Below, one piece after another: positions 1-64,000 of a stretch of DNA of 64,000 nucleotides. This stretch comes from Pseudothioclava arenosa. Lineage in GTDB: Bacteria > Pseudomonadota > Alphaproteobacteria > Rhodobacterales > Rhodobacteraceae. The stretch covers positions 124,001 through 188,000 of the forward strand of contig NZ_NTJD01000002.1 in NCBI RefSeq assembly GCF_002358085.1, given 5' to 3'. Position 1 is the stretch's first letter. The number at the start of each line of letters is the position of its first letter. The notes under the pieces were generated by a model, which was given only the letters and a program-made list of their open reading frames with translations, had not been told where the DNA came from and did no database searches. The translations under genes and the position numbers were made by a program.

Positions 1-1
1 G

Positions 2-730
2 TTTCGGCCGGCGGGTGGAATTTCCGCCGATAACAAGCGGGCCGAGGGCTTCGACCCGGTAACGGCGGCCGATCGCGCCGCCGAGGCCGCGATGCGCGCC
101 CTGATCGAGGCCGAACGCCCCGAGGACGGCATCCATGGCGAGGAATTCGGCATCAAGCGCGGCAGCAGCGGGCTGACCTGGGTGCTTGACCCGATCGACG
201 GCACGCGCGGCTATATGTCGGGCACGCCGACCTGGGGCGTGCTGATTGCGCTCGCGCGTGAAGAGGCCGACGGCCCGGGCGCGCCGCTTCTGGGTGTGAT
301 CGACCAACCCTATATCGGCGAGCGGTTCTGGGGCGGCTTTGGCGCGGCCGGGTCGCTTGGCCCGCTGGGCGAGCGCCCCCTCGCCACGCGCCCCGCACGC
401 AAATTGTCGGAGGCCACGCTATTCTCGACCTTCCCCGAGGTGGGCACCTCCGCCGAGGGCGCGGCCTTCGCGCGGCTCTCGCAGGTGGCACGGCTGACGC
501 GCTACGGCATGGACTGCTATGCCTACGCGCTGGTTGCCGCCGGTCAGATCGACCTCGTCGTCGAGGCCGGGCTGCAGGCCTATGATGTCGCGGCCCCGAT
601 CGCGGTGATCGAGGCGGCGGGTGGCCTCGTGACCGACTGGCAAGGCGGTCCGGCCCATCGCGGCGGGCAGGTGATTGCCGCCGCGAACCGGGACATTCAC
701 GCCGAGGCAATTGCGCTTCTGAACGGCTGA
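2..730 (+). CDS. hisN: Histidinol-phosphatase / inositol monophosphatase family protein (5' end outside window)
   Basis: The frame is open from base 2, so the gene starts before the window; about 242 residues are visible and roughly 20 N-terminal residues are probably missing for a ~260-residue family. The sequence shows the family's metal-binding signatures: a GEEFG acidic site, WVLDPIDGTRGY (the DPIDGT motif) and, near the end, YDVAAPIAVIEAAGG. These coordinate Mg2+ for hydrolysis of a phosphate monoester. Alphaproteobacterial members of this type usually serve as histidinol-phosphatase (histidine biosynthesis), but inositol phosphatase specificity cannot be excluded from sequence alone. 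It ends 9 bases before the 8-oxoguanine deaminase gene, so the two may be co-transcribed. Confidence 0.85.
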   Translation, partial: FRPAGGISADNKRAEGFDPVTAADRAAEAAMRALIEAERPEDGIHGEEFGIKRGSSGLTWVLDPIDGTRGYMSGTPTWGVLIALAREEADGPGAPLLGVIDQPYIGERFWGGFGAAGSLGPLGERPLATRPARKLSEATLFSTFPEVGTSAEGAAFARLSQVARLTRYGMDCYAYALVAAGQIDLVVEAGLQAYDVAAPIAVIEAAGGLVTDWQGGPAHRGGQVIAAANRDIHAEAIALLNG

Positions 731-739
731 GGGCACAAC

Positions 740-2077
740 ATGAGCGAAACGCTGATCCGTCGCGCCGAGGTTCTGGTCACGATGGATGGCGCTCGGCGCG
801 AGCTGCGCGGCGCCGACCTGCTGATCCGAGATGGCGTGATCGTGGCTTTGGGCGAGGGGCTGGAAACCACCGGCGAAACGGTCGAGGCTAGAGGCTGCGT
901 GGTGACGCCGGGTCTCGTGAACACCCATCACCATCTTTATCAGACGCTTACGCGCGCGGTGCCGGGCGGGCAGGATGCGCTCCTGTTCGGCTGGCTGAAG
1001 ACGCTTTACCCGATCTGGTCGCGGATGGGGCCCGAAGAGATGCGCGTCTCGGCGCAGATCGGGCTGGCGGAGCTGGCGCTGACCGGCTGCACGCTCAGCT
1101 CGGATCACCTGTATCTCTACCCGAACGGCGTGCGGCTTGAGGATACGATCGAGGCCGCGGCCGAGCTGGGCCTGCGGTTTCACCCCACGCGCGGCGCGAT
1201 GAGCATCGGCGAAAGCGCGGGTGGGTTGCCGCCCGACAGCCTCGTCGAGCGCGAGGCCGCCATTCTCGACGATTGCATCCGGGTGATCGACGCCTTCCAC
1301 GATCCGAACGAAGGTTCGATGTGCCGGGTTGGCGTGGCGCCTTGCTCGCCCTTTTCGGTCAGCCGAGAGCTGATGCGCGACGCGGCATTGCTGGCGCGCG
1401 ACAAGGGCGTGATGCTGCACACCCATCTGGCCGAGAATGACGAGGATATCGCCTATTCGCTGGCGCAGTTCGGCTGCCGCCCGGGTCAATATGCCGAAGA
1501 TCTCGGCTGGACCGGCGCGGATGTCTGGCATGCCCATTGCGTCAAGCTCGATTGTTCGGAAATTGAACTTTTTGCCCGGTCTCTGACTGGCGTTGCCCAT
1601 TGCCCGTGTTCGAATTGTCGCCTTGGCTCGGGGATCGCCCCGGTCCGTCAGATGCGAGATGCAGGCGTTCGGGTGGCCTTGGGGGTCGATGGATCGGCCA
1701 GCAATGACGCGGGCTCGCTGATTGCCGAGTCGCGGATGGCGATGCTGTTGCAACGGGTGCAGAACGGCGCCGATGCGATGGCCGTGCGCGAGGCGCTGGA
1801 GATTGCCACGCTCGGGGGCGCGCAGGTTCTGGGGCGGCCCGATTGCGGCACGCTCGAGCCCGGAAAACGCGCCGATATCGCGATCTGGGATGTCTCTGGG
1901 CTTGAGGCGGCAGGGGCCTGGGACCCGGTCGCGGCGCTTCTGCTCTGTGGCCCGCCGAAGGTCAAACATCTCTTCGTCGAGGGCCGCCAGATCGTGCGCG
2001 ACGGGCAGATCACCACGCTCGATCTGCCGCGCCTGATCGAGGCGCAAACGCGGCTCGCGCGCCAACTGGCGGGCTGA
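740..2077 (+). CDS. 8-oxoguanine deaminase-like amidohydrolase
   Basis: A 445-residue amidohydrolase of the TrzN/AtzB/8-oxoguanine deaminase group. Metal ligands are visible: the HHH cluster in GLVNTHHHLYQTLTRA (about residue 65), HTHLAEN, HAHCVKLD and the catalytic Asp in LGVDGSASND. NTHHHLYQTLTRA is characteristic of 8-oxoguanine deaminases, which convert 8-oxoguanine to urate and ammonia. Start at 740 follows GAGGG. Its stop codon is directly abutted by the stop of the convergent guanine deaminase gene, so two purine-base deaminases are paired here. Exact substrate (8-oxoguanine or another aminated heterocycle) is inferred from the motif and the neighbour. Confidence 0.8.
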   Translation: MSETLIRRAEVLVTMDGARRELRGADLLIRDGVIVALGEGLETTGETVEARGCVVTPGLVNTHHHLYQTLTRAVPGGQDALLFGWLKTLYPIWSRMGPEEMRVSAQIGLAELALTGCTLSSDHLYLYPNGVRLEDTIEAAAELGLRFHPTRGAMSIGESAGGLPPDSLVEREAAILDDCIRVIDAFHDPNEGSMCRVGVAPCSPFSVSRELMRDAALLARDKGVMLHTHLAENDEDIAYSLAQFGCRPGQYAEDLGWTGADVWHAHCVKLDCSEIELFARSLTGVAHCPCSNCRLGSGIAPVRQMRDAGVRVALGVDGSASNDAGSLIAESRMAMLLQRVQNGADAMAVREALEIATLGGAQVLGRPDCGTLEPGKRADIAIWDVSGLEAAGAWDPVAALLLCGPPKVKHLFVEGRQIVRDGQITTLDLPRLIEAQTRLARQLAG

Positions 2078-3364
2078 TCAGCGCGCCTTGCGCCCGCCGA
2101 TCCAGACGCTGGTCACGGCGCGGTCGTCGCCCATCATGATCGTCGGGAAAATCGCCTCCCAGATATCCTCGGCGCGGGCGGCGCGCTGGGCGATCGCGGG
2201 CGTCGAGGCGAGGTCGATCACCACCAGATCCGCCTCCATCCCCGGCGCGAGATTGCCGACCTTGTCCTCGATCCGCAGGGCGCGCGCCGAGGCGCCCGTC
2301 GCCAGCCACCACAGCGCCGCCGGATGCAGCGGATGGTGGTTGAGCTGCGCGATCTCATAGGCGGCGGCCATCGTGCGCAGCATCGAAAAGCTCGACCCTC
2401 CGCCGGTGTCGGTCGCGAGCCCCACCACAGCACCCGCCGCCACCAGCCCGGCCATGTCGAACAGCCCCGAGCCGATGAAGGTGTTCGAGGTCGGGCAATG
2501 CGCCAGCGCGGCGCCGGTCTCCAGAATCCGCGCCCGCTCGCGCGGCTCCAGATGGATCGCATGGCCAAACACCGCGCGTTCGCCCATCAGCCCGTGGGTT
2601 TCGTAGATGTCGAGGTAGTCGCGCGCCTGCGGATAAAGCGACTTCACCCATGCGATCTCATCGACCTGCTCGCTCAGATGGGTCTGCATCAGGCAGTCGG
2701 GCTGCTCGGCCCAGAGCGCCCCCAGCGCCGAAAGCTGCGCGGGCGTCGAGGTCGGCGCAAAGCGCGGCGTCAGCACATAGCCCAGCCGATCGACCCCGTG
2801 CCAGCGCCCGATCAGCGCCTTCGACTGGTCATAGGCGGCCTGAGCGGTGTCGCGCAGCCCCTCGGGGGCGGTGTCGCGATCCATGCAGGTCTTGCCCGCC
2901 AGCGCCCGCATTCCGCGCGCCTGCGCCTCGGTGAAAAACGCGTCCACGCTCTCGGGATGGATCGTGCAATAGCTGCACATCGAGGTCGTGCCATGCGCGA
3001 TCGCAAGGTCGAAATAGCGCGCGGCGATCTCATTGGCATGGGCCGGATCGGCAAAGCGCATCTCTTCGGGGAAGGTGTAATGGTTGAGCCAGTCGATCAG
3101 CCGCTTGCCCCAGCTCGCGATGATCGCGGTCTGCGGATAATGGACATGCGCGTCGATGAATCCCGCCGAAATCAGCCCCGCGCCATAGTCATGCACGCGC
3201 GCCTGCGGATGGGCCGCGCGCAGCGCCTCGGCCTCGCCGACGGCAGTGATGCGCCCGTCGGCCAGCGCCACCGCGCCGCGCCGGATATGGCGCGCCGCCG
3301 CTGGCCCTTCGATCAGCGGATCTCCTGTGAAATAAAGGACTTGGCCCAGAAGCAGGTCGTGCAT
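2078..3364 (-). CDS. guaD: Guanine deaminase
   Basis: A 428-residue zinc amidohydrolase. It shows GFIDAHVHYPQT (HxH), CSYCTIH, MQTHLSEQ, FGHAIHL and the LATDTGGGSSFS aspartate loop, all typical of guanine deaminase, which hydrolyses guanine to xanthine. The length fits the family (about 430-450). It converges on the 8-oxoguanine deaminase gene with no base between the stop codons. The start is the ATG at 3364, close to the divergent mgtE gene. Together the two genes suggest use of purine bases as nitrogen source or clean-up of oxidised guanine. Confidence 0.92.
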   Translation of the reverse strand: MHDLLLGQVLYFTGDPLIEGPAAARHIRRGAVALADGRITAVGEAEALRAAHPQARVHDYGAGLISAGFIDAHVHYPQTAIIASWGKRLIDWLNHYTFPEEMRFADPAHANEIAARYFDLAIAHGTTSMCSYCTIHPESVDAFFTEAQARGMRALAGKTCMDRDTAPEGLRDTAQAAYDQSKALIGRWHGVDRLGYVLTPRFAPTSTPAQLSALGALWAEQPDCLMQTHLSEQVDEIAWVKSLYPQARDYLDIYETHGLMGERAVFGHAIHLEPRERARILETGAALAHCPTSNTFIGSGLFDMAGLVAAGAVVGLATDTGGGSSFSMLRTMAAAYEIAQLNHHPLHPAALWWLATGASARALRIEDKVGNLAPGMEADLVVIDLASTPAIAQRAARAEDIWEAIFPTIMMGDDRAVTSVWIGGRKAR

Positions 3365-3550
3365 GGTCAGATCTCCTGCCGGTCATGCTAGGGGGCGGGC
3401 GCGGCAAGGTAAATCGAATTCCCGCCCGGTGCCGCGACGCCATCCCAAGGCGGCTCTTTTTGCGGCATTTTTCCCCCGCGCCCCTGTTTTTCCGCAACGG
3501 GCCGGGTTAAGGTCCGCGCGCAGCGGGGGCGGCAGCAGGGACAGGGGCGT

Positions 3551-4936
3551 ATGGCGGAAGAGCGGGCAGAAGAGTTCGAGCGCGAGGAGGACGATTATCG
3601 CCTCGACGCCGATCTCGTCGACGAGATTCTCGAGGCTGCCGAACAGGACGAAGCCGAGCGCGTGAAAACGCTGCTCGAGCCGCTCCATGCCGCCGATATC
3701 GCCGACATGCTCGAACAGGTTTCGGGCCACGAGCGGCGCGCGATTCTGCGGCTCTGGGGCGATGAGATCGACGGCGAGGTGCTCTCGGAGATCGACGAGG
3801 GGATTCGCGAAAAGGTCATCTCGGAACTGCCCGCCGACGTTCTGGCCGACGCCGTGCGCGAACTGGATTCGGATGACGTCGTCGACCTGATCGAAGACCT
3901 CGAAGAGCCGCAGCAAGAGGCGATCCTCGACGCGCTCGACGAAAGCGACCGGGCCGCGGTCGAGCAATCGCTGACCTATCCCGAATATTCGGCCGGCCGT
4001 CTGATGCAGCGCGAGGTCGTCACCGCGCCCGAGCATTGGTCGGTGGGCGAAACCATTGATTTCCTGCGCCGCGCCGAGTGGCTGCCCGATCAGTTCTACC
4101 ACGTGATCCTTGTCGACCCCGGCCATCACCCGATCGGCTATGTCACGCTCGGGCGGCTGTTGTCGGCCACGCGCGCCACCGCGCTCTCCGAGATAGCCGA
4201 AGACAGCTTCCGCACCATTTCGGCCTGGCAGGAAGAGGCCGACGTTGCCTATGCCTTCAACCAGTATCACCTGATCTCGGCGCCGGTCGTCGATGATCAC
4301 GACCGGCTGGTCGGCGTGATCACCATCGACGACGCAATGTCGGTGCTCGATGACGAGCACGAAGAAGACATCCTGCGCCTCGCCGGTGTGGGCGATGAAT
4401 CCGCGATCACCGACACCGTGCTGGAAACCGTGCGCCAGCGCTTGCCATGGCTTTTCGTCAACCTGCTGACCGCGATCCTCGCCTCGGGCGTGATCGCGAT
4501 GTTCGAGGGCACGATCGAACGGCTTGTGGCGCTTGCCGTGCTGATGCCGATCGTGGCCTCGATGGGCGGCAACGCGGGCACGCAGACGCTGACCGTCGCG
4601 GTGCGCGCGCTGGCCACGCGCGACCTGACCGAAAGCAACGTCTGGCGGGTCGTCCGGCGTGAACTCCTGGTGGGGGCGGTGAACGGGATGGCCTTTGCCC
4701 TGGCGATGGGCATCGTCGCCTGGATCTGGTTCGGTGCGGCAAATCTCGGACTTGTCATTGCCATCGCGATGGTCATCAACTTGATCATGGCTGCCCTGGC
4801 CGGGATCGTGATCCCGCTGGGGCTTGAGAAACTCGGAGCGGACCCGGCGCTGGCGTCGGGCACCTTCGTGACCACCGTGACCGACGTGGTTGGCTTCTTT
4901 GCCTTCCTCGGACTTGCCGGGATGATCCTGCTATGA
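3551..4936 (+). CDS. mgtE: Magnesium transporter MgtE
   Basis: A 461-residue Mg2+ channel. An acidic N-domain (about residues 30-130) is followed by a CBS pair (about 135-265, starting at LMQREVVTAP and ending near VLDDEHEED). Five predicted membrane helices occupy about 285-461, with the conserved pore segment SMGGNAGTQ. In the family, cytosolic Mg2+ binds the acidic N and CBS domains and closes the channel. Start 3551 follows GGGACAGGGG. The last 4 bases overlap the next gene (ATGA), so the folate gene is translationally coupled. I see no M-box leader in the 186 bases upstream. Confidence 0.93.
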   Translation: MAEERAEEFEREEDDYRLDADLVDEILEAAEQDEAERVKTLLEPLHAADIADMLEQVSGHERRAILRLWGDEIDGEVLSEIDEGIREKVISELPADVLADAVRELDSDDVVDLIEDLEEPQQEAILDALDESDRAAVEQSLTYPEYSAGRLMQREVVTAPEHWSVGETIDFLRRAEWLPDQFYHVILVDPGHHPIGYVTLGRLLSATRATALSEIAEDSFRTISAWQEEADVAYAFNQYHLISAPVVDDHDRLVGVITIDDAMSVLDDEHEEDILRLAGVGDESAITDTVLETVRQRLPWLFVNLLTAILASGVIAMFEGTIERLVALAVLMPIVASMGGNAGTQTLTVAVRALATRDLTESNVWRVVRRELLVGAVNGMAFALAMGIVAWIWFGAANLGLVIAIAMVINLIMAALAGIVIPLGLEKLGADPALASGTFVTTVTDVVGFFAFLGLAGMILL

Positions 4937-5475
4937 AGAAACAAGAGGCCCGACTGACCGCCCTGAAAGCCCGCGAGGCGGCCCATGCCGATCCGGCGGC
5001 CAGCGCGCGCGCGAATGACTGGCTGGCGACGATGCTCGCCCATCACGCCGGGCAGCGGCTTGCCTTCTACATGCCGATCCGCACCGAGCTTGATCCGCGC
5101 CCGGCGGTCGAAACCCATGACGGCCCGCTCTGCCTGCCCGTTGTGCGCCATTCCGGCGAGCCGCTGGTGTTTCGCCACTGGCAGCCCGGCGCCGCGATGG
5201 TGCAGGGCGAGTTTGGCATCCAGGTCCCGGTCTCGGCGCTGGAAATGCGCCCCGAAGTGATCATCGTGCCGATGCTGGCGTTTGACCGGCGCGGCTACCG
5301 GCTGGGCTATGGCGGCGGCTTCTATGACCGCACGCTCGAGGCCCTGCGCGCGCAAGGCCCGGTCACCGCGATCGGTTTCGCCTTTTCGGCTCAGGAACTG
5401 CCACATGTGCCGACCGAACCCACCGATCAGAAGCTCGACCTGATCGTCACCGAAATCGGCATCCTACAGCCCTGA
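4933..5475 (+). CDS. 5-formyltetrahydrofolate cyclo-ligase
   Basis: A 180-residue protein of the FthC/YgfA family, which converts 5-formyl-THF to 5,10-methenyl-THF with ATP. Evidence is the C-terminal signature RLGYGGGFYDRTL, the segment VPMLAFDRRGYR just before it, and the N-terminal basic ATP-binding part (KKQEARLTALKAREA). It overlaps mgtE by 4 bases and is followed by a strong hairpin with a T run. The gene links to one-carbon metabolism, as does purU near 63 kb. Confidence 0.9.
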   Translation: MKKQEARLTALKAREAAHADPAASARANDWLATMLAHHAGQRLAFYMPIRTELDPRPAVETHDGPLCLPVVRHSGEPLVFRHWQPGAAMVQGEFGIQVPVSALEMRPEVIIVPMLAFDRRGYRLGYGGGFYDRTLEALRAQGPVTAIGFAFSAQELPHVPTEPTDQKLDLIVTEIGILQP

Positions 5476-5480
5476 GCCAA

Positions 5481-5526
5481 GGGGGCTCTGCCCTCGGCCG
5501 CGCCGAGGGGGGCAGCGCCCCCTTTT
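5481..5526 (+). terminator. Rho-independent terminator after the mgtE operon
   Basis: A long imperfect stem (arms beginning GGGGGC and ending GCCCCC, with internal CTGCC/GGCAG pairing) is followed directly by TTTT. It lies just after the cyclo-ligase stop and before the next gene. Its arms resemble the GGGGGC-TCT-GCCCCC hairpins that accompany the dispersed repeats elsewhere in the window. Confidence 0.7.
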
Positions 5527-5538
5527 CCCGCTTTGGGC

Positions 5539-5568
5539 TTGCACCCGCGGCGGGGAGGGGGCTAAGTC
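5539..5568 (+). promoter_or_regulatory. Candidate promoter of the YmdB-like gene, possibly giving a leaderless mRNA
   Basis: TTGCAC (5539-5544), an 18-base spacer and TAAGTC (5563-5568). The ATG follows 7 bases after the -10, about where transcription would start. The nearest purine-rich GGAGGGGG run ends 13 bases before the ATG, too far for a normal ribosome binding site. Confidence 0.35.
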
Positions 5569-5574
5569 AGCGCC

Positions 5575-6390
5575 ATGAAGATCCTGTTTCTTGGCGATGT
5601 GATGGGGCGCGCGGGGCGCGCGGCGGTGGCAGAGCGTCTGCCCGGGCTGCGCGAGGCGTGGAAGCTCGATTTCGTGGTGGTCAATGGCGAGAATGCCTCG
5701 AATGGCATGGGCCTGACCGGCGAGCATGCAAAGCTCCTGCTCGACGCGGGGGCCGATGTGGTGACGCTGGGCGATCATGCCTTCGACCAGAAGGACATGC
5801 TGCGCTTCATCGAGACCGAGCCGCGCGTGATCCGGCCGCTCAATTTCGCGAAAGACGCCCCGGGCAAGGGTGCGCGGCTGTTTGAAGACCGGCGCGGGCG
5901 CAAGGTGCTGGTGGCGCAGGTTCTGGGCCAGGTGTTCATGAAGCGTCCCTTCGACGACCCGTTCTCGGCGGTCGATCAGGTGCTGCGCGCGCATCCGCTG
6001 GGCGGGCTGGCGCAGGCGGTGGTGCTGGATATGCATTGCGAGGCGACCTCGGAAAAGAACGCGATGGGCCATTGGTGCGACGGCCGCGCGAGCATGGTCG
6101 TGGGCACGCATACCCATGTGCCGACGGGCGACGCGCAGATCCTTGAAGGCGGCACCGCCTATCTGACCGATGCCGGCATGTGCGGCGATTACAACTCGAT
6201 CATCGGGATGGAAAAGGGCGAGCCGATGCGCCGCTTCATCACCGGCATGGCGCGTGATCGCTTTACGCCCGCCAATGGCGAGGCGACGCTGTCGGGGTTT
6301 TACATCGAGACCGACGACCGCACCGGGCGCGCGACGCGGGCCTTGCCGGTGCGCGTCGGCGGACGGTTGCAGCCCTCGGGGCCGGTCTGA
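5575..6390 (+). CDS. YmdB/TIGR00282-family metallophosphoesterase
   Basis: A 271-residue protein with the calcineurin-like metal-binding motifs in family order: ILFLGDVMGRAG at the N-terminus, VNGENASNGMGL, TLGDHAFDQKD and GTHTHVPTGD. Members bind two metal ions and hydrolyse phosphodiesters; Bacillus YmdB acts on 2',3'-cyclic nucleotides. The Rhodobacterales role is not known to me. The length equals the family norm. It sits alone between the folate cyclo-ligase terminator and a permease gene. Confidence 0.85.
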   Translation: MKILFLGDVMGRAGRAAVAERLPGLREAWKLDFVVVNGENASNGMGLTGEHAKLLLDAGADVVTLGDHAFDQKDMLRFIETEPRVIRPLNFAKDAPGKGARLFEDRRGRKVLVAQVLGQVFMKRPFDDPFSAVDQVLRAHPLGGLAQAVVLDMHCEATSEKNAMGHWCDGRASMVVGTHTHVPTGDAQILEGGTAYLTDAGMCGDYNSIIGMEKGEPMRRFITGMARDRFTPANGEATLSGFYIETDDRTGRATRALPVRVGGRLQPSGPV

Positions 6391-6462
6391 GCGATCTGCG
6401 CTCTTGCGCGAGGCGGGGCGGCCGATAGTATCGGCGCATTGGGCGGTCGAAGGGATCACTAA

Positions 6463-8241
6463 GTGATTGAACTTGGGTTGAGTCAGACGGGCGAGGCCAT
6501 CGTGATGATCGGCATCGTGCTGGTCATGCTGGTGCTCTTCGCGCGCGAGGTTTATTCGACCGAAGTGATCGCGATCGGCGGTGCGGCACTGGTGCTGCTG
6601 TTCGGGATCGTGCCTTATGGCGAAGCAGTCGAGGTGCTGGCCAACCCCGCGCCCTGGACGATCGTGATGATGTTCCTGATCATGGGCGGCATGGTGCGCA
6701 CCGGCGCGCTCGATTGGGTCACGCGCCACGCCGAAGCACATATCGACCACCGCCCGGTGGTGGTGCTTGTCGGCATCTTCGCGCTGATCGCCTTTGCCTC
6801 GGCCTTCCTGAACAACACGCCCGTCGTCGTGATGATGATCCCGGTGATGATGACGGTGGCGCGCAAACTCAACATCTCGCCTTCCAAACTGTTGATTCCG
6901 CTGTCTTATGCGGCGATCCTCGGGGGTACGCTGACGCTGATCGGCACCTCGACGAACCTGCTGGTCGATGGTGTCGCACGCGGCAAGGGGCTTGAGCCCT
7001 TCTCGATGTTCGAGATCACCGGCTTCGGCCTCGTGCAGATCTGTGTCGGCCTCGGCTACATGGCGCTGGTCGGGCGCAAGCTCCTGCCCGAGCGATCCTC
7101 GATGGGGGCGCTGCTGGGTGACAAGCGCAAGCAGAAATTCTTTACCGAGGTCGCTTTGCCCGACCATTCCAGCCTGATCGGCCAGCCGGTCCTTGAGGTT
7201 GATCTGTTCCGCCGCGAAGGCGTGCGCGTGGTCGACGTGCTGCGTGGCGATGCCTCGCTCCGGCGCGACCTGGCCGGGGCGATCTTGCAAGCGGGCGACC
7301 GGGTGGTGCTGCGCACCGAGATGGGCGAACTGCTCGGTATGCAGCAGAACCCCGATCTGCGGATGGTGGACAAACTCAGCTCGGTGCAGACCGAGACGGT
7401 CGAGGTGCTGATCTCGCCGGGCTGCCGGATGATCGGGCGGAGCCTGGGCGAGCTGCGCCTGCGCCGCCGCTATGGCGTCTATGTCCTGGCCGCGCATCGG
7501 CGTAACCAGAACATCGGCCGCCAGCTCGATGACCTCGTGGTGGTCGTGGGCGACACGCTCCTGCTGGAAGGCGCGGCCGAGGATATCGCGCGCCTTGCCG
7601 CCGACATGGATCTTGTCGATGTCACGCGGCCCACGGTGCGCCCGTTCCGCCGCCGTCATGCGCCGATCGTGGTCAGCGCGCTGGCGATCGTGGTAATGCT
7701 GGCGGCGTTCAACGTGGCGCCGATCCTGCTCTTGGCGGTGCTGGCGGTGGCGATCATCCTGCTCAGCCGCGCGGTCGACCCCGACGAGGCGTTTTCCTTC
7801 GTCGAGGGGCGGTTGCTCGCGCTGATCTTCGCAATGCTGGTTGTCGGCGTCGGGCTGGATCGGTCGGGCGCGGTGGCGCTTCTGGTCGGGCACATGGCGC
7901 CGGTGCTTGAGGGGATGCCCGGCTTTGTCGTGGTGTTGGCGGTTTATCTGATGGGCTCGGTGATGACCGAGATGGTCTCGAACAACGCGATCGCGGTGAT
8001 CATGACGCCGATCGCGATCGAGCTGGGGCGCACGCTGGGGCTCGATCCGCGCCCGCTGGTGGTGGCGGTGATGTTTGCCGCCTCGGCCGCCTTTGCCACT
8101 CCGATCGGCTATCAGACCAACACGCTCGTCTATGGTCCGGGCGGCTACCGGTTCAGCGATTTCCTGCGCGTGGGCGTGCCGCTCAACCTGATCCTCGCGA
8201 TCACCGCCTCGCTGGTGATTCCGCTGATCTGGGCGCTCTAA
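6463..8241 (+). CDS. SLC13-family permease with central TrkA-C domains
   Basis: A 592-residue membrane protein. Hydrophobic helices from about residue 10 to 205 include the ion-transporter loop [15 protein letters not shown]. Two TrkA-C (RCK-C) domains follow (about 220-375, e.g. [19 protein letters not shown]), then a second helix block with the matching loop [15 protein letters not shown] and [15 protein letters not shown] near the end. This is the divalent-anion:Na+ symporter layout; sulfate or dicarboxylates are common substrates but none can be assigned. The start is GTG at 6463, chosen because AAGGGA lies 8 bases upstream. Confidence 0.85.
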
Positions 8242-8286
8242 CCCCCGATCCCCTGCCGATTGCGCCCTTGCGGCGCGCGCGGGCGC

Positions 8287-8316
8287 TTGCCCCGCCCCCC
8301 GCCGCTGGCTTATAGA
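8287..8316 (+). promoter_or_regulatory. Candidate promoter of the yebC gene
   Basis: TTGCCC (8287-8292), 17-base spacer and TTATAG (8310-8315), or TATAGA with an 18-base spacer. It lies 35 bases upstream of the yebC start, after the permease stop. Confidence 0.45.
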
Positions 8317-8350
8317 GGCCGCAATTCAAGGAAGATCCGACGGAGATACC

Positions 8351-9091
8351 ATGGCAGGCCATTCCAAATGGGCCAACATCCAGCACCGCAAGGGGCGGCA
8401 GGATGCGGCGCGCTCGAAGCTGTTCTCGAAACTCTCGAAAGAGATCACGGTCGCGGCCAAGATGGGCGACCCGGACCCCGAGAAAAACCCGCGTCTGCGT
8501 CTTGCGGTGAAGGCCGCGAAATCGCAGTCGATGCCGAAGGACGTGATCGACCGCGCGATCAAGAAATCGCAGGCCGGCGAGGGCGACGACTATACCGAGA
8601 TCCGCTATGAGGGTTACGGCCCGAACGGCATCGCGGTGATCGTCGAGGCGCTGACCGACAACCTCAACCGCACCGCCTCGAACGTGCGCAGCTATTTCAC
8701 CAAATGCGGCGGCAATCTGGGCCAGACGGGGTCCGTGAGCCACGGCTTCGACCGTCTGGGCGAGATCAGCTATGCCGCCGAGGCGTCCGATGCCGACACG
8801 GTGATGATGGCCGCGCTCGAAGCGGGCGCCGAGGATGTCGAAAGCGATGATGAAGGCCACTTCATCTATTGCGCGATGGAAGATCTGGCCGAGGTATCGG
8901 ATGCGCTGGAAAAGGAACTGGGCGAGTCGACGGAATCGAAGCTCGTCTGGAAACCTCATGCCCGCACCGAGGTTGACCTTGAGACCGCGCAAAAGCTGAT
9001 GAAGCTGATCGACATGCTCGAAGAAGATGACGACGTGCAGACCGTGACGCATAACTTCGACGTCCCCGAGGACGTGGCCGCGCAGCTCTGA
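8351..9091 (+). CDS. YebC/PmpR-family regulatory or translation factor
   Basis: A 246-residue protein that begins [17 protein letters not shown], the hallmark of the YebC family, and continues with [15 protein letters not shown] and a C-terminal domain ending in the acidic [15 protein letters not shown]. Members were named as DNA-binding regulators; more recent work links some to relief of ribosome stalling at proline stretches. The start follows CGGAGATACC. A strong GC hairpin follows the stop. Length is normal. Confidence 0.93.
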
Positions 9092-9109
9092 GCGCGAGCA
9101 GGCCGGATC

Positions 9110-9137
9110 GGGCGCCCCTCGGGGCGCCCATTGCTTT
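9110..9137 (+). terminator. Terminator after yebC
   Basis: A perfect 9-base inverted repeat (GGGCGCCCC / GGGGCGCCC around TC) followed by ATTGCTTT. It lies between the yebC stop and the next ribosome binding site (TTGGAGG). Confidence 0.6.
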
Positions 9138-9146
9138 GGAGGCGCC

Positions 9147-9746
9147 ATGTTTTCTGCCGCCCTGACCGGCTTTACCACCGGGCTGTCGCTGATCGTGGTG
9201 ATCGGCGCGCAGAATGCGTTTGTGCTCAAACAGGGGTTGCTGCGTGCCCATGTTCTGGCGGTGGTTCTGTTTTGCGCGGCTTCGGATGCGGCGCTGATCG
9301 CGCTGGGCGTGGCGGGGGCAGGCGCGATGGCGGCCAATCCGGGCGTGATGGAGATCTTGCGCTGGGGTGGCGTCGCGTTTCTGGGCTGGTATGGGTTGCG
9401 CGCGGCACTGGCCGCCTGGAAAGGCGGCGAGCGACTGCAGGCCGCAGGTGCGGTGCCCACACGGCCGGGGCCGACGCTTCTGACGCTGGCGGGGTTCACC
9501 TGGCTCAATCCGCATGTCTGGCTCGATACCGTCGTTCTGGTCGGGGCGCTCTCGGCGCAGTTCCCGGCGCCCTGGGCCTTTGGCGGTGGCGCGATGCTGG
9601 CGTCTTTCGTGTTCTTCTTCGCGCTGGGCTTCGGCGCGCGCATCCTGCAACCCGTTTTCGCGCGCCCTCTCGCCTGGCGCCTGCTCGACGCGCTTATCGC
9701 GGCGCTGATGTGGGCGATTGCGGCGCGGCTGGCGCTGGGCGGCTGA
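9147..9746 (+). CDS. LysE/ArgO-family amino acid exporter
   Basis: A 199-residue inner-membrane protein with about six hydrophobic helices. It has the family's N-terminal signature IVVIGAQNAFVLKQGLLR and the segment TLAGFTWLNPHVWLDTVVLVG, typical of LysE/ArgO arginine/lysine exporters. Basic amino acid export is inferred. The start at 9147 follows GGAGGCGCC. No ArgP-type regulator lies next to it; a DMT-family exporter gene follows in the same direction. Confidence 0.88.
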   Translation: MFSAALTGFTTGLSLIVVIGAQNAFVLKQGLLRAHVLAVVLFCAASDAALIALGVAGAGAMAANPGVMEILRWGGVAFLGWYGLRAALAAWKGGERLQAAGAVPTRPGPTLLTLAGFTWLNPHVWLDTVVLVGALSAQFPAPWAFGGGAMLASFVFFFALGFGARILQPVFARPLAWRLLDALIAALMWAIAARLALGG

Positions 9747-9809
9747 CCCGCCTGTGCCCGACACAATCGCGCCCTTGCGCCCGCCTGCGCGATCGCGCCT
9801 AAAGGATGC

Positions 9810-10703
9810 ATGACCCCGCCTGCGCAGGATAAACCCCTTCTCGGTATCCTCTGGATGCTCGGCACCACCGTCTGCTTCGCGGCGGTGAACGTGATCGTGC
9901 ATTACCTCGGCGCCGATGTGCCCGCCGCGCAGACCTCGTTCATTCGTTTTGCCTGGGGTGTGGTGTTTGTCGCCCCCGCGCTCTGGAGCTTCACCCGCAC
10001 CCGCTATTCGGGCCGGGTCTGGGCGCTGTTCGGGCTGCGTGGCGCCTTGCAGGCGATCGCGGTTCTGCTGTGGTTCTTCGCCATGGCGCGCACGCCGATC
10101 GCCGATGTCACCGCGATCGGTTACCTCAACCCGATCGTGGTGTCTCTGGGCGGCGCGCTGCTCTTGGGCGAGGGGTTCGCCTGGCGCCGGGGCCTTGCGG
10201 TCGTGGCGGCGCTGCTGGGCGCGCTGATCATCCTGCGCCCGGGTGTTCGCGAAATCCTGCCCGGTCATGTCGCACAGCTTGGCGCGGCGCTGTTTTTCGG
10301 CGCGGCCTATCTGGTGGCCAAGCGGCTCACAGGCTTTGCCTCGGCCACGGCGATCGTCGCCAATATGACGCTGATCGTGACGCTCTGCCTCGCGCCTTTC
10401 GCGATCGCCGTCTGGCAGCCGATCGGCCTGACCGAGGTGCTCTGGCTTGGCGCCACCGCGGCCTTCGCCACTTTCGCGCATTACTGCATGACGCGGGCGT
10501 TCCAATGCGCGCCGGTCTCGGTCACGCAACCGGTGGTGTTTCTGCAACTGGTCTGGGCGTCAAGCGCCGGCTGGGTGATCTTTGACGAGGCGGTGGACCC
10601 GTTCGTGATGCTGGGCGGCGCGCTGATCATCGCGGCCGTTACCTACCTGTCCTGGCGCGAAGCCCAGATCAAACGCCGCGCCGCGCGCGCGGCCCGCGCC
10701 TGA
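9810..10703 (+). CDS. DMT superfamily (EamA) transporter
   Basis: A 297-residue protein with ten predicted membrane helices and two EamA repeats (about residues 8-140 and 153-285). The helices include FIRFAWGVVFVAPALW, ADVTAIGYLNPIVV and SVTQPVVFLQLVWAS. This is the drug/metabolite exporter fold; the substrate is unknown. A ribosome binding site AAAGGA stands 3 bases before the ATG. The stop is followed within 3 bases by a copy of the dispersed repeat and then by the end of choV on the opposite strand. Confidence 0.85.
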   Translation: MTPPAQDKPLLGILWMLGTTVCFAAVNVIVHYLGADVPAAQTSFIRFAWGVVFVAPALWSFTRTRYSGRVWALFGLRGALQAIAVLLWFFAMARTPIADVTAIGYLNPIVVSLGGALLLGEGFAWRRGLAVVAALLGALIILRPGVREILPGHVAQLGAALFFGAAYLVAKRLTGFASATAIVANMTLIVTLCLAPFAIAVWQPIGLTEVLWLGATAAFATFAHYCMTRAFQCAPVSVTQPVVFLQLVWASSAGWVIFDEAVDPFVMLGGALIIAAVTYLSWREAQIKRRAARAARA

Positions 10704-10705
10704 GC

Positions 10706-10729
10706 CTTTCATCGAGCCCCAAATACTCC
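10706..10729 (-). repeat. Dispersed intergenic repeat unit, copy 1
   Basis: A 24-base unit that on the minus strand reads GGAGTATTT, GGGGCTCG, ATGAAAG. It fills the short gap between the convergent DMT exporter and choV genes. The same unit recurs near 15.8, 28.6, 51.3 and 62.7 kb. Confidence 0.65.
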
Positions 10730-10739
10730 CGCCGGAGGC

Positions 10740-11786
10740 TCAGCCCGCACCGCCGCGCGGGTCGATGAGCCGCCCGATCACGCCCTCGCGGGTGATCCGC
10801 CGCCCGTCCGAGAGCGCCACGGCCGGTTGGCGCCGCAACAGCTCCATCACGTCCTTCACCGGGGTTTCGAGCGGCAGGGCCGCGCCTTCAGCCGCGCCCG
10901 GCTCGGCCAGATCGGCCGCGGTCAGCACGCCCAGCGGGTTCATGTGCGCGACGAAATCGGCCACGTAATCGTTGACCGGATTGGCGATGATGTCGCGCGC
11001 CGTGCCCAGCTGCACGATCCGCCCGCCCTCCATCAGCGCGATCCGGTTGCCGAGCTTGAAGGCTTCATCAAGGTCGTGGCTGACGAAGATGATCGTGCGC
11101 TTGAGCGTCTTTTGCAGCTCCAGCAACTCGTCTTGCAGATGCGCGCGAATGAGCGGGTCGAGCGCGGAAAACGGCTCGTCCATCAACAGGATCGGCGCCT
11201 CGGTGGCAAAGGCGCGCGCAAGCCCCACGCGCTGCTGCATGCCGCCGGACAGCTCACCCACCTTGCGTTCCGCCCAGTCAGAGAGCCCCACCAACTCAAG
11301 CTGCTGATCGACGCGGGCGCGGCGCTCGGGCTTGGGCAGGCCCGCCAGTTCCAGCCCGAGGCCCACGTTTTCGCGCACCGAGCGCCAGGGCAGGAGCCCG
11401 AATTGCTGGAACACCATCGCCACCCGGTGCAGCCGGATCCGGCGCAGGGTCGCGGCATCGGCATGGGTCACATCGACCAGCGTGTTGCCATCGCAGACCT
11501 CGACCGCGCCGCGGCAGACGGGGTTGAGCCCGTTCACCGCGCGCAAGAGCGTGGATTTGCCCGAACCCGACAGGCCCATCAGCACGAGGATTTCGCCCTC
11601 GGCCACCTCCAGCGCGCAATCATGCACGCCCAGCACCTGGCCGGTCTGTTCCTGGATCTCGGCGCGCGAGCGGCCTTCGTCCATCAGGGGCAGGGCGGTC
11701 TCGGGGTCGCCTCCGAAGACGATCGAGACATTGTCGAAACGCACCGCGATGCCCGCGGTCGCTTTCGGATCGGTGAGATGGCTCAT
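10740..11786 (-). CDS. choV: Choline ABC transporter ATP-binding protein
   Basis: A 348-residue ABC ATPase of the ProV/OpuAA/ChoV type. Walker A is GLSGSGKSTLL, the signature is LSGGMQQRVGLARAF, and Walker B is ILLMDEPFSALDP. The N-terminal extension and the C-terminal regulatory part (about 270-348, ending GVIGRLIDPRGG) fit the family. Choline rather than betaine or proline is assigned because choXWV lies back to back with betIBA. It overlaps choW by 4 bases. Confidence 0.9.
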   Translation of the reverse strand: MSHLTDPKATAGIAVRFDNVSIVFGGDPETALPLMDEGRSRAEIQEQTGQVLGVHDCALEVAEGEILVLMGLSGSGKSTLLRAVNGLNPVCRGAVEVCDGNTLVDVTHADAATLRRIRLHRVAMVFQQFGLLPWRSVRENVGLGLELAGLPKPERRARVDQQLELVGLSDWAERKVGELSGGMQQRVGLARAFATEAPILLMDEPFSALDPLIRAHLQDELLELQKTLKRTIIFVSHDLDEAFKLGNRIALMEGGRIVQLGTARDIIANPVNDYVADFVAHMNPLGVLTAADLAEPGAAEGAALPLETPVKDVMELLRRQPAVALSDGRRITREGVIGRLIDPRGGAG

Positions 11787-12619
11787 TTCTCGCCCCCCCG
11801 GCGCAACATGCGGTCAAGGATGATCGCGACGACCACGATCACGAAGCCCGATTCAAAGCCGAGCGCGGTGTTGACGGAGTTGAGCGCCCGCACCACCGGC
11901 ACGCCCAGCCCGTCGGCGCCCACCAGCGCCGCGATCACCACCATCGACAGGGACAGCATGATCGTCTGATTGAGCCCCGCCATGATCTGCGGCGTGGCAT
12001 AGGGCAGCTCGACCTTCCACAGCACCTGCCGCCCCGTCGCGCCAAAGGATTTCGCGGCTTCCAGCAGAGCTTGCGGCGTCGAGCTTACCCCCAGATGCGT
12101 CAGGCGGATCGGGGCGGGCAGCACGAAGATCACCGTCGCGATCAGCCCCGGCACCATGCCGATGCCGAAAAACACGATCGCCGGGATCAGGTAGACAAAG
12201 GTCGGCAGCGTCTGCATCAGGTCCAGGATCGGCTGCATCGCGGTGTAAAGGCGCGGCCGGTGCGCGGCGGCGATGCCGATCGGCACCCCGATCACCATGC
12301 ACACGACGCAGGACGACAGCACCAGCGTCAGGCTTTCGGTCGTTTCCTCCCAATAGCCCTGATTGAGGATGAACAGGAATCCGGCCAGCACCATCGCGGC
12401 GGTCTTCCAGTTGCGTTGCAGCCCGAAGGTGAGCGCGGTGAACAGCCCGACGATCACCAGCGGATGCGGCGTTTGCAACAGCCACAGGATCGCGTCGATC
12501 AATCCCTGCATCGCCGACGAGAGCGCATCAAAGAAGCCCCCGGCATTTTCCTTGAACCAGTCGAAGATCTTTTTCGCGGTCTTGCCGACCGGGATCTTGT
12601 GCTCGGTGAGCCAGTCCAC
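11783..12619 (-). CDS. choW: Choline ABC transporter permease
   Basis: A 278-residue permease of the ProW/ChoW family, starting VDWLTEHKIPVGK. It has several membrane helices and a MetI-type cytoplasmic loop (EAAKSFGATGRQVLWKVELP, the EAA motif). The GTG at 12619 was chosen over one 8 codons upstream because GGGAG lies 6 bases before it and homologues start with this segment. The stop overlaps choV (4 bases); choX lies 59 bases upstream in the same direction. The three form one choline import operon. Confidence 0.88.
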   Translation of the reverse strand: MDWLTEHKIPVGKTAKKIFDWFKENAGGFFDALSSAMQGLIDAILWLLQTPHPLVIVGLFTALTFGLQRNWKTAAMVLAGFLFILNQGYWEETTESLTLVLSSCVVCMVIGVPIGIAAAHRPRLYTAMQPILDLMQTLPTFVYLIPAIVFFGIGMVPGLIATVIFVLPAPIRLTHLGVSSTPQALLEAAKSFGATGRQVLWKVELPYATPQIMAGLNQTIMLSLSMVVIAALVGADGLGVPVVRALNSVNTALGFESGFVIVVVAIILDRMLRRGGEK

Positions 12620-12678
12620 GTCACGCTCCCTATCGTGGACCACGCGCGGGCGCGCCCGCGCGCGGCCAGTGGTTCAGA

Positions 12679-13608
12679 TCAGTTCAGCGCCGCGGTCAGA
12701 GCCGCCGCCGCATCACCACCGTCCTTCGTGGTCACACCGTCGAGCCAGGGCGTCGCGGCCGCGGGGTGGGCGGCCAGCCAGGCCTTGGCCGCATCCATCG
12801 GATCTTCGCCGTCATTCAGGATCGCGCCCATGATCTCGTTTTCCATCGCGAGCGAGAATTCGAGGTTTTCCAGAAGCTTGCCGACATTCGGGCATTCGGC
12901 CACATAGCCCGCGCGCACGTTGGTTGCGACCTCGGCGCCGCCGAAGTTCGGGCCAAAGTAATCGTCGCCGCCCGCCAGATAGGTCATCGCGAAATTGGCG
13001 TTCATCGGGTGCGGTTCCCAGCCGAGGAAGATCACCGGCTTGCCCGCCTTATCGGCGCGCTCGACCTGCGCGAGCATCCCTTGCTCCGAGCTTTCCACGA
13101 CCTCGAAGCCGTCCAGACCGAAGGCATTCGCGCCGATCATGTCCATGATCAGGCGGTTGCCGTCATTGCCCGGCTCGATGCCATAGATCTTGCCATCAAG
13201 CGCGTCCTTCTGCGCCGCGATGTCGGCGAAATCCTTGATCCCCAGATCGGCGCCGGCCTTGTTGGTGGCCAGCGTGTATTTGGCGCCCACGAGGTTCACG
13301 CGGACGGTTTCGACGGTGCCGGCGTCGCGGTAGGGGGCAATGTCGGCCTCCATCGTCGGCATCCAGTTGCCGAGGAAAATGTCGATATCGCCGCCCGCCA
13401 GCGCCTGATAGGTCACCGGAACCGAGAGCACCTTGATGTCGGTGTCATAGCCCAGCGCCTCCAGCACGGTCGAGGTGACGGCGGTGGTGGCGGTGATGTC
13501 GGTCCAGCCGACATCCGAGAAGGTGACCTTGTCGCAGCCCTCGGCCAGCGCGCCCGAGGCAAGGGCGAGCGAGGCGGTGCCAACAAGCAGGATGGAACGG
13601 ATTGCCAT
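12679..13608 (-). CDS. choX: Choline ABC transporter periplasmic binding protein
   Basis: A 309-residue OpuAC-like solute-binding protein. The signal peptide is about residues 1-22 (hydrophobic core ILLVGTASLALASGALA, cleavage before EGC). The mature part shows VGWTDITATTAVTSTVLEALGY, FLGNWMPTMEADIAPY and VIFLGWEPHPMN, which in ChoX/ProX-type proteins contribute aromatic residues to the quaternary-amine cage. First gene of choXWV, divergent from betI; start preceded by GGGAGAA. Confidence 0.92.
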   Translation of the reverse strand: MAIRSILLVGTASLALASGALAEGCDKVTFSDVGWTDITATTAVTSTVLEALGYDTDIKVLSVPVTYQALAGGDIDIFLGNWMPTMEADIAPYRDAGTVETVRVNLVGAKYTLATNKAGADLGIKDFADIAAQKDALDGKIYGIEPGNDGNRLIMDMIGANAFGLDGFEVVESSEQGMLAQVERADKAGKPVIFLGWEPHPMNANFAMTYLAGGDDYFGPNFGGAEVATNVRAGYVAECPNVGKLLENLEFSLAMENEIMGAILNDGEDPMDAAKAWLAAHPAAATPWLDGVTTKDGGDAAAALTAALN

Positions 13609-13642
13609 GGTTTTCTCCCAGTCGTTACGTTGTTCAGGTTTT

Positions 13643-13662
13643 TATTGATTGACGAGTCAATA
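13643..13662. promoter_or_regulatory. Putative BetI operator between choX and betI
   Basis: An inverted repeat TATTGA-N8-TCAATA that contains an inner perfect palindrome TTGAC-GA-GTCAA (13649-13660). It is the only strong dyad in the 108-base gap between the divergent genes. BetI of E. coli and rhizobia represses the bet and cho genes from AT-rich dyads in the same position, with choline as inducer. On each strand TTGAC could serve as a -35, so one bound dimer could shut both promoters. Identity as the BetI site is inferred. Confidence 0.65.
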
Positions 13663-13716
13663 AACTTCCTTGTAGCTCGGAAAGGCAAGGCTTTTTTACA
13701 AAACGGGGCCAAGATC

Positions 13717-14298
13717 ATGCCGAAGCTTGGCGCAGAGCCTATAAGACGCGCGGCTCTGGTGAAAGCGACGATTGAGACGGTGGGCGAGGCGGGCTCGCTT
13801 GAGGTGACGGTCGCCCAGATCGCGCGCCGCGCGGGCATGTCTTCGGCGCTGGCGCATCACTATTTCGGCTCTAAGGAACAGATCTTTCTGGCCGCGATGC
13901 GGTCGATCCTGTCGATCTATGGCGCGGAGGTGCGCGGCGCGCTGGCCGCCGCCCAAGGCCCCGAAGCGAGGCTGCGCGCGATCCTGCTGGGGTCATTCGC
14001 GCCGGGCTCGTTCCGCCGCGAGGCGATCTCGGCTTGGCTGAATTTCTACGTGCTCGCGCAGCGCCTGCCCGAGGCGCGGCGCCTGCTGCGAATCTATCAG
14101 CGGCGGCTGAAGTCGAACCTGATGCATGAATTGCGCCCGCTGGTGGGCGCGCGCGCCGATCAGGTGGCGCGTGGCTTGGGCGCGATGATCGACGGGGTCT
14201 ATATCCGCGCCGCGCTGGCCGAGGGCGCGCCCGACGCGGGCTACGCCAAGCGCATCGTGCTGGAATATCTGGAACGCGAATTGGAGGGGCAGCCATGA
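13717..14298 (+). CDS. betI: Choline-responsive transcriptional repressor BetI
   Basis: A 193-residue TetR-family protein. The N-terminal helix-turn-helix (about residues 25-50: [26 protein letters not shown]) matches BetI closely, and the rest has the BetI ligand-domain pattern ([35 protein letters not shown]). The ATG at 13717 gives the usual length. It is first in betIBA and overlaps betB by 4 bases. It should repress both betIBA and choXWV until choline binds. Confidence 0.93.
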
Positions 14299-15746
14299 GG
14301 GCACAGCCGAAGGCAAGCCATTTCGTCAATGGCGACTGGATGGAAGATGAGGCGGGCGAGGTGATCGAGGTCACCTATCCCTACACCGGCGAGGTGATCG
14401 CGCGGCTCCATGCGGCGACGCCCGCGGTGGTTGAGGCGGCGATTGGGGGTGCGCAGGCCGCGCAGGCCGATTGGGCCGCGCGAAAGCCGGTCGAGCGCGC
14501 GCGCGTCCTGCACCGCGCGGTGGCGCTCATCCGTGAGCGCGCGGCGGAACTGGCGGCGCTGGAAACCCTCGATACCGGCAAGCCCGTTCAGGAAACCGAA
14601 GTGGCCGACTGGCCCTCGGGCGCGGATGCGCTGGAATATTTCGCGGGGCTGGCGCCGACGCTGACCGGCGAGACGATCCCGCTGGGCGGTGATTTCGCCT
14701 ATACGATCCGCGAGCCGCTGGGCGTTTGCGTCGGCATTGGTGCCTGGAATTACCCCAGCCAGATCGCCTGCTGGAAGGCGGCCCCCGCGCTGTCGACGGG
14801 CAACGCGATGGTGTTCAAACCCTCCGAGGTCACGCCGCTGGGCGCGCTGCAACTGGCGCAGATTTTCATCGAAGCTGGCATGCCCGCGGGCGTCTTCAAC
14901 GTGGTGCAGGGGCTTGGTGCGGTGGGGGCGGCGCTGGCCACCGATCCGCGCGTGGCCAAGGTGTCGCTGACCGGCTCGGTGCCGACGGGCGCGCGGGTCT
15001 ATCCGGCGGCGGCGGCGGGGATGAAGCATGTCACGATGGAGCTGGGCGGCAAGTCGCCGATGATCGTCTTTGACGACGCGAGCCTTGAAGACGCGGTGGG
15101 CGCGGCGATGCTGGGGAATTTCTATTCCTCGGGGCAGATCTGCTCGAACGGCACGCGGGTCTTCGTGCAAAAGAGCCTGAAAGAGCGGTTCCTGACCCGT
15201 CTGGCCGAGCGCACGGGCGCGATCGTGGCGGGCGACCCGGAAGACCCCGCGACCCAATTCGGCCCGCTGGTGAATGCGGCGCAGCATGCCAAGGTGCTGG
15301 GCTATATCGAGACGGCCAAGGCCGAGGGCGCGCGGCTGATCTGCGGCGGGGCGGCGGGCAACGAAGGCGCGCTTTTCGTGCAGCCCACGGTCTTTGCCGA
15401 TGTCACCGACGAGATGACCTTGGCGCGCGAAGAGGTGTTCGGGCCGGTCATGGCGGTGCTGGATTTCGAGACCGAGGACGAGGTGATCGCGCGGGCGAAT
15501 GCCACGCAATTCGGGCTGGCGGCGGGGGTGTTCACCGCCGATCTCGCGCGCGGGCACCGGGTGATTGCGCAGCTTCAGGCGGGTACCTGCTGGATCAACG
15601 CCTATAACCTGACGCCGGTCGAGATGCCCTTTGGCGCGGTCAAGACCTCGGGGCTGGGGCGCGAAAACTCGCGCGCGGCGATCGAGCATTACACCCAACT
15701 GAAGGCTGTTTACGTGGGGATGGGGCCGGTCGACTGCCCCTATTGA
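14295..15746 (+). CDS. betB: Betaine-aldehyde dehydrogenase
   Basis: A 483-residue NAD(P)+-dependent aldehyde dehydrogenase. Visible motifs are the active-site glutamate in [14 protein letters not shown], the nucleophile cysteine in [28 protein letters not shown] and [11 protein letters not shown]. It oxidises betaine aldehyde to glycine betaine, the second step after BetA. The first four bases overlap betI. The region after the stop holds two GC hairpins and a dispersed repeat before betA. Confidence 0.94.
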
Positions 15747-15756
15747 GGGCCGTGGG

Positions 15757-15823
15757 GAGGGGGCTTCCGCCCCCGCCGAGGCGGTGCCTCGGCCCCCCGA
15801 GAGTATTTGCGGCTCGATGAAAG
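15757..15823 (+). repeat. Dispersed repeat with paired GC hairpins, copy 2
   Basis: Hairpin GGGGGC-TTCC-GCCCCC, then CCGAGGC-GGT-GCCTCGG, then the 23-base unit GAGTATTT...GGCTCGATGAAAG (15801-15823). It fills the gap between betB and betA. The ATG inside the unit (15817) is in frame with betA, so it extends the betA open frame without being the likely start. Confidence 0.65.
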
Positions 15824-15831
15824 AGACGAAG

Positions 15832-17487
15832 ATGGAAGCGGATTTCGTGATCGTGGGGGCGGGCTCGGGCGGCTCGGCGCTGGGCTATCGGCTGGCCGAG
15901 GCGGGCCATCAGGTGCTGATGATCGAGCATGGCGGCACCGATATGGGCCCGTTCATCCAGATGCCGGCGGCGCTGAGCTATCCGATGAACATGGGGATTT
16001 ACGACTGGGGCTTTGCCTCCGAGCCCGAGCCGCATCTGGGCGGGCGCCGGCTGGTGACGCCGCGCGGCAAGGTGATCGGCGGCTCGTCAAGCATCAATGG
16101 CATGGTTTTCGTGCGCGGCCATGCAAAGGATTTCGACCATTGGGCCGAGACGGGCGCGGCGGGTTGGGGCTATGCCGATGTGCTGCCCTATTTCAAGCGG
16201 ATGGAAAGCTGGCATGGCGGCGCGGATGGCGGGGACGCGGCCTATCGCGGCACCTCGGGGCCGATGCATATCACCCGCGGGCCGCGCCGCAATCCGCTGT
16301 TCAAGGCCTTCATCGAGGCGGGCGCGGCGGCGGGCTACGGCCAGACCGCCGATTACAATGGCGCGCGCCAGGAGGGTTTCGGCCCGATGGAGGCGACGAT
16401 CTGGAAGGGGCGGCGCTGGTCGACGGCGAATGCCTATCTGCGCCCTGCATTGAAGGGCGGGCGGCTGCGGATCGTGCGCGGGCTCGCGCGGCGCGTGGTG
16501 TTTGAGGGCAAGCGGGCGGTCGGCGTGGAAATCGCGCGCGGTGGGCAGATCGAGGTGATCCGCGCGCGCGCCGAGGTGGTGCTGGCGGCCTCGGCGATCA
16601 ACACGCCCAAGCTTTTGATGCTGTCGGGGGTGGGGCCGGGCGCGCATCTTCACAGCCACGGTATCGAGGTGCTGGCCGACCGGCCGGGCGTCGGCGCGAA
16701 CCTGCAAGATCACCTTGAAATCTATATGCAATTCGCCGCGCAGCAGCCGATTACCCTGTTCAAATACTGGAACCTCTGGGGCAAGGCACTGATCGGGGCG
16801 CAATGGCTGTTTACCAAGACCGGGCTGGGGGCGTCCAATCAGTTCGAGGCCTGCGGCTTCATCCGCTCGGACAAGGGCGTGGATTACCCCGACATCCAGT
16901 ATCACTTTTTGCCGATCGCGGTGCGCTACGATGGCAAGGCCGCCGCCGAGGGGCACGGGTTTCAGGTGCATACCGGGCCGATGCGCTCGAAATCGCGCGG
17001 GCGGGTCAGTTTGCGCTCGGCCGATCCGGCTGCCGTGCCCGAGATCCGCTTCAACTACATGTCGCATCCCGACGACTGGGAGGAGTTCCGCAAGGCCGTG
17101 CGGCTCACGCGCGAGATTTTCGCGCAGGTCCCGATGGCCGCGCATGTGAAGCATGAAATCCAGCCCGGCGCGGGGGTGCAGAGCGACGCCGAGATCGACG
17201 CCTTCATCCGCGATCATGCCGAAAGCGCCTATCACCCCTGCGGTACGGCGCGGATGGGCGCGGCGGATGATCCGGGCGCGGTGGTCGACCCCGAGGGTCG
17301 GGTGATCGGCGTCGAGGGCCTGCGCGTGGCCGACAGCTCGGTGTTCCCGCGCATCACCAATGGCAACCTGAACGCGCCCTCGATCATGGTGGGCGAGAAG
17401 GTGGCCGACCATATTCTGGGTCGTCGCCTGCCGCCCGAAGACAGGCCCGCGTGGATCGCACCCGACTGGCAGGCGGCGCAACGTTAA
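15832..17487 (+). CDS. betA: Choline dehydrogenase
   Basis: A 551-residue GMC-family FAD enzyme starting [13 protein letters not shown] (the Rossmann GxGxxG). It has [17 protein letters not shown] (GMC signature 1), [13 protein letters not shown] (signature 2) and the catalytic histidine in [10 protein letters not shown]. It oxidises choline to betaine aldehyde at the membrane and can also act on the aldehyde. The ATG at 15832 gives the normal length; in-frame ATGs upstream lie in or before the repeat. It completes betIBA. Confidence 0.93.
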
Positions 17488-17541
17488 GCCTGCGCCGCGA
17501 ATGCCCTTGCATCAGGCGTGCTCCGCCCCGATATCGGGGGT

Positions 17542-18219
17542 ATGTTAAGAATTTGTTCGCTTTTTGTTGCTATCGCTCTGGTTGTCGGTCTGCCGGGCGC
17601 CCGGTCGGCCGAGGCCGAGCAATTGCGCGGTGTGGCCCGGATCGTCGATGGCGATACGCTGGATCTTGCCGGCACGCGGGTGCGCCTGTTTGGCATTGAC
17701 GCGCCCGAAAGCAATCAGCGTTGCCGCGATGCGCGGGGGCGCAAGTGGGACTGCGGCGATTACGCCACCAAGACGCTTGCCCAACTGGCCAAGGGGCAGG
17801 TGATCTGCGAGCGGCGTGATACGGATCGTTACGGGCGCATGGTGGCGGTGTGTCGCGCAGAAGGGCGAGACGTCGGTGGCGCGATGGTCGAGCAAGGCGC
17901 GGCCTGGGCCTATCGCAAGTATTCGCTTGATTATGTGCGCCAAGAGGCCCGCGCCGAGGCCGCGGGCAGGGGCCTGTGGTCCGGAGAGGCGGAGCGCGCC
18001 GAAACCTTCCGCAAGCGCGAATCGCAGGCGAGCGCGCAGCCCGTGTCGCGGAGCGGCGGCTGCGTCATCAAAGGGAATATCTCGGAGCGCGGGCGCATCT
18101 ATCATCTTCCCGGACAAAAATTCTACGAACAGACCCGGATTTCCGAGAGTAAGGGCGAGCGTTGGTTTTGCTCGGAATCGGAGGCGCGCGCGGCGGGCTG
18201 GCGGCGCGCGGCGAACTGA
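17542..18219 (+). CDS. Secreted thermonuclease (SNase)-family protein
   Basis: A 225-residue protein with a signal peptide (core LFVAIALVVGL, cleavage near SAEA). The staphylococcal nuclease-like domain covers about residues 30-145: RIVDGDTLDL, VRLFGIDAPES (Ca2+-site aspartate and catalytic arginine) and CERRDTDRYGRMVA. A C-terminal part of about 55 residues (GGCVIKGNISERGRIYHLPGQ, GERWFCSESEARAAGWR) is common in alphaproteobacterial members; its two cysteines may form a disulfide. The ATG at 17542 was preferred to a GTG at 17518 because it begins the signal peptide. It probably degrades nucleic acid outside the cytoplasm. Confidence 0.85.
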   Translation: MLRICSLFVAIALVVGLPGARSAEAEQLRGVARIVDGDTLDLAGTRVRLFGIDAPESNQRCRDARGRKWDCGDYATKTLAQLAKGQVICERRDTDRYGRMVAVCRAEGRDVGGAMVEQGAAWAYRKYSLDYVRQEARAEAAGRGLWSGEAERAETFRKRESQASAQPVSRSGGCVIKGNISERGRIYHLPGQKFYEQTRISESKGERWFCSESEARAAGWRRAAN

Positions 18220-18231
18220 CGGCAATCCGAT

Positions 18232-18260
18232 TTGACACGCGTCAAGGCGCTGTTTAGCAG
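18232..18260 (+). promoter_or_regulatory. Candidate promoter of the YdcH-like gene with an overlapping TTGAC-N4-GTCAA dyad
   Basis: TTGACA (18232-18237), a 17-base spacer and TAGCAG (18255-18260). The -35 is one arm of a perfect inverted repeat, TTGAC-ACGC-GTCAA (18232-18245), so a dimeric regulator could act here. The -10 is weak. Confidence 0.35.
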
Positions 18261-18305
18261 GCTGAGCTAAGATTCAGGTGAAACAGGAAGAGGGAGAGAT
18301 ACCGA

Positions 18306-18545
18306 ATGTCCAACACCCCGCACACGCTGCAGGAAGAGTTCCCCAGCCAGCTCGAAAAGCTGCATGAACTGAAGCTGTCGAACGCGCATTTTGCCAAGCT
18401 GCTTGAGCAATATGACGTGGTTAACGACAAGGTTCACCGCGCCGAGACTCTGGTCGAGCCGATGGAGCAGTTCGCGGAAACGCAGCTCCGCAAGGAGCGC
18501 GCGGCGATCAAGGATGAGATCGCACAGATGCTGGCCACCGTCTGA
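18306..18545 (+). CDS. YdcH-like DUF465 small protein
   Basis: A 79-residue soluble protein. Composition and pattern (FPSQLEKLHELKLSNAHFAKLLEQYD, then VHRAETLVEPM, KERAAIKDEIAQML) match the DUF465/YdcH family, which folds as an antiparallel helical hairpin or coiled coil. No biochemical function is established. A ribosome binding site GGAAGAGGGAGAG precedes the start. It is a single-gene unit with its own promoter and a strong terminator. Confidence 0.85.
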   Translation: MSNTPHTLQEEFPSQLEKLHELKLSNAHFAKLLEQYDVVNDKVHRAETLVEPMEQFAETQLRKERAAIKDEIAQMLATV

Positions 18546-18576
18546 CCCACCGTCTGACGGCGTGCCGCTTGAACAG

Positions 18577-18603
18577 GCCCCGGAGGCGACTCCGGGGCTT
18601 TGT
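18577..18603 (+). terminator. Terminator after the YdcH-like gene
   Basis: A perfect 9-base stem GCCCCGGAG / CTCCGGGGC with a GCGA tetraloop, followed by TTTGT. It also lies at the 3' end of the convergent pccR gene. Confidence 0.75.
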
Positions 18604-18608
18604 CATGT

Positions 18609-20003
18609 CTACTCGATGTCGTAGGGCAGCAGCCCGCGCCGGTTGGCATTGACCGACAGGCGCCGCTCCAGCGGCGGAACGGAACGCTGGTGGCAATCCT
18701 TGCGCTCACAGATCCGGCAGGAAATCCCGATCGGCTGATAGGCCTTGGGGTTGTTCAGTTCCATGTCGTCCGCATAGACCAACCCGCGCGCATGGCTGAT
18801 CTCGCAGCCAAGACAGATCGCGTACCGGCGCACCGGGGCGGTAAAGCTGCCGCCCGGTTTCGAGACGTCGCGCGCGAGGCAGAGATAGCGCATTCCGTCC
18901 GGGGTCTCGGCCAGCTGCCGCAGGAATTTTGTAGGCGTTTCAAAGGCTTGGTGAACGTTCCAGAGTGGGCAGGCGCCGCCGAAGCGGGCAAATTGCAGTC
19001 GCGTGGCCGAGTGGCGCTTGGTGATCGTGCCGGCCTGGTCGACGCGCACGAAGAAAAACGGGATGCCCTTGGCGCCGGGGCGTTGCAGCGTCGAAAGCCG
19101 GTGTGCGACCTGCTCGATCGAGGCGCCGAAGATGTCGGCGAGGCGTTCAAGGTCGTGACGGGTCTCCTGCGCGGCCTCGAGGAAGGCCCGGTAGGGCAGG
19201 AGTGCGGCCCCCGCAAAATAATTCGCCAACCCGATCTTGGCGATGGCGCGGGCGGTCTCGGACTGGAACCGCGCGAGGTCGAGCGTCGCCTCCAGCAGGT
19301 CGTCCTGAGTGATCAGCGCGACCTGATGCAGGAGCTGGAAGGCCTGCGTCGGGCGTCCGACATGGGCGGCAATCACCAGCGTATTGCCTTCGCGGCGGCG
19401 CAGCTCGGAGATGTTCGAAAATTGAACTTCTATCCCGCGTAGCCGCAGCGCTTCTGTGGCCCGCTGGATCGCATCAAGAACCTTACCATTCGGGCAGATA
19501 AAGTGTTCGGCCGCGCGATCGACGGCATCAATGTAATTGTCGCAATAGTGAAAGAAGTCACGCACCTCTTCCCAAGGCGAAACCACTGTTTGCGTGCCTT
19601 CGCGCCCGATCGCCTCGTCCAGCGAGGCGAGTCGTTCATGGGCCTGCCGATAGGCGCGGTGCATTTCAAGGAAGGCCCGCGCCAGCGCCGGGGCGTTCGA
19701 GGCGGCGAGCCGCAGATCGGCCAAGGGCGGGGCGGCATCGGCAAAGATCGGGTCGGCCAATGCCTCGCGCATGTCCGAAACGAGCCGTTCCGCATCGCCC
19801 GCCGACAGCTCGGTCACGTCCAGCCCAAATTCGCCCGCCAGCGCCAGAACCACCGCCGCCGAAACCGGCCGATGGTTGTTCTCCATCTGGTTCAGGTAGG
19901 GCAGCGAGACGCCGAGTCGCTCGGCGAATGCCTTCTGCGTCAGCCCGAGTCGCGCCCGCGTCTCGCGCAGCTTCACCCCGGCATAGAGTTTTTGGGTCGC
20001 CAT
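18609..20003 (-). CDS. pccR: PccR-type short-chain fatty acyl-CoA regulator (XRE family)
   Basis: A 464-residue ScfR/RamB-family regulator. The N-terminal XRE helix-turn-helix (about residues 10-65) reads RETRARLGLTQKAFAERLGVSL. An IrrE-like peptidase-fold region sits near the middle, and the C-terminal domain carries conserved cysteines (CPLWN, CLGCE, CRICERKDC). In Rhodobacter sphaeroides PccR senses propionyl-CoA status and controls propionyl-CoA carboxylase. The gene diverges from pccB, and TTTGCAAA sites, the RamB/PccR core, lie on its own promoter. Autoregulation is inferred from that layout. Confidence 0.92.
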   Translation of the reverse strand: MATQKLYAGVKLRETRARLGLTQKAFAERLGVSLPYLNQMENNHRPVSAAVVLALAGEFGLDVTELSAGDAERLVSDMREALADPIFADAAPPLADLRLAASNAPALARAFLEMHRAYRQAHERLASLDEAIGREGTQTVVSPWEEVRDFFHYCDNYIDAVDRAAEHFICPNGKVLDAIQRATEALRLRGIEVQFSNISELRRREGNTLVIAAHVGRPTQAFQLLHQVALITQDDLLEATLDLARFQSETARAIAKIGLANYFAGAALLPYRAFLEAAQETRHDLERLADIFGASIEQVAHRLSTLQRPGAKGIPFFFVRVDQAGTITKRHSATRLQFARFGGACPLWNVHQAFETPTKFLRQLAETPDGMRYLCLARDVSKPGGSFTAPVRRYAICLGCEISHARGLVYADDMELNNPKAYQPIGISCRICERKDCHQRSVPPLERRLSVNANRRGLLPYDIE

Positions 20004-20044
20004 CTGCCCCTCTCCTCACCTTGCAAGGCGGCGGGACGGCCGCA

Positions 20045-20072
20045 TTTGCAAAGCGATTGTTAGCTTTGCAAA
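20045..20072. promoter_or_regulatory. Two TTTGCAAA sites on the pccR promoter
   Basis: Perfect palindromic 8-mers at 20045-20052 and 20065-20072, 20 bases centre to centre (two helical turns, same face). The second lies in the spacer of the pccR promoter and the first at about its start point, the expected positions for autorepression. TTTGCAAA is the core recognised by the RamB/PccR regulator family. Confidence 0.75.
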
Positions 20073-20085
20073 AGCCTTGCGTCAA
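20057..20085 (-). promoter_or_regulatory. pccR promoter
   Basis: On the minus strand: TTGACG (20085-20080), exactly 17 bases, then TAACAA (20062-20057). It is a good sigma-70 type match, with transcription starting near 20050, about 47 bases before the pccR ATG. Confidence 0.65.
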
Positions 20086-20215
20086 ATCCGGAATTGCAGC
20101 GGGGGCGCAGAGGGGCGTTTATCCGCGCAACGGGAACGCAGATTTCCCTTTGAAAACCTTCGCCACCGACCCGTGAAGATCCGCGGTCTTGGGGTGTGTG
20201 TTTGCGGCTTCGCAA

Positions 20216-20248
20216 TTTGCAGAAATGGGCCTGTCAAGTTTTTGCAAA
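20216..20248. promoter_or_regulatory. TTTGCAAA and TTTGCAGA sites upstream of pccB
   Basis: A perfect TTTGCAAA at 20241-20248 and a one-mismatch TTTGCAGA at 20216-20223, 25 bases centre to centre. The proximal site lies about 20 bases upstream of the pccB -10, in place of a recognisable -35, as expected for an activated promoter. Confidence 0.65.
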
Positions 20249-20267
20249 TTTACCCGAATCCGCTTTG

Positions 20268-20273
20268 TAATAT
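20268..20273 (+). promoter_or_regulatory. pccB promoter -10 element
   Basis: TAATAT, with no convincing -35 at 16-18 bases (CAAATT or similar), which suits activator dependence. Transcription would start near 20280, leaving a leader of about 38 bases. Confidence 0.5.
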
Positions 20274-20317
20274 CCGTCGGTTTCGATAGGGTGCCCCAAA
20301 CCTTCGGAGGGGAGCCC

Positions 20318-21850
20318 ATGAGAGATATCCTGCAAGAGCTGGAAACCCGTCGCGCGAAAGCGCGTCTTGGCGGCGGTGAGCGCCGTATCGAGTCGCAGCA
20401 CAAGAAGGGCAAGCTGACCGCGCGCGAGCGTATCGAGCTGCTGCTCGACGAGGGCTCGTTCGAAGAATTCGACATGTTCAAATCGCACCGCTGCACCGAT
20501 TTCGGCATGGAAGAAGAGCATATCCCGGGCGATGGCGTGATCACCGGCTGGGGCACCGTGAACGGCCGCATGGTCTATGTATTCTCGCAGGACTTCACCG
20601 TGTTCGGCGGCTCGCTGTCGGAAACTCACGCCGAAAAGATCTGCAAGATCATGGACATGGCGATGCAGAACGGTGCCCCGGTGATCGGCATGAACGACTC
20701 GGGCGGCGCGCGCATTCAGGAAGGCGTGGCCTCGCTTGCCGGTTACGCCGAGGTGTTCCAGCGCAACATCATGGCCTCGGGCGTGGTGCCGCAGATCAGC
20801 CTTATCATGGGCCCCTGCGCGGGTGGCGCGGTCTATTCGCCGGCGATGACCGACTTCATCTTCATGGTCAAAGACACCTCCTACATGTTCGTGACCGGCC
20901 CCGACGTTGTGAAGACCGTCACCAACGAGGTCGTCACCGCCGAAGAACTGGGCGGTGCCTCGACTCACACCAAGAAATCCTCGGTCGCGGATGGCGCCTA
21001 TGAGAACGATGTGGAGGCGATTTTCGAAACCCGCCGCCTGATCGACTTCCTGCCGCTGTCGAACCGCGAAAAAGCGCCGGTGCGCCCCTTCTTCGACGAC
21101 GTGAACCGCATCGAGGACAGCCTCGACACGCTGGTGCCGGCGAACCCCAACATGCCCTATGACATGAAGGAACTGATCGCGAAGATCGCCGATGAGGGCG
21201 ATTTCTTCGAGATCCAGAAGGATTACGCGGGCAACATCATCACCGGCTTCCTGCGCATCGAAGGCCAGACGGTCGGCGTGGTGGCGAACCAGCCGATGGT
21301 GCTGGCGGGCTGCCTCGACATCGACAGCTCGCGCAAGGCGGCGCGTTTCGTGCGCTTCTGCGATGCGTTCGAAATCCCGATCCTGACGCTGGTCGACGTG
21401 CCTGGCTTCCTGCCCGGTACCTCGCAGGAATATGGCGGCGTCATCAAGCACGGCGCGAAACTGCTGTTCGCCTATGGCGAGGCGACCGTGCCGAAGGTCA
21501 CGGTGATTACCCGCAAGGCTTATGGCGGCGCCTATGACGTTATGGCGTCGAAGCACCTGCGCGGCGACTTCAACTACGCCTGGCCCTCGGCCGAGATCGC
21601 GGTGATGGGCGCCAAGGGCGCGGTCGAGATCCTGTATCGCTCGGAACTGGGCGATGCCGACAAGATCGCGGCGCGCACCAAGAACTACGAAGATCGCTTT
21701 GCGAACCCCTTCGTGGCCGCGGAAAAAGGCTTCATCGACGAAGTGATCCAGCCGCGTTCGACGCGTCGCCGTGTGGCGCGCGCCTTCGCCTCGCTGCGCT
21801 CGAAGAAGCTGTCGAACCCGTGGAAGAAGCACGACAACATTCCGCTCTGA
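20318..21850 (+). CDS. pccB: Propionyl-CoA carboxylase beta chain (carboxyltransferase)
   Basis: A 510-residue biotin-dependent carboxyltransferase subunit, the standard PccB length. It begins [22 protein letters not shown]. It shows [16 protein letters not shown] (acyl-CoA side), [20 protein letters not shown], and in the C-domain [14 protein letters not shown] and [14 protein letters not shown]. With PccA it carboxylates propionyl-CoA to (S)-methylmalonyl-CoA. The start is set by the GGAGGGGAG ribosome binding site. It leads a run of seven same-strand genes that includes pccA, with mcm as the next gene after that. Confidence 0.95.
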
Positions 21851-21860
21851 GGAGTGCGGA

Positions 21861-22373
21861 ATGCGCGTCGCGCCGGGCCAAGCGGGGATCGGGCTGGCCA
21901 GCGCTTTGCTGGCCCTCTCGGGGCTTGCCTGGCCGGGTGGGGCGCAAGAGTTGCGCGAAGTCCCGCAAATGCCTGACTACTCGGCGTTTTTCGCTGATCT
22001 GGGTGAGCGGGGCGACGGGCCCGAGGGCACTTTCGGCGATGCTATCGAGGTGCCCTCCGGCCAGAAGCTGTGGTGGATTGATGTGCAGCACACGGCGCCC
22101 GGATCTGAGGGTCTGACCTATCGGTTCCGCTTTCTCGCGCCGCAGATCGGTGGTCAGGGCGCGCTGTCGGTGGATGTGGCGCTGTTGGACATCGAGGCGC
22201 TGTGCGGCTCATTCGTCGCGCCGCGTCTGGCCAATCTGGGGCCGCAGGTGGAGCAGGTTGTGATCAGCCTCTCTGACCGGATCGTGCCCTTCGGCGAGGC
22301 CGCCCCCGAGGCGGTCCAGTATTTCGAGGCCTTCTCCGTCGAGGATGGGGCTTGCACTTGGGAGTTGTTCTGA
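21861..22373 (+). CDS. Secreted protein of unknown function (resembles DUF6497)
   Basis: A 170-residue protein with an N-terminal signal peptide (core GLASALLALSGLAWPGGA) and no further membrane segment. The mature part contains IEVPSGQKLWWIDVQHTAPG, LTYRFRFLAPQI and VISLSDRIVPFGEAAPEAVQYFEAF, a pattern I associate with the DUF6497 family of Rhodobacterales; I cannot confirm it by search. One cysteine pair (ALCGSF, GACTW) could form a disulfide in the periplasm. The start lies 10 bases after the pccB stop, so it is surely co-transcribed with pccB. Confidence 0.7.
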   Translation: MRVAPGQAGIGLASALLALSGLAWPGGAQELREVPQMPDYSAFFADLGERGDGPEGTFGDAIEVPSGQKLWWIDVQHTAPGSEGLTYRFRFLAPQIGGQGALSVDVALLDIEALCGSFVAPRLANLGPQVEQVVISLSDRIVPFGEAAPEAVQYFEAFSVEDGACTWELF

Positions 22374-22411
22374 TGCGCCGCGCGCAAGATCAGGATCGCA
22401 GGGACGAAGCT

Positions 22412-22431
22412 GTCGGCGCGTTTGCGCCGAC
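22412..22431 (+). other. Hairpin in the gap before the first small lipoprotein gene
   Basis: A perfect 8-base stem GTCGGCGC-GTTT-GCGCCGAC. No T run follows, so it may be an mRNA stabiliser, attenuator or rho-assisted end rather than a simple terminator. It lies 39 bases after the preceding stop codon. Confidence 0.4.
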
Positions 22432-22575
22432 GGGCCTTCGCATGTGCAAAAACTTCCTCTTCGCTCTGCCGCGATTCCGCGATATTCTGCTGCGCGGGCA
22501 AATATTTGTGCCCGTAATCAATGCTGAGCGTCTGATGCCCGTCGGGGCCGAGTTCAGCCCGGACAGGAGAACAGA

Positions 22576-22698
22576 ATGTCGAAGAAAGCTCTCATCGCCC
22601 TCGCTCTCGTCGCTTTCGCGGCCGCTTGCGCCCCGAAGCCCGAGCCGGTCGCCGAGCCCGTGTCGGTCGAACCGGTCTACACCGGCAAATACAAGTAA
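22576..22698 (+). CDS. Very small lipoprotein (40 aa)
   Basis: A 40-residue open frame with a clear ribosome binding site (AGGAGA, 6 bases before ATG). It has a lipoprotein signal peptide SKKALIALALVAFAAAC, with lipobox FAAAC and Cys at residue 18. The mature part is only about 23 residues (CAPKPEPV...VYTGKYK). The next gene encodes a longer protein with the same CAPKPEP start and VYTGKY motif, so the two arose by duplication. The function is unknown; size and sequence recall envelope-anchored peptides. Confidence 0.65.
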   Translation: MSKKALIALALVAFAAACAPKPEPVAEPVSVEPVYTGKYK

Positions 22699-22866
22699 TC
22701 CGTTCTCCGGCCGGGGCGCGCGTCGCCCGGGCCGCCAGCTTCGGGCAATTTCGGGGTGGGCGCCCGCGCGCCCGCTCCGCTTCTGCGACGTCTCGCGCGT
22801 AGGTTTTTCTGGCGTGATGTGCTACCGTTTTCCGGTCCGACTCATGGATCATTGGAGATATTGCTC

Positions 22867-23169
22867 ATGCGTTTTACCCTCGTCGCTTCCGCCGCTGCTC
22901 TCGCGCTCGTGGCCGCTTGCGCCCCGAAGCCTGAGCCCATTATGCCCGAGCCCGTTTACACCGGAAAATATGGCGATGTCGTCGTCGGCACCTGCCGTGC
23001 GCCGGGGCAAGCGATCACGGCCCAATACCCGAGCTCGCTGCCGCTTTGCGACGAGTCCTGCGCGCCCGGCACGTCTTATGCCGGCACCAACGCCGCTGGC
23101 GCCCCGATCTGCGTGCCGACCAGCACCGATGGGCGTGAACCCGACCGCGGCCAGACGACCGGTCGCTAA
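22867..23169 (+). CDS. Small lipoprotein, paralogue of the preceding gene (100 aa)
   Basis: A 100-residue protein with lipobox LVAAC (Cys about 19), then APKPEPIMPEPVYTGKYG, which repeats the neighbour. It then has an extra module of about 60 residues with four cysteines (VGTCRAPG, LPLCDESCAPG, APICVPT), able to form two disulfides in the periplasm. GGAG lies 10 bases before the ATG. It belongs to the run of small genes between pccB and pccA. No known domain recognised. Confidence 0.7.
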   Translation: MRFTLVASAAALALVAACAPKPEPIMPEPVYTGKYGDVVVGTCRAPGQAITAQYPSSLPLCDESCAPGTSYAGTNAAGAPICVPTSTDGREPDRGQTTGR

Positions 23170-23211
23170 CACTGCGCGCCCTTCGGTCCGTGCGGGACAG
23201 GAGGGCGCAAC

Positions 23212-23628
23212 ATGCTGAAACATCGTGGATTTCCCGGCCGTCTGCCGAGTTCCGATTATCATTTCACCATCCGCCGGGCCAACAAGAAGGGCCCGACCAA
23301 GATTTTCAAGCGCGAGCGCTATGCCGATCGCTCGCCTGCTGACCGGCGGGCTGATGCGGGGTTCTTGGCCGCGCTTTGGAACTATTTCGGCGAAGAGCCG
23401 TTCGAGCGGGGCAATCTCGATGCCGCGCGGCTGAGCTTCCTCTTTGGCCGCGAAGTGGTTCCGGCCGATCCGAAAAAGCCTTTTGACCCCTGCTCCTACG
23501 AGGCGATGCTGAAAATCGACGTGAAACGCGCGCAGGCGTCGTTCCCCGATGTTTTCGCCAAGCCCGAGGAATATCTCTGGGAAGACGAAGACGATTGGGG
23601 CGACGAAGACGAGGAGGATTGGGAATGA
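23212..23628 (+). CDS. Conserved-looking hypothetical protein with acidic tail
   Basis: A 138-residue soluble protein preceded by an excellent ribosome binding site (ACAGGAGGGCG). The N-terminal third is basic (SDYHFTIRRANKKGPTKIFKRERYAD). The middle is globular (GFLAALWNYFGEEPFE, LSFLFGREVVP) and the last 18 residues are almost all Asp, Glu and Trp (EDEDDWGDEDEEDWE). No signal peptide and no family recognised. The acidic tail could mimic nucleic acid or bind a basic partner, but that is speculation. It is in the pcc run. Confidence 0.65.
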   Translation: MLKHRGFPGRLPSSDYHFTIRRANKKGPTKIFKRERYADRSPADRRADAGFLAALWNYFGEEPFERGNLDAARLSFLFGREVVPADPKKPFDPCSYEAMLKIDVKRAQASFPDVFAKPEEYLWEDEDDWGDEDEEDWE

Positions 23629-23983
23629 TCCTTGCTCGCAAGTTGACGCATCGGCATGTTCCTGCCGATGCTCGCCAGAACGCCGAGTTTGGCTTTGCTT
23701 CGAAGGGTTTGCCCGCGCATGATGAGATTGCGACGCACCGCTTGAACCGCAGGGGCCTGCGGGGTGTATCGCGCTCCATCCCTTCCCTGACGTCTCGATC
23801 CGGCCTTCGGGCCGGATCGCCTTCGGCCTCCGAGGCCGGGGTCTGGGCGGATCGCCGCGCGCATCGGCAAGGCTTCGCCAATGCTCCCGCGACCGTGATC
23901 AAATCGGCGCGAATTCGCTTGGCTTCCGCAGGGGTTGGAGTAGGATTCTCCGCAACAACAACCCTTACCGGAGGCAGTAACTC
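23629..23983. other. 355-base gap without a supported gene
   Basis: A long open frame on the plus strand crosses it and continues past the next gene, but it lacks a family and overlaps that lipoprotein gene, so I do not call it. The gap contains two adjacent perfect hairpins (23796-23838). A ribosome binding site for the next gene (GGAGG, near 23970) lies at its end. Confidence 0.6.
23796..23838 (+). other. Two tandem GC hairpins, the first with a TTCG tetraloop
   Basis: Hairpin 1: perfect 10-base stem CGATCCGGCC / GGCCGGATCG closed by TTCG (23796-23819). Hairpin 2: CGGCC-TCCGA-GGCCG (23824-23838). There is no T run on either strand, so a simple terminator is unlikely. Confidence 0.55.
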
Positions 23984-24184
23984 ATGCGTAAACCCTACCT
24001 CATTCTCGCCCTTGTCGCCGCGACGGCCCTCTCGGGCTGCCTGGAAACCGACGGCGAGCGTGCGCTTGCCGGTGCGGCGGGCGGTGCGCTCGTGGCCGAT
24101 GCGCTCGATGCAAACATCGTTGCCGGGGCCGCTGTCGGCGCGCTCGCGGGCACCTATTGCGACGACGCTGGCGTCTGCCAGTAA
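23984..24184 (+). CDS. Small lipoprotein with glycine-zipper-like segment (66 aa)
   Basis: A 66-residue protein. The signal peptide ends in lipobox LSGC (Cys 19). The mature part is rich in small residues (ALAGAAGGALVADALDAN, VAGAAVGALAGTYC), like glycine-zipper outer-membrane lipoproteins. Two further cysteines sit at the C-terminus (TYCDDAGVC). It precedes pccA, separated from it by a strong terminator, so it closes the first part of the pcc cluster. Function unknown. Confidence 0.7.
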   Translation: MRKPYLILALVAATALSGCLETDGERALAGAAGGALVADALDANIVAGAAVGALAGTYCDDAGVCQ

Positions 24185-24244
24185 GCGTCCGTCCAGCCAT
24201 GACCTGATCCGCGACGCGCGTCGCGGCGGGAATAGTTTGACCAG

Positions 24245-24284
24245 CACCATCGGGGCGTCTTGCCCCGGTGGTGTTTTCATTTTC
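24245..24284 (+). terminator. Terminator between the small lipoprotein gene and pccA
   Basis: A 12-base stem (CACCATCGGGGC / GCCCCGGTGGTG, one T-G pair) with a 5-base loop, then TTTTCATTTT. This implies that at least part of pccA transcription starts afresh after it, or that read-through is partial. Confidence 0.8.
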
Positions 24285-24358
24285 ACCGATCACAACGAAC
24301 TCACGGATCAAGGACGCGGAGCACGAATGGCTGCCGCGACGGAGGGGAAGGGACTGAC

Positions 24359-26362
24359 ATGTTCAAGAAAATCCTGATCGCTAACCGCGGCGAAATCGCC
24401 TGCCGCGTGATCAAGACGGCGCGCAAGATGGGCATCAAGACGGTGGCCGTCTATTCGGATGCCGACGCGCAGGCGCTGCATGTGCAGATGGCCGACGAGG
24501 CGGTGCATATCGGCCCGCCGCCGGCCAACCAGTCCTATATCGTGATCGACAAGATCATGGACGCGATCCGTCAGACCGGCGCCGAAGCGGTGCACCCGGG
24601 CTACGGGTTCCTGTCGGAGAACATGAAATTCGCCGAGGCGCTGGAAAAAGAAGGCGTCGTCTTCATCGGCCCGCCGTCGCCCTCGATCGAGGCGATGGGT
24701 GACAAGATCACCTCGAAGAAGATCGCGCAGGAAGCCAAAGTCTCGACCGTCCCGGGCTATATGGGCCTGATCGAGGACGCCGACGAGGCGGTGAAAATCT
24801 CGAACGAGATCGGCTACCCGGTGATGATCAAGGCCTCCGCCGGCGGCGGCGGCAAGGGTATGCGTATCGCATGGAACGATGAGGAGGCGCGCGAAGGCTT
24901 CCAGTCGTCCAAGAACGAGGCGGCGAACTCGTTTGGCGACGACCGTATCTTCATCGAGAAATTCGTGACCCAGCCGCGCCACATCGAGATCCAGGTGCTG
25001 GCCGACAAGCACGGCAATGCCGTCTACCTGCACGAGCGGGAATGCTCGATCCAGCGCCGCAACCAGAAGGTCATCGAAGAGGCGCCGTCGCCCTTCCTCG
25101 ACCCGGAAACCCGCAAGGCGATGGGCGAACAGGCCGTGGCGCTGGCGAAAGCCGTGGGCTACAGCTCGGCGGGCACGGTGGAATTCATCGTCGACGGGCA
25201 GAAGAACTTCTACTTCCTCGAGATGAACACCCGCCTGCAGGTGGAACACCCCGTCACCGAACTGATCACCGGCGTCGACCTCGTCGAGCAGATGATCCGC
25301 GTCGCGGCCGGTGAAAAGCTGCCCTTCGCGCAGAGCGACCTCAAGATCAACGGCTGGGCGATGGAATCGCGTCTTTACGCCGAAGATCCCTATCGCAACT
25401 TCCTGCCTTCGATCGGCCGCCTGACCAAATACCGCCCGCCGGTGGAAGGCCAGACCAAGGGTGGCGGCATCGTGCGTAACGATACCGGCGTCTATGAGGG
25501 CGGCGAGATCTCGATGTATTACGACCCGATGATCGCCAAGCTCTGCACCTGGGGCGAGGATCGCGCGCATGCCATCGAAGAGATGCGCCTCGCGCTGGAT
25601 ACGTTCGAAGTCGAAGGCATCGGCCACAACCTGCCGTTCTGCTCGGCAGTGATGGACCATCCGAAGTTCTGCTCGGGCGACATGACCACGGCCTTCATCG
25701 CCGAGGAATACCCCGAGGGCTTCGAAGGCGTGACGCTGGGCGAATACACGCTCAAGCGCGTGGCCGCCGCTGCCGCCGCGATGAACCGCGTCGCCGAGAT
25801 TCGCCGCACCCGCATCTCGGGCACTCTGGGCAACCACGAGCGTCACGTCGGTGAGGACTGGGTCGTCAGCCTGCAGGACGAAGAGTTCCGCGTGCAGGTC
25901 TCGGCCGACAAGTCGGGCTCGACGGTCCGTTTCGAGGATGGCACCGAGCTGCGCGTCGAGAGCGACTGGACGCCGGGTCAATCGCTGGCCACGCTCGATG
26001 TTTCGGGCGAGCCGCTGGTGCTCAAGGTCGGCAAGATCCCGATGGGCTTCCGCCTGCGCGTCCGTGGCGCCGATCTCAAGGTCAACGTACGCACCCCGCG
26101 CGCCCATGAGCTTGCGCTGCTGATGCCGATCAAGCTGCCGCCGGATACATCAAAATTCCTGCTCTGCCCGATGCCGGGCCTGGTGGTGAAGATCTCGGTC
26201 GAGGAAGGCCAGGAAGTCCAGGAAGGCCAGGCGCTGGCCACCGTCGAGGCGATGAAGATGGAAAACATCCTGCGCGCCGAGAAGAAAGGCGTGGTCAAGA
26301 AGATCAACGCCGCCGCGGGCGCCTCGCTGAAGGTGGACGACATCATCATGGAGTTCGAGTAA
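24359..26362 (+). CDS. pccA: Propionyl-CoA carboxylase alpha chain (biotin carboxylase + BCCP)
   Basis: A 667-residue protein. The biotin carboxylase domain is about residues 1-450: FKKILIANRGEIACRVIKTA, the ATP-grasp loop ASAGGGGKGMR, and FLEMNTRLQVEHPVTE. The BT domain is about 470-590. The C-terminal biotinyl domain has the lysine motif EAMKMEN (about residue 633). It carboxylates biotin and passes it to PccB. The ATG at 24359 follows GGAGGGGAAGGG; the longer open frame upstream runs through the terminator. Confidence 0.95.
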   Translation: MFKKILIANRGEIACRVIKTARKMGIKTVAVYSDADAQALHVQMADEAVHIGPPPANQSYIVIDKIMDAIRQTGAEAVHPGYGFLSENMKFAEALEKEGVVFIGPPSPSIEAMGDKITSKKIAQEAKVSTVPGYMGLIEDADEAVKISNEIGYPVMIKASAGGGGKGMRIAWNDEEAREGFQSSKNEAANSFGDDRIFIEKFVTQPRHIEIQVLADKHGNAVYLHERECSIQRRNQKVIEEAPSPFLDPETRKAMGEQAVALAKAVGYSSAGTVEFIVDGQKNFYFLEMNTRLQVEHPVTELITGVDLVEQMIRVAAGEKLPFAQSDLKINGWAMESRLYAEDPYRNFLPSIGRLTKYRPPVEGQTKGGGIVRNDTGVYEGGEISMYYDPMIAKLCTWGEDRAHAIEEMRLALDTFEVEGIGHNLPFCSAVMDHPKFCSGDMTTAFIAEEYPEGFEGVTLGEYTLKRVAAAAAAMNRVAEIRRTRISGTLGNHERHVGEDWVVSLQDEEFRVQVSADKSGSTVRFEDGTELRVESDWTPGQSLATLDVSGEPLVLKVGKIPMGFRLRVRGADLKVNVRTPRAHELALLMPIKLPPDTSKFLLCPMPGLVVKISVEEGQEVQEGQALATVEAMKMENILRAEKKGVVKKINAAAGASLKVDDIIMEFE

Positions 26363-26370
26363 CTCCAGCC

Positions 26371-26396
26371 GCCGGCCCCGCACCCGTGGGGCCGGC
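26371..26396 (+). other. GC hairpin between pccA and mcm
   Basis: A perfect 9-base stem GCCGGCCCC / GGGGCCGGC with an 8-base loop, no T run. It probably acts as an intercistronic stabiliser or weak terminator. Confidence 0.45.
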
Positions 26397-26464
26397 AGTC
26401 GGTTTCGAAACAGATGCCATCGCGGGCGGGGCCCGGATGGGTCAGTCGAAGGAAGGATCGGTCC

Positions 26465-28594
26465 ATGACCAACAAGAAAGAGGAATGGCGCGCCCTTGCC
26501 GAGAAGGAACTCAAGGGCAAGCCGGTTGACAGCCTGAACTGGGACACGCTCGAGGGGATCGAGGTGAAACCGCTCTATACCGAGGACGACATCGAGGGTC
26601 TTGATCACCTCGGCTCGCTCCCGGGCATTGAGCCCTTCACCCGCGGCCCGCGCGCGACCATGTATGCCGGTCGCCCCTGGACGATCCGCCAATATGCCGG
26701 TTTCTCGACCGCCGAGGAATCGAACGCCTTCTACCGCAAGGCGCTGGCCGCCGGCCAGCAGGGCGTCTCGGTCGCCTTCGACCTCGCGACGCACCGCGGC
26801 TATGACTCGGATCACCCGCGTGTGGTGGGCGATGTCGGCAAGGCCGGCGTGGCCATCGACAGCGTCGAGGACATGAAGATCCTGTTCGACGGCATCCCGC
26901 TCGACAAGGTCTCGGTCTCGATGACGATGAACGGCGCGGTGATCCCGGTTCTCGCGAACTTCATCGTCACCGGCGAAGAGCAGGGCCATGACCGCTCGGT
27001 GCTCTCGGGGACCATTCAGAACGACATTCTGAAGGAATTCATGGTCCGCAACACCTATATCTATCCGCCGGAGCCCTCGATCCGGATCATCGCGGATATC
27101 ATCGAATACACCTCGAACGAGATGCCGAAGTTCAACTCGATCTCGATCTCGGGCTACCACATGCAGGAAGCCGGCGCGAACCTCGTGCAAGAGCTGGCCT
27201 ACACGCTGGCCGACGGGCGCGAATATGTGCGCACCGCGATCGCGGCGGGCATGGATGTGGACAAATTCGCCGGGCGTCTTTCGTTCTTCTTCGCGATCGG
27301 CATGAACTTCTTCATGGAAGTCGCCAAGCTGCGCGCCGCGCGCCTGCTCTGGACCCGCATCATGAAGGAATTCGAGCCGAAGAAACCCGGCTCGCTGATG
27401 CTGCGCACCCACTGCCAGACCTCGGGCGTGTCGCTGCAGGAACAAGACCCCTACAACAACGTCGTGCGCACCGCCTATGAGGCGATGGCGGCGGCGCTGG
27501 GCGGCACCCAGTCGCTGCACACCAACGCGCTCGACGAGGCGATCGCGCTGCCCACCGATTTCTCGGCCCGGATCGCGCGCAACACCCAGCTGATCCTGCA
27601 GGAAGAAACCGGCATCACCCATGTCGTCGATCCGCTCGCGGGCAGCTACTACGTCGAAAGCCTGACGGCGAAACTGGCCGAAGAGGCCTGGAAGCTGATC
27701 GAGGAAGTCGAAGAAATGGGGGGGATGACCAAGGCCGTGGCCTCGGGCATGCCGAAGCTGCGCATCGAGGAATCGGCCGCGCGTCGCCAGGCCATGATCG
27801 ACCGTGGCGAAGAGGTCATCGTCGGCGTGAACAAGTATCGCCTCGCGAAAGAAGACCCGATCGACATTCTCGATATCGACAACGTCAAGGTGCGCGAGGC
27901 GCAGATCGCACGTCTCGACAAGATGCGCGCGACCCGCGACGAGGCGAAATGCCAGGCCGCTCTGGCGGAACTGACGCGCCGCGCGAAAGAGGGTGGCAAC
28001 CTGCTCGAGGCGGCGGTGGAAGCCGCGCGCGCCCGGGCCTCTGTCGGGGAGATTTCGATGGCGATGGAAGAAGTGTTCGGCCGTCACCGCGCCGAGGTGA
28101 AGACCCTCGCGGGCGTCTATGGCGCCGCTTACGAAGGCGATGCGGGCTTCGAGCAGATCCAGAAAGACGTCGAGGCCTTCGCCGAGGCTGAGGGCCGTCG
28201 TCCGCGCATGCTCGTGGTCAAGATGGGTCAGGATGGGCACGATCGCGGCGCCAAGGTGATCGCGACGGCCTTTGCCGACATCGGCTTTGACGTCGATGTG
28301 GGCCCGCTGTTCCAGACCCCCGAGGAAGCCGCGCAGGACGCGATCGACAATGACGTGCACGTGGTGGGGATTTCCTCGCAGGCGGCCGGTCACAAGACGC
28401 TCGCGCCGAAGCTGATCGAGGCGCTGAAGGAAAAGGGCGCCGAGGATATCATCGTGATCTGCGGCGGTGTGATCCCGCAGCAGGACTACGATTTCCTGAA
28501 GGCCGCCGGCGTCAAGGCGATCTTCGGGCCAGGCACCAACATCCCGGCGGCGGCGCGCGAGATCCTCGACATCGTGCGCGCGGCACGCGCCTGA
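26465..28594 (+). CDS. mcm: Methylmalonyl-CoA mutase
   Basis: A 709-residue adenosylcobalamin-dependent mutase of the single-chain type. The N-terminal catalytic domain (about 1-550) contains [20 protein letters not shown] and [14 protein letters not shown]. The C-terminal B12-binding domain (about 575-705) has the DxHxxG motif in [11 protein letters not shown], and [10 protein letters not shown]. It isomerises methylmalonyl-CoA to succinyl-CoA, completing the route from propionyl-CoA into the TCA cycle. No epimerase gene is in the window. Start set by GAAGGATC upstream. Confidence 0.95.
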
Positions 28595-28601
28595 ACGGGG
28601 A

Positions 28602-28643
28602 GGGGGCTCTGCCCCCGCCCGAGTATTCAAAGCTTGATGAAAG
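28602..28643 (+). repeat. Dispersed repeat with GC hairpin, copy 3
   Basis: Hairpin GGGGGC-TCT-GCCCCC (28602-28616), followed by the unit GAGTATTC...GCTTGATGAAAG (28621-28643), in the same order as copy 2. It lies just after the mcm stop and may also end its transcript. Confidence 0.6.
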
Positions 28644-28711
28644 GGGCAGGGGAGACCTTGCCCTTTTTTCATTCCGCGCGCAGGATCGCGGCGCGATTTC
28701 AGGAGCTTGCC

Positions 28712-29197
28712 ATGATCCGCCCCGCGACTCCCCTCGACTATCCCGCGATCCTTGCGTTCTGGAATCCGGTGATCCGCGACACGACTGTCACCTTTTCCAG
28801 CGAGGAAAAGACGCCCGAGAGCCTTGAGGCGATGATCGCCGCGCGCCGGGTGGCGGGGCAGGAGTTTTTCGTGGCTGAAGAGGCGGGCTCGGTGCTGGGT
28901 TTTGTCACTTACGGCCAGTTTCGGGGCGGCAATGGATACCTGCATGCGATGGAGCACACGATCATCCTTGCGCCCGAGGCACGCGGGCGCGGGGTCGGGC
29001 GGGGCTTGATGAGCGCGCTCGAAGAGCACGCGCGCGCGGGCGGCACGCATCTGATGGTGGGCGGGATCTCGGCCGAGAATGCCGCCGGGATCGCCTTTCA
29101 TGCGGCGGTGGGTTTCGCCGAGGCGGGCCGCGTGCGCGAGGCCGGTCGCAAATTCGACCGCTGGATCGACCTCGTGCTGATGCAAAAGATCTTGTGA
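28712..29197 (+). CDS. GNAT N-acetyltransferase (phosphinothricin acetyltransferase-like)
   Basis: A 161-residue GNAT protein starting IRPATPLDYPAILAFWNPVI. It has the acetyl-CoA pyrophosphate loop PEARGRGVGRGL and ISAENAAGIAFHAAVGF, the pattern of the PAT/BAR-like group that acetylates small amines (phosphinothricin, methionine sulfoximine or unknown metabolites). The ATG at 28712 (AGGAGCTTGCC upstream) was chosen over one 26 codons earlier that lies near the repeat. Substrate unknown. Confidence 0.82.
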   Translation: MIRPATPLDYPAILAFWNPVIRDTTVTFSSEEKTPESLEAMIAARRVAGQEFFVAEEAGSVLGFVTYGQFRGGNGYLHAMEHTIILAPEARGRGVGRGLMSALEEHARAGGTHLMVGGISAENAAGIAFHAAVGFAEAGRVREAGRKFDRWIDLVLMQKIL

Positions 29198-29201
29198 GGC
29201 G

Positions 29202-29207
29202 TTAGAC
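29202..29207 (+). promoter_or_regulatory. Possible -10 element directly before the TerB/DnaJ gene
   Basis: TTAGAC ends 7 bases before the ATG at 29215, so an mRNA from it would start at or next to the start codon. GAGG near 29196 is too far to act as a ribosome binding site. No clear -35. Weak support. Confidence 0.25.
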
Positions 29208-29214
29208 TGGCCCC

Positions 29215-29907
29215 ATGGACAAGCCGGTTTCCCTTTGGTCGCGCATCGCGCAGGCGCTTTCGGCCCTTGGCCGCGGCGAGGGGCTGTCGGCGGTCTTTGA
29301 CCAGCTGCGCACGCCGCCCGAGCGCTCGGTCGCCTTCACCATCGCGGTGATCGCGCTTGGCGCCAAGATGGCCAAGGCCGACGGGCGGGTTACCCGCGAC
29401 GAGGTCACCGCCTTTCGCAGCGTGTTTCAGATCCCGCCCGGCGAAGAGGCCAATGCCGCGCGGGTCTTCAATATGGCGCGTCAGGATGTGGCGGGGTTCG
29501 ATGCCTATGCCCGCAAGATCGCCGCGATGTTCGGTCCTGGCGCCGATGTGCTGAAAGACCTGTTGGAGGGGCTGTTCGTGATCGCCATGGCGGATGGCGA
29601 ATATCACGCGGGCGAGGATGCCTTCCTGCACGAGGTGGCCACGATTTTCGGGCTGGAGGAGTGCTGTTTCCGGGCGATCCGGGCGAGTTTCGTGCCCGAG
29701 GCCGACCCCGACCCCTGGACGGTGCTGGAGCTGGAGCCGGGCGCTTCGCTGACCGAGGCGCGCAAGCGCTGGCGGATGCTGGTGCGTGACGCGCATCCCG
29801 ACCGCGCCATCGCGCGCGGCCTGCCGCCCGAGGCGGTGAAACTGGCCGAAGACCGCGTGCGTGCGCTCAACCGCGCCTGGGAGGAGTTGCAGGAAAGGGC
29901 CGCATGA
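29215..29907 (+). CDS. TerB-DnaJ co-chaperone (DjlA-like)
   Basis: A 230-residue protein. A TerB-like helical domain (about 40-150, with AKADGRVTRDE and AMADGEYHAGED acidic loops) is followed by a C-terminal J domain (about 160-230) with the HPD tripeptide in RDAHPDRAIARGL, which stimulates DnaK ATPase. Unlike E. coli DjlA, there is no N-terminal membrane helix, so this form is cytosolic. The stop overlaps the ATG of the next gene (ATGA), indicating coupled translation. Confidence 0.85.
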   Translation: MDKPVSLWSRIAQALSALGRGEGLSAVFDQLRTPPERSVAFTIAVIALGAKMAKADGRVTRDEVTAFRSVFQIPPGEEANAARVFNMARQDVAGFDAYARKIAAMFGPGADVLKDLLEGLFVIAMADGEYHAGEDAFLHEVATIFGLEECCFRAIRASFVPEADPDPWTVLELEPGASLTEARKRWRMLVRDAHPDRAIARGLPPEAVKLAEDRVRALNRAWEELQERAA

Positions 29908-30920
29908 TGCGGATCGCGACCTACAATATCGAATGGTTTACCAATCTCTTCGACCGGAATGGCCGGATCCTCGAGGATGACGAATGGTCGGCGCGCTATC
30001 AGGTGACGCGGGCCGAGCAGCTGGGCGCTATCGCGATCGTGCTGACGGCGCTGAATGCCGATGTGATCATGGTGATTGAGGCGCCCGACAACAACCGCCG
30101 CCGCCAGACCGTGCCGATGCTCGAAAGCTTTGCTGAACGGTATGGGCTGCGTCAGCGCAAGGCGCTGATCGGCTTTGAAAACGAGACCCAGCAGGAGATT
30201 GCGCTGCTCTATGACCCCGATGTGGTCAGCGCGCGCCACGAGCCCGACGAGGGCACGCCCGAGGCACCGCGCTTCGACGATTCGCTGCGGATCGACCTCG
30301 ATATCGACGCGACGATGGATGTGGTGAAATTCTCGAAACCGCCGCTCGAAGTGCGGATCGAGACGCCCGAGGGCAAAAGCCTGCGGCTGATCGGGGTGCA
30401 TATCAAGTCGAAGGCCCCGCATGGCGCGACCAGCCCCGAGGCCGCGACCCGCATCGCGATCGAAAACCGCCGCAAGCAGCTGGCGCAATGCATCTGGCTG
30501 CGCCGCCGCGTCGATCAACATCTGGACGCGGGCGAAAGCCTGATTGTCTTGGGAGATTTCAACGATGGCCCTGGTCTTGATGAATATGAAAAGCTGTTCG
30601 GGCGCTCGGGGCTGGAGATCGTCTCGGGCGAGGGCGGTCCGCGCGATCGCCGCCTGCGCGACCCGCATGCGCGCACGGTGCGCGGCCATGCCACCGCCGC
30701 CTGCCCGTCTTCGGCGCGCTTCTATTCGCCCGAGGAGCATCAGTATTTCTCTGCCATGCTCGATTACATCATGCTTTCGCCCGACCTGTGCGTGACGGGG
30801 CCGAACTGGCGGATCTGGCATCCGTTCGACGACCCGGTCTGCTACCGCACGCCGGAGCTGCGCGAGGCGCTGTTGCAGGCTTCCGACCACTTCCCCGTGA
30901 GCGTGGATATTTCGCTCTGA
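29904..30920 (+). CDS. Endonuclease/exonuclease/phosphatase-family protein
   Basis: A 338-residue EEP-fold enzyme. Family residues are visible at the N-terminus (RIATYNIEWF), the glutamate loop (VIMVIEAPDN), GVHIKSKAPHG, the LGDFNDGPG motif and the catalytic histidine in ASDHFPVSVD. There is no signal peptide. Substrate (DNA, RNA or a phospho-compound) is not predictable. Translationally coupled to the J-domain protein. Confidence 0.85.
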   Translation: MMRIATYNIEWFTNLFDRNGRILEDDEWSARYQVTRAEQLGAIAIVLTALNADVIMVIEAPDNNRRRQTVPMLESFAERYGLRQRKALIGFENETQQEIALLYDPDVVSARHEPDEGTPEAPRFDDSLRIDLDIDATMDVVKFSKPPLEVRIETPEGKSLRLIGVHIKSKAPHGATSPEAATRIAIENRRKQLAQCIWLRRRVDQHLDAGESLIVLGDFNDGPGLDEYEKLFGRSGLEIVSGEGGPRDRRLRDPHARTVRGHATAACPSSARFYSPEEHQYFSAMLDYIMLSPDLCVTGPNWRIWHPFDDPVCYRTPELREALLQASDHFPVSVDISL

Positions 30921-30938
30921 GGGGCGGGCGGGGGCTGC

Positions 30939-30944
30939 TATAGT
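30939..30944 (+). promoter_or_regulatory. -10 element directly before the start codon at 30951
   Basis: TATAGT ends 6 bases before the ATG. There is no Shine-Dalgarno sequence between them, so a leaderless mRNA is the simplest reading. No convincing -35 is present in the preceding GC-rich stretch. Confidence 0.4.
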
Positions 30945-30950
30945 CCGCGC

Positions 30951-31376
30951 ATGAAACCGTTTTTCGTGATTGCCCCGATCGTTCTTGTCGCCGCGTTTGC
31001 GGCTGTTCCGCTTGCGCAGGCGCTGCGGGCCGATGAGCCCGCGCCCGAAACCCTCGAGCCGCCCGAGGCCCCCGCCGAGCCTGCGCCCGAGGGCGATATG
31101 GCCGAGGGGATGGGGCTTCTGGAGCGGGGCGCGCAGATGGTTCTGCGCGGCTTTCTCGACGAGATCGAGCCGAAGATGGACGAGATCCAGCGCGGCCTTG
31201 GCGATGCCGCGAAAGACCTTGGCCCCGCGCTCGACAAGCTGCTGACCTTGTTCGACGATTTCCGCAATTACGAGGCGCCCGAGCGGCTGCCGAATGGCGA
31301 TATCATCATCCGCCGCCGCCCCGATGCGCCGCCGCCCGCGCCCTTGCCGGATGGCGATGGCGTGACCGAGCTTTAG
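30951..31376 (+). CDS. Secreted Pro/Glu-rich hypothetical protein
   Basis: A 141-residue protein with a signal peptide (KPFFVIAPIVLVAAFAAVPLAQA). A proline/glutamate linker (EPAPETLEPPEAPAEPAPEG) leads into an amphipathic helical part (about 50-105: MLRGFLDEIEPKMDEIQRGL region, DKLLTLFDDF) and a short tail with RLPNGDIIIRRRPDAPPP. Relatives in Rhodobacterales are often mislabelled as AAA ATPases, but no P-loop exists here. The helices could be membrane-surface or oligomerisation elements. Its stop lies 4 bases from the end of convergent ppx. Confidence 0.75.
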   Translation: MKPFFVIAPIVLVAAFAAVPLAQALRADEPAPETLEPPEAPAEPAPEGDMAEGMGLLERGAQMVLRGFLDEIEPKMDEIQRGLGDAAKDLGPALDKLLTLFDDFRNYEAPERLPNGDIIIRRRPDAPPPAPLPDGDGVTEL

Positions 31377-31380
31377 CGCC

Positions 31381-32931
31381 TCAGGGCCGTTTCACCCGCG
31401 GTTTCGCGCCAAGCGCCGCCGCGAGCGAGGCGAAGCGCGCCTCGGCCACCTCGCCGAACAGGTCTTCGCCCTTCGTGGTCAGCTTGAGCGTCAGAAGCTG
31501 CTTGCGCGGCATATAGTCGATCTCGGCGGCCTCCTGCGGCGAATGCAGCGCGAACATCGAGCCGAACCGCATCGCCTTGCCCAGCACCTCGGCCTCGTTC
31601 ATGTCCTCGGGCGAGATCAGGTCGAAGAGATGGGCGAAGGGGCTGTTGGCGCGCGAATTCTTGTAGCGATGCAAGAGCGCGACGCCCAGATAGACGCGCT
31701 CGGGGTGGCTGAGCGCGGCCATGTTGGCGCGGGTCACATTGTCGAAACAGGCTTCAGCGCGCCAGTCGGGATGGGTGCGCCACGTCGTGTCATGCAGCAG
31801 GCAGGCGGCGCGGATCAGGCGGTATTTCTCGGGCGCGGCCTCGGCGAAGATCGGCGCGATGAAAGAGTGCAGGCGTTTGCCGAAACCGGGCATCCGCGAT
31901 TGTGTGCTTTCCGAGTGGCGGCAGGCCTCGATCAGCGGATCGCGCCGGCGCAGCCGCTCGGGCATCTGTTCGTAAAGTAGCCCCTCGCGGATGCCATAGG
32001 CCGAAACGTCGATTTCCTTGGGTTGGAACACGCGCACCAACTCGCCCAGAACCTGCATGGCCCAGGGCACGAGTGACATCCGCGCCGCCGAGGTGCCGGT
32101 GCGCCCGCGCAGCTCGTCCAGATCGTTCTGGCCGATCCAGTCGATCGTCTCGGCGATGGCGTCCGGCGTCATGCGATATTCGTGCAGCACATGCAGCGGA
32201 TAGGCACGCCGCTCCATGTCGAGCCGCGCGATCGCCCGCCACGAGCCGCCGACCAGATAGATCCGCTCATGCTCGGTGCCGACCTGGCGCGCCAGCTCCT
32301 TGACGGTGGCCTTGATATGCGCGCCGAGGTCCTTTTTCGGTACTTGCATCAGCCGGAAGGGCCCAAGCTGCGAGGTCACGCGCCGCCCGACCTTGCCACC
32401 CGTCACTTCGGCCAGTTCCATCGAGTTGCCGCCGATGTCGCAGATCAGCCCCTGCGCATCGGGCCAGCCCAAAAGCACCCCTTGCGCCGAGAATCGGGCC
32501 TCTTCGAGCCCGTCTATCACATGGATCGTCAGCCCGGTCTCGCGCTCGATCTGGCGCTTCAGCTCGGGGCCGTCCTCGGCATCGCGCATCGCGGCGGTGG
32601 CGACGCAGGTCAGCGGGCCGATATCCATGCCCTTGGCCAGAAGTGCGAAGCGTTTCAGCGCGGAAAGCGCGCGCACCCGGCCCTCGGGGTTGAGACGCCC
32701 GGTTTCGGCCAGGCCCTGACCCAGCCCCGCCATCACCTTTTCATTGTAGAAATAGGCCGGGGAGCGCGCCGCGCCGTCGAACACCACCATCCGCACCGAG
32801 TTCGAGCCGATATCTACTACGCCGACGCGGCTGAGCGCGCGCGCCGAGGGATCGTCGAACAAGGGTACCCCGAATGGGTCCCATTCCTCGCCAAACGACA
32901 CGGGGCGGTTCGATCTGAACTTGTTCGTCAT
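31381..32931 (-). CDS. ppx: Exopolyphosphatase / Ppx-GppA family phosphatase
   Basis: A 516-residue Ppx/GppA protein. The ASKHA-fold motifs are GVVDIGSNSVRMVVFDG (phosphate loop 1), CVATAAMRDAED and ICDIGGNSMELAEV. A C-terminal HD-like helical part follows (about 310-510, with ACLLHDTTWRTHPDWRAE). It cleaves terminal phosphate from polyphosphate and possibly pppGpp. It lies 62 bases downstream of ppk on the same strand, so polyphosphate synthesis and breakdown share an operon. Confidence 0.92.
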   Translation of the reverse strand: MTNKFRSNRPVSFGEEWDPFGVPLFDDPSARALSRVGVVDIGSNSVRMVVFDGAARSPAYFYNEKVMAGLGQGLAETGRLNPEGRVRALSALKRFALLAKGMDIGPLTCVATAAMRDAEDGPELKRQIERETGLTIHVIDGLEEARFSAQGVLLGWPDAQGLICDIGGNSMELAEVTGGKVGRRVTSQLGPFRLMQVPKKDLGAHIKATVKELARQVGTEHERIYLVGGSWRAIARLDMERRAYPLHVLHEYRMTPDAIAETIDWIGQNDLDELRGRTGTSAARMSLVPWAMQVLGELVRVFQPKEIDVSAYGIREGLLYEQMPERLRRRDPLIEACRHSESTQSRMPGFGKRLHSFIAPIFAEAAPEKYRLIRAACLLHDTTWRTHPDWRAEACFDNVTRANMAALSHPERVYLGVALLHRYKNSRANSPFAHLFDLISPEDMNEAEVLGKAMRFGSMFALHSPQEAAEIDYMPRKQLLTLKLTTKGEDLFGEVAEARFASLAAALGAKPRVKRP

Positions 32932-32993
32932 CTGGGGCCCTGTGCTGGTCCGCGTCTTGGTCCGGGGGCGCCTGGCCCCGCGTCAGGCTACTG

Positions 32994-35159
<2,166 letters not shown>

Positions 35160-35212
35160 GGGGCGCTTATGGTTTGGAATTGTAATGGCGCTGTGACGAT
35201 ATTCTGCGCCGC

Positions 35213-35884
35213 TCAGTCCAGACTGTCCAGAACCTCACCGGCGAGTTGGCGGGAAATCTTGCGCCCCTCGGCCAAAGCGCGCGCATCGAGCGCCGCGACC
35301 AGCCGCCGCGCCGTCGCCAGCGAGCGATCCATCCGCGTGACCAGCCAGTCGATCAGCTGCGGCGCGACGGTCAGCTGCCGGTCGTTGAACAGCTTGACCA
35401 GAACCGCCGCCAGCAGCGCGTCATCGGGCGGGGAGATCTTGACGCTCGCCAGCGCCTGCATCCGCGAGGCCAGATCGGGCAGCACGATGCCCCAATCGCG
35501 CGGCGGCATCCGCGCGGTCAGCAGGAGCGTCCCCCCCTCGGCCTGCGCAAGGTTATAGAGGTGAAACAGCGCCTCTTCCGCGTCGGGGTTGCCCGCAAGC
35601 GCCTCGGCATCCTCAAGCACCACCGCGCGCGTGGCCAGCGTCGGAATATCGGCTTCGGCCAGATCGGTCGCTGCCAGCAAGAGCGCGCCCTCGGCATCGG
35701 CCCAGATCTGCGCCAGATGCGACTTGCCCGCGCCCTCGGGCCCGATCAGCAGCATCCGCCGCCCCGGCCAGCCCTGCGGCGCATCCAGCGTCGCCAGCGC
35801 CAACGCATTCGCGGGCGCGACAAAGAAATCCTCGCGCCCCTGCGCCTGTTTCAGCGGCAGGTCGAATGCCAGTTGGCGGCTCAT
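35213..35884 (-). CDS. hdaA: DnaA-related regulatory inactivator HdaA
   Basis: A 223-residue AAA+ protein resembling the DnaA ATPase core without domain IV. Walker A is GPEGAGKSHLAQIW, Walker B lies at AVVLEDAEAL, and the sensor region is LLLTARMPPRDW followed by DLASRMQALASVKI. In alphaproteobacteria HdaA with the beta clamp stimulates ATP hydrolysis by DnaA and limits replication initiation. The N-terminal MSRQLAFDLPLK contains the QLAFDLP-like clamp-binding motif. It follows the AI-2E permease gene with one base between them. Confidence 0.88.
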   Translation of the reverse strand: MSRQLAFDLPLKQAQGREDFFVAPANALALATLDAPQGWPGRRMLLIGPEGAGKSHLAQIWADAEGALLLAATDLAEADIPTLATRAVVLEDAEALAGNPDAEEALFHLYNLAQAEGGTLLLTARMPPRDWGIVLPDLASRMQALASVKISPPDDALLAAVLVKLFNDRQLTVAPQLIDWLVTRMDRSLATARRLVAALDARALAEGRKISRQLAGEVLDSLD

Positions 35885-35885
35885 C

Positions 35886-36986
35886 TCAGGCCTCTTGGTC
35901 TTGCGTCTGCTCGGTCGTTCCGGGGTCTTCGAGCCCCTCGAGGCCCTTGTAGAGCCTGCCGTTCAGATATTGATCGAGGAAGAAACGTGCAAGCACGCCG
36001 ATCATCGCCGCCACCGGCACCGCGACCAGCATGCCGAGGAAGCCAAACAGCGTGCCAAAAGCCGAGAGCGCGAACAGCAGCCACAGCGGATGCAGCCCGA
36101 CCGATGTGCCCACCAGCTTGGGCGTGATGATGTTGCCCTCAAGGAATTGCCCGGCGGCAAAGATCGCCGCGACGATCCCGATCGAGAGCCAGTCGCCCCA
36201 GAACTGGAACAGCGCCAGTCCGATCGCCAGCGCCCCGCCGATGATCGCGCCGACATAGGGAATGAAGGTCAGCGCGCCCGCGATCGCCCCCGCGATCAGG
36301 CCGAATTTCAGCCCCGCCAGCATCAGCGCGACGGAATAGAAGGCGCCGAGGATCAGGCAGACCGAGACCTGCCCGCGCACAAAGCCCGACAGCACCTTGT
36401 CGATATCGCGCGCGATCGCACGCACCGTGCCCGCATGATCGCGCGGCAGCCAGCCATCGACCTTGGCGACCATCCTGTCCCAGTCGAGGAGCATGTAAAA
36501 CGTCACCACCGGCACCACGACGACGAAGATCACGGCGTTCACCACGCTCATCGCGGAACTCAGCACGGTCTGCGCCAGCTCTCCGCCGCGCGCGCGGATG
36601 GTTTCACCGACGGTGGTAAGGGTCTCGTTGACGACCGAGCCGGGCTCCATGATCGAGGGGAAGGTCGTGGTCAGGAAATCGCGCAGCCGCGCGAAGATCT
36701 CGGGCGCGGTGGCCACCAGCTGCGTGAGCTGGCGCACCAGCATCGGCAGCACCGCCAGCGACAGCACGACAAAGGCGAAGGTGCCGATCGCGGCAATGGT
36801 GATGGTGGCAGCGATCCGGCTCAGCCCCATGCGTTCGAGCCGGTCGGCGAGCGGGTCGAGGAAATAGGCGACGGCGCCGCCCACGATGAAGGGCAGGATC
36901 ACGTCGCCCAGACCCCAGAGCGCAAGCCCCGTCATGCCGGTTGCAACGCCCCAATAGGTCACCTGTTGCCGCACCGGCAAAGCCAT
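35886..36986 (-). CDS. AI-2E family transporter (PerM-like)
   Basis: A 366-residue membrane protein with paired N-terminal helices ([21 protein letters not shown]), a central amphipathic region, and a C-terminal helix cluster with [34 protein letters not shown] and [18 protein letters not shown] (the GxNxxxPxL motif of the family). Members include TqsA and a Na+/H+ antiporter; the substrate here is unknown. It is the first gene of the perM-hdaA-ppk-ppx run, a neighbourhood usual in the Rhodobacterales. Confidence 0.88.
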
Positions 36987-37158
36987 TCGCTACTCCTGTC
37001 ACCGCTTTGGCCCAAGATCGGGGGAAAACCGCGCGGTTTCAAGGGGCAGGGCGGAAACGGACGCACCCGGCGCCCGCGCGGGCCAAGCCCGCTTGCCTCG
37101 CGCATGGGTTTGGGCTAGCGAAGGTGCGACCTCTGACATCAGCCTTCGGACCAGCCCC

Positions 37159-38499
37159 ATGCGCCTTTCCCGCTACTTCCTCCCCGTCCTCAAGGAAAAC
37201 CCCGCCGAGGCGCAGATCGTCTCGCATCGCCTGATGCTGCGCGCGGGCATGATCAAGCAGCAGGCGGCGGGCATCTATTCGTGGCTGCCGATGGGCTACA
37301 AGGTGCTCAAGCGCATCGAGCAGATCGTGCATGAGGAGCAGATCCGCGCCGGTCACATCCCGCTCTTGATGCCGACGTTGCAACCGGCGGACCTGTGGCG
37401 CGAATCCGGCCGCTACGACGATTACGGCCAGGAGATGCTGCGCATCAAGGATCGCCACGACCGCGACATGCTCTATGGGCCCACCAACGAGGAGATGATC
37501 ACCGACATCTTCCGCGCCCATGTCGAAAGCTACAAGTCGCTGCCGCTGACGCTCTACCACATCCAGTGGAAATTCCGCGACGAGATCCGCCCGCGCTTCG
37601 GCGTGATGCGCGGCCGCGAATTCCTGATGAAGGACGGCTACAACTTCGATCTGACCCGCGAAGACGCGCTGCATGCCTATAACCGCCACATGGTCAGCTA
37701 TCTGCGCACCTATGAGCGCATGGGCCTGACGGCGATCCCGATGCGCGCGGCCTCGGGCCCGATCGGGGGCGACAACACGCATGAATTCCTGGTGCTGGCC
37801 GATACCGGCGAGTCCGAGGTGTTCTATGACGCGCAGGTGCCTGCGCTGAAGCTGGGCGACCGCGCTGTCGATTTCGATAACCGCGACGAGGTGGCCGCGA
37901 TCTGCGAGGAATTCACCACGCTTTACGCGCGCACCGACGAAACCCATGACGAGGCGGTCTTCAACCAGATCCCCGAAGAGCGCCGCTGCGTCGGCCGCGG
38001 CATCGAAGTGGGCCAGATCTTCTATTTCGGTACCAAATATTCCGAGGCCATGGGCGCCACCGTCACCACGCCGGATGGCAAGCGCGTGCCGGTCGAGATG
38101 GGCTCGCACGGCATTGGCGTCTCGCGGCTTCTGGGCGCGATCATCGAGGCCAGCCACGACGACAAGGGTATCATCTGGCCCGAGGGCGTGACGCCCTTCC
38201 ATTGCGGCATCGTCAACCTCAAGCAGGGCGACGCGGGCACCGATGCGGCCGGTGACGGGCTCTACAAGGCGCTGACCGCAGCCGGGCTCGATCCGCTTTA
38301 CGACGACCGCGAAGAGCGCGCGGGCGCGAAATTCGCCACCATGGACCTGATCGGCCTGCCCTGGCGCATCACCGTCGGCCCGCGCGGGCTGGGCAATGGC
38401 GTGGTCGAGCTGACCAGCCGCCGCACCGGTGAAAGCGAAGAAATGTCGCCCGAGGCCGCCGTGGCCCGGATTGTCGAGATCTACGCGCCGCATCGCTGA
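37159..38499 (+). CDS. proS: Prolyl-tRNA synthetase, short alphaproteobacterial form
   Basis: A 446-residue class II aminoacyl-tRNA synthetase beginning [17 protein letters not shown]. Class II motifs include the motif 2 loop [23 protein letters not shown] and the motif 3 area [15 protein letters not shown]. The ~180-residue INS editing domain of E. coli ProS is absent, as is normal in alphaproteobacteria, so misacylated Ala-tRNA(Pro) must be cleared by a separate factor. The start at 37159 was chosen by homology; there is only a weak ribosome binding site. Confidence 0.93.
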
Positions 38500-38502
38500 G
38501 AT

Positions 38503-38531
38503 AATTTCCCGATTGAAACACTCGGGAAATT
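38503..38531. promoter_or_regulatory. Perfect 10-base AT-rich inverted repeat upstream of the peroxidase gene
   Basis: AATTTCCCGA - 9 bases - TCGGGAAATT. It lies 3 bases after the proS stop and about 70 before the peroxidase start. It has no T run, so an operator or RNA hairpin is as likely as a terminator. Confidence 0.5.
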
Positions 38532-38555
38532 GAGGCAAGTCAAGGAAGCACCTCG

Positions 38556-38587
38556 GCGTGGCGGGTTATCGCCACGCTGATGCTTTG
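38556..38587 (+). terminator. Hairpin just before the peroxidase ribosome binding site
   Basis: A perfect 8-base stem GCGTGGCG / CGCCACGC with a GGTTAT loop, followed by TGATGCTTT. It may terminate proS transcription or control access to the GAGAGGAG ribosome binding site that follows 10 bases later. Confidence 0.4.
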
Positions 38588-38600
38588 AGAGGAGCCTGCG

Positions 38601-39866
38601 ATGCCGGCAAAACCCTTCCTGACCGGTCTGGGCATTTATGCGCTGGGCGTGGCCGCTTTGGCTTTCGTGGCGCCGCATGACGCCCCCGATTTCGCTGGAT
38701 TGCCGCATGAGCCGGGCTCGGTTCATGCCGAAATGCACAAGCAAATTCATGGCGATGCGCCGGGCCGGACAGCCGCCGACGCGCCGCCTCCGGGCCGGCT
38801 CGAAGACTGGGGTGCGCTCCTGTTCATGGATGCGAACCTGTCGCGCAATCGCACGCAAAGCTGCGCCACCTGCCACGATCCAAACCACGCTTTCACCGAC
38901 CCGCGCGAGACCGAGGCCGGGCAGGCCGTGTCGCTTGGCGATGATGGCGAGTCGCTGGGCGATCGCAACACGCCCACGGCGGCCTATGCGCGTTTCGCCC
39001 CGGCCTTCGGGCGCAACGCCAAGGGCAAATGGCATGGTGGTCAGTTTCATGATGGTCGCGCCGCTGATCTGGCCGAGCAGGCGGGCGGTCCGCCCCTGAA
39101 CCCGGTCGAGATGGGCATGCCTTCGGTCGAGGCGGTGGTTGAGCGGCTGAACGCTTCGGCCTCGCATCGCGCCGCGCTTCGCCACTTTGCCAGCATCGAC
39201 GATCCGATGGCCGATCCACAGGCCAGCTATGACGCGATCACCCGCGCCATCGCCGCGTTTGAGCGCACCAAGGTCTTTGCGCCCTTCGATTCCAAATACG
39301 ACCGCTTCCTGCGCGGCGAGGCGCAGCTGAGCGATCAGGAGGAGCTGGGGCGGCTCCTGTTCTTCTCGCCGCAATTTACAAATTGCAACATTTGCCACCA
39401 GTTGCAGGCCAGTCCCACGGCGGAAGAAGAGACATTTTCGAACTACGAGTATCATAACGTCGGAACCCCGGCGAACCCGGTGGCGCGCGCCGTAAACGGA
39501 ACGAAGCCCGGCCATATCGACCGTGGCCTGCTCGATCATCCGGCGATTGACGACCCCGCGCAGGCGGGCAAGTTCAAGGTGCCGACGCTGCGCAATGTCG
39601 CCGTTACCGGCCCTTACATGCATAATGGCGTGTTCAAGGACCTGCGCACGGTGATCCTGTTCTACAACAAGTTCAACTCGACCCGCCCTGAGCGTCAGAT
39701 CAACCCCGAAACCGGCGCGCCCTTTGCCGCGCCCGAGGTTGCCGAGAATATCTCGATCGAAGAGCTCGAAACCGGACCGGCGCTGGATGACAAGCGTATC
39801 GACGCGCTTGTGGCGTTCCTCAGGACGCTCACGGATGCGCGTTACGAACACCTGCTCGAAGAGTGA
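38601..39866 (+). CDS. Di-haem cytochrome c peroxidase (CcpA/MauG family)
   Basis: A 421-residue protein with an N-terminal signal or anchor (FLTGLGIYALGVAALAFVA) and two c-type haem sites, SCATCHDPNHAF (about residue 97) and NCNICHQLQA (about 263). Further family features are NTPTAAYARFAPAFG, WHGGQFHDGR and VPTLRNVAVTGPYMHNG, where the last supplies a distal methionine. It works in the periplasm, reducing H2O2 with electrons from cytochrome c. MauG-like protein modification is an alternative, but no methylamine dehydrogenase genes are nearby. Confidence 0.88.
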   Translation: MPAKPFLTGLGIYALGVAALAFVAPHDAPDFAGLPHEPGSVHAEMHKQIHGDAPGRTAADAPPPGRLEDWGALLFMDANLSRNRTQSCATCHDPNHAFTDPRETEAGQAVSLGDDGESLGDRNTPTAAYARFAPAFGRNAKGKWHGGQFHDGRAADLAEQAGGPPLNPVEMGMPSVEAVVERLNASASHRAALRHFASIDDPMADPQASYDAITRAIAAFERTKVFAPFDSKYDRFLRGEAQLSDQEELGRLLFFSPQFTNCNICHQLQASPTAEEETFSNYEYHNVGTPANPVARAVNGTKPGHIDRGLLDHPAIDDPAQAGKFKVPTLRNVAVTGPYMHNGVFKDLRTVILFYNKFNSTRPERQINPETGAPFAAPEVAENISIEELETGPALDDKRIDALVAFLRTLTDARYEHLLEE

Positions 39867-39948
39867 TCCAACGCGAAGGTGAAGCCCTGCGGGCTTGACC
39901 TTTCGGGCGGCAACGTCCAGCGTTCGCCGAAATTTTGGACGATCCCGA

Positions 39949-41241
39949 ATGGCCAGCCGCACCGCCCCGTTTTCCCCTTTCGAGTTCCTGATCGCCTGGC
40001 GTTACCTGCGCGCGCGTCGCGCCGAAGGGGGCGTCAGCGTGATGACCTGGATCTCGCTGATCGGCATTACGCTGGGCGTCGCCGCGCTGATCGCGACGCT
40101 TGCCGTGCGCGCCGGGTTCCGCGCCGAATTCGTCGATACGATCCTCGGCTCCAACGCCCATGTCACCGTCTATTCGGCGCCGATGGAAGTGGTCGAGGGG
40201 TCGGGCGTCTATTCGAGCCTGATGCGCGACTATCAGGTCCGCGCCGAGCGGGTCGCCGCAATCCCCGGTGTGACCCGCGCCGCGCCCCTGATCCGGGGGC
40301 AGGTGATGGCGACCAAGGACGGGCGCTCGAACGTGGCCGAGGTGTATGGGATTTCGGCGGCCGATCTGCAGACGATCCCGCGCGTCGCCAACCCCGAGAC
40401 GGCGTTGGGCAGCATTGAGCAGTTCGGCGAGGGCATCGCCATCGGCTCGGGGCTTGCGCGCGAGCTGGGCGTGGGGCTGGGCGACAAGCTGAAGCTCATC
40501 TCCCCCGAGGGTGCCAAGACCGCCTTCGGCACCAGCCCGCGGGTTTCGGCCTACACGGTCACCTATATCTTTACCGCCGGGCGCTGGGATATCGACCGCA
40601 CCCGCATCTATATGCCCTTCGCCGAGGCGCAGAGCTATTTCAACCGCGAGGCGGGCGCCGATGAGATCGAGGTGATGGTCGAGGACCCTGAGCATCTCGA
40701 ACCGCTGGCCGTGCCGCTGATGCGCGCGGGCGGCGACGGCACGCTGTTGTGGAGCTGGCAGGATAGCTCGTCCTCCTTCCTGCGCGCGCTCGACATTGAG
40801 GATAACGTGATGTTCGTGATCCTCTCGATCCTCGTGCTGATCGCGGCGATGAACATCACCTCGGGGCTGATCATGCTGGTCAAGAACAAGGGGCGCGACA
40901 TTGGCATCCTGCGCACGATGGGCCTGACCGAAGGCTCGGTGATGCGTGTGTTCTTCCTGTGCGGCGCGTTCACCGGGGTGATCGGCACGATCGCGGGGGT
41001 GACGCTGGGCTGCCTGTTTGCGATCTATATCGACCAGGTGATGAGCTTCGTGAACTGGCTCAACGGAGGTGGCGTTTGGGATCCTTCGATCCGCGGCATC
41101 TATGAGCTGCCCGCCAAGCTGCAGGGCGCGGATGTGGCCAAGGCGGTGATCCTGTCGCTGGGGCTGTCCTTCGTGGTCACCATTTTCCCGGCCCGGCGGG
41201 CGGCGCGGCTCAACCCGGTGGAGGCGCTGCGTTATGAGTGA
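39949..41241 (+). CDS. lolC: Lipoprotein-releasing ABC transporter permease LolC/LolE
   Basis: A 430-residue permease with the FtsX/MacB layout. TM1 is at about residues 35-60 (SVMTWISLIGITLGVAALIATLAV). A periplasmic MacB-PCD domain (about 60-275) follows, then three helices at the C-terminus (MFVILSILVLIAAMNITSGLIM, then FFLCGAFTGVIGTIAG, and VILSLGLSFVVTIFPA). It begins FEFLIAWRYLRARR, characteristic of LolC/E. Alphaproteobacteria have one such permease, so LolC/E function is combined. It overlaps lolD by 8 bases. Start at 39949 by homology. Confidence 0.9.
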   Translation: MASRTAPFSPFEFLIAWRYLRARRAEGGVSVMTWISLIGITLGVAALIATLAVRAGFRAEFVDTILGSNAHVTVYSAPMEVVEGSGVYSSLMRDYQVRAERVAAIPGVTRAAPLIRGQVMATKDGRSNVAEVYGISAADLQTIPRVANPETALGSIEQFGEGIAIGSGLARELGVGLGDKLKLISPEGAKTAFGTSPRVSAYTVTYIFTAGRWDIDRTRIYMPFAEAQSYFNREAGADEIEVMVEDPEHLEPLAVPLMRAGGDGTLLWSWQDSSSSFLRALDIEDNVMFVILSILVLIAAMNITSGLIMLVKNKGRDIGILRTMGLTEGSVMRVFFLCGAFTGVIGTIAGVTLGCLFAIYIDQVMSFVNWLNGGGVWDPSIRGIYELPAKLQGADVAKAVILSLGLSFVVTIFPARRAARLNPVEALRYE

Positions 41242-41911
41242 CGTTTTGCTCTTGGAGAAGTTGGAAAAGTCCTACAATTGGGGCAAGCCCAACGCGATTT
41301 CTGTTCTGAAAGGCGTGAATTTGTCAATTCCGCGCGGGCAGGTCGTGGCGCTGGTGGCGCCCTCGGGAGCCGGGAAATCGACGCTTCTGCATATCGCGGG
41401 GCTTCTGGATACGCCCGATTCCGGCCGTGTCGTGGTGAACGGGGTTGACCTTAGTGGCGCCTCGGATCGCCGCCGGACCGAGGCGCGGCGGGCCGAGCTG
41501 GGCTTTGTCTATCAGTTCCACCACCTGCTGCCGGAATTCACCGCGCTCGAAAACATCGTGCTGCCGCAACTGGCAAATGGCACGGGGCGCGCGGCGGCGG
41601 AAACGAGGGCGCGGGCGCTTCTGGATCAGGTCGGGCTCTCGGCGCGCCACGATCACCGCCCCTCGGCGCTGTCGGGCGGGGAGCAGCAGCGCGTGGCTTT
41701 CTGTCGGGCGCTGGCCAATGCGCCCAAGCTTTTGCTGGCGGACGAGCCCACCGGCAACCTTGATCCGGGCACATCCGAGACGGTCTTTGCCACGCTGATG
41801 GGGCTGGTGCGTGAGACCGGGCTCTCGGCGCTGATCGCGACGCATAACCTTGAGCTTGCCGCCAAGATGGACCGCGTCGTGCGGCTCGACGGCGGGCATC
41901 TGACGGAGTAG
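41234..41911 (+). CDS. lolD: Lipoprotein-releasing ABC transporter ATPase LolD
   Basis: A 225-residue ABC ATPase. Walker A is APSGAGKSTLLHIAGLLD, the signature is LSGGEQQRVAFCRALA, Walker B is LLLADEPTGNLDP, and the H-loop is IATHNLELA. The first Walker A residue is Ala rather than Gly, which I have seen in alphaproteobacterial LolD and do not regard as a defect. With the permease it releases mature lipoproteins from the inner membrane for LolA; several lipoprotein genes lie in this window. Confidence 0.93.
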   Translation: MSDVLLLEKLEKSYNWGKPNAISVLKGVNLSIPRGQVVALVAPSGAGKSTLLHIAGLLDTPDSGRVVVNGVDLSGASDRRRTEARRAELGFVYQFHHLLPEFTALENIVLPQLANGTGRAAAETRARALLDQVGLSARHDHRPSALSGGEQQRVAFCRALANAPKLLLADEPTGNLDPGTSETVFATLMGLVRETGLSALIATHNLELAAKMDRVVRLDGGHLTE

Positions 41912-41914
41912 GCG

Positions 41915-42238
41915 ATGATCGTTTATGGCATCAAGACCTGCGACACCGTGAAAAAGGCGCTTAAGGCGTTGGACGCTGCGGGGCGCGCGCCCGTGCTGCG
42001 CGATGTCCGGGCCGAGCCCCTGACGCCGGATGAGATCGCGCGCTTCGAGGCGGCGTTCGGCGATGCGCTGATCAACCGTTCCTCGACGACCTGGCGCGGG
42101 CTGTCCGAAGATGACCGCGCGGCCCCCATTGCCGCTCTGCTCACCGCACATCCGACGCTGATGAAGCGCCCCGTGATCGAAGAGGGCGAGACCCGCACGC
42201 TGGGCTGGAAGCCGGACGCACAGGCGGTCTGGCTCTAA
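41915..42238 (+). CDS. ArsC/Spx-family (YffB-like) protein
   Basis: A 107-residue thioredoxin-fold protein of the ArsC/Spx/YffB family, with IYGIKTCDTVKKALKAL at the N-terminus (one active-site Cys at residue 9, no CxxC) and KRPVIEEGETRTLGWKPD near the end. YffB-like members are glutathione-dependent reductases rather than arsenate reductases in the cases studied; the role here is not certain. It starts 3 bases after lolD, with GGAG overlapping the end of that gene. Confidence 0.82.
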   Translation: MIVYGIKTCDTVKKALKALDAAGRAPVLRDVRAEPLTPDEIARFEAAFGDALINRSSTTWRGLSEDDRAAPIAALLTAHPTLMKRPVIEEGETRTLGWKPDAQAVWL

Positions 42239-42240
42239 CG

Positions 42241-42265
42241 CAAACGGCCCGCCACCGGCGGGCCG
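42241..42265 (-). terminator. Terminator of the cold-shock gene
   Basis: A perfect 9-base stem CGGCCCGCC / GGCGGGCCG with an ACC loop, followed on the minus strand by TTTG. A second hairpin (CCGGGG...CCCCGG, near 42270-42285) lies between it and the cspA stop. Confidence 0.55.
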
Positions 42266-42297
42266 CAGCCGGGGCAGGGCCCCGGAATGAGCGAGGC

Positions 42298-42504
42298 TCA
42301 GAGCAGCTTCAGATCGCCTGCCGACGAGCGGCCATCGCGGCCGGAGATCAGCTCGTAGCTGATCTTCTGATTGTCCTGCAGGCCTTTCAGCCCCGCGCGT
42401 TCGACGGCGGAAATATGGACGAAGATGTCCTTGCCACCATCATCGGGGGCGATGAAGCCGTAGCCTTTGGTGGTGTTGAACCATTTGACGGTGCCAGTGG
42501 CCAT
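42298..42504 (-). CDS. cspA: Cold-shock domain protein
   Basis: A 68-residue CspA-type OB-fold protein, MATGTVKWFNTTKGYGFI, with both RNA-binding motifs: RNP1 (KGYGFI) and RNP2 (DIFVHI). The ATG at 42504 is preceded by GAGAGGAGA, 6 bases away, and gives the usual length; the open frame extends upstream into the leader. It is a single-strand nucleic acid chaperone. The long leader (over 100 bases) contains an inverted repeat. Confidence 0.93.
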   Translation of the reverse strand: MATGTVKWFNTTKGYGFIAPDDGGKDIFVHISAVERAGLKGLQDNQKISYELISGRDGRSSAGDLKLL

Positions 42505-42622
42505 ACCGTGTCTCCTCTCAAGCATCCCTCGGCGAAATTGCCGTTGGGCCGTGCAGCCAAATCTTTCGGGTCTTCCGGCTGCCAGTCTTGACGAAGGAAG
42601 GCGGTAGGAAAGTCTGCGGTCA

Positions 42623-42652
42623 CGCAAGGGCAAGCCTGCCACAGCCCTTGCG
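42623..42652 (-). promoter_or_regulatory. Inverted repeat upstream of cspA
   Basis: CGCAAGGGC - 12 bases - GCCCTTGCG, perfect over 9 bases, about 120 bases before the cspA start. A possible TTGATT -35 lies just upstream (42655-42660). It may be an operator or a leader stem. Confidence 0.4.
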
Positions 42653-42701
42653 AAAATCAATTGAAATTACGGTGACAACCGTTCGATGGCCGCAAAACAC
42701 A

Positions 42702-42741
42702 GCGAAAAAGCCGCGCGGAACGGCCCGCGCGGCTTATTTTC
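42702..42741 (-). terminator. Bidirectional terminator after thrS
   Basis: A perfect 11-base stem AAGCCGCGCGG / CCGCGCGGCTT with a 6-base loop. On the minus strand it is followed by TTTTTCG (after thrS); on the plus strand by ATTTTC. Confidence 0.82.
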
Positions 42742-42760
42742 ATGCGAAGTGACGTGTGGA

Positions 42761-44707
42761 TCAGCGCTGGTCGGGCGGGGTCGCCTCGGCGGCAAGCTGG
42801 GCAACCAGCGCCTCGATCGGGGCGGTCTCGGTGCGGTTTTCGCCCAGCCGGCGAACCGAAACCGTGCGTTCCTCGACCTCGCGCATGCCGACAGCCAGAA
42901 TCACCGGCACCTTGCCGAGGCTGTGCTCGCGGACCTTGTAGTTGATCTTTTCGTTGCGCGTATCGGCCTCGGCGCGGAGCCCCGCCTTGCGCAGCAACTC
43001 GGTTACTTCGAGCACGTAATCGTCGGCATCCGAGACGATCGAGGCGACCACGATCTGGCGCGGCGCGAGCCAGAACGGGAGTTTCCCGGCGTGGCTTTCG
43101 ATCAGGATGCCGATGAAGCGTTCGAACGAACCCAGCACCGCGCGGTGCAGCATCACCGGGCGGTGACGCTCGCCGTCGGAGCCGATGTAATCGGCGTCGA
43201 GCCGCTCGGGCAGCACGAAATCGACCTGCAGCGTGCCGCATTGCCAGTCGCGCCCGATCGCGTCGGTCAGCACGAATTCCAGCTTCGGCCCGTAGAAGGC
43301 GCCTTCGCCGGGGTTGATCGCGTAATCGTAGCCCGCCGCCTTGGTGGCATTGGCCAGCGCCGCTTCGGCCTTGTCCCAGACCTCGTCCGAGCCCGCGCGC
43401 TTGTCGGGGCGGTCCGAGAATTTGACCTTGAAGCTCTCAAAGCCCAGATCGGTGTAGATCGCGCTGAGGAACTCGATGAAGCGCTTGGTCTCGGCCTCGA
43501 TCTGCTCTTCGGTGCAGAAGATATGCGCGTCATCCTGCGTGAAGCCGCGCACGCGCATGATCCCGTGCAGCGCGCCCGAGGGCTCGTAGCGGTTGCACGA
43601 GCCGAACTCGGCCATGCGCAGGGGCAGGTCGCGGTAGGATTTCAGGCCCTGATTGAACACCTGCACGTGGCAGGGGCAGTTCATCGGCTTGAGCGCGTTG
43701 AGGGTCTTTTCCTTGGCATGTTCTTCCTCGACTTCGACGATGAACATGTTCTCCTGGTATTTCTCCCAGTGCCCCGAGGCTTCCCAGAGCTTGCGGTTCA
43801 CCACCTGCGGCGTGTTCACCTCGACATAGCCGCCGCGGTCCTGCTGGCGGCGCATGTAATCTTGCAGCGTGGTGTAGATCTTCCAGCCGTTCGGGTGCCA
43901 GAACACCTGGCCCGGCGCTTCTTCCTGCATGTGGAACAGGTCCATCTCGCGGCCGAGGCGGCGGTGGTCGCGCTTGGCGGCCTCTTCGAGCATGGTCAGA
44001 TGCGCCTGCAGGTCCTGACGCGACTTGAAGGCCACGCCGTAGATGCGTTGCAGCATCGGGCGGGTGTTGTCGCCAAGGAAATAGGCGCCCGCGACATGGG
44101 TCAGCTTGAAGGCATCGGCGGGCACCTGGCCGGTGTGCAGCAGGTGCGGGCCGCGGCACAGATCCTGCCAGCCGCCGTGCCAGTACATGCGGATGTCCTC
44201 GCCCGCCGGAATGCGGTTCACCAGCTCGACCTTGTAGGGCTCGTTCGTGGCTTCGTAATGGGCCAGCGCGCGGGCACGATCCCAGACCTCGGTCTTCACC
44301 GGCTCGCGGGCGTTGATGATCTCGCGCATGCGCTTTTCGATCACGCCCAGATCTTCAGGGGTGAAGGGCTCGGCGCGGTCGAAATCGTAGAACCAGCCCT
44401 TGTCGCGGACCGGCCCGATGGTGACCTTGACGTCGGGCCAGAGCTCTTGCACGGCGCGCGCCATGATATGAGCGAGGTCGTGGCGGATCAGCTCTAGCGC
44501 GGGTTCGTCATCGGCCATGGTGTTGATGGCGATCTGCGCATCCCCCGGGATCGGCCATTGCAGGTCCCAATGCGCGCCGTTCACCTGCGCCGAGATGGCC
44601 TTTTTCGCCAGCGATTTCGAGATGCTCTCGGCCACTTCGGCGGGCGTGGTGCCGGCCGGATAGTCGCGCGAATTGCCATCGGGGAAGGTGAGTGAGATCT
44701 GGGACAT
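42761..44707 (-). CDS. thrS: Threonyl-tRNA synthetase
   Basis: A 648-residue class II synthetase. A TGS domain (about 1-62) comes first. The editing domain follows with [14 protein letters not shown]. The catalytic core has [22 protein letters not shown] (zinc cysteine), [20 protein letters not shown] and [15 protein letters not shown]. The anticodon-binding domain is the last ~100 residues. The start at 44707 (MSQISLTF) follows GAGGAGGAC and matches the TGS start; the open frame extends ten codons further. No T-box, as expected for this group. Confidence 0.95.
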
Positions 44708-44809
44708 GGCAGTCCTCCTCGTCGGTTTGGCGCCCACGGAACGCCCGGTTGCGGGTTATGTCGGGGATGCTTTTGCGCCCCGTGGCCCGCTCTGTCAACG
44801 GCCCAAACG

Positions 44810-44834
44810 ACAACGCGCGCCACTTGGGCGCGCG
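44810..44834 (-). terminator. Terminator after phaR
   Basis: An 8-base stem CGCGCGCC / GGCGCGCG with an ACTTG loop just past the phaR stop. On the minus strand it is followed by GTTGTCGTTTG, a poor T tract. Confidence 0.45.
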
Positions 44835-44856
44835 CTGCGACATTATGCAGACGGGA

Positions 44857-45414
44857 TCAGAGCTTGGAGAGCTTGGATTGCAGCTCGGCGAGCTGTTTCT
44901 TGATCGAGGCGAGGTCTTCCTTGCTGGTGTCGCTCTCCTCGGTCTCCATCTCGGGGCCGCTCGAACCGGCGGCGCCCCAGCCCTTCATCATCTGCGCCAG
45001 AAACGCCTGTTGCTGGCGTTGCAGCGCGTCGAAGCCGGGCATCGAAGCCATTGGGTTCGGCATGTGTGACAGGTTCTCCATCAGCTGCGACTGACCTTCG
45101 CGCAGCATCTGGAACGAGGCCGCGAGGAATTGCGGCACCACCGATTGCGCCGACGTCGTATAGGAGCGCACGAGATCGGTCAGCACATCGACCGGCAGCA
45201 CATTCTCGCCCCGGCTTTCATGCTCCGCGACGATCTGCAGCAGGTATTGACGCGTCAGGTCATCGCCGGTCTTCAGGTCGATGATCTGCACCTCGCGGTC
45301 TTCGCGGACGAATTTCGCGATGTCCTCCAGCGTCACGTAATCACTGGTTTCGGTGTTGTAGAGACGGCGCGAAGCGTATCGCTTGATCAGCAAGGGCTTT
45401 TCATCTGCGGCCAT
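44857..45414 (-). CDS. phaR: Polyhydroxyalkanoate synthesis repressor PhaR
   Basis: A 185-residue regulator. The N-terminal DNA/PHA-binding domain is highly conserved: LLIKRYASRRLYNTETSDYVTLEDIAKFV, then DREVQIIDLKTGDDLTRQYLLQIVAE. The C-terminal part is helical (FLAASFQMLREGQSQLMENL), ending in a coiled coil (SIKKQLAELQSKLSKL). PhaR represses phasin genes and its own gene and is released by binding PHA granules. It lies downstream of phaP on the same strand, with its own TTTGCAAA-containing upstream region. Confidence 0.94.
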   Translation of the reverse strand: MAADEKPLLIKRYASRRLYNTETSDYVTLEDIAKFVREDREVQIIDLKTGDDLTRQYLLQIVAEHESRGENVLPVDVLTDLVRSYTTSAQSVVPQFLAASFQMLREGQSQLMENLSHMPNPMASMPGFDALQRQQQAFLAQMMKGWGAAGSSGPEMETEESDTSKEDLASIKKQLAELQSKLSKL

Positions 45415-45441
45415 TCCATCCTCCCAAAGGGTTTTTCTGTG

Positions 45442-45449
45442 TTTGCAAA
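45442..45449. promoter_or_regulatory. TTTGCAAA 8-mer upstream of phaR
   Basis: The same palindrome found at the pccR/pccB promoters, 28 bases before the phaR ATG. I noticed only four perfect copies in the 64 kb. Confidence 0.35.
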
Positions 45450-45509
45450 GAGTTTGATGCGGCGCGGCGGCAAAAGCAACATTCTTTATGCAGTGGGCCC
45501 GGCGCGCGA

Positions 45510-45540
45510 AATAAAGAAAGGCGGGCCGAAGCCCGCCTTC
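45510..45540 (-). terminator. Terminator after phaP
   Basis: A 9-base stem AAGGCGGGC / GCCCGCCTT with a CGAA loop. On the minus strand it is followed by TCTTTATTT. It separates phaP from phaR. Confidence 0.8.
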
Positions 45541-45626
45541 AGATCAGTCATGGCCGGGAGGAAACTGGCCACGACGGGAGGAAAATCTCAGGGGCGCGGA
45601 GGGGAGGTATTCCGCGCCAGCCTGGA

Positions 45627-46076
45627 TTATTTCGCGGCGGTGGTCGCCTTTTTTGCCGCAGCGGTCGCCTCGGCGGTCGCTTTTTTCACGGCTTCAGCGG
45701 CTTCTTCCGAAGCTTCTTTGCCAGCAGCCAGCATCAGCTCGACGGTTTCCATCTGCACTTTTTTCGCGATTTCGGCGAAAGCGGCGAGGTTTTCAGCAGC
45801 CATTTCAGCCGAGGCCGAAGCGAAATCGCTCAGAGCTTTGGCGTAGTCGGCCGGCTCTTCTTTGGTTTTCGCCAGGGTGCCCATTTTCGAGAGGGTCGAT
45901 TTCGCCCATTTCGACGACAGGTCGGTCGATTTCTCGGCGGCGTCGAGGGCCACTTTCGACAGTTTCTCGGCGACGGCGGCTTGCGACTTGAAGCCGTCCT
46001 GGAATTTCGCGGTGTCAACCGGGAAAGCCGACATCATGTCTTGGAAGATCTTGGTGTAGTCTTGGGTCTTGGTCAT
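45627..46076 (-). CDS. phaP: Phasin (PHA granule-associated protein)
   Basis: A 149-residue Ala/Lys-rich helical protein: TKTQDYTKIFQDMMSAFPVD at the N-terminus, SEEAAEAVKKATAEATAAAKKATTAAK-like low complexity at the C-terminus. It has the amphipathic heptad pattern of the phasin family. It coats PHA granules. The start at 46076 is set by GGAG 6 bases upstream. Three CTGC-N3-GCAG sites lie upstream, so it is the prime PhaR target in the locus. Confidence 0.9.
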   Translation of the reverse strand: MTKTQDYTKIFQDMMSAFPVDTAKFQDGFKSQAAVAEKLSKVALDAAEKSTDLSSKWAKSTLSKMGTLAKTKEEPADYAKALSDFASASAEMAAENLAAFAEIAKKVQMETVELMLAAGKEASEEAAEAVKKATAEATAAAKKATTAAK

Positions 46077-46144
46077 GGTTTTTCTCCGAACAGGGGGGCC
46101 CGAGGGAGGTTTGCGCGGGGCCCAGTCGCGCTCTGGATGAATCA

Positions 46145-46173
46145 GATATACGCGCTGCAATGCAGCAAATCAA
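46145..46173 (-). promoter_or_regulatory. phaP promoter
   Basis: On the minus strand: TTGATT (46173-46168), exactly 17 bases, TATATC (46150-46145). Transcription would start near 46138, a leader of about 62 bases. PhaR site 1 fills the spacer. Confidence 0.7.
46155..46165. promoter_or_regulatory. PhaR operator site 1 (CTGC-AAT-GCAG)
   Basis: Perfect match to the CTGC-N3-GCAG palindrome described for Rhodobacter PhaR, positioned between the -35 and -10 of the phaP promoter, where a bound repressor blocks RNA polymerase. Confidence 0.8.
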
Positions 46174-46184
46174 GGGGCTTTTTG

Positions 46185-46195
46185 CTGCGTCGCAG
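46185..46195. promoter_or_regulatory. PhaR operator site 2 (CTGC-GTC-GCAG)
   Basis: A second perfect palindrome, 30 bases from site 1 (about three helical turns), upstream of the -35. Confidence 0.75.
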
Positions 46196-46239
46196 AATTT
46201 TCACAAAAGACTTCCCTAACGTAAGAGATTTCTGGAATG

Positions 46240-46273
46240 CTAATAAATAAAGGCGCAGAACGTGTCCTGCGCC
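46240..46273 (-). terminator. Terminator after phaC
   Basis: A 7-base stem GGCGCAG / CTGCGCC with an 8-base loop, followed on the minus strand by TTTATTTATTA. Together with the promoter it makes phaP a separate unit. Confidence 0.7.
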
Positions 46274-46290
46274 CTTCAATTTGCGAAATG

Positions 46291-46301
46291 CTGCGGTGCA
46301 G
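46291..46301. promoter_or_regulatory. PhaR operator site 3 (CTGC-GGT-GCAG)
   Basis: A third perfect palindrome, 106 bases from site 2 and on the far side of the phaC terminator, 28 bases from the phaC stop. It may support looping or act as an auxiliary operator. Confidence 0.65.
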
Positions 46302-46328
46302 CAATTTGGGGCGACCTATGCGCTCACG

Positions 46329-48143
46329 TCAGATCTTAACGTTCTCAATAACATAGGTACCGGGGGCGGGTGCAAGCACAGGGTGATCGGCATCGCCCGG
46401 TTCACGTGCCGGGACCTTGCGGCCCGAGCGCTTCGCCAGCCATTCGCCCCAGCGCGGCCACCAGCTGCCCTCATGATACTCCGCCTCGGCCTTCCATTCG
46501 TTGGGGCTCTTGATCGGGGCTTCCGAAGTGTAGTGGCCATATTTCTTCTTGCTGGGCGGGTTGACGATTCCCGCGATATGGCCCGACTCGGAGAGCACGA
46601 AGGTCTTGTCAGTCGATCCCATCTTGGCCACGCCGTTGAACGAGGCGACCCAGGGCGCGATGTGATCGGTCTCGCAGGCGATCGCCATCAGCGGCACTTT
46701 GACGTCGGCGACGCTCAGCTTCTCGCCCATCAGCTCGTAAGTGTCGCTGGCAAAGCGGTCGGACTGGCACAGCCCGCGCAGGTATTCGACAGCCATGCGG
46801 CCGGGCAGGTTGGTCGAGTCGCCGTTCCAGTAGAGCAGATCGAAGGCCGGCGGCGCCTCGCCCATCATGTAAGAGCGGATCGCCGGCTGATAGATCAGGT
46901 CGTTCGAGCGCAGGAACGAGAAGGTGCGCGACATGAAATACGAACTGAGAATGCCATCCGACTTGATCTGCGCCTCGATCCCGTCGACGAAATCGTCCTG
47001 CAGGAAGGTGGTGAACTCGCCCTGATCCGAGAAATCGGTGAGCGTGGTGAAGAAGGTGGCCGATTTGATCGACTTGTCCTTACGCTTGTTCATCAGCGCC
47101 AGCGTCAGACTCAGCGTGGTGCCCGCGATGCAATAGCCCACCGCGTTGACCTGCTTTTCGCCGGTGATCTTCTTCACCTCTTCGACCGCCTCCAGATAGC
47201 CTTCCTCGACGAAGGTATCCATGCCGACGTCCGCATAGCTCGGGTCCGGGTTTTTCCACGACAGTACGAACAGCGTGAAACCCTGATCGACGATCCATTT
47301 GATCAGCGAGTTGGCGGGTTTCAGGTCGAGGATGTAGAAGCGGTTGATCCAGGGCGGGAAGATCAGCAGCGGCGTGCGGTAGACCTGCTCGGTCGTCGGC
47401 TTGTACTGGATCAGTTCGAACATGCGGTTGCGATAGACCACCGAGCCCTCGGTGGCGCCGATATTCTCGCCCACGGTGAAAGCGTTCTTGTCGGCCAGCG
47501 TGACCAGCAGGTTACCCTTGTTGTCCTCGAGGTCGCGCACGAGGTTTTCCAACCCCTTCACGAGGCTCGCGCCCTCGGTCTCGACGGCGCGTTCGAGCGC
47601 ATCGGGGTTGGTGGGCAGGAAATTCGTGGGCGCCATCAGGTCGATGATCTGGCGGGTGAAATACTCGACGCGGCGACGGTTCTTGTCGTCAAGCCCCTCG
47701 AGGTTGTCGAGCGAATCCTCAAGCGCCTTGGCCGAGCTGAGGTATTGCTGCTTGATGAAGTGGAAATAGGGGTGGGTGTCCCACAGCGGGTTTTTGAAGC
47801 GCGGATCCTTGCGCGCGCCGGGCTCTGCCGAAGGCTTGGGCATCCCGCCCTTGGCGAGCGCCTCGCTGGCCTCGATGTAATGCTTGACCGCATCCGCCCA
47901 GTAGTTCACCTGCGCCTCGAGAATCTTCGAGGGCCGTTCGGAAAATTCCTTTATAAAAGCCGCCGAGGCGCTCAGGTAAAGGTCCAGTCCGGGCCCGTCG
48001 AGCGTTGGCGCGTGGGGGCGTTTTTGCGAAACGGCCTGCACGAGTCTCTGGGTAAGGGCCTCGATCTTCTTGAGGTTTTCCTGCATCTGTCCTGAGAGCT
48101 CGGTGCCGGTTTCTTCTTCAGTCATGTTCTCCCCAGTTGTCAT
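46329..48143 (-). CDS. phaC: Class I poly(3-hydroxyalkanoate) synthase
   Basis: A 604-residue PHA synthase with a PhaC_N domain (about 100-270). The alpha/beta-hydrolase catalytic domain has the lipase-like box GYCIAG, where the cysteine (about 340) is the nucleophile, WNGDSTNLPG, the catalytic aspartate region MAIACETDHIAPW, and SGHIAGIVNPP with the general-base histidine. It polymerises hydroxyacyl-CoA at the granule surface. ATG 48143 follows GGGAGGAATTG; a second ATG six codons in (48125) has a GGGGAG and is an alternative start. Divergent from phaZ. Confidence 0.94.
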   Translation of the reverse strand: MTTGENMTEEETGTELSGQMQENLKKIEALTQRLVQAVSQKRPHAPTLDGPGLDLYLSASAAFIKEFSERPSKILEAQVNYWADAVKHYIEASEALAKGGMPKPSAEPGARKDPRFKNPLWDTHPYFHFIKQQYLSSAKALEDSLDNLEGLDDKNRRRVEYFTRQIIDLMAPTNFLPTNPDALERAVETEGASLVKGLENLVRDLEDNKGNLLVTLADKNAFTVGENIGATEGSVVYRNRMFELIQYKPTTEQVYRTPLLIFPPWINRFYILDLKPANSLIKWIVDQGFTLFVLSWKNPDPSYADVGMDTFVEEGYLEAVEEVKKITGEKQVNAVGYCIAGTTLSLTLALMNKRKDKSIKSATFFTTLTDFSDQGEFTTFLQDDFVDGIEAQIKSDGILSSYFMSRTFSFLRSNDLIYQPAIRSYMMGEAPPAFDLLYWNGDSTNLPGRMAVEYLRGLCQSDRFASDTYELMGEKLSVADVKVPLMAIACETDHIAPWVASFNGVAKMGSTDKTFVLSESGHIAGIVNPPSKKKYGHYTSEAPIKSPNEWKAEAEYHEGSWWPRWGEWLAKRSGRKVPAREPGDADHPVLAPAPGTYVIENVKI

Positions 48144-48247
48144 CGTGACAATTCCTCCCTATCCTGCAAGGAACTTAATGCCGTTTTTTGGGGAGCGTAA
48201 AGCGGCGTTTGCAGGGAATTTGGCCGAATGTAGGAGTTGCCCACGCC
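48144..48247. promoter_or_regulatory. phaC-phaZ divergent promoter region
   Basis: A 104-base gap with AT-rich patches. It has inverted half sites CCTGCAA (48163-48169) and TTGCAGG (48209-48215) but no perfect CTGC-N3-GCAG site. No clear -35/-10 pair stands out. Confidence 0.4.
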
Positions 48248-49570
48248 ATGAAGGGTATGATGCGCTATGACCTGATGGAGACCATCAGGAACACGAACGA
48301 ATGGATGGGCGCCAGCGCCCGTGCGATGGCTTCCTACCCGGTATGGGGTCTCGTTCCGCATCCGATGTTCAAGCTGATGTCGGCCTGGGGCCGCGTGACC
48401 GAGCGCAGCTTTGCGCGCATGGTCATCAAGCCCGACTGGGGGATCCGCTCCATCCCCTGCGAAGACGGCCGCGATCACCTTGTCAACATCGAGACCGTGA
48501 TCGACAAGCCGTTTGGCTCGCTGATCCATTTCAACGTCTCGGGCCGCGAGCCGATGAAGCGCCGCATCCTCTTGGTGGCGCCGATGTCGGGCCATTACGC
48601 GACGCTTTTGCGCTCGACCGTGGCCTCGCTGCTGCCCGACGCCGATGTCTACGTGACCGACTGGCATAACGCGCGTGATATCCCCGTCTCCGAAGGCAAG
48701 TTCGATATCGAAGACTACACGCTCTATCTTGTCGAATTCATGAAACACCTCGGGCCGGACATCAACGTGATCGCGGTCTGCCAGCCGGCGCCGCTGACGC
48801 TGGCCGCGACCGCCTATCTTGCCGAGGAAGAGCCCGCCGCGCAGCCGCGTACGCTGACGCTCATCGGTGGCCCGATCGACCCCGACGCCGCCGCCACCGA
48901 AGTGACCGACTTCGGCCGTCGCGTGACGATGGGCCAGCTTGAACACATGGTGATCCAGCGCGTGGGCTTCAAATACAAGGGCGCGGGCCGCATGGTCTAT
49001 CCGGGCCTGATGCAGCTTGCTTCGTTCATCTCGATGAACATGGACAAGCACTCGGCCGCCTTCCAGGAAAAAATCGTGAACGAGTCGAAGGGCACTGGCT
49101 CGGAACATGACCACCACAACCGCTTCTACGACGAATACCTCGCGGTGATGGACATGACCGCCGAGTTCTACCTCTCGACCGTCGAGCGCGTGTTCAAGGG
49201 CCTCGAAATTGCCCAGAACAAGTTTAGCATCAACGGCAAGGCGGTCGATATCGGCAAGATCACCAATGTCGCCGTCAAGACCGTCGAAGGCTCGAACGAC
49301 GACATCTCGGCGCCGGGTCAATGCGTTGCCGCGCTGCGTCTGTGCACCGGCCTGCCGGAGTCGAAAAAAGCCCAGCACCTCGAACCGGGCGCGGGCCATT
49401 ACGGCATCTTCGCGGGCTCGAGCTGGCGCAACAACATCCGCCCGCTCGTGCTCGATTTCATCGACGAGCATGCGAATGACAAGCCGCTGAAAGCCGAGCC
49501 CAAGGCCGAAGCCCCCGCCGAAGCCCCGAAGGCGGACGCCAAGGTCACCCCGCTGAAATCGGTCAGCTAA
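48248..49570 (+). CDS. phaZ: Intracellular polyhydroxyalkanoate depolymerase
   Basis: A 440-residue PhaZ. It has the start region MRYDLMETIRNTNEWMGASA, PMSGHYATLLRSTV, and the nucleophile segment IAVCQPAPLTLAA, where cysteine replaces the lipase serine as in other intracellular PHB depolymerases (about residue 178). The family's C-terminal part is LEPGAGHYGIFAGSSWRNN with the catalytic histidine. The tail is Ala/Pro/Lys-rich. It mobilises stored PHA. Start chosen at 48248 (GGAG upstream); the ATGs at 48257 and 48260 are also possible. Confidence 0.9.
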   Translation: MKGMMRYDLMETIRNTNEWMGASARAMASYPVWGLVPHPMFKLMSAWGRVTERSFARMVIKPDWGIRSIPCEDGRDHLVNIETVIDKPFGSLIHFNVSGREPMKRRILLVAPMSGHYATLLRSTVASLLPDADVYVTDWHNARDIPVSEGKFDIEDYTLYLVEFMKHLGPDINVIAVCQPAPLTLAATAYLAEEEPAAQPRTLTLIGGPIDPDAAATEVTDFGRRVTMGQLEHMVIQRVGFKYKGAGRMVYPGLMQLASFISMNMDKHSAAFQEKIVNESKGTGSEHDHHNRFYDEYLAVMDMTAEFYLSTVERVFKGLEIAQNKFSINGKAVDIGKITNVAVKTVEGSNDDISAPGQCVAALRLCTGLPESKKAQHLEPGAGHYGIFAGSSWRNNIRPLVLDFIDEHANDKPLKAEPKAEAPAEAPKADAKVTPLKSVS

Positions 49571-49596
49571 GGCCTTGCAGCATCGAAGAAAATGAT

Positions 49597-49627
49597 CGGC
49601 GCGCCCTCGTGGCGCGCCGTTTCATTT
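49597..49627 (+). terminator. Terminator after phaZ
   Basis: A perfect 9-base stem CGGCGCGCC / GGCGCGCCG with a CTCGT loop, then TTTCATTT. It lies between phaZ and the end of the convergent hydrolase gene. Confidence 0.75.
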
Positions 49628-50326
49628 CAGCAGGAAGGGCGCGGCCAGCCAGTCGCGCAGCGCCATCGTCACCTTTTCCGGCTGCTCGAGCGGGCTCAGA
49701 TGCCCCGCGCTCAGGATCAGCCGGAAATCCGCATGCGGCATCAGCTCGGCCAAAAATTCATGGCGACGCGGCGGGCAGATCTTGTCGAATTCGCCTGCGA
49801 TCAGCATCGCGCGCACCTTGGTCGAGCGCAGCGCGCGTTGCTGGTCGGGCCGACGCATCAGCGCGCGCGACTGCATCGCGAACGTGTCGACACCCAGATC
49901 CTGCGCCATTTGCAACATCATCGCCTGCGCCTCGGTCGAATCCGGCGGAAAGTTTTCGGGCGGGATCTCGTCGAGCATCACCTCGTCCAGCCGCCCCGCG
50001 CGTGCCCGCGCGATCCGCTGCTCGCGCAAACCCGCCATCTGCGGTGTCTCGGAACTGGGCGACACGTCGATCAGAGCGATCTGCGCGACCCGCTCGGGCG
50101 CGCGGCGCAGGATATCCATCGCCACCAGCCCGCCCAGCCAATGCCCGACAAGGGCAAATCTCGGCGGCGCCTCGGTCAGAACCTGCGCCGCCATCTCCTC
50201 GATCGTGGCACCGCGCAGCCGCGCGACGATGACCGACCGCTCGGCCGAAAACTCAAGCATCTGATGCCAGAACAGGCGGGCATCGCACATGAAGCCGGGC
50301 AGAAAGACCAGCGGATCGGGGGACAT
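49622..50326 (-). CDS. Alpha/beta hydrolase with the nucleophile serine replaced by tryptophan
   Basis: A 234-residue alpha/beta-hydrolase fold protein: LVFLPGFMCDARLFWHQM (oxyanion region), then the nucleophile elbow. That should read GHSxGG but reads VGHWLGG, with Trp at residue 63 (codon TGG, plus-strand 50138-50140). The acid loop (GEFDKICPPRRHE) and histidine (SAGHLSPLEQPE) are intact. One base change (TCG to TGG) would account for it. It may be a catalytically dead scaffold, a recent mutation, or a sequencing error. ATG at 50326 preferred over a GTG 7 codons upstream. The gene follows another hydrolase gene on the same strand. Confidence 0.85.
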   Translation of the reverse strand: MSPDPLVFLPGFMCDARLFWHQMLEFSAERSVIVARLRGATIEEMAAQVLTEAPPRFALVGHWLGGLVAMDILRRAPERVAQIALIDVSPSSETPQMAGLREQRIARARAGRLDEVMLDEIPPENFPPDSTEAQAMMLQMAQDLGVDTFAMQSRALMRRPDQQRALRSTKVRAMLIAGEFDKICPPRRHEFLAELMPHADFRLILSAGHLSPLEQPEKVTMALRDWLAAPFLLK

Positions 50327-50424
50327 GGCTCGTACCTCTTGGGGCACCTTGGGGTGCTTCGTGTTGGTTCCAGTCTGCCCGAGTTCGACCCGCGTTCAAC
50401 CCCTTTTCGCGCCCGCCCGCTCGT

Positions 50425-51174
50425 TCAGGCGGAGGCCCGCGCGGTCACCTCGTCAATCGCCGCCTCGATCAGCGCAAGGCAATCGGGCGTGGAAAACGAA
50501 TGATCCGCGCCTTTCACCAGCGTCAGCCGCATGTCGTCGCCCTCGGCATGGCCCAGAAGCCGCGTCGCGGTCTCGAGGCTCACCGCCTCGTCGGCTGTGC
50601 CCTGCAGGAAGCGGGCCGGGAAGGGCAGGGCGAGCGGGCTGCGCAACACCAGCCGGTTGCGTCCCTCGTTGATCAGCCGGCGCGTGACCAGATAGGGCTC
50701 GCCATAGCCGGAGGGCAGCGCGATCTGGCCCTGTTCTTCCAGCAAGCGCTTCTGCTCGGGGCTGAACCCGGCCCAGAAACTGTCCTCGGTGAAATCGGGC
50801 GCGGCGGCGATGGTGACAAGCCCCGCGAAACGCTCGGGGAGGTGGCGCGCGAGCAAAAGCGCGATCCAGCCTCCCATCGACGAGCCCACGATCACCTGCG
50901 GCCCGGTCGTCAGCGCGGCGATCGCATCGCGCGCATCCTCGAACCAGTCGCCGATCGCACCCTCTTCGAAGGCCCCGTCGGAGGCGCCATGCCCCGAATA
51001 GTCGAAGCGCAGGAACGCGCGGCCTTGCGCGCGTGCCCAAGCCTCAAGCGCCAGCGCCTTGGCGCCCTCCATGTCGGATTTGTAGCCGCCGCAGAACACG
51101 ATGCCCGGCCCCGTGCCGGGGGTGCGGTTATAGGCGATGCGGCGCCCCTCGGGAGTGGTGAGAAATTCGGTCAT
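50425..51174 (-). CDS. Alpha/beta hydrolase (ABHD10/acyl-protein thioesterase-like)
   Basis: A 249-residue hydrolase: GIVFCGGYKSDMEGAKALAL (oxyanion segment), FDYSGHGASDG, nucleophile elbow VGSSMGGWIALLLA, acid FLQGTADEAVSL, and histidine VKGADHSFSTPD. The GGYKSDM and DYSGHG signatures are like the ABHD10/palmitoyl-protein thioesterase group, but bacterial substrates are unknown. All catalytic residues are present, unlike its neighbour. Confidence 0.82.
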   Translation of the reverse strand: MTEFLTTPEGRRIAYNRTPGTGPGIVFCGGYKSDMEGAKALALEAWARAQGRAFLRFDYSGHGASDGAFEEGAIGDWFEDARDAIAALTTGPQVIVGSSMGGWIALLLARHLPERFAGLVTIAAAPDFTEDSFWAGFSPEQKRLLEEQGQIALPSGYGEPYLVTRRLINEGRNRLVLRSPLALPFPARFLQGTADEAVSLETATRLLGHAEGDDMRLTLVKGADHSFSTPDCLALIEAAIDEVTARASA

Positions 51175-51232
51175 GCGGGCCTCCTTTGCACCAGACTATC
51201 CGGGCGGCGGGTCAGGCTCAACCGACGGAGCG

Positions 51233-51332
51233 GGGGCGCTGCCCCCGGACTGCGCGGGCGCAGTCTCCCCCGGGATATTTGAGGCAAAATGAAAGGGCTT
51301 TCATCGAGCCCGAAATACTCCGGGGGTGAATT
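51233..51332. repeat. Dispersed repeat, paired inverted units, copy 4
   Basis: About 100 bases nearly identical to 62613-62713. A GGGGGC-GCT-GCCCCC hairpin and ACTGCGC-GG-GCGCAGT hairpin come first. Two inverted copies of the 24-base unit follow, meeting at ATGAAAG...CTTTCAT (51288-51304). It separates the two same-strand genes for the ABHD10-like hydrolase and the transaminase. Confidence 0.75.
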
Positions 51333-51367
51333 TGCCGTCAGGCAAAGAGGGGGCAGCGCCCCCTTTC

Positions 51368-52735
51368 TCAGGCGACCTCGGCAAAGACCTTCTTCAGCGC
51401 GGCTTCGAGTTTTTCGAACATCTCGTCCATCTGCGGCTCAGTCAGGATGAAGGGCGGGCAGAGCACGATCGACTGGCCGAGCGGGCGGCAGATCAGCCCC
51501 AGATCGGTACAGGTATTGGCGATGCGTTCCGAGACCGAGAGCGAGCCGTCGAAGGGCGTTTTCGTCGCCTTGTCCTTCACCGCTTCCAGCGCCCACATGA
51601 AGCCCACGCCGCGCAGCTCGCCGATATTCGGGTTCTTGGCGATCTCGGCAAGGCCCGCTTCCAGCCGCGGGCTGAGGCGGTTCACATTGTCGGCGAGGCC
51701 TTCGTTCATCACCACGTCGATCGCCTTCAGCGCGATCGCACAGCCGACCGGGTGGCCCGAGGCGGTGAAGCCGTGCGGGAATTCCTCGATCGCCTCGGAG
51801 GCGGCCTGCACGCGGTCCGCGAGCTCGGGGCCGAGGATCACCGCGCCCATCGGGAAGAAGCCCGCAGTCATGTTTTTCGACGAGATGATGGCGTCGGGCA
51901 TGAAGTCATAGGTCTGGCTGCCCCAGGTGTTGCCGGTGCGCCCGAAACCGCAGATCACCTCGTCGGCGATCAGGGGGATGCCGTATTTCTTCAGGATCGG
52001 GGCCACCGCCTGGAAATAGCCCTTGGAGGGCGGAATGACCCCGCCTGCGCCCATCACCGGCTCGGCGAAGAAGCCCGCGATCGTGTCGGGGCCTTCCTTG
52101 ATGATCGTTGCCTCCAGCTCGGCGGCAAGGCGGGCCGTGAACTGTTCTTCGGTTTCGCCGGCCTGCCCGAAGCGCCAGTAATGCGGGCAGCCCAGATGGA
52201 TGAAGCCCGGCAGCGGCAGCCCGAACACCGAGTTATAGGGCTTGCCCGTCATCGAGGCCGAGACCGCCGTCACCCCGTGATAGCCGTTCCAGCGCGTCAG
52301 GATTTTGCGGCGCTGCGGCTTGCCTTCGGCGCCGTGCAGGAACCACAGAATCTTGACCATCGTGTCATTCGCCTCGGACCCCGAGTTGGTATAGAACACC
52401 CGGCCACGCTCGAAGGGCGAGACCTCGACGAGCTTTTCGCTCAGAAGCACCGTCTGGTCCGACATCCGCCCGAAAAAGGCGTGATAGCCCGGAAAGCGCG
52501 CGTATTGCTTTTGCGCGGCCTCGATCAGGCCAGGGTGGTCGAACCCCGCGACCATGTTCCACAGCCCCGAGTTCGCATCAAGATAGCGCCGGCCATGGGT
52601 GTCGAAGATATAGGGCCCCTCGCCATGCGTCAGCACGACGGTCCCGCGTTCATGAACCGACGGCAGGTCGGTAAAGCCGTAGAGCGAGAATTCCTCGGCT
52701 TTTGCTTCCCAGCTGTTGGCGGCAGTTTCACGCAT
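51368..52735 (-). CDS. Class III omega-aminotransferase
   Basis: A 455-residue PLP enzyme. Its sequence closely resembles the Paracoccus and Vibrio omega-amino acid:pyruvate transaminases: LDANSGLWNMVAGFDHPGL, VFYTNSGSEANDTMVK, RWNGYHGVTAVSASMTGKP, and IADEVICGFGRTGNTWGSQ, with the PLP lysine in AIISSKNMTAGFFPMGA (about residue 286). Such enzymes move amino groups from amines or omega-amino acids to pyruvate. Natural substrate not known; putrescine or beta-alanine are possible. No regulator lies next to it. Confidence 0.9.
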   Translation of the reverse strand: MRETAANSWEAKAEEFSLYGFTDLPSVHERGTVVLTHGEGPYIFDTHGRRYLDANSGLWNMVAGFDHPGLIEAAQKQYARFPGYHAFFGRMSDQTVLLSEKLVEVSPFERGRVFYTNSGSEANDTMVKILWFLHGAEGKPQRRKILTRWNGYHGVTAVSASMTGKPYNSVFGLPLPGFIHLGCPHYWRFGQAGETEEQFTARLAAELEATIIKEGPDTIAGFFAEPVMGAGGVIPPSKGYFQAVAPILKKYGIPLIADEVICGFGRTGNTWGSQTYDFMPDAIISSKNMTAGFFPMGAVILGPELADRVQAASEAIEEFPHGFTASGHPVGCAIALKAIDVVMNEGLADNVNRLSPRLEAGLAEIAKNPNIGELRGVGFMWALEAVKDKATKTPFDGSLSVSERIANTCTDLGLICRPLGQSIVLCPPFILTEPQMDEMFEKLEAALKKVFAEVA

Positions 52736-52910
52736 GATGAGCTCCTGAGTTCAGATCAGGCCACAGGCTATCCGGCCTATTGGCGGCGTCAATGGGCTGC
52801 GTGGGGGAAGGCGGCGAGATCAAAGGTTGAAAAAACAGGCACCATGCGGGTTGGGAGTCTCTTTGATGCCACAGATCGGATGGAGCCTGCCCAAAGTCGG
52901 CCTGCGACTG

Positions 52911-52939
52911 TTGGTGGCGCGGCTTCCCTAGGGTAAGAA
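52911..52939 (+). promoter_or_regulatory. Candidate promoter of the outer-membrane barrel gene
   Basis: TTGGTG (52911-52916), a 17-base spacer and TAAGAA (52934-52939), 39 bases before the start codon. The rest of the 243-base gap shows nothing else clear. Confidence 0.35.
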
Positions 52940-52978
52940 AGTGTTAAAGCAATTTAATGAACTCATGGAGACAGAAAC

Positions 52979-53785
52979 ATGAAGGCCACCTTCGCCCTTT
53001 CGCTCGTCGCTGCCCTTGCCGCGACCACCGCCTATGCCGAAGACGGGACCATGTCCTTCTCGCTCGAAGGCGGCTACCTGCTCGAAGGCAGCACCAACCA
53101 CGTGCACTTCGGTGAAGGCGCCTACGCTGGTCAGCAGCAGGAATCGGATCATCAGGATGGCGTTTATGGCGCTGTCGGCATCCGCTACAGCATGCCGACC
53201 TATTTCATCGGTGTGAAATACGACTACGCTGATGTCGATCGTGGCGCGCCCTTCGATACCGACGTGTCGCCCGAGATGGGCATCATGACTCGCGTGTTCG
53301 ACCTCGAATACGGCCGTGGCTTCAACCTCGCTGGCCACGACGCGGTCTGGACCGCCGGTCTGCGCTATGCCGACATGAACTTCACCACCGACAACTTCTC
53401 GGCCAGCAGCGGCCCGGAGCACAGCTTCACCGGCCTCGGCCTGCGCGTCGGTCTCGAAACCGATTTCGAGCTCTCGCAGCCGGGTTGGAGCGTTCTGGCC
53501 GATGGCGGCCTCTCGGTGCTTGACGGTTCGATCCGCTCGGGCGGTCGTGGTGGCTGGTCCTTTGGCGATGCGACCAACATCTCGACCACCGCAGTCGGTG
53601 TTGACCTGAAGCTCGGCGTCGAATTCAAGCAGAGTGACAAGGTCAGCTGGGTTGCTGGCTACCAGGCGAAATACTGGTCGAACGTCAATGTCGGTATCTC
53701 GGACGACAGCGGCTATGGCCTGAACGTCGGCAAGTCGGACATCCTCCTGCATGGCCCGTTCATCGGCATGAACCTGACCATGTAA
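52979..53785 (+). CDS. Outer-membrane beta-barrel protein
   Basis: A 268-residue protein with a signal peptide (FALSLVAALAATTAYA, cleavage before EDG). Alternating polar/hydrophobic stretches follow (SFSLEGGYLLEG, YFIGVKYDYADV, WTAGLRYADMNF, GVDLKLGVEF, WVAGYQAKYW), typical of beta-strands, ending in a hydrophobic terminal residue after FIGMNLTM. The GLRYADM motif is seen in the Lpg1974/MOMP-like group. The His/Gln-rich loop (HVHFGEGAYAGQQQESDHQD) is surface exposed by prediction. Good GGAG ribosome binding site and a strong terminator suggest high expression. Confidence 0.78.
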   Translation: MKATFALSLVAALAATTAYAEDGTMSFSLEGGYLLEGSTNHVHFGEGAYAGQQQESDHQDGVYGAVGIRYSMPTYFIGVKYDYADVDRGAPFDTDVSPEMGIMTRVFDLEYGRGFNLAGHDAVWTAGLRYADMNFTTDNFSASSGPEHSFTGLGLRVGLETDFELSQPGWSVLADGGLSVLDGSIRSGGRGGWSFGDATNISTTAVGVDLKLGVEFKQSDKVSWVAGYQAKYWSNVNVGISDDSGYGLNVGKSDILLHGPFIGMNLTM

Positions 53786-53810
53786 TCCGATCCGACGATC
53801 GCGATTATCA

Positions 53811-53841
53811 GGCCTGCCCCTCGGGGCGGGCCTTTTTGTTT
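53811..53841 (+). terminator. Terminator after the outer-membrane protein gene
   Basis: A 10-base stem GGCCTGCCCC / GGGGCGGGCC (one T-G pair), followed by TTTTTGTTT. Confidence 0.85.
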
Positions 53842-53932
53842 CGGCCGGGGGAAAAGGCGCGATGGGGCCGGGCCGCATGAAAAAACCGGAGCCTCGCGGC
53901 CCCGGTTTCTCGAAACGATGTGAGCGGATGGC

Positions 53933-55576
53933 TCAGACCAGCCGGCTTTGCTCCAGGGCGGCTTTGACGAAGCCCGCAAACAGCGGATGCGGTGCGAAGG
54001 GCTTGGATTTCAGTTCGGGGTGGAACTGCACGCCGATGAACCACGGGTGGCCCTTGTGCTCGACGATCTCGGGCAGGCGGCCGTCGGGGGACATGCCCGA
54101 GAACACCAGCCCACAGCTTTCCAGCGGCTCGCGGTATTTCACGTCGACCTCGTAGCGGTGGCGGTGGCGTTCCTCGATCTCGGTCGCGCCGTAGACCTCG
54201 GCCACTTTCGAGCCGTCCTTGAGGCTTGCCGAATAGGCGCCCAGGCGCATCGTGCCGCCCTTGTCGTCGCTGACCTTGCGCTCGACGCGGTGGTTGCCCT
54301 GCACCCATTCTTTGAGGTGGTAGACGACCGGGGTAAAGCGTTTCTGCCCGGCCTCGTGGTCGAATTCCTCCGAGCCCGCGTCGGTCACGCCGGCCAGATT
54401 GCGCGCGGCCTCGATCACCGCCATCTGCATGCCGAGGCAGATGCCCAGATAGGGGATGCCCTTTTCGCGCGCATATTGCGCGGCGCGGATCTTGCCCTCG
54501 GTGCCGCGTTCGCCAAAGCCGCCGGGCACGAGGATCGCGTTGAACCGCTCCAGATGCGGGGCCGGGTCTTCGCGCTCGAAAATCTCGGCGTCGATCCACT
54601 CGGCCTTGACGCGCACGCGGTTGGCCATGCCGCCATGGGTCAGCGCCTCGGCGATGGATTTGTAGGCATCCTCAAGCTGCACATATTTGCCGACGATCGC
54701 GACACGCACCTCGCCCTCGGCATTGTCGAGCCGGTCCATCACGTCTTCCCAGCGCGTCATGTCGGGCTTGGGCGCCGGGGCGATGCCGAACGCGTCCAGC
54801 ACCGCCTGATCGAGGCCGACGCGGTGATAGGCCAGCGGCGCCTCGTAGATCGACTTGAGGTCATAGGCCGGGATCACCGCCTCGGGGCGCACGTTACAGA
54901 ACAGCGCGATCTTGGCGCGTTCCTTGTCCGGGATCGGGTGTTCGGAACGGCAGACCAGCACGTCGGGCTGGAGGCCGATCGAGCGCAGCTCCTTGACCGA
55001 GTGCTGCGTGGGTTTGGTTTTCAACTCGCCCGAGGCCGCGAGATAGGGCAGCAGCGTCAGGTGCATGAAGATGCACTGGCCGCGCGGCTTGTCCTGCGCG
55101 AACTGGCGGATTGCCTCGAAGAAGGGCAGGCCCTCGATATCGCCGACCGTGCCGCCGATCTCGCAGAGCATGAAATCGACCTCATTGTCGCCGATATTGA
55201 TGAAGTCCTTGATTTCATTGGTGACGTGCGGAATGACCTGAATGGTCTTGCCGAGGTATTCGCCACGGCGCTCTTTCTCCAGCACGTTGGAATAGATCCG
55301 GCCCGACGAGACCGAGTCGGTCTTGCGCGCGCTTACGCCGGTGAAGCGTTCGTAATGGCCGAGGTCGAGGTCGGTCTCGGCGCCGTCATCGGTGACGAAA
55401 ACCTCGCCATGCTCGAAAGGCGACATCGTGCCGGGGTCGACGTTCAGATAGGGATCGAGCTTGCGCAGCCGCACCGTATAGCCGCGTGCCTGCAGCAGGG
55501 CCCCCAGAGCGGCAGACGCCAGACCCTTGCCGAGCGAGGACACGACCCCGCCGGTGATAAAGACATAACGCGCCAT
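53933..55576 (-). CDS. pyrG: CTP synthase
   Basis: A 547-residue enzyme. The N-terminal synthetase domain has [24 protein letters not shown] (P-loop), [15 protein letters not shown] and [15 protein letters not shown]. The glutamine amidotransferase domain (about 290-540) has the nucleophile in YLGICLGMQ, and the His/Glu pair in [12 protein letters not shown]. It makes CTP from UTP, ATP and glutamine. The start at 55576 (MARYVF) follows GGGGGATCTTC; 21 codons of open frame upstream are unlikely to be coding. It lies downstream of secG. Confidence 0.95.
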
Positions 55577-55738
55577 GAAGATCCCCCGTGATCGTCCGAA
55601 ATAGTCAGAATTCCGCAGGTCTGTGCAGACCGGCATCACGGGATTTAATGCTTACACGATTCGCGATCCGCCCGCAACCAGACCGCAAGCTGTAGGGCAG
55701 GCTGTCGCACCGCCCTCAATAAGTTGTAGACGAGTGCC

Positions 55739-56104
55739 TCAGTTGGCAGCCGGCGGCGTCACCGGAGCATCCGCCGCAGGCGGCGTGACCGGCGCATCAT
55801 TGGCCACCGGGGCCGGCGTCGCGACCGGGGCTTCGACCGGCGCGGTTTCGGTCACGCGATCGACGACCGAACCCTCTTCGGCCTTGTTCGCCGCAAGGAT
55901 CGTCAGCGTCACCGAGGTGACGAGAAAGCCCGCCGCAAGGATCCAGGTCATTTTTGACAGCGCGTTGGCTGCCTGACGACCCGTCATCACGCCGCCGCCG
56001 CCACCGCCCATGCCAAGGCCGCCCCCTTCGGAGCGTTGCAACAGCACCACGCCGATCAGCAGCAGTGCCAGAATCAGGTGGATCGAGAGGACGACGGTTT
56101 CCAT
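55739..56104 (-). CDS. secG: Protein translocase subunit SecG
   Basis: A 121-residue SecG. TM1 is near residues 3-22 ([22 protein letters not shown]), the glycine-rich loop is [23 protein letters not shown], and TM2 is about 52-74 ([18 protein letters not shown]). The Pro/Ala/Thr/Val C-terminal tail, with APVTPPAA repeated, is typical of Rhodobacterales SecG and faces the periplasm by the family's topology. It sits upstream of pyrG, 162 bases away. Confidence 0.92.
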
Positions 56105-56229
56105 TTGCGTGAACGAGCCTTCTTTCTATCGACGCGCCTACTTAGGCGAGCGGGGCGCGTGGCGCAAGGGACTTTCCCGCCTTTGTGCCGCTTCGCGTGG
56201 CGCCACCGCGCCGATCCGCGAAAACCCGC

Positions 56230-56258
56230 TTTCGCGCAGCCGCCACACTCGCTATAGG
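56230..56258 (+). promoter_or_regulatory. Candidate promoter of purA
   Basis: TTTCGC (56230-56235), 17 bases, TATAGG (56253-56258), 36 bases before the purA ATG. The -10 is good, the -35 weak. Confidence 0.4.
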
Positions 56259-56294
56259 AAGTGCGGTTTTTCCAAAAGAGCCAAGGAGAGTCTC

Positions 56295-57590
56295 ATGGCC
56301 AATGTCGTCGTCGTCGGCGCCCAGTGGGGTGACGAGGGGAAAGGCAAAATCGTTGACTGGCTGTCGGAACGCGCCGATGTGATCGCGCGCTTTCAGGGCG
56401 GCCATAACGCGGGCCATACGCTCGTGATCGACGGCAAGGTCTACAAGCTGCACGCGCTGCCCTCGGGCGTGGTGCGCGGCGGCAAGCTGAGCGTGATCGG
56501 CAACGGTGTCGTGCTCGACCCGTGGCACCTTCTGAAAGAGATCGAGACGATCCGCGCCCAGGGCGTCGAGATCACGCCCGAAACGCTGATGATCGCGGAA
56601 AACACGCCGCTGATCCTGCCGTTCCACGGCGAACTCGATCGCGCCCGCGAAGAGGCGGCCTCGAAAGGCACCAAGATCGGCACAACCGGGCGCGGCATCG
56701 GCCCGTGCTATGAAGACAAGGTCGGGCGCCGCGTGATCCGCGTGGCGGATCTGGCCGATGACGAGACCCTCGAGGCGCGCGTCGACCGGGCGCTGCAGCA
56801 CCACGACCCGCTGCGCAAGGGCCTTGGCATCGAGCCGGTCGATCGCGAAGCGCTGCTCGCGCAGCTCAAGGACATCGCGAAAGACATCCTCCCCTTCGCC
56901 GCTCCGGTCTGGAAAGTGCTGAACGAGAAGCGCAAGGCGGGCAACCGCATCCTGTTCGAAGGCGCGCAGGGCTCGCTTCTGGACATCGACTTCGGCACCT
57001 ACCCGTTCGTCACCTCGTCGAACGTGATCGCGGGGCAGGCGGCGACCGGCGTCGGCATCGGTCCGGGCGCGATCGACTACGTGCTGGGCATCGTCAAGGC
57101 CTACACCACCCGCGTCGGCGAAGGCCCGTTCCCGACCGAGCTGCATGACGCCGATGGCGAGCGTCTGGGCACGCGCGGCCATGAATTCGGCACCACCACC
57201 GGGCGCAAGCGCCGCTGTGGCTGGTTCGATGCGGCACTGGTGCGCCAGACCTGCGCGATTTCGGGGATCAACGGCATCTCGCTGACCAAGCTCGACGTGC
57301 TCGACGGGTTCGAGACGCTGAAGATCTGCGTCGGCTACGACCTCGACGGCACGCGGCTCGACTACCTGCCGACCGCCGCCGATCAGCAAGCGCGCTGCAC
57401 CCCGATCTACGAGGAAATGCCCGGCTGGTCGGAATCGACCGAAGGCGCGCGTTCCTGGGCGGACCTGCCGGCGAATGCGATCAAATACGTGAAGCGTGTC
57501 GAAGAGTTGATCGACTGCCCGGTGGCGCTCCTGTCCACCAGCCCCGAGCGCGACGACACGATCCTCGTGACCGATCCCTTCGCGGATTGA
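56295..57590 (+). CDS. purA: Adenylosuccinate synthetase
   Basis: A 431-residue enzyme starting [20 protein letters not shown] (GTP-binding loop with the catalytic aspartate). It has [13 protein letters not shown] (catalytic histidine), [14 protein letters not shown] and [21 protein letters not shown]. It makes adenylosuccinate from IMP, aspartate and GTP. The start follows AAGGAGAG. The downstream oxidoreductase gene follows 4 bases after the stop. Confidence 0.95.
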
Positions 57591-57594
57591 TCGG

Positions 57595-58203
57595 ATGCGC
57601 GTTCTGTTGATCGACGGGCATCCCGATGCCGATCGGCTGAGCGCGCGCCTGCTTGACCTCTACGCTCTGGCGCTGCCCGAAGGGTGCGCGCCCGAGCGGC
57701 TGGCGCTGCGCGACCTGGATTTCGACGTGCTGGCCACGCGCTCTTACGAGGGCATGCCCGCGATGGAGCCTGACCTTGCGCGCCTGTTCGAGGCGATCCG
57801 CGCCGCCGATCACATCGTTCTGGCCTTCCCGATGTGGTGGGGCGGCGCGCCCGCGCTGGTGCAGGGCACGATCGAGCGGCTGTTCCTGCCCGGCCAGTCC
57901 TTTGCCTATCACGCCAAGGACCCGTTCTGGGACAAGCTGCTCAAGGGCCGCTCGGCTGATCTGCTGGTGACGATGGACACGCCGCCGCTGGTGTTGCGCT
58001 GGCTCTGGGGCTTCCCGATCGGGCGGCGTTGGAAGCGGCAGATCCTCGGCTTTGTCGGCATCCGACCGGTGCGCGTGCATTGCTTCGGCCCAGTGCGCCG
58101 GGGTGGGGCGGAACGTGGCCTGCCGCGCTGGCGCCTGCGGCTCGCGCGTGCCGCTGCCACCGCCTCCAAACTGAAACGACCGCCCAAGGGGAATACGCCA
58201 TGA
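57595..58203 (+). CDS. NAD(P)H-dependent oxidoreductase, flavodoxin-like fold
   Basis: A 202-residue protein of the NQO1/KefF/MdaB fold group: RVLLIDGHPDADRLSARL (flavin phosphate loop), AADHIVLAFPMWWGGAPALVQGTIERLFLPG (flavin and dimer contact) and WLWGFPIGRRWKRQILGFVGI. It likely reduces quinones with NAD(P)H and FMN or FAD. The C-terminus is Arg/Lys/Pro-rich. It is joined to purA (4-base gap) and overlaps the DUF2842 gene by 4 bases. Confidence 0.8.
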   Translation: MRVLLIDGHPDADRLSARLLDLYALALPEGCAPERLALRDLDFDVLATRSYEGMPAMEPDLARLFEAIRAADHIVLAFPMWWGGAPALVQGTIERLFLPGQSFAYHAKDPFWDKLLKGRSADLLVTMDTPPLVLRWLWGFPIGRRWKRQILGFVGIRPVRVHCFGPVRRGGAERGLPRWRLRLARAAATASKLKRPPKGNTP

Positions 58204-58463
58204 GCCTGTCATACAAAGCCCGCCGTCGTCTCTCGATCCTGGCGCTTGTCGTGGGGCTGCCCGCCTATATCGTGGCGGCTGTCACGCTGGTGAACTGGTT
58301 CGACGCGCAGTTTGGCCGCCTGCCGATCTGGGGCGAGTTGCTGGTCTATATCGGGCTCGGCTTCCTCTGGGCCCTGCCGCTCAAGCCGATCTTCACCGGT
58401 GTCGGGCGCGAAGACCCCGAGGCTGAACAAAATAAAACGGAGCGGCAGGGCCCCTCCGCCTGA
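58200..58463 (+). CDS. DUF2842 membrane protein
   Basis: An 87-residue protein with two predicted membrane helices (about 12-30: LSILALVVGLPAYIVAAVTLV; about 45-63: GELLVYIGLGFLWALPLKPIF) and a short charged C-terminal tail. The arrangement and the WALPLKPIF motif match the alphaproteobacterial DUF2842 family, whose function is unknown. Translationally coupled (ATGA) to the oxidoreductase. Confidence 0.8.
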   Translation: MSLSYKARRRLSILALVVGLPAYIVAAVTLVNWFDAQFGRLPIWGELLVYIGLGFLWALPLKPIFTGVGREDPEAEQNKTERQGPSA

Positions 58464-58483
58464 TCTGATCCGGGTGTTTCGCC

Positions 58484-60883
58484 TCAGGCCTGCTTGGCCT
58501 CGGCATAGAAGCGCGACGCCTCCGCGATCGCATATTGGCCGCGCTTCACCTTGGTGATCTTGCCCTGACGCAGCAGCGTGCCAAAAACCCGCAGCCGATC
58601 CTCGCGCGAGAAATCCGCGCCTTCGTCGAGGCTCGAGACCTTGCGCATGATCTGCGGCGGCGAGAAATGCGGCCGCCCTTCAATTTGCGAGGTATAGGCG
58701 GCGGCGGCTTCCAGCAGCTCGGCCAGGCCTTGCGTGTCGCGGCTTTCGGCGAATTCGGCAAAGCTGGTCGCCTCTTCCGCGCTCAGCGGGGGCGTCGCCT
58801 CGATTTCATCGCGCGGGGTCGCGGCCTGCAGTTCAACGGCCGCGATCCGGCGCGGGCGGACCGGCGCGGGTTCAGCGGGTGCGGCCTCGGCCTCGGGATG
58901 GTCGATGCGCTGCGCCGACACCAGAACCAGCGGCGCGGGGCGCTTCGGCTCGACCGAGGGGCGTTCGGTGCGGGCGCCACCCGTCACGACGGGGCGGCGC
59001 GGACGCACGGCCTTGTTCAGGTCGGCGCGATAGTCGCGGGTTTCGTCCGTGGGGGCCGCACCCTTGTCGTCCCCGCGCGAGCGGCGGTCGGCCACGGTCG
59101 CGGCCACGGCGGCCTTGAGATGGGCGATGGCCGAGAACCGGCGGCGCGTCTCTTCGGTGGCCCCGCGCGATTCGGCCTCTTCCATCAGGCGCGTGAGTTC
59201 ATTTTCGTGATCGGTGCCTTCCGGCTCGGTACGCGTGCGCGGCTCTTTCTCGGGCAGCGGCAGCGTCGCGTAGATCGCGTCTTCGCCTTCGTCCTCGTCC
59301 AGCGCGGCGGCGGGGGCCTCTTCATCGGCCTCTTCGACATCGAATGCCTCGTCCTCGAACGCTTCGGCCTCGAGGTTCACATCCTCTGCAAGCTCGGCTT
59401 CCTCGAAGTCAACGGCCACAGGTGCATCACCCGCGTCTTCCTCGACCTCGGCCAGCTCACGCATCAGTTCGGCTTCGTCCTCGGGCGAAAGCACCGGCTC
59501 CGGCGCTTCGAACGCGCCCATCTCGTCGGCATCGATGGTTCCCGGCGCCTGCGCCTCCCCGGCGTCGAGGATCAGCGGCTCGACCCGGCGCACCTTGATC
59601 ACACGGGCGCGCACCGGCTCTTGCTCGGGCTCCTGTTCCGGCGCTTCGGCCTGCGCAGCTTCAGGCTCGGCGTCCAGCGTTTCGACCGGCCCGGCGAGCG
59701 CCGCCGTAATCGTGTCGAGGTCGATGTCCTCGGCATAGACCGCGTCGGCGAACTCCGTGTCCGCGGGCTCGTCCTCGGCGTCCAACGCTTCGGCTTCGAG
59801 ATCGTCCTCGAACTCCGCCCAATCGGCTTCGGCCTGAATCTCTTCGGCGTCGTTTTCCGAGGCGGCTTCCGGCGCCTCAACCTCGTCTTCGGCTTCAAGC
59901 TCGTCCTCGAAAGCCTCATCCTCGACGACTTCGGCTTCAGGCTCGACGGCGGTCATTTCCGCCTCGGTCTCGGGCTCTTCGATCACCGCCTCAGCCGGGG
60001 CGGCTTCGGCTGAGGCTTCGACCGGCTCAGGCGTCGGCTCCGTCGCCAGAATCAGCGCCTCGCGGGCTGCCTCCGCGATCGCGGCGCGGCGCAATGCCTG
60101 ACGGCGCTGCGCACGGGCGAGACGACCGGCGCTCAGGTTGGGCTGGGGCGCCTCGGTTTCGGCGGGCTCTTCTGCGACCGGGGCTTCGACCTCGGGCATG
60201 ACCTCCGCCGGAGCAGGCTCTGCCGCGACCTCTTCGGTTTCGGCAGCCTCTTCGGTAACCTCGGCGGGCGCCTCGTCGGACGCGTTCTCTTCGACCTCGA
60301 CCTCGACCTCGGTCTCGTCCTCGTGCAGCGGGCCACCCATGTCGATCGCGTAATCGAAGGCGGGGGCGGCGCCCGAGACGGGCTCGTCGATCGTCTCGGC
60401 GAACTCGTCGTCATAGCTGGCCTGACGCGCGCTGGCGGCACGGGCATTGGCGACGGCGGCGCGGATACGCTGCAGCTTCATCGCAACGGAATCGGCTTCT
60501 GCGACCTCGGGCGCGGCCTCCGGAGCAGGCTGCGGCGCGGGGGGCGCTTCGGCAACGGGGCTCGGCGCAGGCGTCGCGGTTTGCGGCGCGGGGGCGGAGA
60601 TCGGCGCAGGTTGCGCGGCGGGCTCTTCGGCGGCGCGCAGCACAAGGCCTTGTTTGTCGAGGCGCGCTTCGACCCGGCGGTTGATTTCGCGTTCGGCGAT
60701 CTGGTGCAGCATCTCGGCGTCGGGCGTCGGCGGCTCGGCCCCGAAATAGCGGTCCTCGGCCGCGAGATCGCGGAAATACTCGGCGATCTTCTGCATCGTC
60801 TGGAAGGGTTGGTCAAAACCCTCGAGCGTGCAGGAGAAGGTCCCGTAAGATACGGTGAGAATTCGGTTATTCGCACCTACCAT
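58484..60883 (-). CDS. Large acidic protein of unknown function (799 aa)
   Basis: Three regions. An N-terminal globular domain (about 1-90) begins VGANNRILTVSYGTFSCTLEG and has PFQTMQKIAEYFRDLAAEDRYFGAE. A central low-complexity region of about 600 residues is dominated by Glu, Ala, Pro, Asp and Val, with one basic island (LARAQRRQALRRAAIAEA). The C-terminal domain (about 700-799) has PPQIMRKVSSLDEG, FSREDRLRVFGTLLRQGK and ITKVKRGQYAIAEASRFY, which looks like a winged helix. I have seen the N-domain in Rhodobacterales proteins labelled as chemotaxis proteins or kinases, but no kinase or CheA motif is present. No signal peptide or membrane segment. Confidence 0.75.
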   Translation of the reverse strand: MVGANNRILTVSYGTFSCTLEGFDQPFQTMQKIAEYFRDLAAEDRYFGAEPPTPDAEMLHQIAEREINRRVEARLDKQGLVLRAAEEPAAQPAPISAPAPQTATPAPSPVAEAPPAPQPAPEAAPEVAEADSVAMKLQRIRAAVANARAASARQASYDDEFAETIDEPVSGAAPAFDYAIDMGGPLHEDETEVEVEVEENASDEAPAEVTEEAAETEEVAAEPAPAEVMPEVEAPVAEEPAETEAPQPNLSAGRLARAQRRQALRRAAIAEAAREALILATEPTPEPVEASAEAAPAEAVIEEPETEAEMTAVEPEAEVVEDEAFEDELEAEDEVEAPEAASENDAEEIQAEADWAEFEDDLEAEALDAEDEPADTEFADAVYAEDIDLDTITAALAGPVETLDAEPEAAQAEAPEQEPEQEPVRARVIKVRRVEPLILDAGEAQAPGTIDADEMGAFEAPEPVLSPEDEAELMRELAEVEEDAGDAPVAVDFEEAELAEDVNLEAEAFEDEAFDVEEADEEAPAAALDEDEGEDAIYATLPLPEKEPRTRTEPEGTDHENELTRLMEEAESRGATEETRRRFSAIAHLKAAVAATVADRRSRGDDKGAAPTDETRDYRADLNKAVRPRRPVVTGGARTERPSVEPKRPAPLVLVSAQRIDHPEAEAAPAEPAPVRPRRIAAVELQAATPRDEIEATPPLSAEEATSFAEFAESRDTQGLAELLEAAAAYTSQIEGRPHFSPPQIMRKVSSLDEGADFSREDRLRVFGTLLRQGKITKVKRGQYAIAEASRFYAEAKQA

Positions 60884-61026
60884 GACAAACTCACTTTCTT
60901 CTGGTCCGCTCTTACATCCAACATATTCGGGTAAACTGGTTCTTAAGCGTGAACGAAAAAAGGCATTTCAGAGGAATTTTGCGGGATGAGATTGCGTTTC
61001 GCTGCCGCAATCGGCATCTAACCTCA

Positions 61027-61680
61027 ATGACGCACATGATTTTACAGGTTCGGACCGGGGTCACGCTTTTGGGCGGCGGAGCTGCATCTGCGGCCGATGT
61101 TGCCCATGCATTGACAATCGCGCCCGTTCTGGTGGCGGCCGATGGCGGCGGGGACCGGGCGCTGGAGCTGGGGCTGGAGCCCGAGGCGGTGATTGGCGAT
61201 CTCGACAGTCTTTCGCAGGTGGCGCGGGCGCGTCTGGCGGGGCGCGTCCATCACATTGCCGAGCAAGACAGCACCGATTTCGCGAAATGCCTCTATTCCG
61301 TCGAGGCGCCGTTCTATCTGGCGCTGGGCTTCGACGGGCGGCGTCTGGATCACACGCTCTCGGCGCTGTCGGTCGTGGCCGCGCGGCCCGGGCAGCGGAT
61401 CGTGATGCTGGCCGAGGAAGACGTGATCTTTCGGATGCCGCCCCGGCTTGCGCTTGACCTGCCCGCAGGTGCGCGCGTCTCGCTGATGCCCTTCGGCGCG
61501 TTTCGCGGCGAGTCCGAGGGGCTGCGCTGGCCGATCTCGGGGATCGGGTTCGCGCCCGACGGACGGATCGGCACCTCGAACGAGGCGACCGGGTCAGTCA
61601 CGCTTCGGGGGGAAGGATCGGCGCTTGTCCTGCTTGAGAAAGCGCATCTGCGCGCCGCACTTTCCGGTCTCGGGCTGTGA
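61027..61680 (+). CDS. Thiamine pyrophosphokinase
   Basis: A 217-residue TPK. It shows VLVAADGGGDRALELG, PEAVIGDLDSLS, EQDSTDFAKCLYSV, ALGFDGRRLDHTLSAL and GTSNEATGSVTL. These are the ATP/Mg and thiamine contacts of the family, which makes thiamine diphosphate from thiamine. I see no Shine-Dalgarno before the ATG at 61027 and no TPP riboswitch. ATG at 61036 is an alternative. Its last 83 bases overlap the 3' end of the DMT gene on the opposite strand. Confidence 0.88.
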   Translation: MTHMILQVRTGVTLLGGGAASAADVAHALTIAPVLVAADGGGDRALELGLEPEAVIGDLDSLSQVARARLAGRVHHIAEQDSTDFAKCLYSVEAPFYLALGFDGRRLDHTLSALSVVAARPGQRIVMLAEEDVIFRMPPRLALDLPAGARVSLMPFGAFRGESEGLRWPISGIGFAPDGRIGTSNEATGSVTLRGEGSALVLLEKAHLRAALSGLGL

Positions 61681-62566
61681 CGCGCTCGCGGTGGATCAGG
61701 TAAAGCCCCGAACCGGTGATGATCGCGATGCCGATCCATGACGAGAGGTTCGGGAAGTCGCGAAACACCAGATAGCCGAACAGCGTCGCGGTGATCATCT
61801 CGAAGTAATGCAGCGGCGCCAGCGTCGAAGAGGGCGCGAATTTCAGCGCGTAGCTCATCGAGATATGGCTTATCGTCGAGGCCAGCCCCACGCCCGCGCA
61901 CCAGATCCAGAAGATCCCCTGCGGCAGGTCGAACCGCACCTGCTCGGCGCCAAGGCTGCCGCCGAGGGCCAGGAATGGCAGGCAGATCAGCACACCGTAA
62001 ACGGCGGTCTGGAACTGCATCGGGATCGGGTGCACCTCGCGCGAGAGGCGCCGGGTGATCATCATGTAAAGCGCGAAGAACAGTGCCGTGCCCAGCGGAA
62101 ACAGCGCCACCGTGCCGAACTCCGAAAACGACGGCTGGATCACGAACAGCGCGCCGATAAAGCCCACGACCGCCGCGCCCAGGCGCCGTGGCCCGACCTC
62201 TTCGCCCATGAAGAACCGCCCGATCAGCAAGATGATGAAGGGCTCGACAAAGGCGATCGCCAGCGCGTCGGCGATCGGCATCAGCCGCACGGCGGCGACG
62301 AAGGAAAAAGTCGCCAGCACCGAGAAGCCCGCGCGCGCCAGCCCCAGCCAGAGCAACCGCCCCGAAAGGGGCACCGCCAGAGAATGCCCCAGCAGCAGTG
62401 CCACCGGCGCCATCAGCAGCCCCTGCATCAGATAGCGTCCAAGCGTGACCGTGCCTACCGCGACCTCTTGTGCCGCGAGCTTCGAGGCCACGTCGATCAA
62501 GGGCGCGGAGGCGCAGAAGAACAGCATCAATGCGATGCCGGGAAGGATGCGGTCCTGGTCGTTCAT
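61598..62566 (-). CDS. DMT superfamily (EamA/RhaT) transporter
   Basis: A 322-residue protein with ten predicted helices and two EamA repeats (about 8-140 and 150-290): ADALAIAFVEPFIILLIGRFFMGEEVGPRR, and LKFAPSSTLAPLHYFEMITATLFGYLVFRDFP. A hydrophilic C-terminal tail of about 30 residues lies in the stretch that overlaps thiN antiparallel. It is not close in sequence to the DMT protein at 9.8 kb. Substrate unknown. Confidence 0.85.
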   Translation of the reverse strand: MNDQDRILPGIALMLFFCASAPLIDVASKLAAQEVAVGTVTLGRYLMQGLLMAPVALLLGHSLAVPLSGRLLWLGLARAGFSVLATFSFVAAVRLMPIADALAIAFVEPFIILLIGRFFMGEEVGPRRLGAAVVGFIGALFVIQPSFSEFGTVALFPLGTALFFALYMMITRRLSREVHPIPMQFQTAVYGVLICLPFLALGGSLGAEQVRFDLPQGIFWIWCAGVGLASTISHISMSYALKFAPSSTLAPLHYFEMITATLFGYLVFRDFPNLSSWIGIAIITGSGLYLIHRERVTARDRKVRRADALSQAGQAPILPPEA

Positions 62567-62612
62567 GTCTCAATCGCTAGCGGGCGCCGGCGCCCGCGTC
62601 CATCGGGAAGTT

Positions 62613-62713
62613 GGGGGCTCTGCCCCCGACTGCGCAGGCGCAGTCTCCCTTGGGATATTTGTGGCAAAATGAAAGGGCTTTCATCGAGCCCGAAATACTC
62701 CGGGGGGTGAATT
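62613..62713. repeat. Dispersed repeat, paired inverted units, copy 5
   Basis: Nearly identical to copy 4 (51233-51332), with a handful of differences and the same order of hairpins and inverted units. It is followed by a further GC hairpin (GGGGGCAGAGCCCCC region, 62734-62749) just before the purU stop. Confidence 0.75.
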
Positions 62714-62757
62714 CGGGCCGGGAGGACCGAAGAGGGGGCAGAGCCCCCCTTTGCGCC

Positions 62758-63642
62758 TTAGCCCATCCGTTCCGACGCGTAGGAGCCGGGGGAGGCGGGG
62801 AAGACCACGGTCTTGTTCCCGTTCAGGAACACGCGCTGATGGATATGCGCGTGGATCGCGCGGGCGAGCACCTGCGCCTCGACATCGCGGCCGAGCGAGA
62901 CGTAATCCTCGGGCGACTGGGCGTGGGTGATGCGCACCGTGTCCTGTTCGATGATTGGGCCTTCATCGAGATCGGCGGTCACGTAATGCGCCGTCGCTCC
63001 GATCAGTTTCACGCCGCGTTCATAGGCCTGCTTGTAGGGGTTCGCGCCCTTGAAGGACGGCAGGAAGGAGTGGTGGATATTGATGATCCGCCCCGACATC
63101 TTCTGGCAAAGCTGATCCGAGAGGATCTGCATGTAGCGCGCCAGCACCACCAGCTCGGCCCCGGTTTCCTCGACCACGGCCATCAGCTGCGCCTCGGCCT
63201 GGGGCTTGTTGTCCTTGGTCACGCGGATCTGGTGGAAGGGGATGTCGTGGTTCACCACGACCTTCTGGTAGGTCATGTGGTTCGAGATCACGCCCACGAT
63301 CTCGATGGGCAGCGCGCCGATGCGCCAGCGATAGAGCAGGTCGTTCAGGCAATGGCCGAAATTCGACACCATCAGCAGGACCTTGGTCTTGTGCGAGGCG
63401 TCATGGATCGCCCAGTCCATGCCGAACGTGGCGGCGACCGGTTCGAAGGCGCCGCGCAGGGCCTCGACGCCCACGCCCTTCTCCGAAGTGAAGGAGACGC
63501 GCATGAAGAAATTGCCGGTCAGCGGGTCGTCATACTGATGCGAGTCGGTGATGTTGCAGCCCTGATCGGCCAAGCAATTGGCGATTGCCGCGACGATGCC
63601 GCGGGTCGAGGCGCATTTCACGGTCAGAACATAGGCCGTCAT
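62758..63642 (-). CDS. purU: Formyltetrahydrofolate deformylase
   Basis: A 294-residue PurU. An N-terminal ACT domain (about 1-75: VLTVKCASTRGIVAAIANCLADQG) precedes a formyl-transferase-like domain with KVLLMVSNFGHCLNDLLYRW, VISNHMTYQ, VVVNHDIPFH, and the catalytic region INIHHSFLPSFKGANPYKQAYERGVKLIGATAHYVT and DLDEGPIIEQD. It hydrolyses 10-formyl-THF to THF and formate. Start at 63642. Confidence 0.94.
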   Translation of the reverse strand: MTAYVLTVKCASTRGIVAAIANCLADQGCNITDSHQYDDPLTGNFFMRVSFTSEKGVGVEALRGAFEPVAATFGMDWAIHDASHKTKVLLMVSNFGHCLNDLLYRWRIGALPIEIVGVISNHMTYQKVVVNHDIPFHQIRVTKDNKPQAEAQLMAVVEETGAELVVLARYMQILSDQLCQKMSGRIINIHHSFLPSFKGANPYKQAYERGVKLIGATAHYVTADLDEGPIIEQDTVRITHAQSPEDYVSLGRDVEAQVLARAIHAHIHQRVFLNGNKTVVFPASPGSYASERMG

Positions 63643-63770
63643 TCATCCATCCTTTTCGCTGTCTGCCAAGGCGTTGTGGGTCTCTAGCGCGGCGCGCAGA
63701 CTTGCACAATCCTTCGAGCCCGCGTCTGCTGCGTGCAGGATTGCGACGGCGCGGCACGTAAAGGCGACGA

Positions 63771-63803
63771 AAAACGCGCGCGCCCCAAGCAGGACACGCG
63801 CGC
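63771..63803 (-). terminator. Terminator after the ferredoxin gene
   Basis: A 7-base stem GCGCGCG / CGCGCGC with a 14-base loop, followed on the minus strand by GTTTTTCG. It lies 31 bases after the ferredoxin stop. Confidence 0.5.
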
Positions 63804-63833
63804 CTTGATTGCCTTTGCTCCGCCGGGGCGCGA

Positions 63834-64000
<167 letters not shown>

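Follow-up and report, generated by a model that had tools for sequence, protein, structure and literature searches.

A predicted PhaR double operator at the phaP promoter of Pseudothioclava arenosa, with a probable additional PhaR site specific to the genus

Results

The pha locus and its palindromes

The DNA analysed here (termed the window) is a stretch of 64,000 nt from Pseudothioclava arenosa, corresponding to positions 124,001-188,000 of contig NZ_NTJD01000002.1 (assembly GCF_002358085.1). Within it the phaR, phaP, phaC and phaZ genes are neighbours; these genes, and the sequence elements with which this analysis is concerned, are as follows:

44857..45414, minus strand: phaR, PHB-responsive repressor (PF07879, E 5.5e-27; PF05233, E 4e-12)
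45457..45467, no strand assigned: degenerate PhaR-like palindrome with 2 mismatches, 43-53 bases upstream of phaR
45627..46076, minus strand: phaP, phasin (Phasin_2, PF09361, E 2.4e-4, just under the curated cut-off)
46145..46150, minus strand: phaP -10 element TATATC, from sequence reading (opening with [TC]A in 73/73 loci)
46155..46165, no strand assigned: site 1, exact CTGC-N3-GCAG, candidate proximal PhaR operator within the phaP -35/-10 spacer
46168..46173, minus strand: phaP -35 element TTGATT, from sequence reading (matched by TTGnnn at this position in 73/73 loci)
46185..46195, no strand assigned: site 2, exact CTGC-N3-GCAG, candidate distal PhaR operator upstream of the -35 element
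46249..46276, minus strand: intrinsic terminator of phaC, from terminator prediction and RNA folding, between sites 3 and 2
46291..46301, no strand assigned: site 3, exact CTGC-N3-GCAG, between the phaC stop codon and the phaC terminator
46329..48143, minus strand: phaC, PHB synthase (PF07167, E 1.2e-74)
48188..49570, plus strand: phaZ, PHB depolymerase, divergent from phaC, start codon uncertain (PF06850, E 7e-94)

The encoded PhaR has both the PHB_acc_N DNA-binding domain (PF07879) and the PHB_acc domain (PF05233), and the phaP product is up to ~79% identical to its relatives. Read along the minus strand, the order of elements is the phaC stop codon (46329), site 3, the terminator, site 2, the -35 element, site 1, the -10 element and the phaP ATG (46076). 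A 604-codon open frame lies antisense to phaC (window 46281-48095, plus strand) and is probably a shadow frame of the GC-rich coding sequence.

A sequence-only reading that preceded this analysis had described three exact CTGC-N3-GCAG sites here, the first of them inside a 17-base promoter spacer; sequence reading and a pattern scan bear this out. The predicted phaP promoter lies on the minus strand and consists of TTGATT (46173-46168), 17 bases (46167-46151) and TATATC (46150-46145), with site 1 wholly within the spacer. Relative to the phaP ATG, site 1 occupies -89 to -79, site 2 -119 to -109 and site 3 -225 to -215; sites 1 and 2 are 30 bp apart, centre to centre, and site 3 reads TTGCTGC-N3-GCAGCAT on the minus strand. 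The phaC terminator, which had likewise been placed between site 3 and the promoter sites, is found at 46276-46249. A simple sigma-70 scanner run on the window did not flag the phaP promoter, because TATATC breaks the scanner's last-T rule; the promoter is called from its conservation at 73 of 73 loci.

Clustering of the sites relative to chance

A scan for further copies, which the sequence-only reading had proposed, finds exact CTGC-N3-GCAG at 70 sites in the 2.79 Mb genome, versus 43 for a reversed control pattern. At this density ~0.006 exact sites would be expected in the 252-bp phaC-phaP gap, where three are seen; under a Markov null, the probability of one exact site within the 133 bp from the phaC stop codon to site 2 is p = 0.004. 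These two calculations rule out chance clustering of the three sites. The non-chance signal lies in the clustering, inasmuch as the count of four exact sites in the window as a whole does not exceed chance expectation (shuffled sequences average 2.57); the fourth match, at 25639, stands alone.

Sites 1 and 2 across the Rhodobacterales

Starting from a set of 80 related phaR loci, phaC and phaP were placed by tblastn and the gap between them was read wherever both genes were present, yielding 73 distinct Rhodobacterales phaC-phaP gaps (the window included). Each of the 73 gaps has two sites, neither with more than one mismatch, and in 59 gaps both are exact. Site 1 is at the same place in every locus (exact in 63), beginning in each case two bases past the TTGnnn -35 hexamer; site 2 is likewise found in every locus (exact in 68), and the spacing between the two is invariably 25-30 bp. 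In all 73 gaps the -35 place begins with TTG and the -10 place with [TC]A, the commonest form being TTGAAA-TG-CTGCN3GCAG-CATN followed by TAT or CAT. Because the pair is universal in this set, the pair in the window represents the standard architecture of the order.

A third site confined to two related loci

Site 3 is distributed quite differently from sites 1 and 2. Only two of the 73 loci have a third site: the window and L021 (Defluviimonas nitratireducens), whose gap does not differ from that of L097, the locus from the one congener compared. A pattern search for the triple arrangement through 394 genomes of the family (one for each genus, plus the congener) gave 14 matches, of which 11 lacked a match to any of the four pha proteins and three lay at pha loci, belonging to the window, its congener and L110. 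In L110 the third site (CTGCCGGGCAG) is surrounded by GC-rich sequence and probably arose by chance. No convincing third site was found in any other genus examined, long phaC-phaP gaps included, and a third site therefore cannot be generally needed.

Between the window and the congener, whose phaC genes are 81% identical, the arms of site 3 (TTGCTGC and GCAGCATT) are unchanged, whereas its centre (ACC versus GGC) and flanks have diverged. In both species site 3 lies between the phaC stop codon and the phaC terminator, at 27 bp from the stop codon in the window and at 6 bp in the congener, where sites 1 and 3 are exact and site 2 has one mismatch. The terminator stem has undergone a compensatory change, from GGCGCAG...CTGCGCC in the window to GGCGCGG...CCGCGCC in the congener (an A-T to a G-C pair). 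This contrast, drawn from two species, is suggestive of protein binding to DNA at site 3 and of RNA structure at the terminator. Site 3 is probably a real extra PhaR site limited to this genus, its conservation being that of two species.

With regard to the surrounding architecture, in most relatives phaC and the phaP operators are not separated by a terminator, and their site 2 follows the phaC stop codon by a median of 29 bp. The window (46249-46329) and the congener have a strong terminator in this interval; some R. capsulatus-type loci also appear to have one of their own.

Other candidate PhaR sites

The degenerate palindrome at 45457-45467 may be a weak autoregulatory site of phaR; in some relatives the same gene is preceded by an exact site, at about -32 to -38. 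A PhaR site at the phaC/phaZ start, which is common in relatives, was looked for in the window and not found. In those relatives an exact PhaR-type palindrome (GTTGCTGCATCGCAGCAA in L016:2481-2491, with counterparts in a score of other loci, the congener too) is situated either ~43 bases inside the aligned 5' end of phaC or ~20 bases before phaC; it is possibly a phaC/phaZ operator, or else a sign that the true start of phaC is further in.

Sites 2 and 3 also fit the longer PhaR motif of S. meliloti, which occurs at 11 places in the genome, these two among them, versus 14 for a reversed control; since the count is no higher than that of the control, single matches mean little. Of the remaining matches to this longer motif, one is 77 bp ahead of fabI and another 117 bp ahead of the gene for a cell-wall hydrolase. 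Two long palindromes that share the same arms (TTTTTGCCGC-N3-GCAGCAATTT), at L163:2034-2044 (G000:C1:407233-407243) and L159:4909-4919 (G000:C19:101408-101418), are found upstream of the genes for a fabI-type enoyl-ACP reductase and a cell-wall hydrolase, which on this basis are candidates for further PhaR targets; of the two closest fabI relatives tested, neither showed the fabI site upstream. The shorter pattern, in addition, detects a PhaR-type site over the ppdK start codon, at L159:2258-2268 (G000:C19:98757-98767). Some relatives have degenerate copies of the ppdK site, likewise spanning the start codon; the site overlaps coding sequence, however. In S. meliloti ppdK is reported to be among the direct targets of PhaR (PMC12542648).

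Discussion

Relation to published PhaR systems

That PhaR of Rhodobacter recognises CTGC-N3-GCAG, as the sequence-only reading had stated, agrees with the R. sphaeroides PhaR site as given in PMC12542648 and PMC3206438. The PhaR-phaP operators of R. sphaeroides FJ1 (Chou and Yang 2010, as related in those papers) share the motif, the repressor family and the target gene with the window, but, unlike for the window, those accounts mention no third site. P. denitrificans PhaR is reported to bind a TGC-rich region over the -35 and -10 elements (PMC3206438). PhaR is a tetramer in B. diazoefficiens (PMC10888616) and in P. denitrificans, and a Herbaspirillum PhaR homologue is a tetramer as well (PMC3206438).

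At B. diazoefficiens phaP1, two PhaR boxes 17 nt apart flank the -35 element, the proximal one overlapping the core promoter as in the window, and both are required for full binding, inasmuch as mutating either box raises the PhaR concentration needed to bind; unlike in the window, the motif is looser and no distant third site is listed (PMC10888616). In S. meliloti, too, a pair of palindromes flanks the -35 element at both phaP1 and phaP2, and PhaR is sequestered by PHB; the extended AT-rich arms of these palindromes are matched by sites 2 and 3 of the window, either site alone is enough for a gel shift, and a third site is not described (PMC12542648). A parallel for a third site comes from R. 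eutropha, where phaP1 and phaP3 have three PhaR sites each, one of them far upstream at ~200 bp (phaP3) or within the gene (phaP1), and for which an auxiliary-site or loop model has been proposed; by comparison with the window, the sites are otherwise placed, phaP3 is activated and no terminator is described between sites (PMC12849132). The idea of a three-site PhaR arrangement with a proposed loop is thus already in print, and is not new here.

A likely mode of action

Taken together, the arrangement in the window is probably a standard PhaR double operator at the phaP promoter to which one genus-specific extra PhaR site has been added. Sites 1 and 2 correspond by sequence to the ordinary, already-known PhaR pair, and only site 3 is unusual. 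Recognition by PhaR, direct repression exerted from site 1 and the combined action of this site with site 2, all put forward by the sequence-only reading, are well supported by conservation (73/73) and by published work on PhaR of R. sphaeroides, B. diazoefficiens and S. meliloti, and none of the three is new.

By analogy with these published relatives, when PHB is absent PhaR (a tetramer in relatives) would occupy site 1, between the -35 and -10 elements, along with site 2 just upstream of -35, and RNA polymerase would thereby be excluded. Nascent PHB granules would then take up PhaR and the sites would be vacated, so that phasin would be made and would coat the granules. For site 3, located 106 bp beyond site 2, we infer that it is most likely a further PhaR site that raises the local occupancy of PhaR, with a mild auxiliary effect; PhaR bound there may perhaps also block read-through from phaC. 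A stronger version, in which PhaR at site 3 links phaP repression in this genus with control over phaC read-through or over how the 3' end of the mRNA forms, is considered very unlikely; were it true, one PHB-sensing repressor would work at both ends of the phaC-phaP gap.

Alternative interpretations of site 3

The sequence-only reading had offered site 3 as either an auxiliary or a looping operator. The former is plausible, site 3 being an exact consensus that is kept in the congener. The latter would have a PhaR tetramer bridge site 3 and sites 1/2 in the manner of the lac system, looping out the phaC terminator and strengthening repression; PhaR or its homologue is indeed tetrameric in P. 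denitrificans, B. diazoefficiens and Herbaspirillum, and for phaP1/phaP3 of R. eutropha a loop-stabilised three-site model has been put forward (PMC12849132). The distant third consensus site on which lac-type looping depends does exist in the window (as predicted from sequence), and its distances to site 2 (106 bp) and to site 1 (136 bp) amount to 10.1 and 12.95 turns, which are near whole helical turns; the congener, however, has 92 and 120 bp instead (8.76 and 11.43 turns). Loops of such a length are usually phase-sensitive. The shift of 14-16 bp (~1.3-1.5 helical turns) between the two species means that phase is not kept, which leaves looping unsupported and constitutes a weak argument, from two species, against a phased loop; moreover, the third site, and hence the loop arrangement, is absent from the other genera examined. 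A bridging role for site 3 is accordingly regarded as unlikely.

Similar doubt attaches to the notion that site 3 is a relic, that is, an ancestral post-phaC operator cut off from the promoter by a new terminator-bearing stretch, or the leftover of a tandem duplication. Site 3 does sit, at 27 bp (6 bp in the congener) past the phaC stop codon, where most relatives have site 2 (median 29 bp), and a TTGAA lies 11 or 9 bases beyond it, as does the -35 element after site 2, a resemblance with a chance probability of ~1% that was noticed post hoc; yet no -10 element lies at the right distance beyond this TTGAA, and a useless relic should decay, whereas the arms of site 3 are unchanged in both species while its centre and flanks have diverged. 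Conservation of an RNA hairpin at the 3' end of phaC (an accessory terminator or mRNA stabiliser), as opposed to a DNA operator, appears quite improbable: RNA folding gives a 6-bp hairpin with a 3-base loop at site 3 in both species, and a T-rich run comes next in the congener, but the window has no comparable T run and, while the adjoining terminator stem shows an RNA-like compensatory change, the arms of site 3 retain the exact PhaR consensus with the centre free to vary. The favoured reading of site 3 remains that of an additional PhaR site whose auxiliary effect would be mild.

Conclusions

Across the Rhodobacterales, the phaP switch appears to be a fixed module, consisting of one operator within the -35/-10 spacer and a second operator ~28 bp upstream. 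Against this background, site 3 would provide a small natural variant with which to ask whether distant PhaR sites matter--a question lately raised for R. eutropha.
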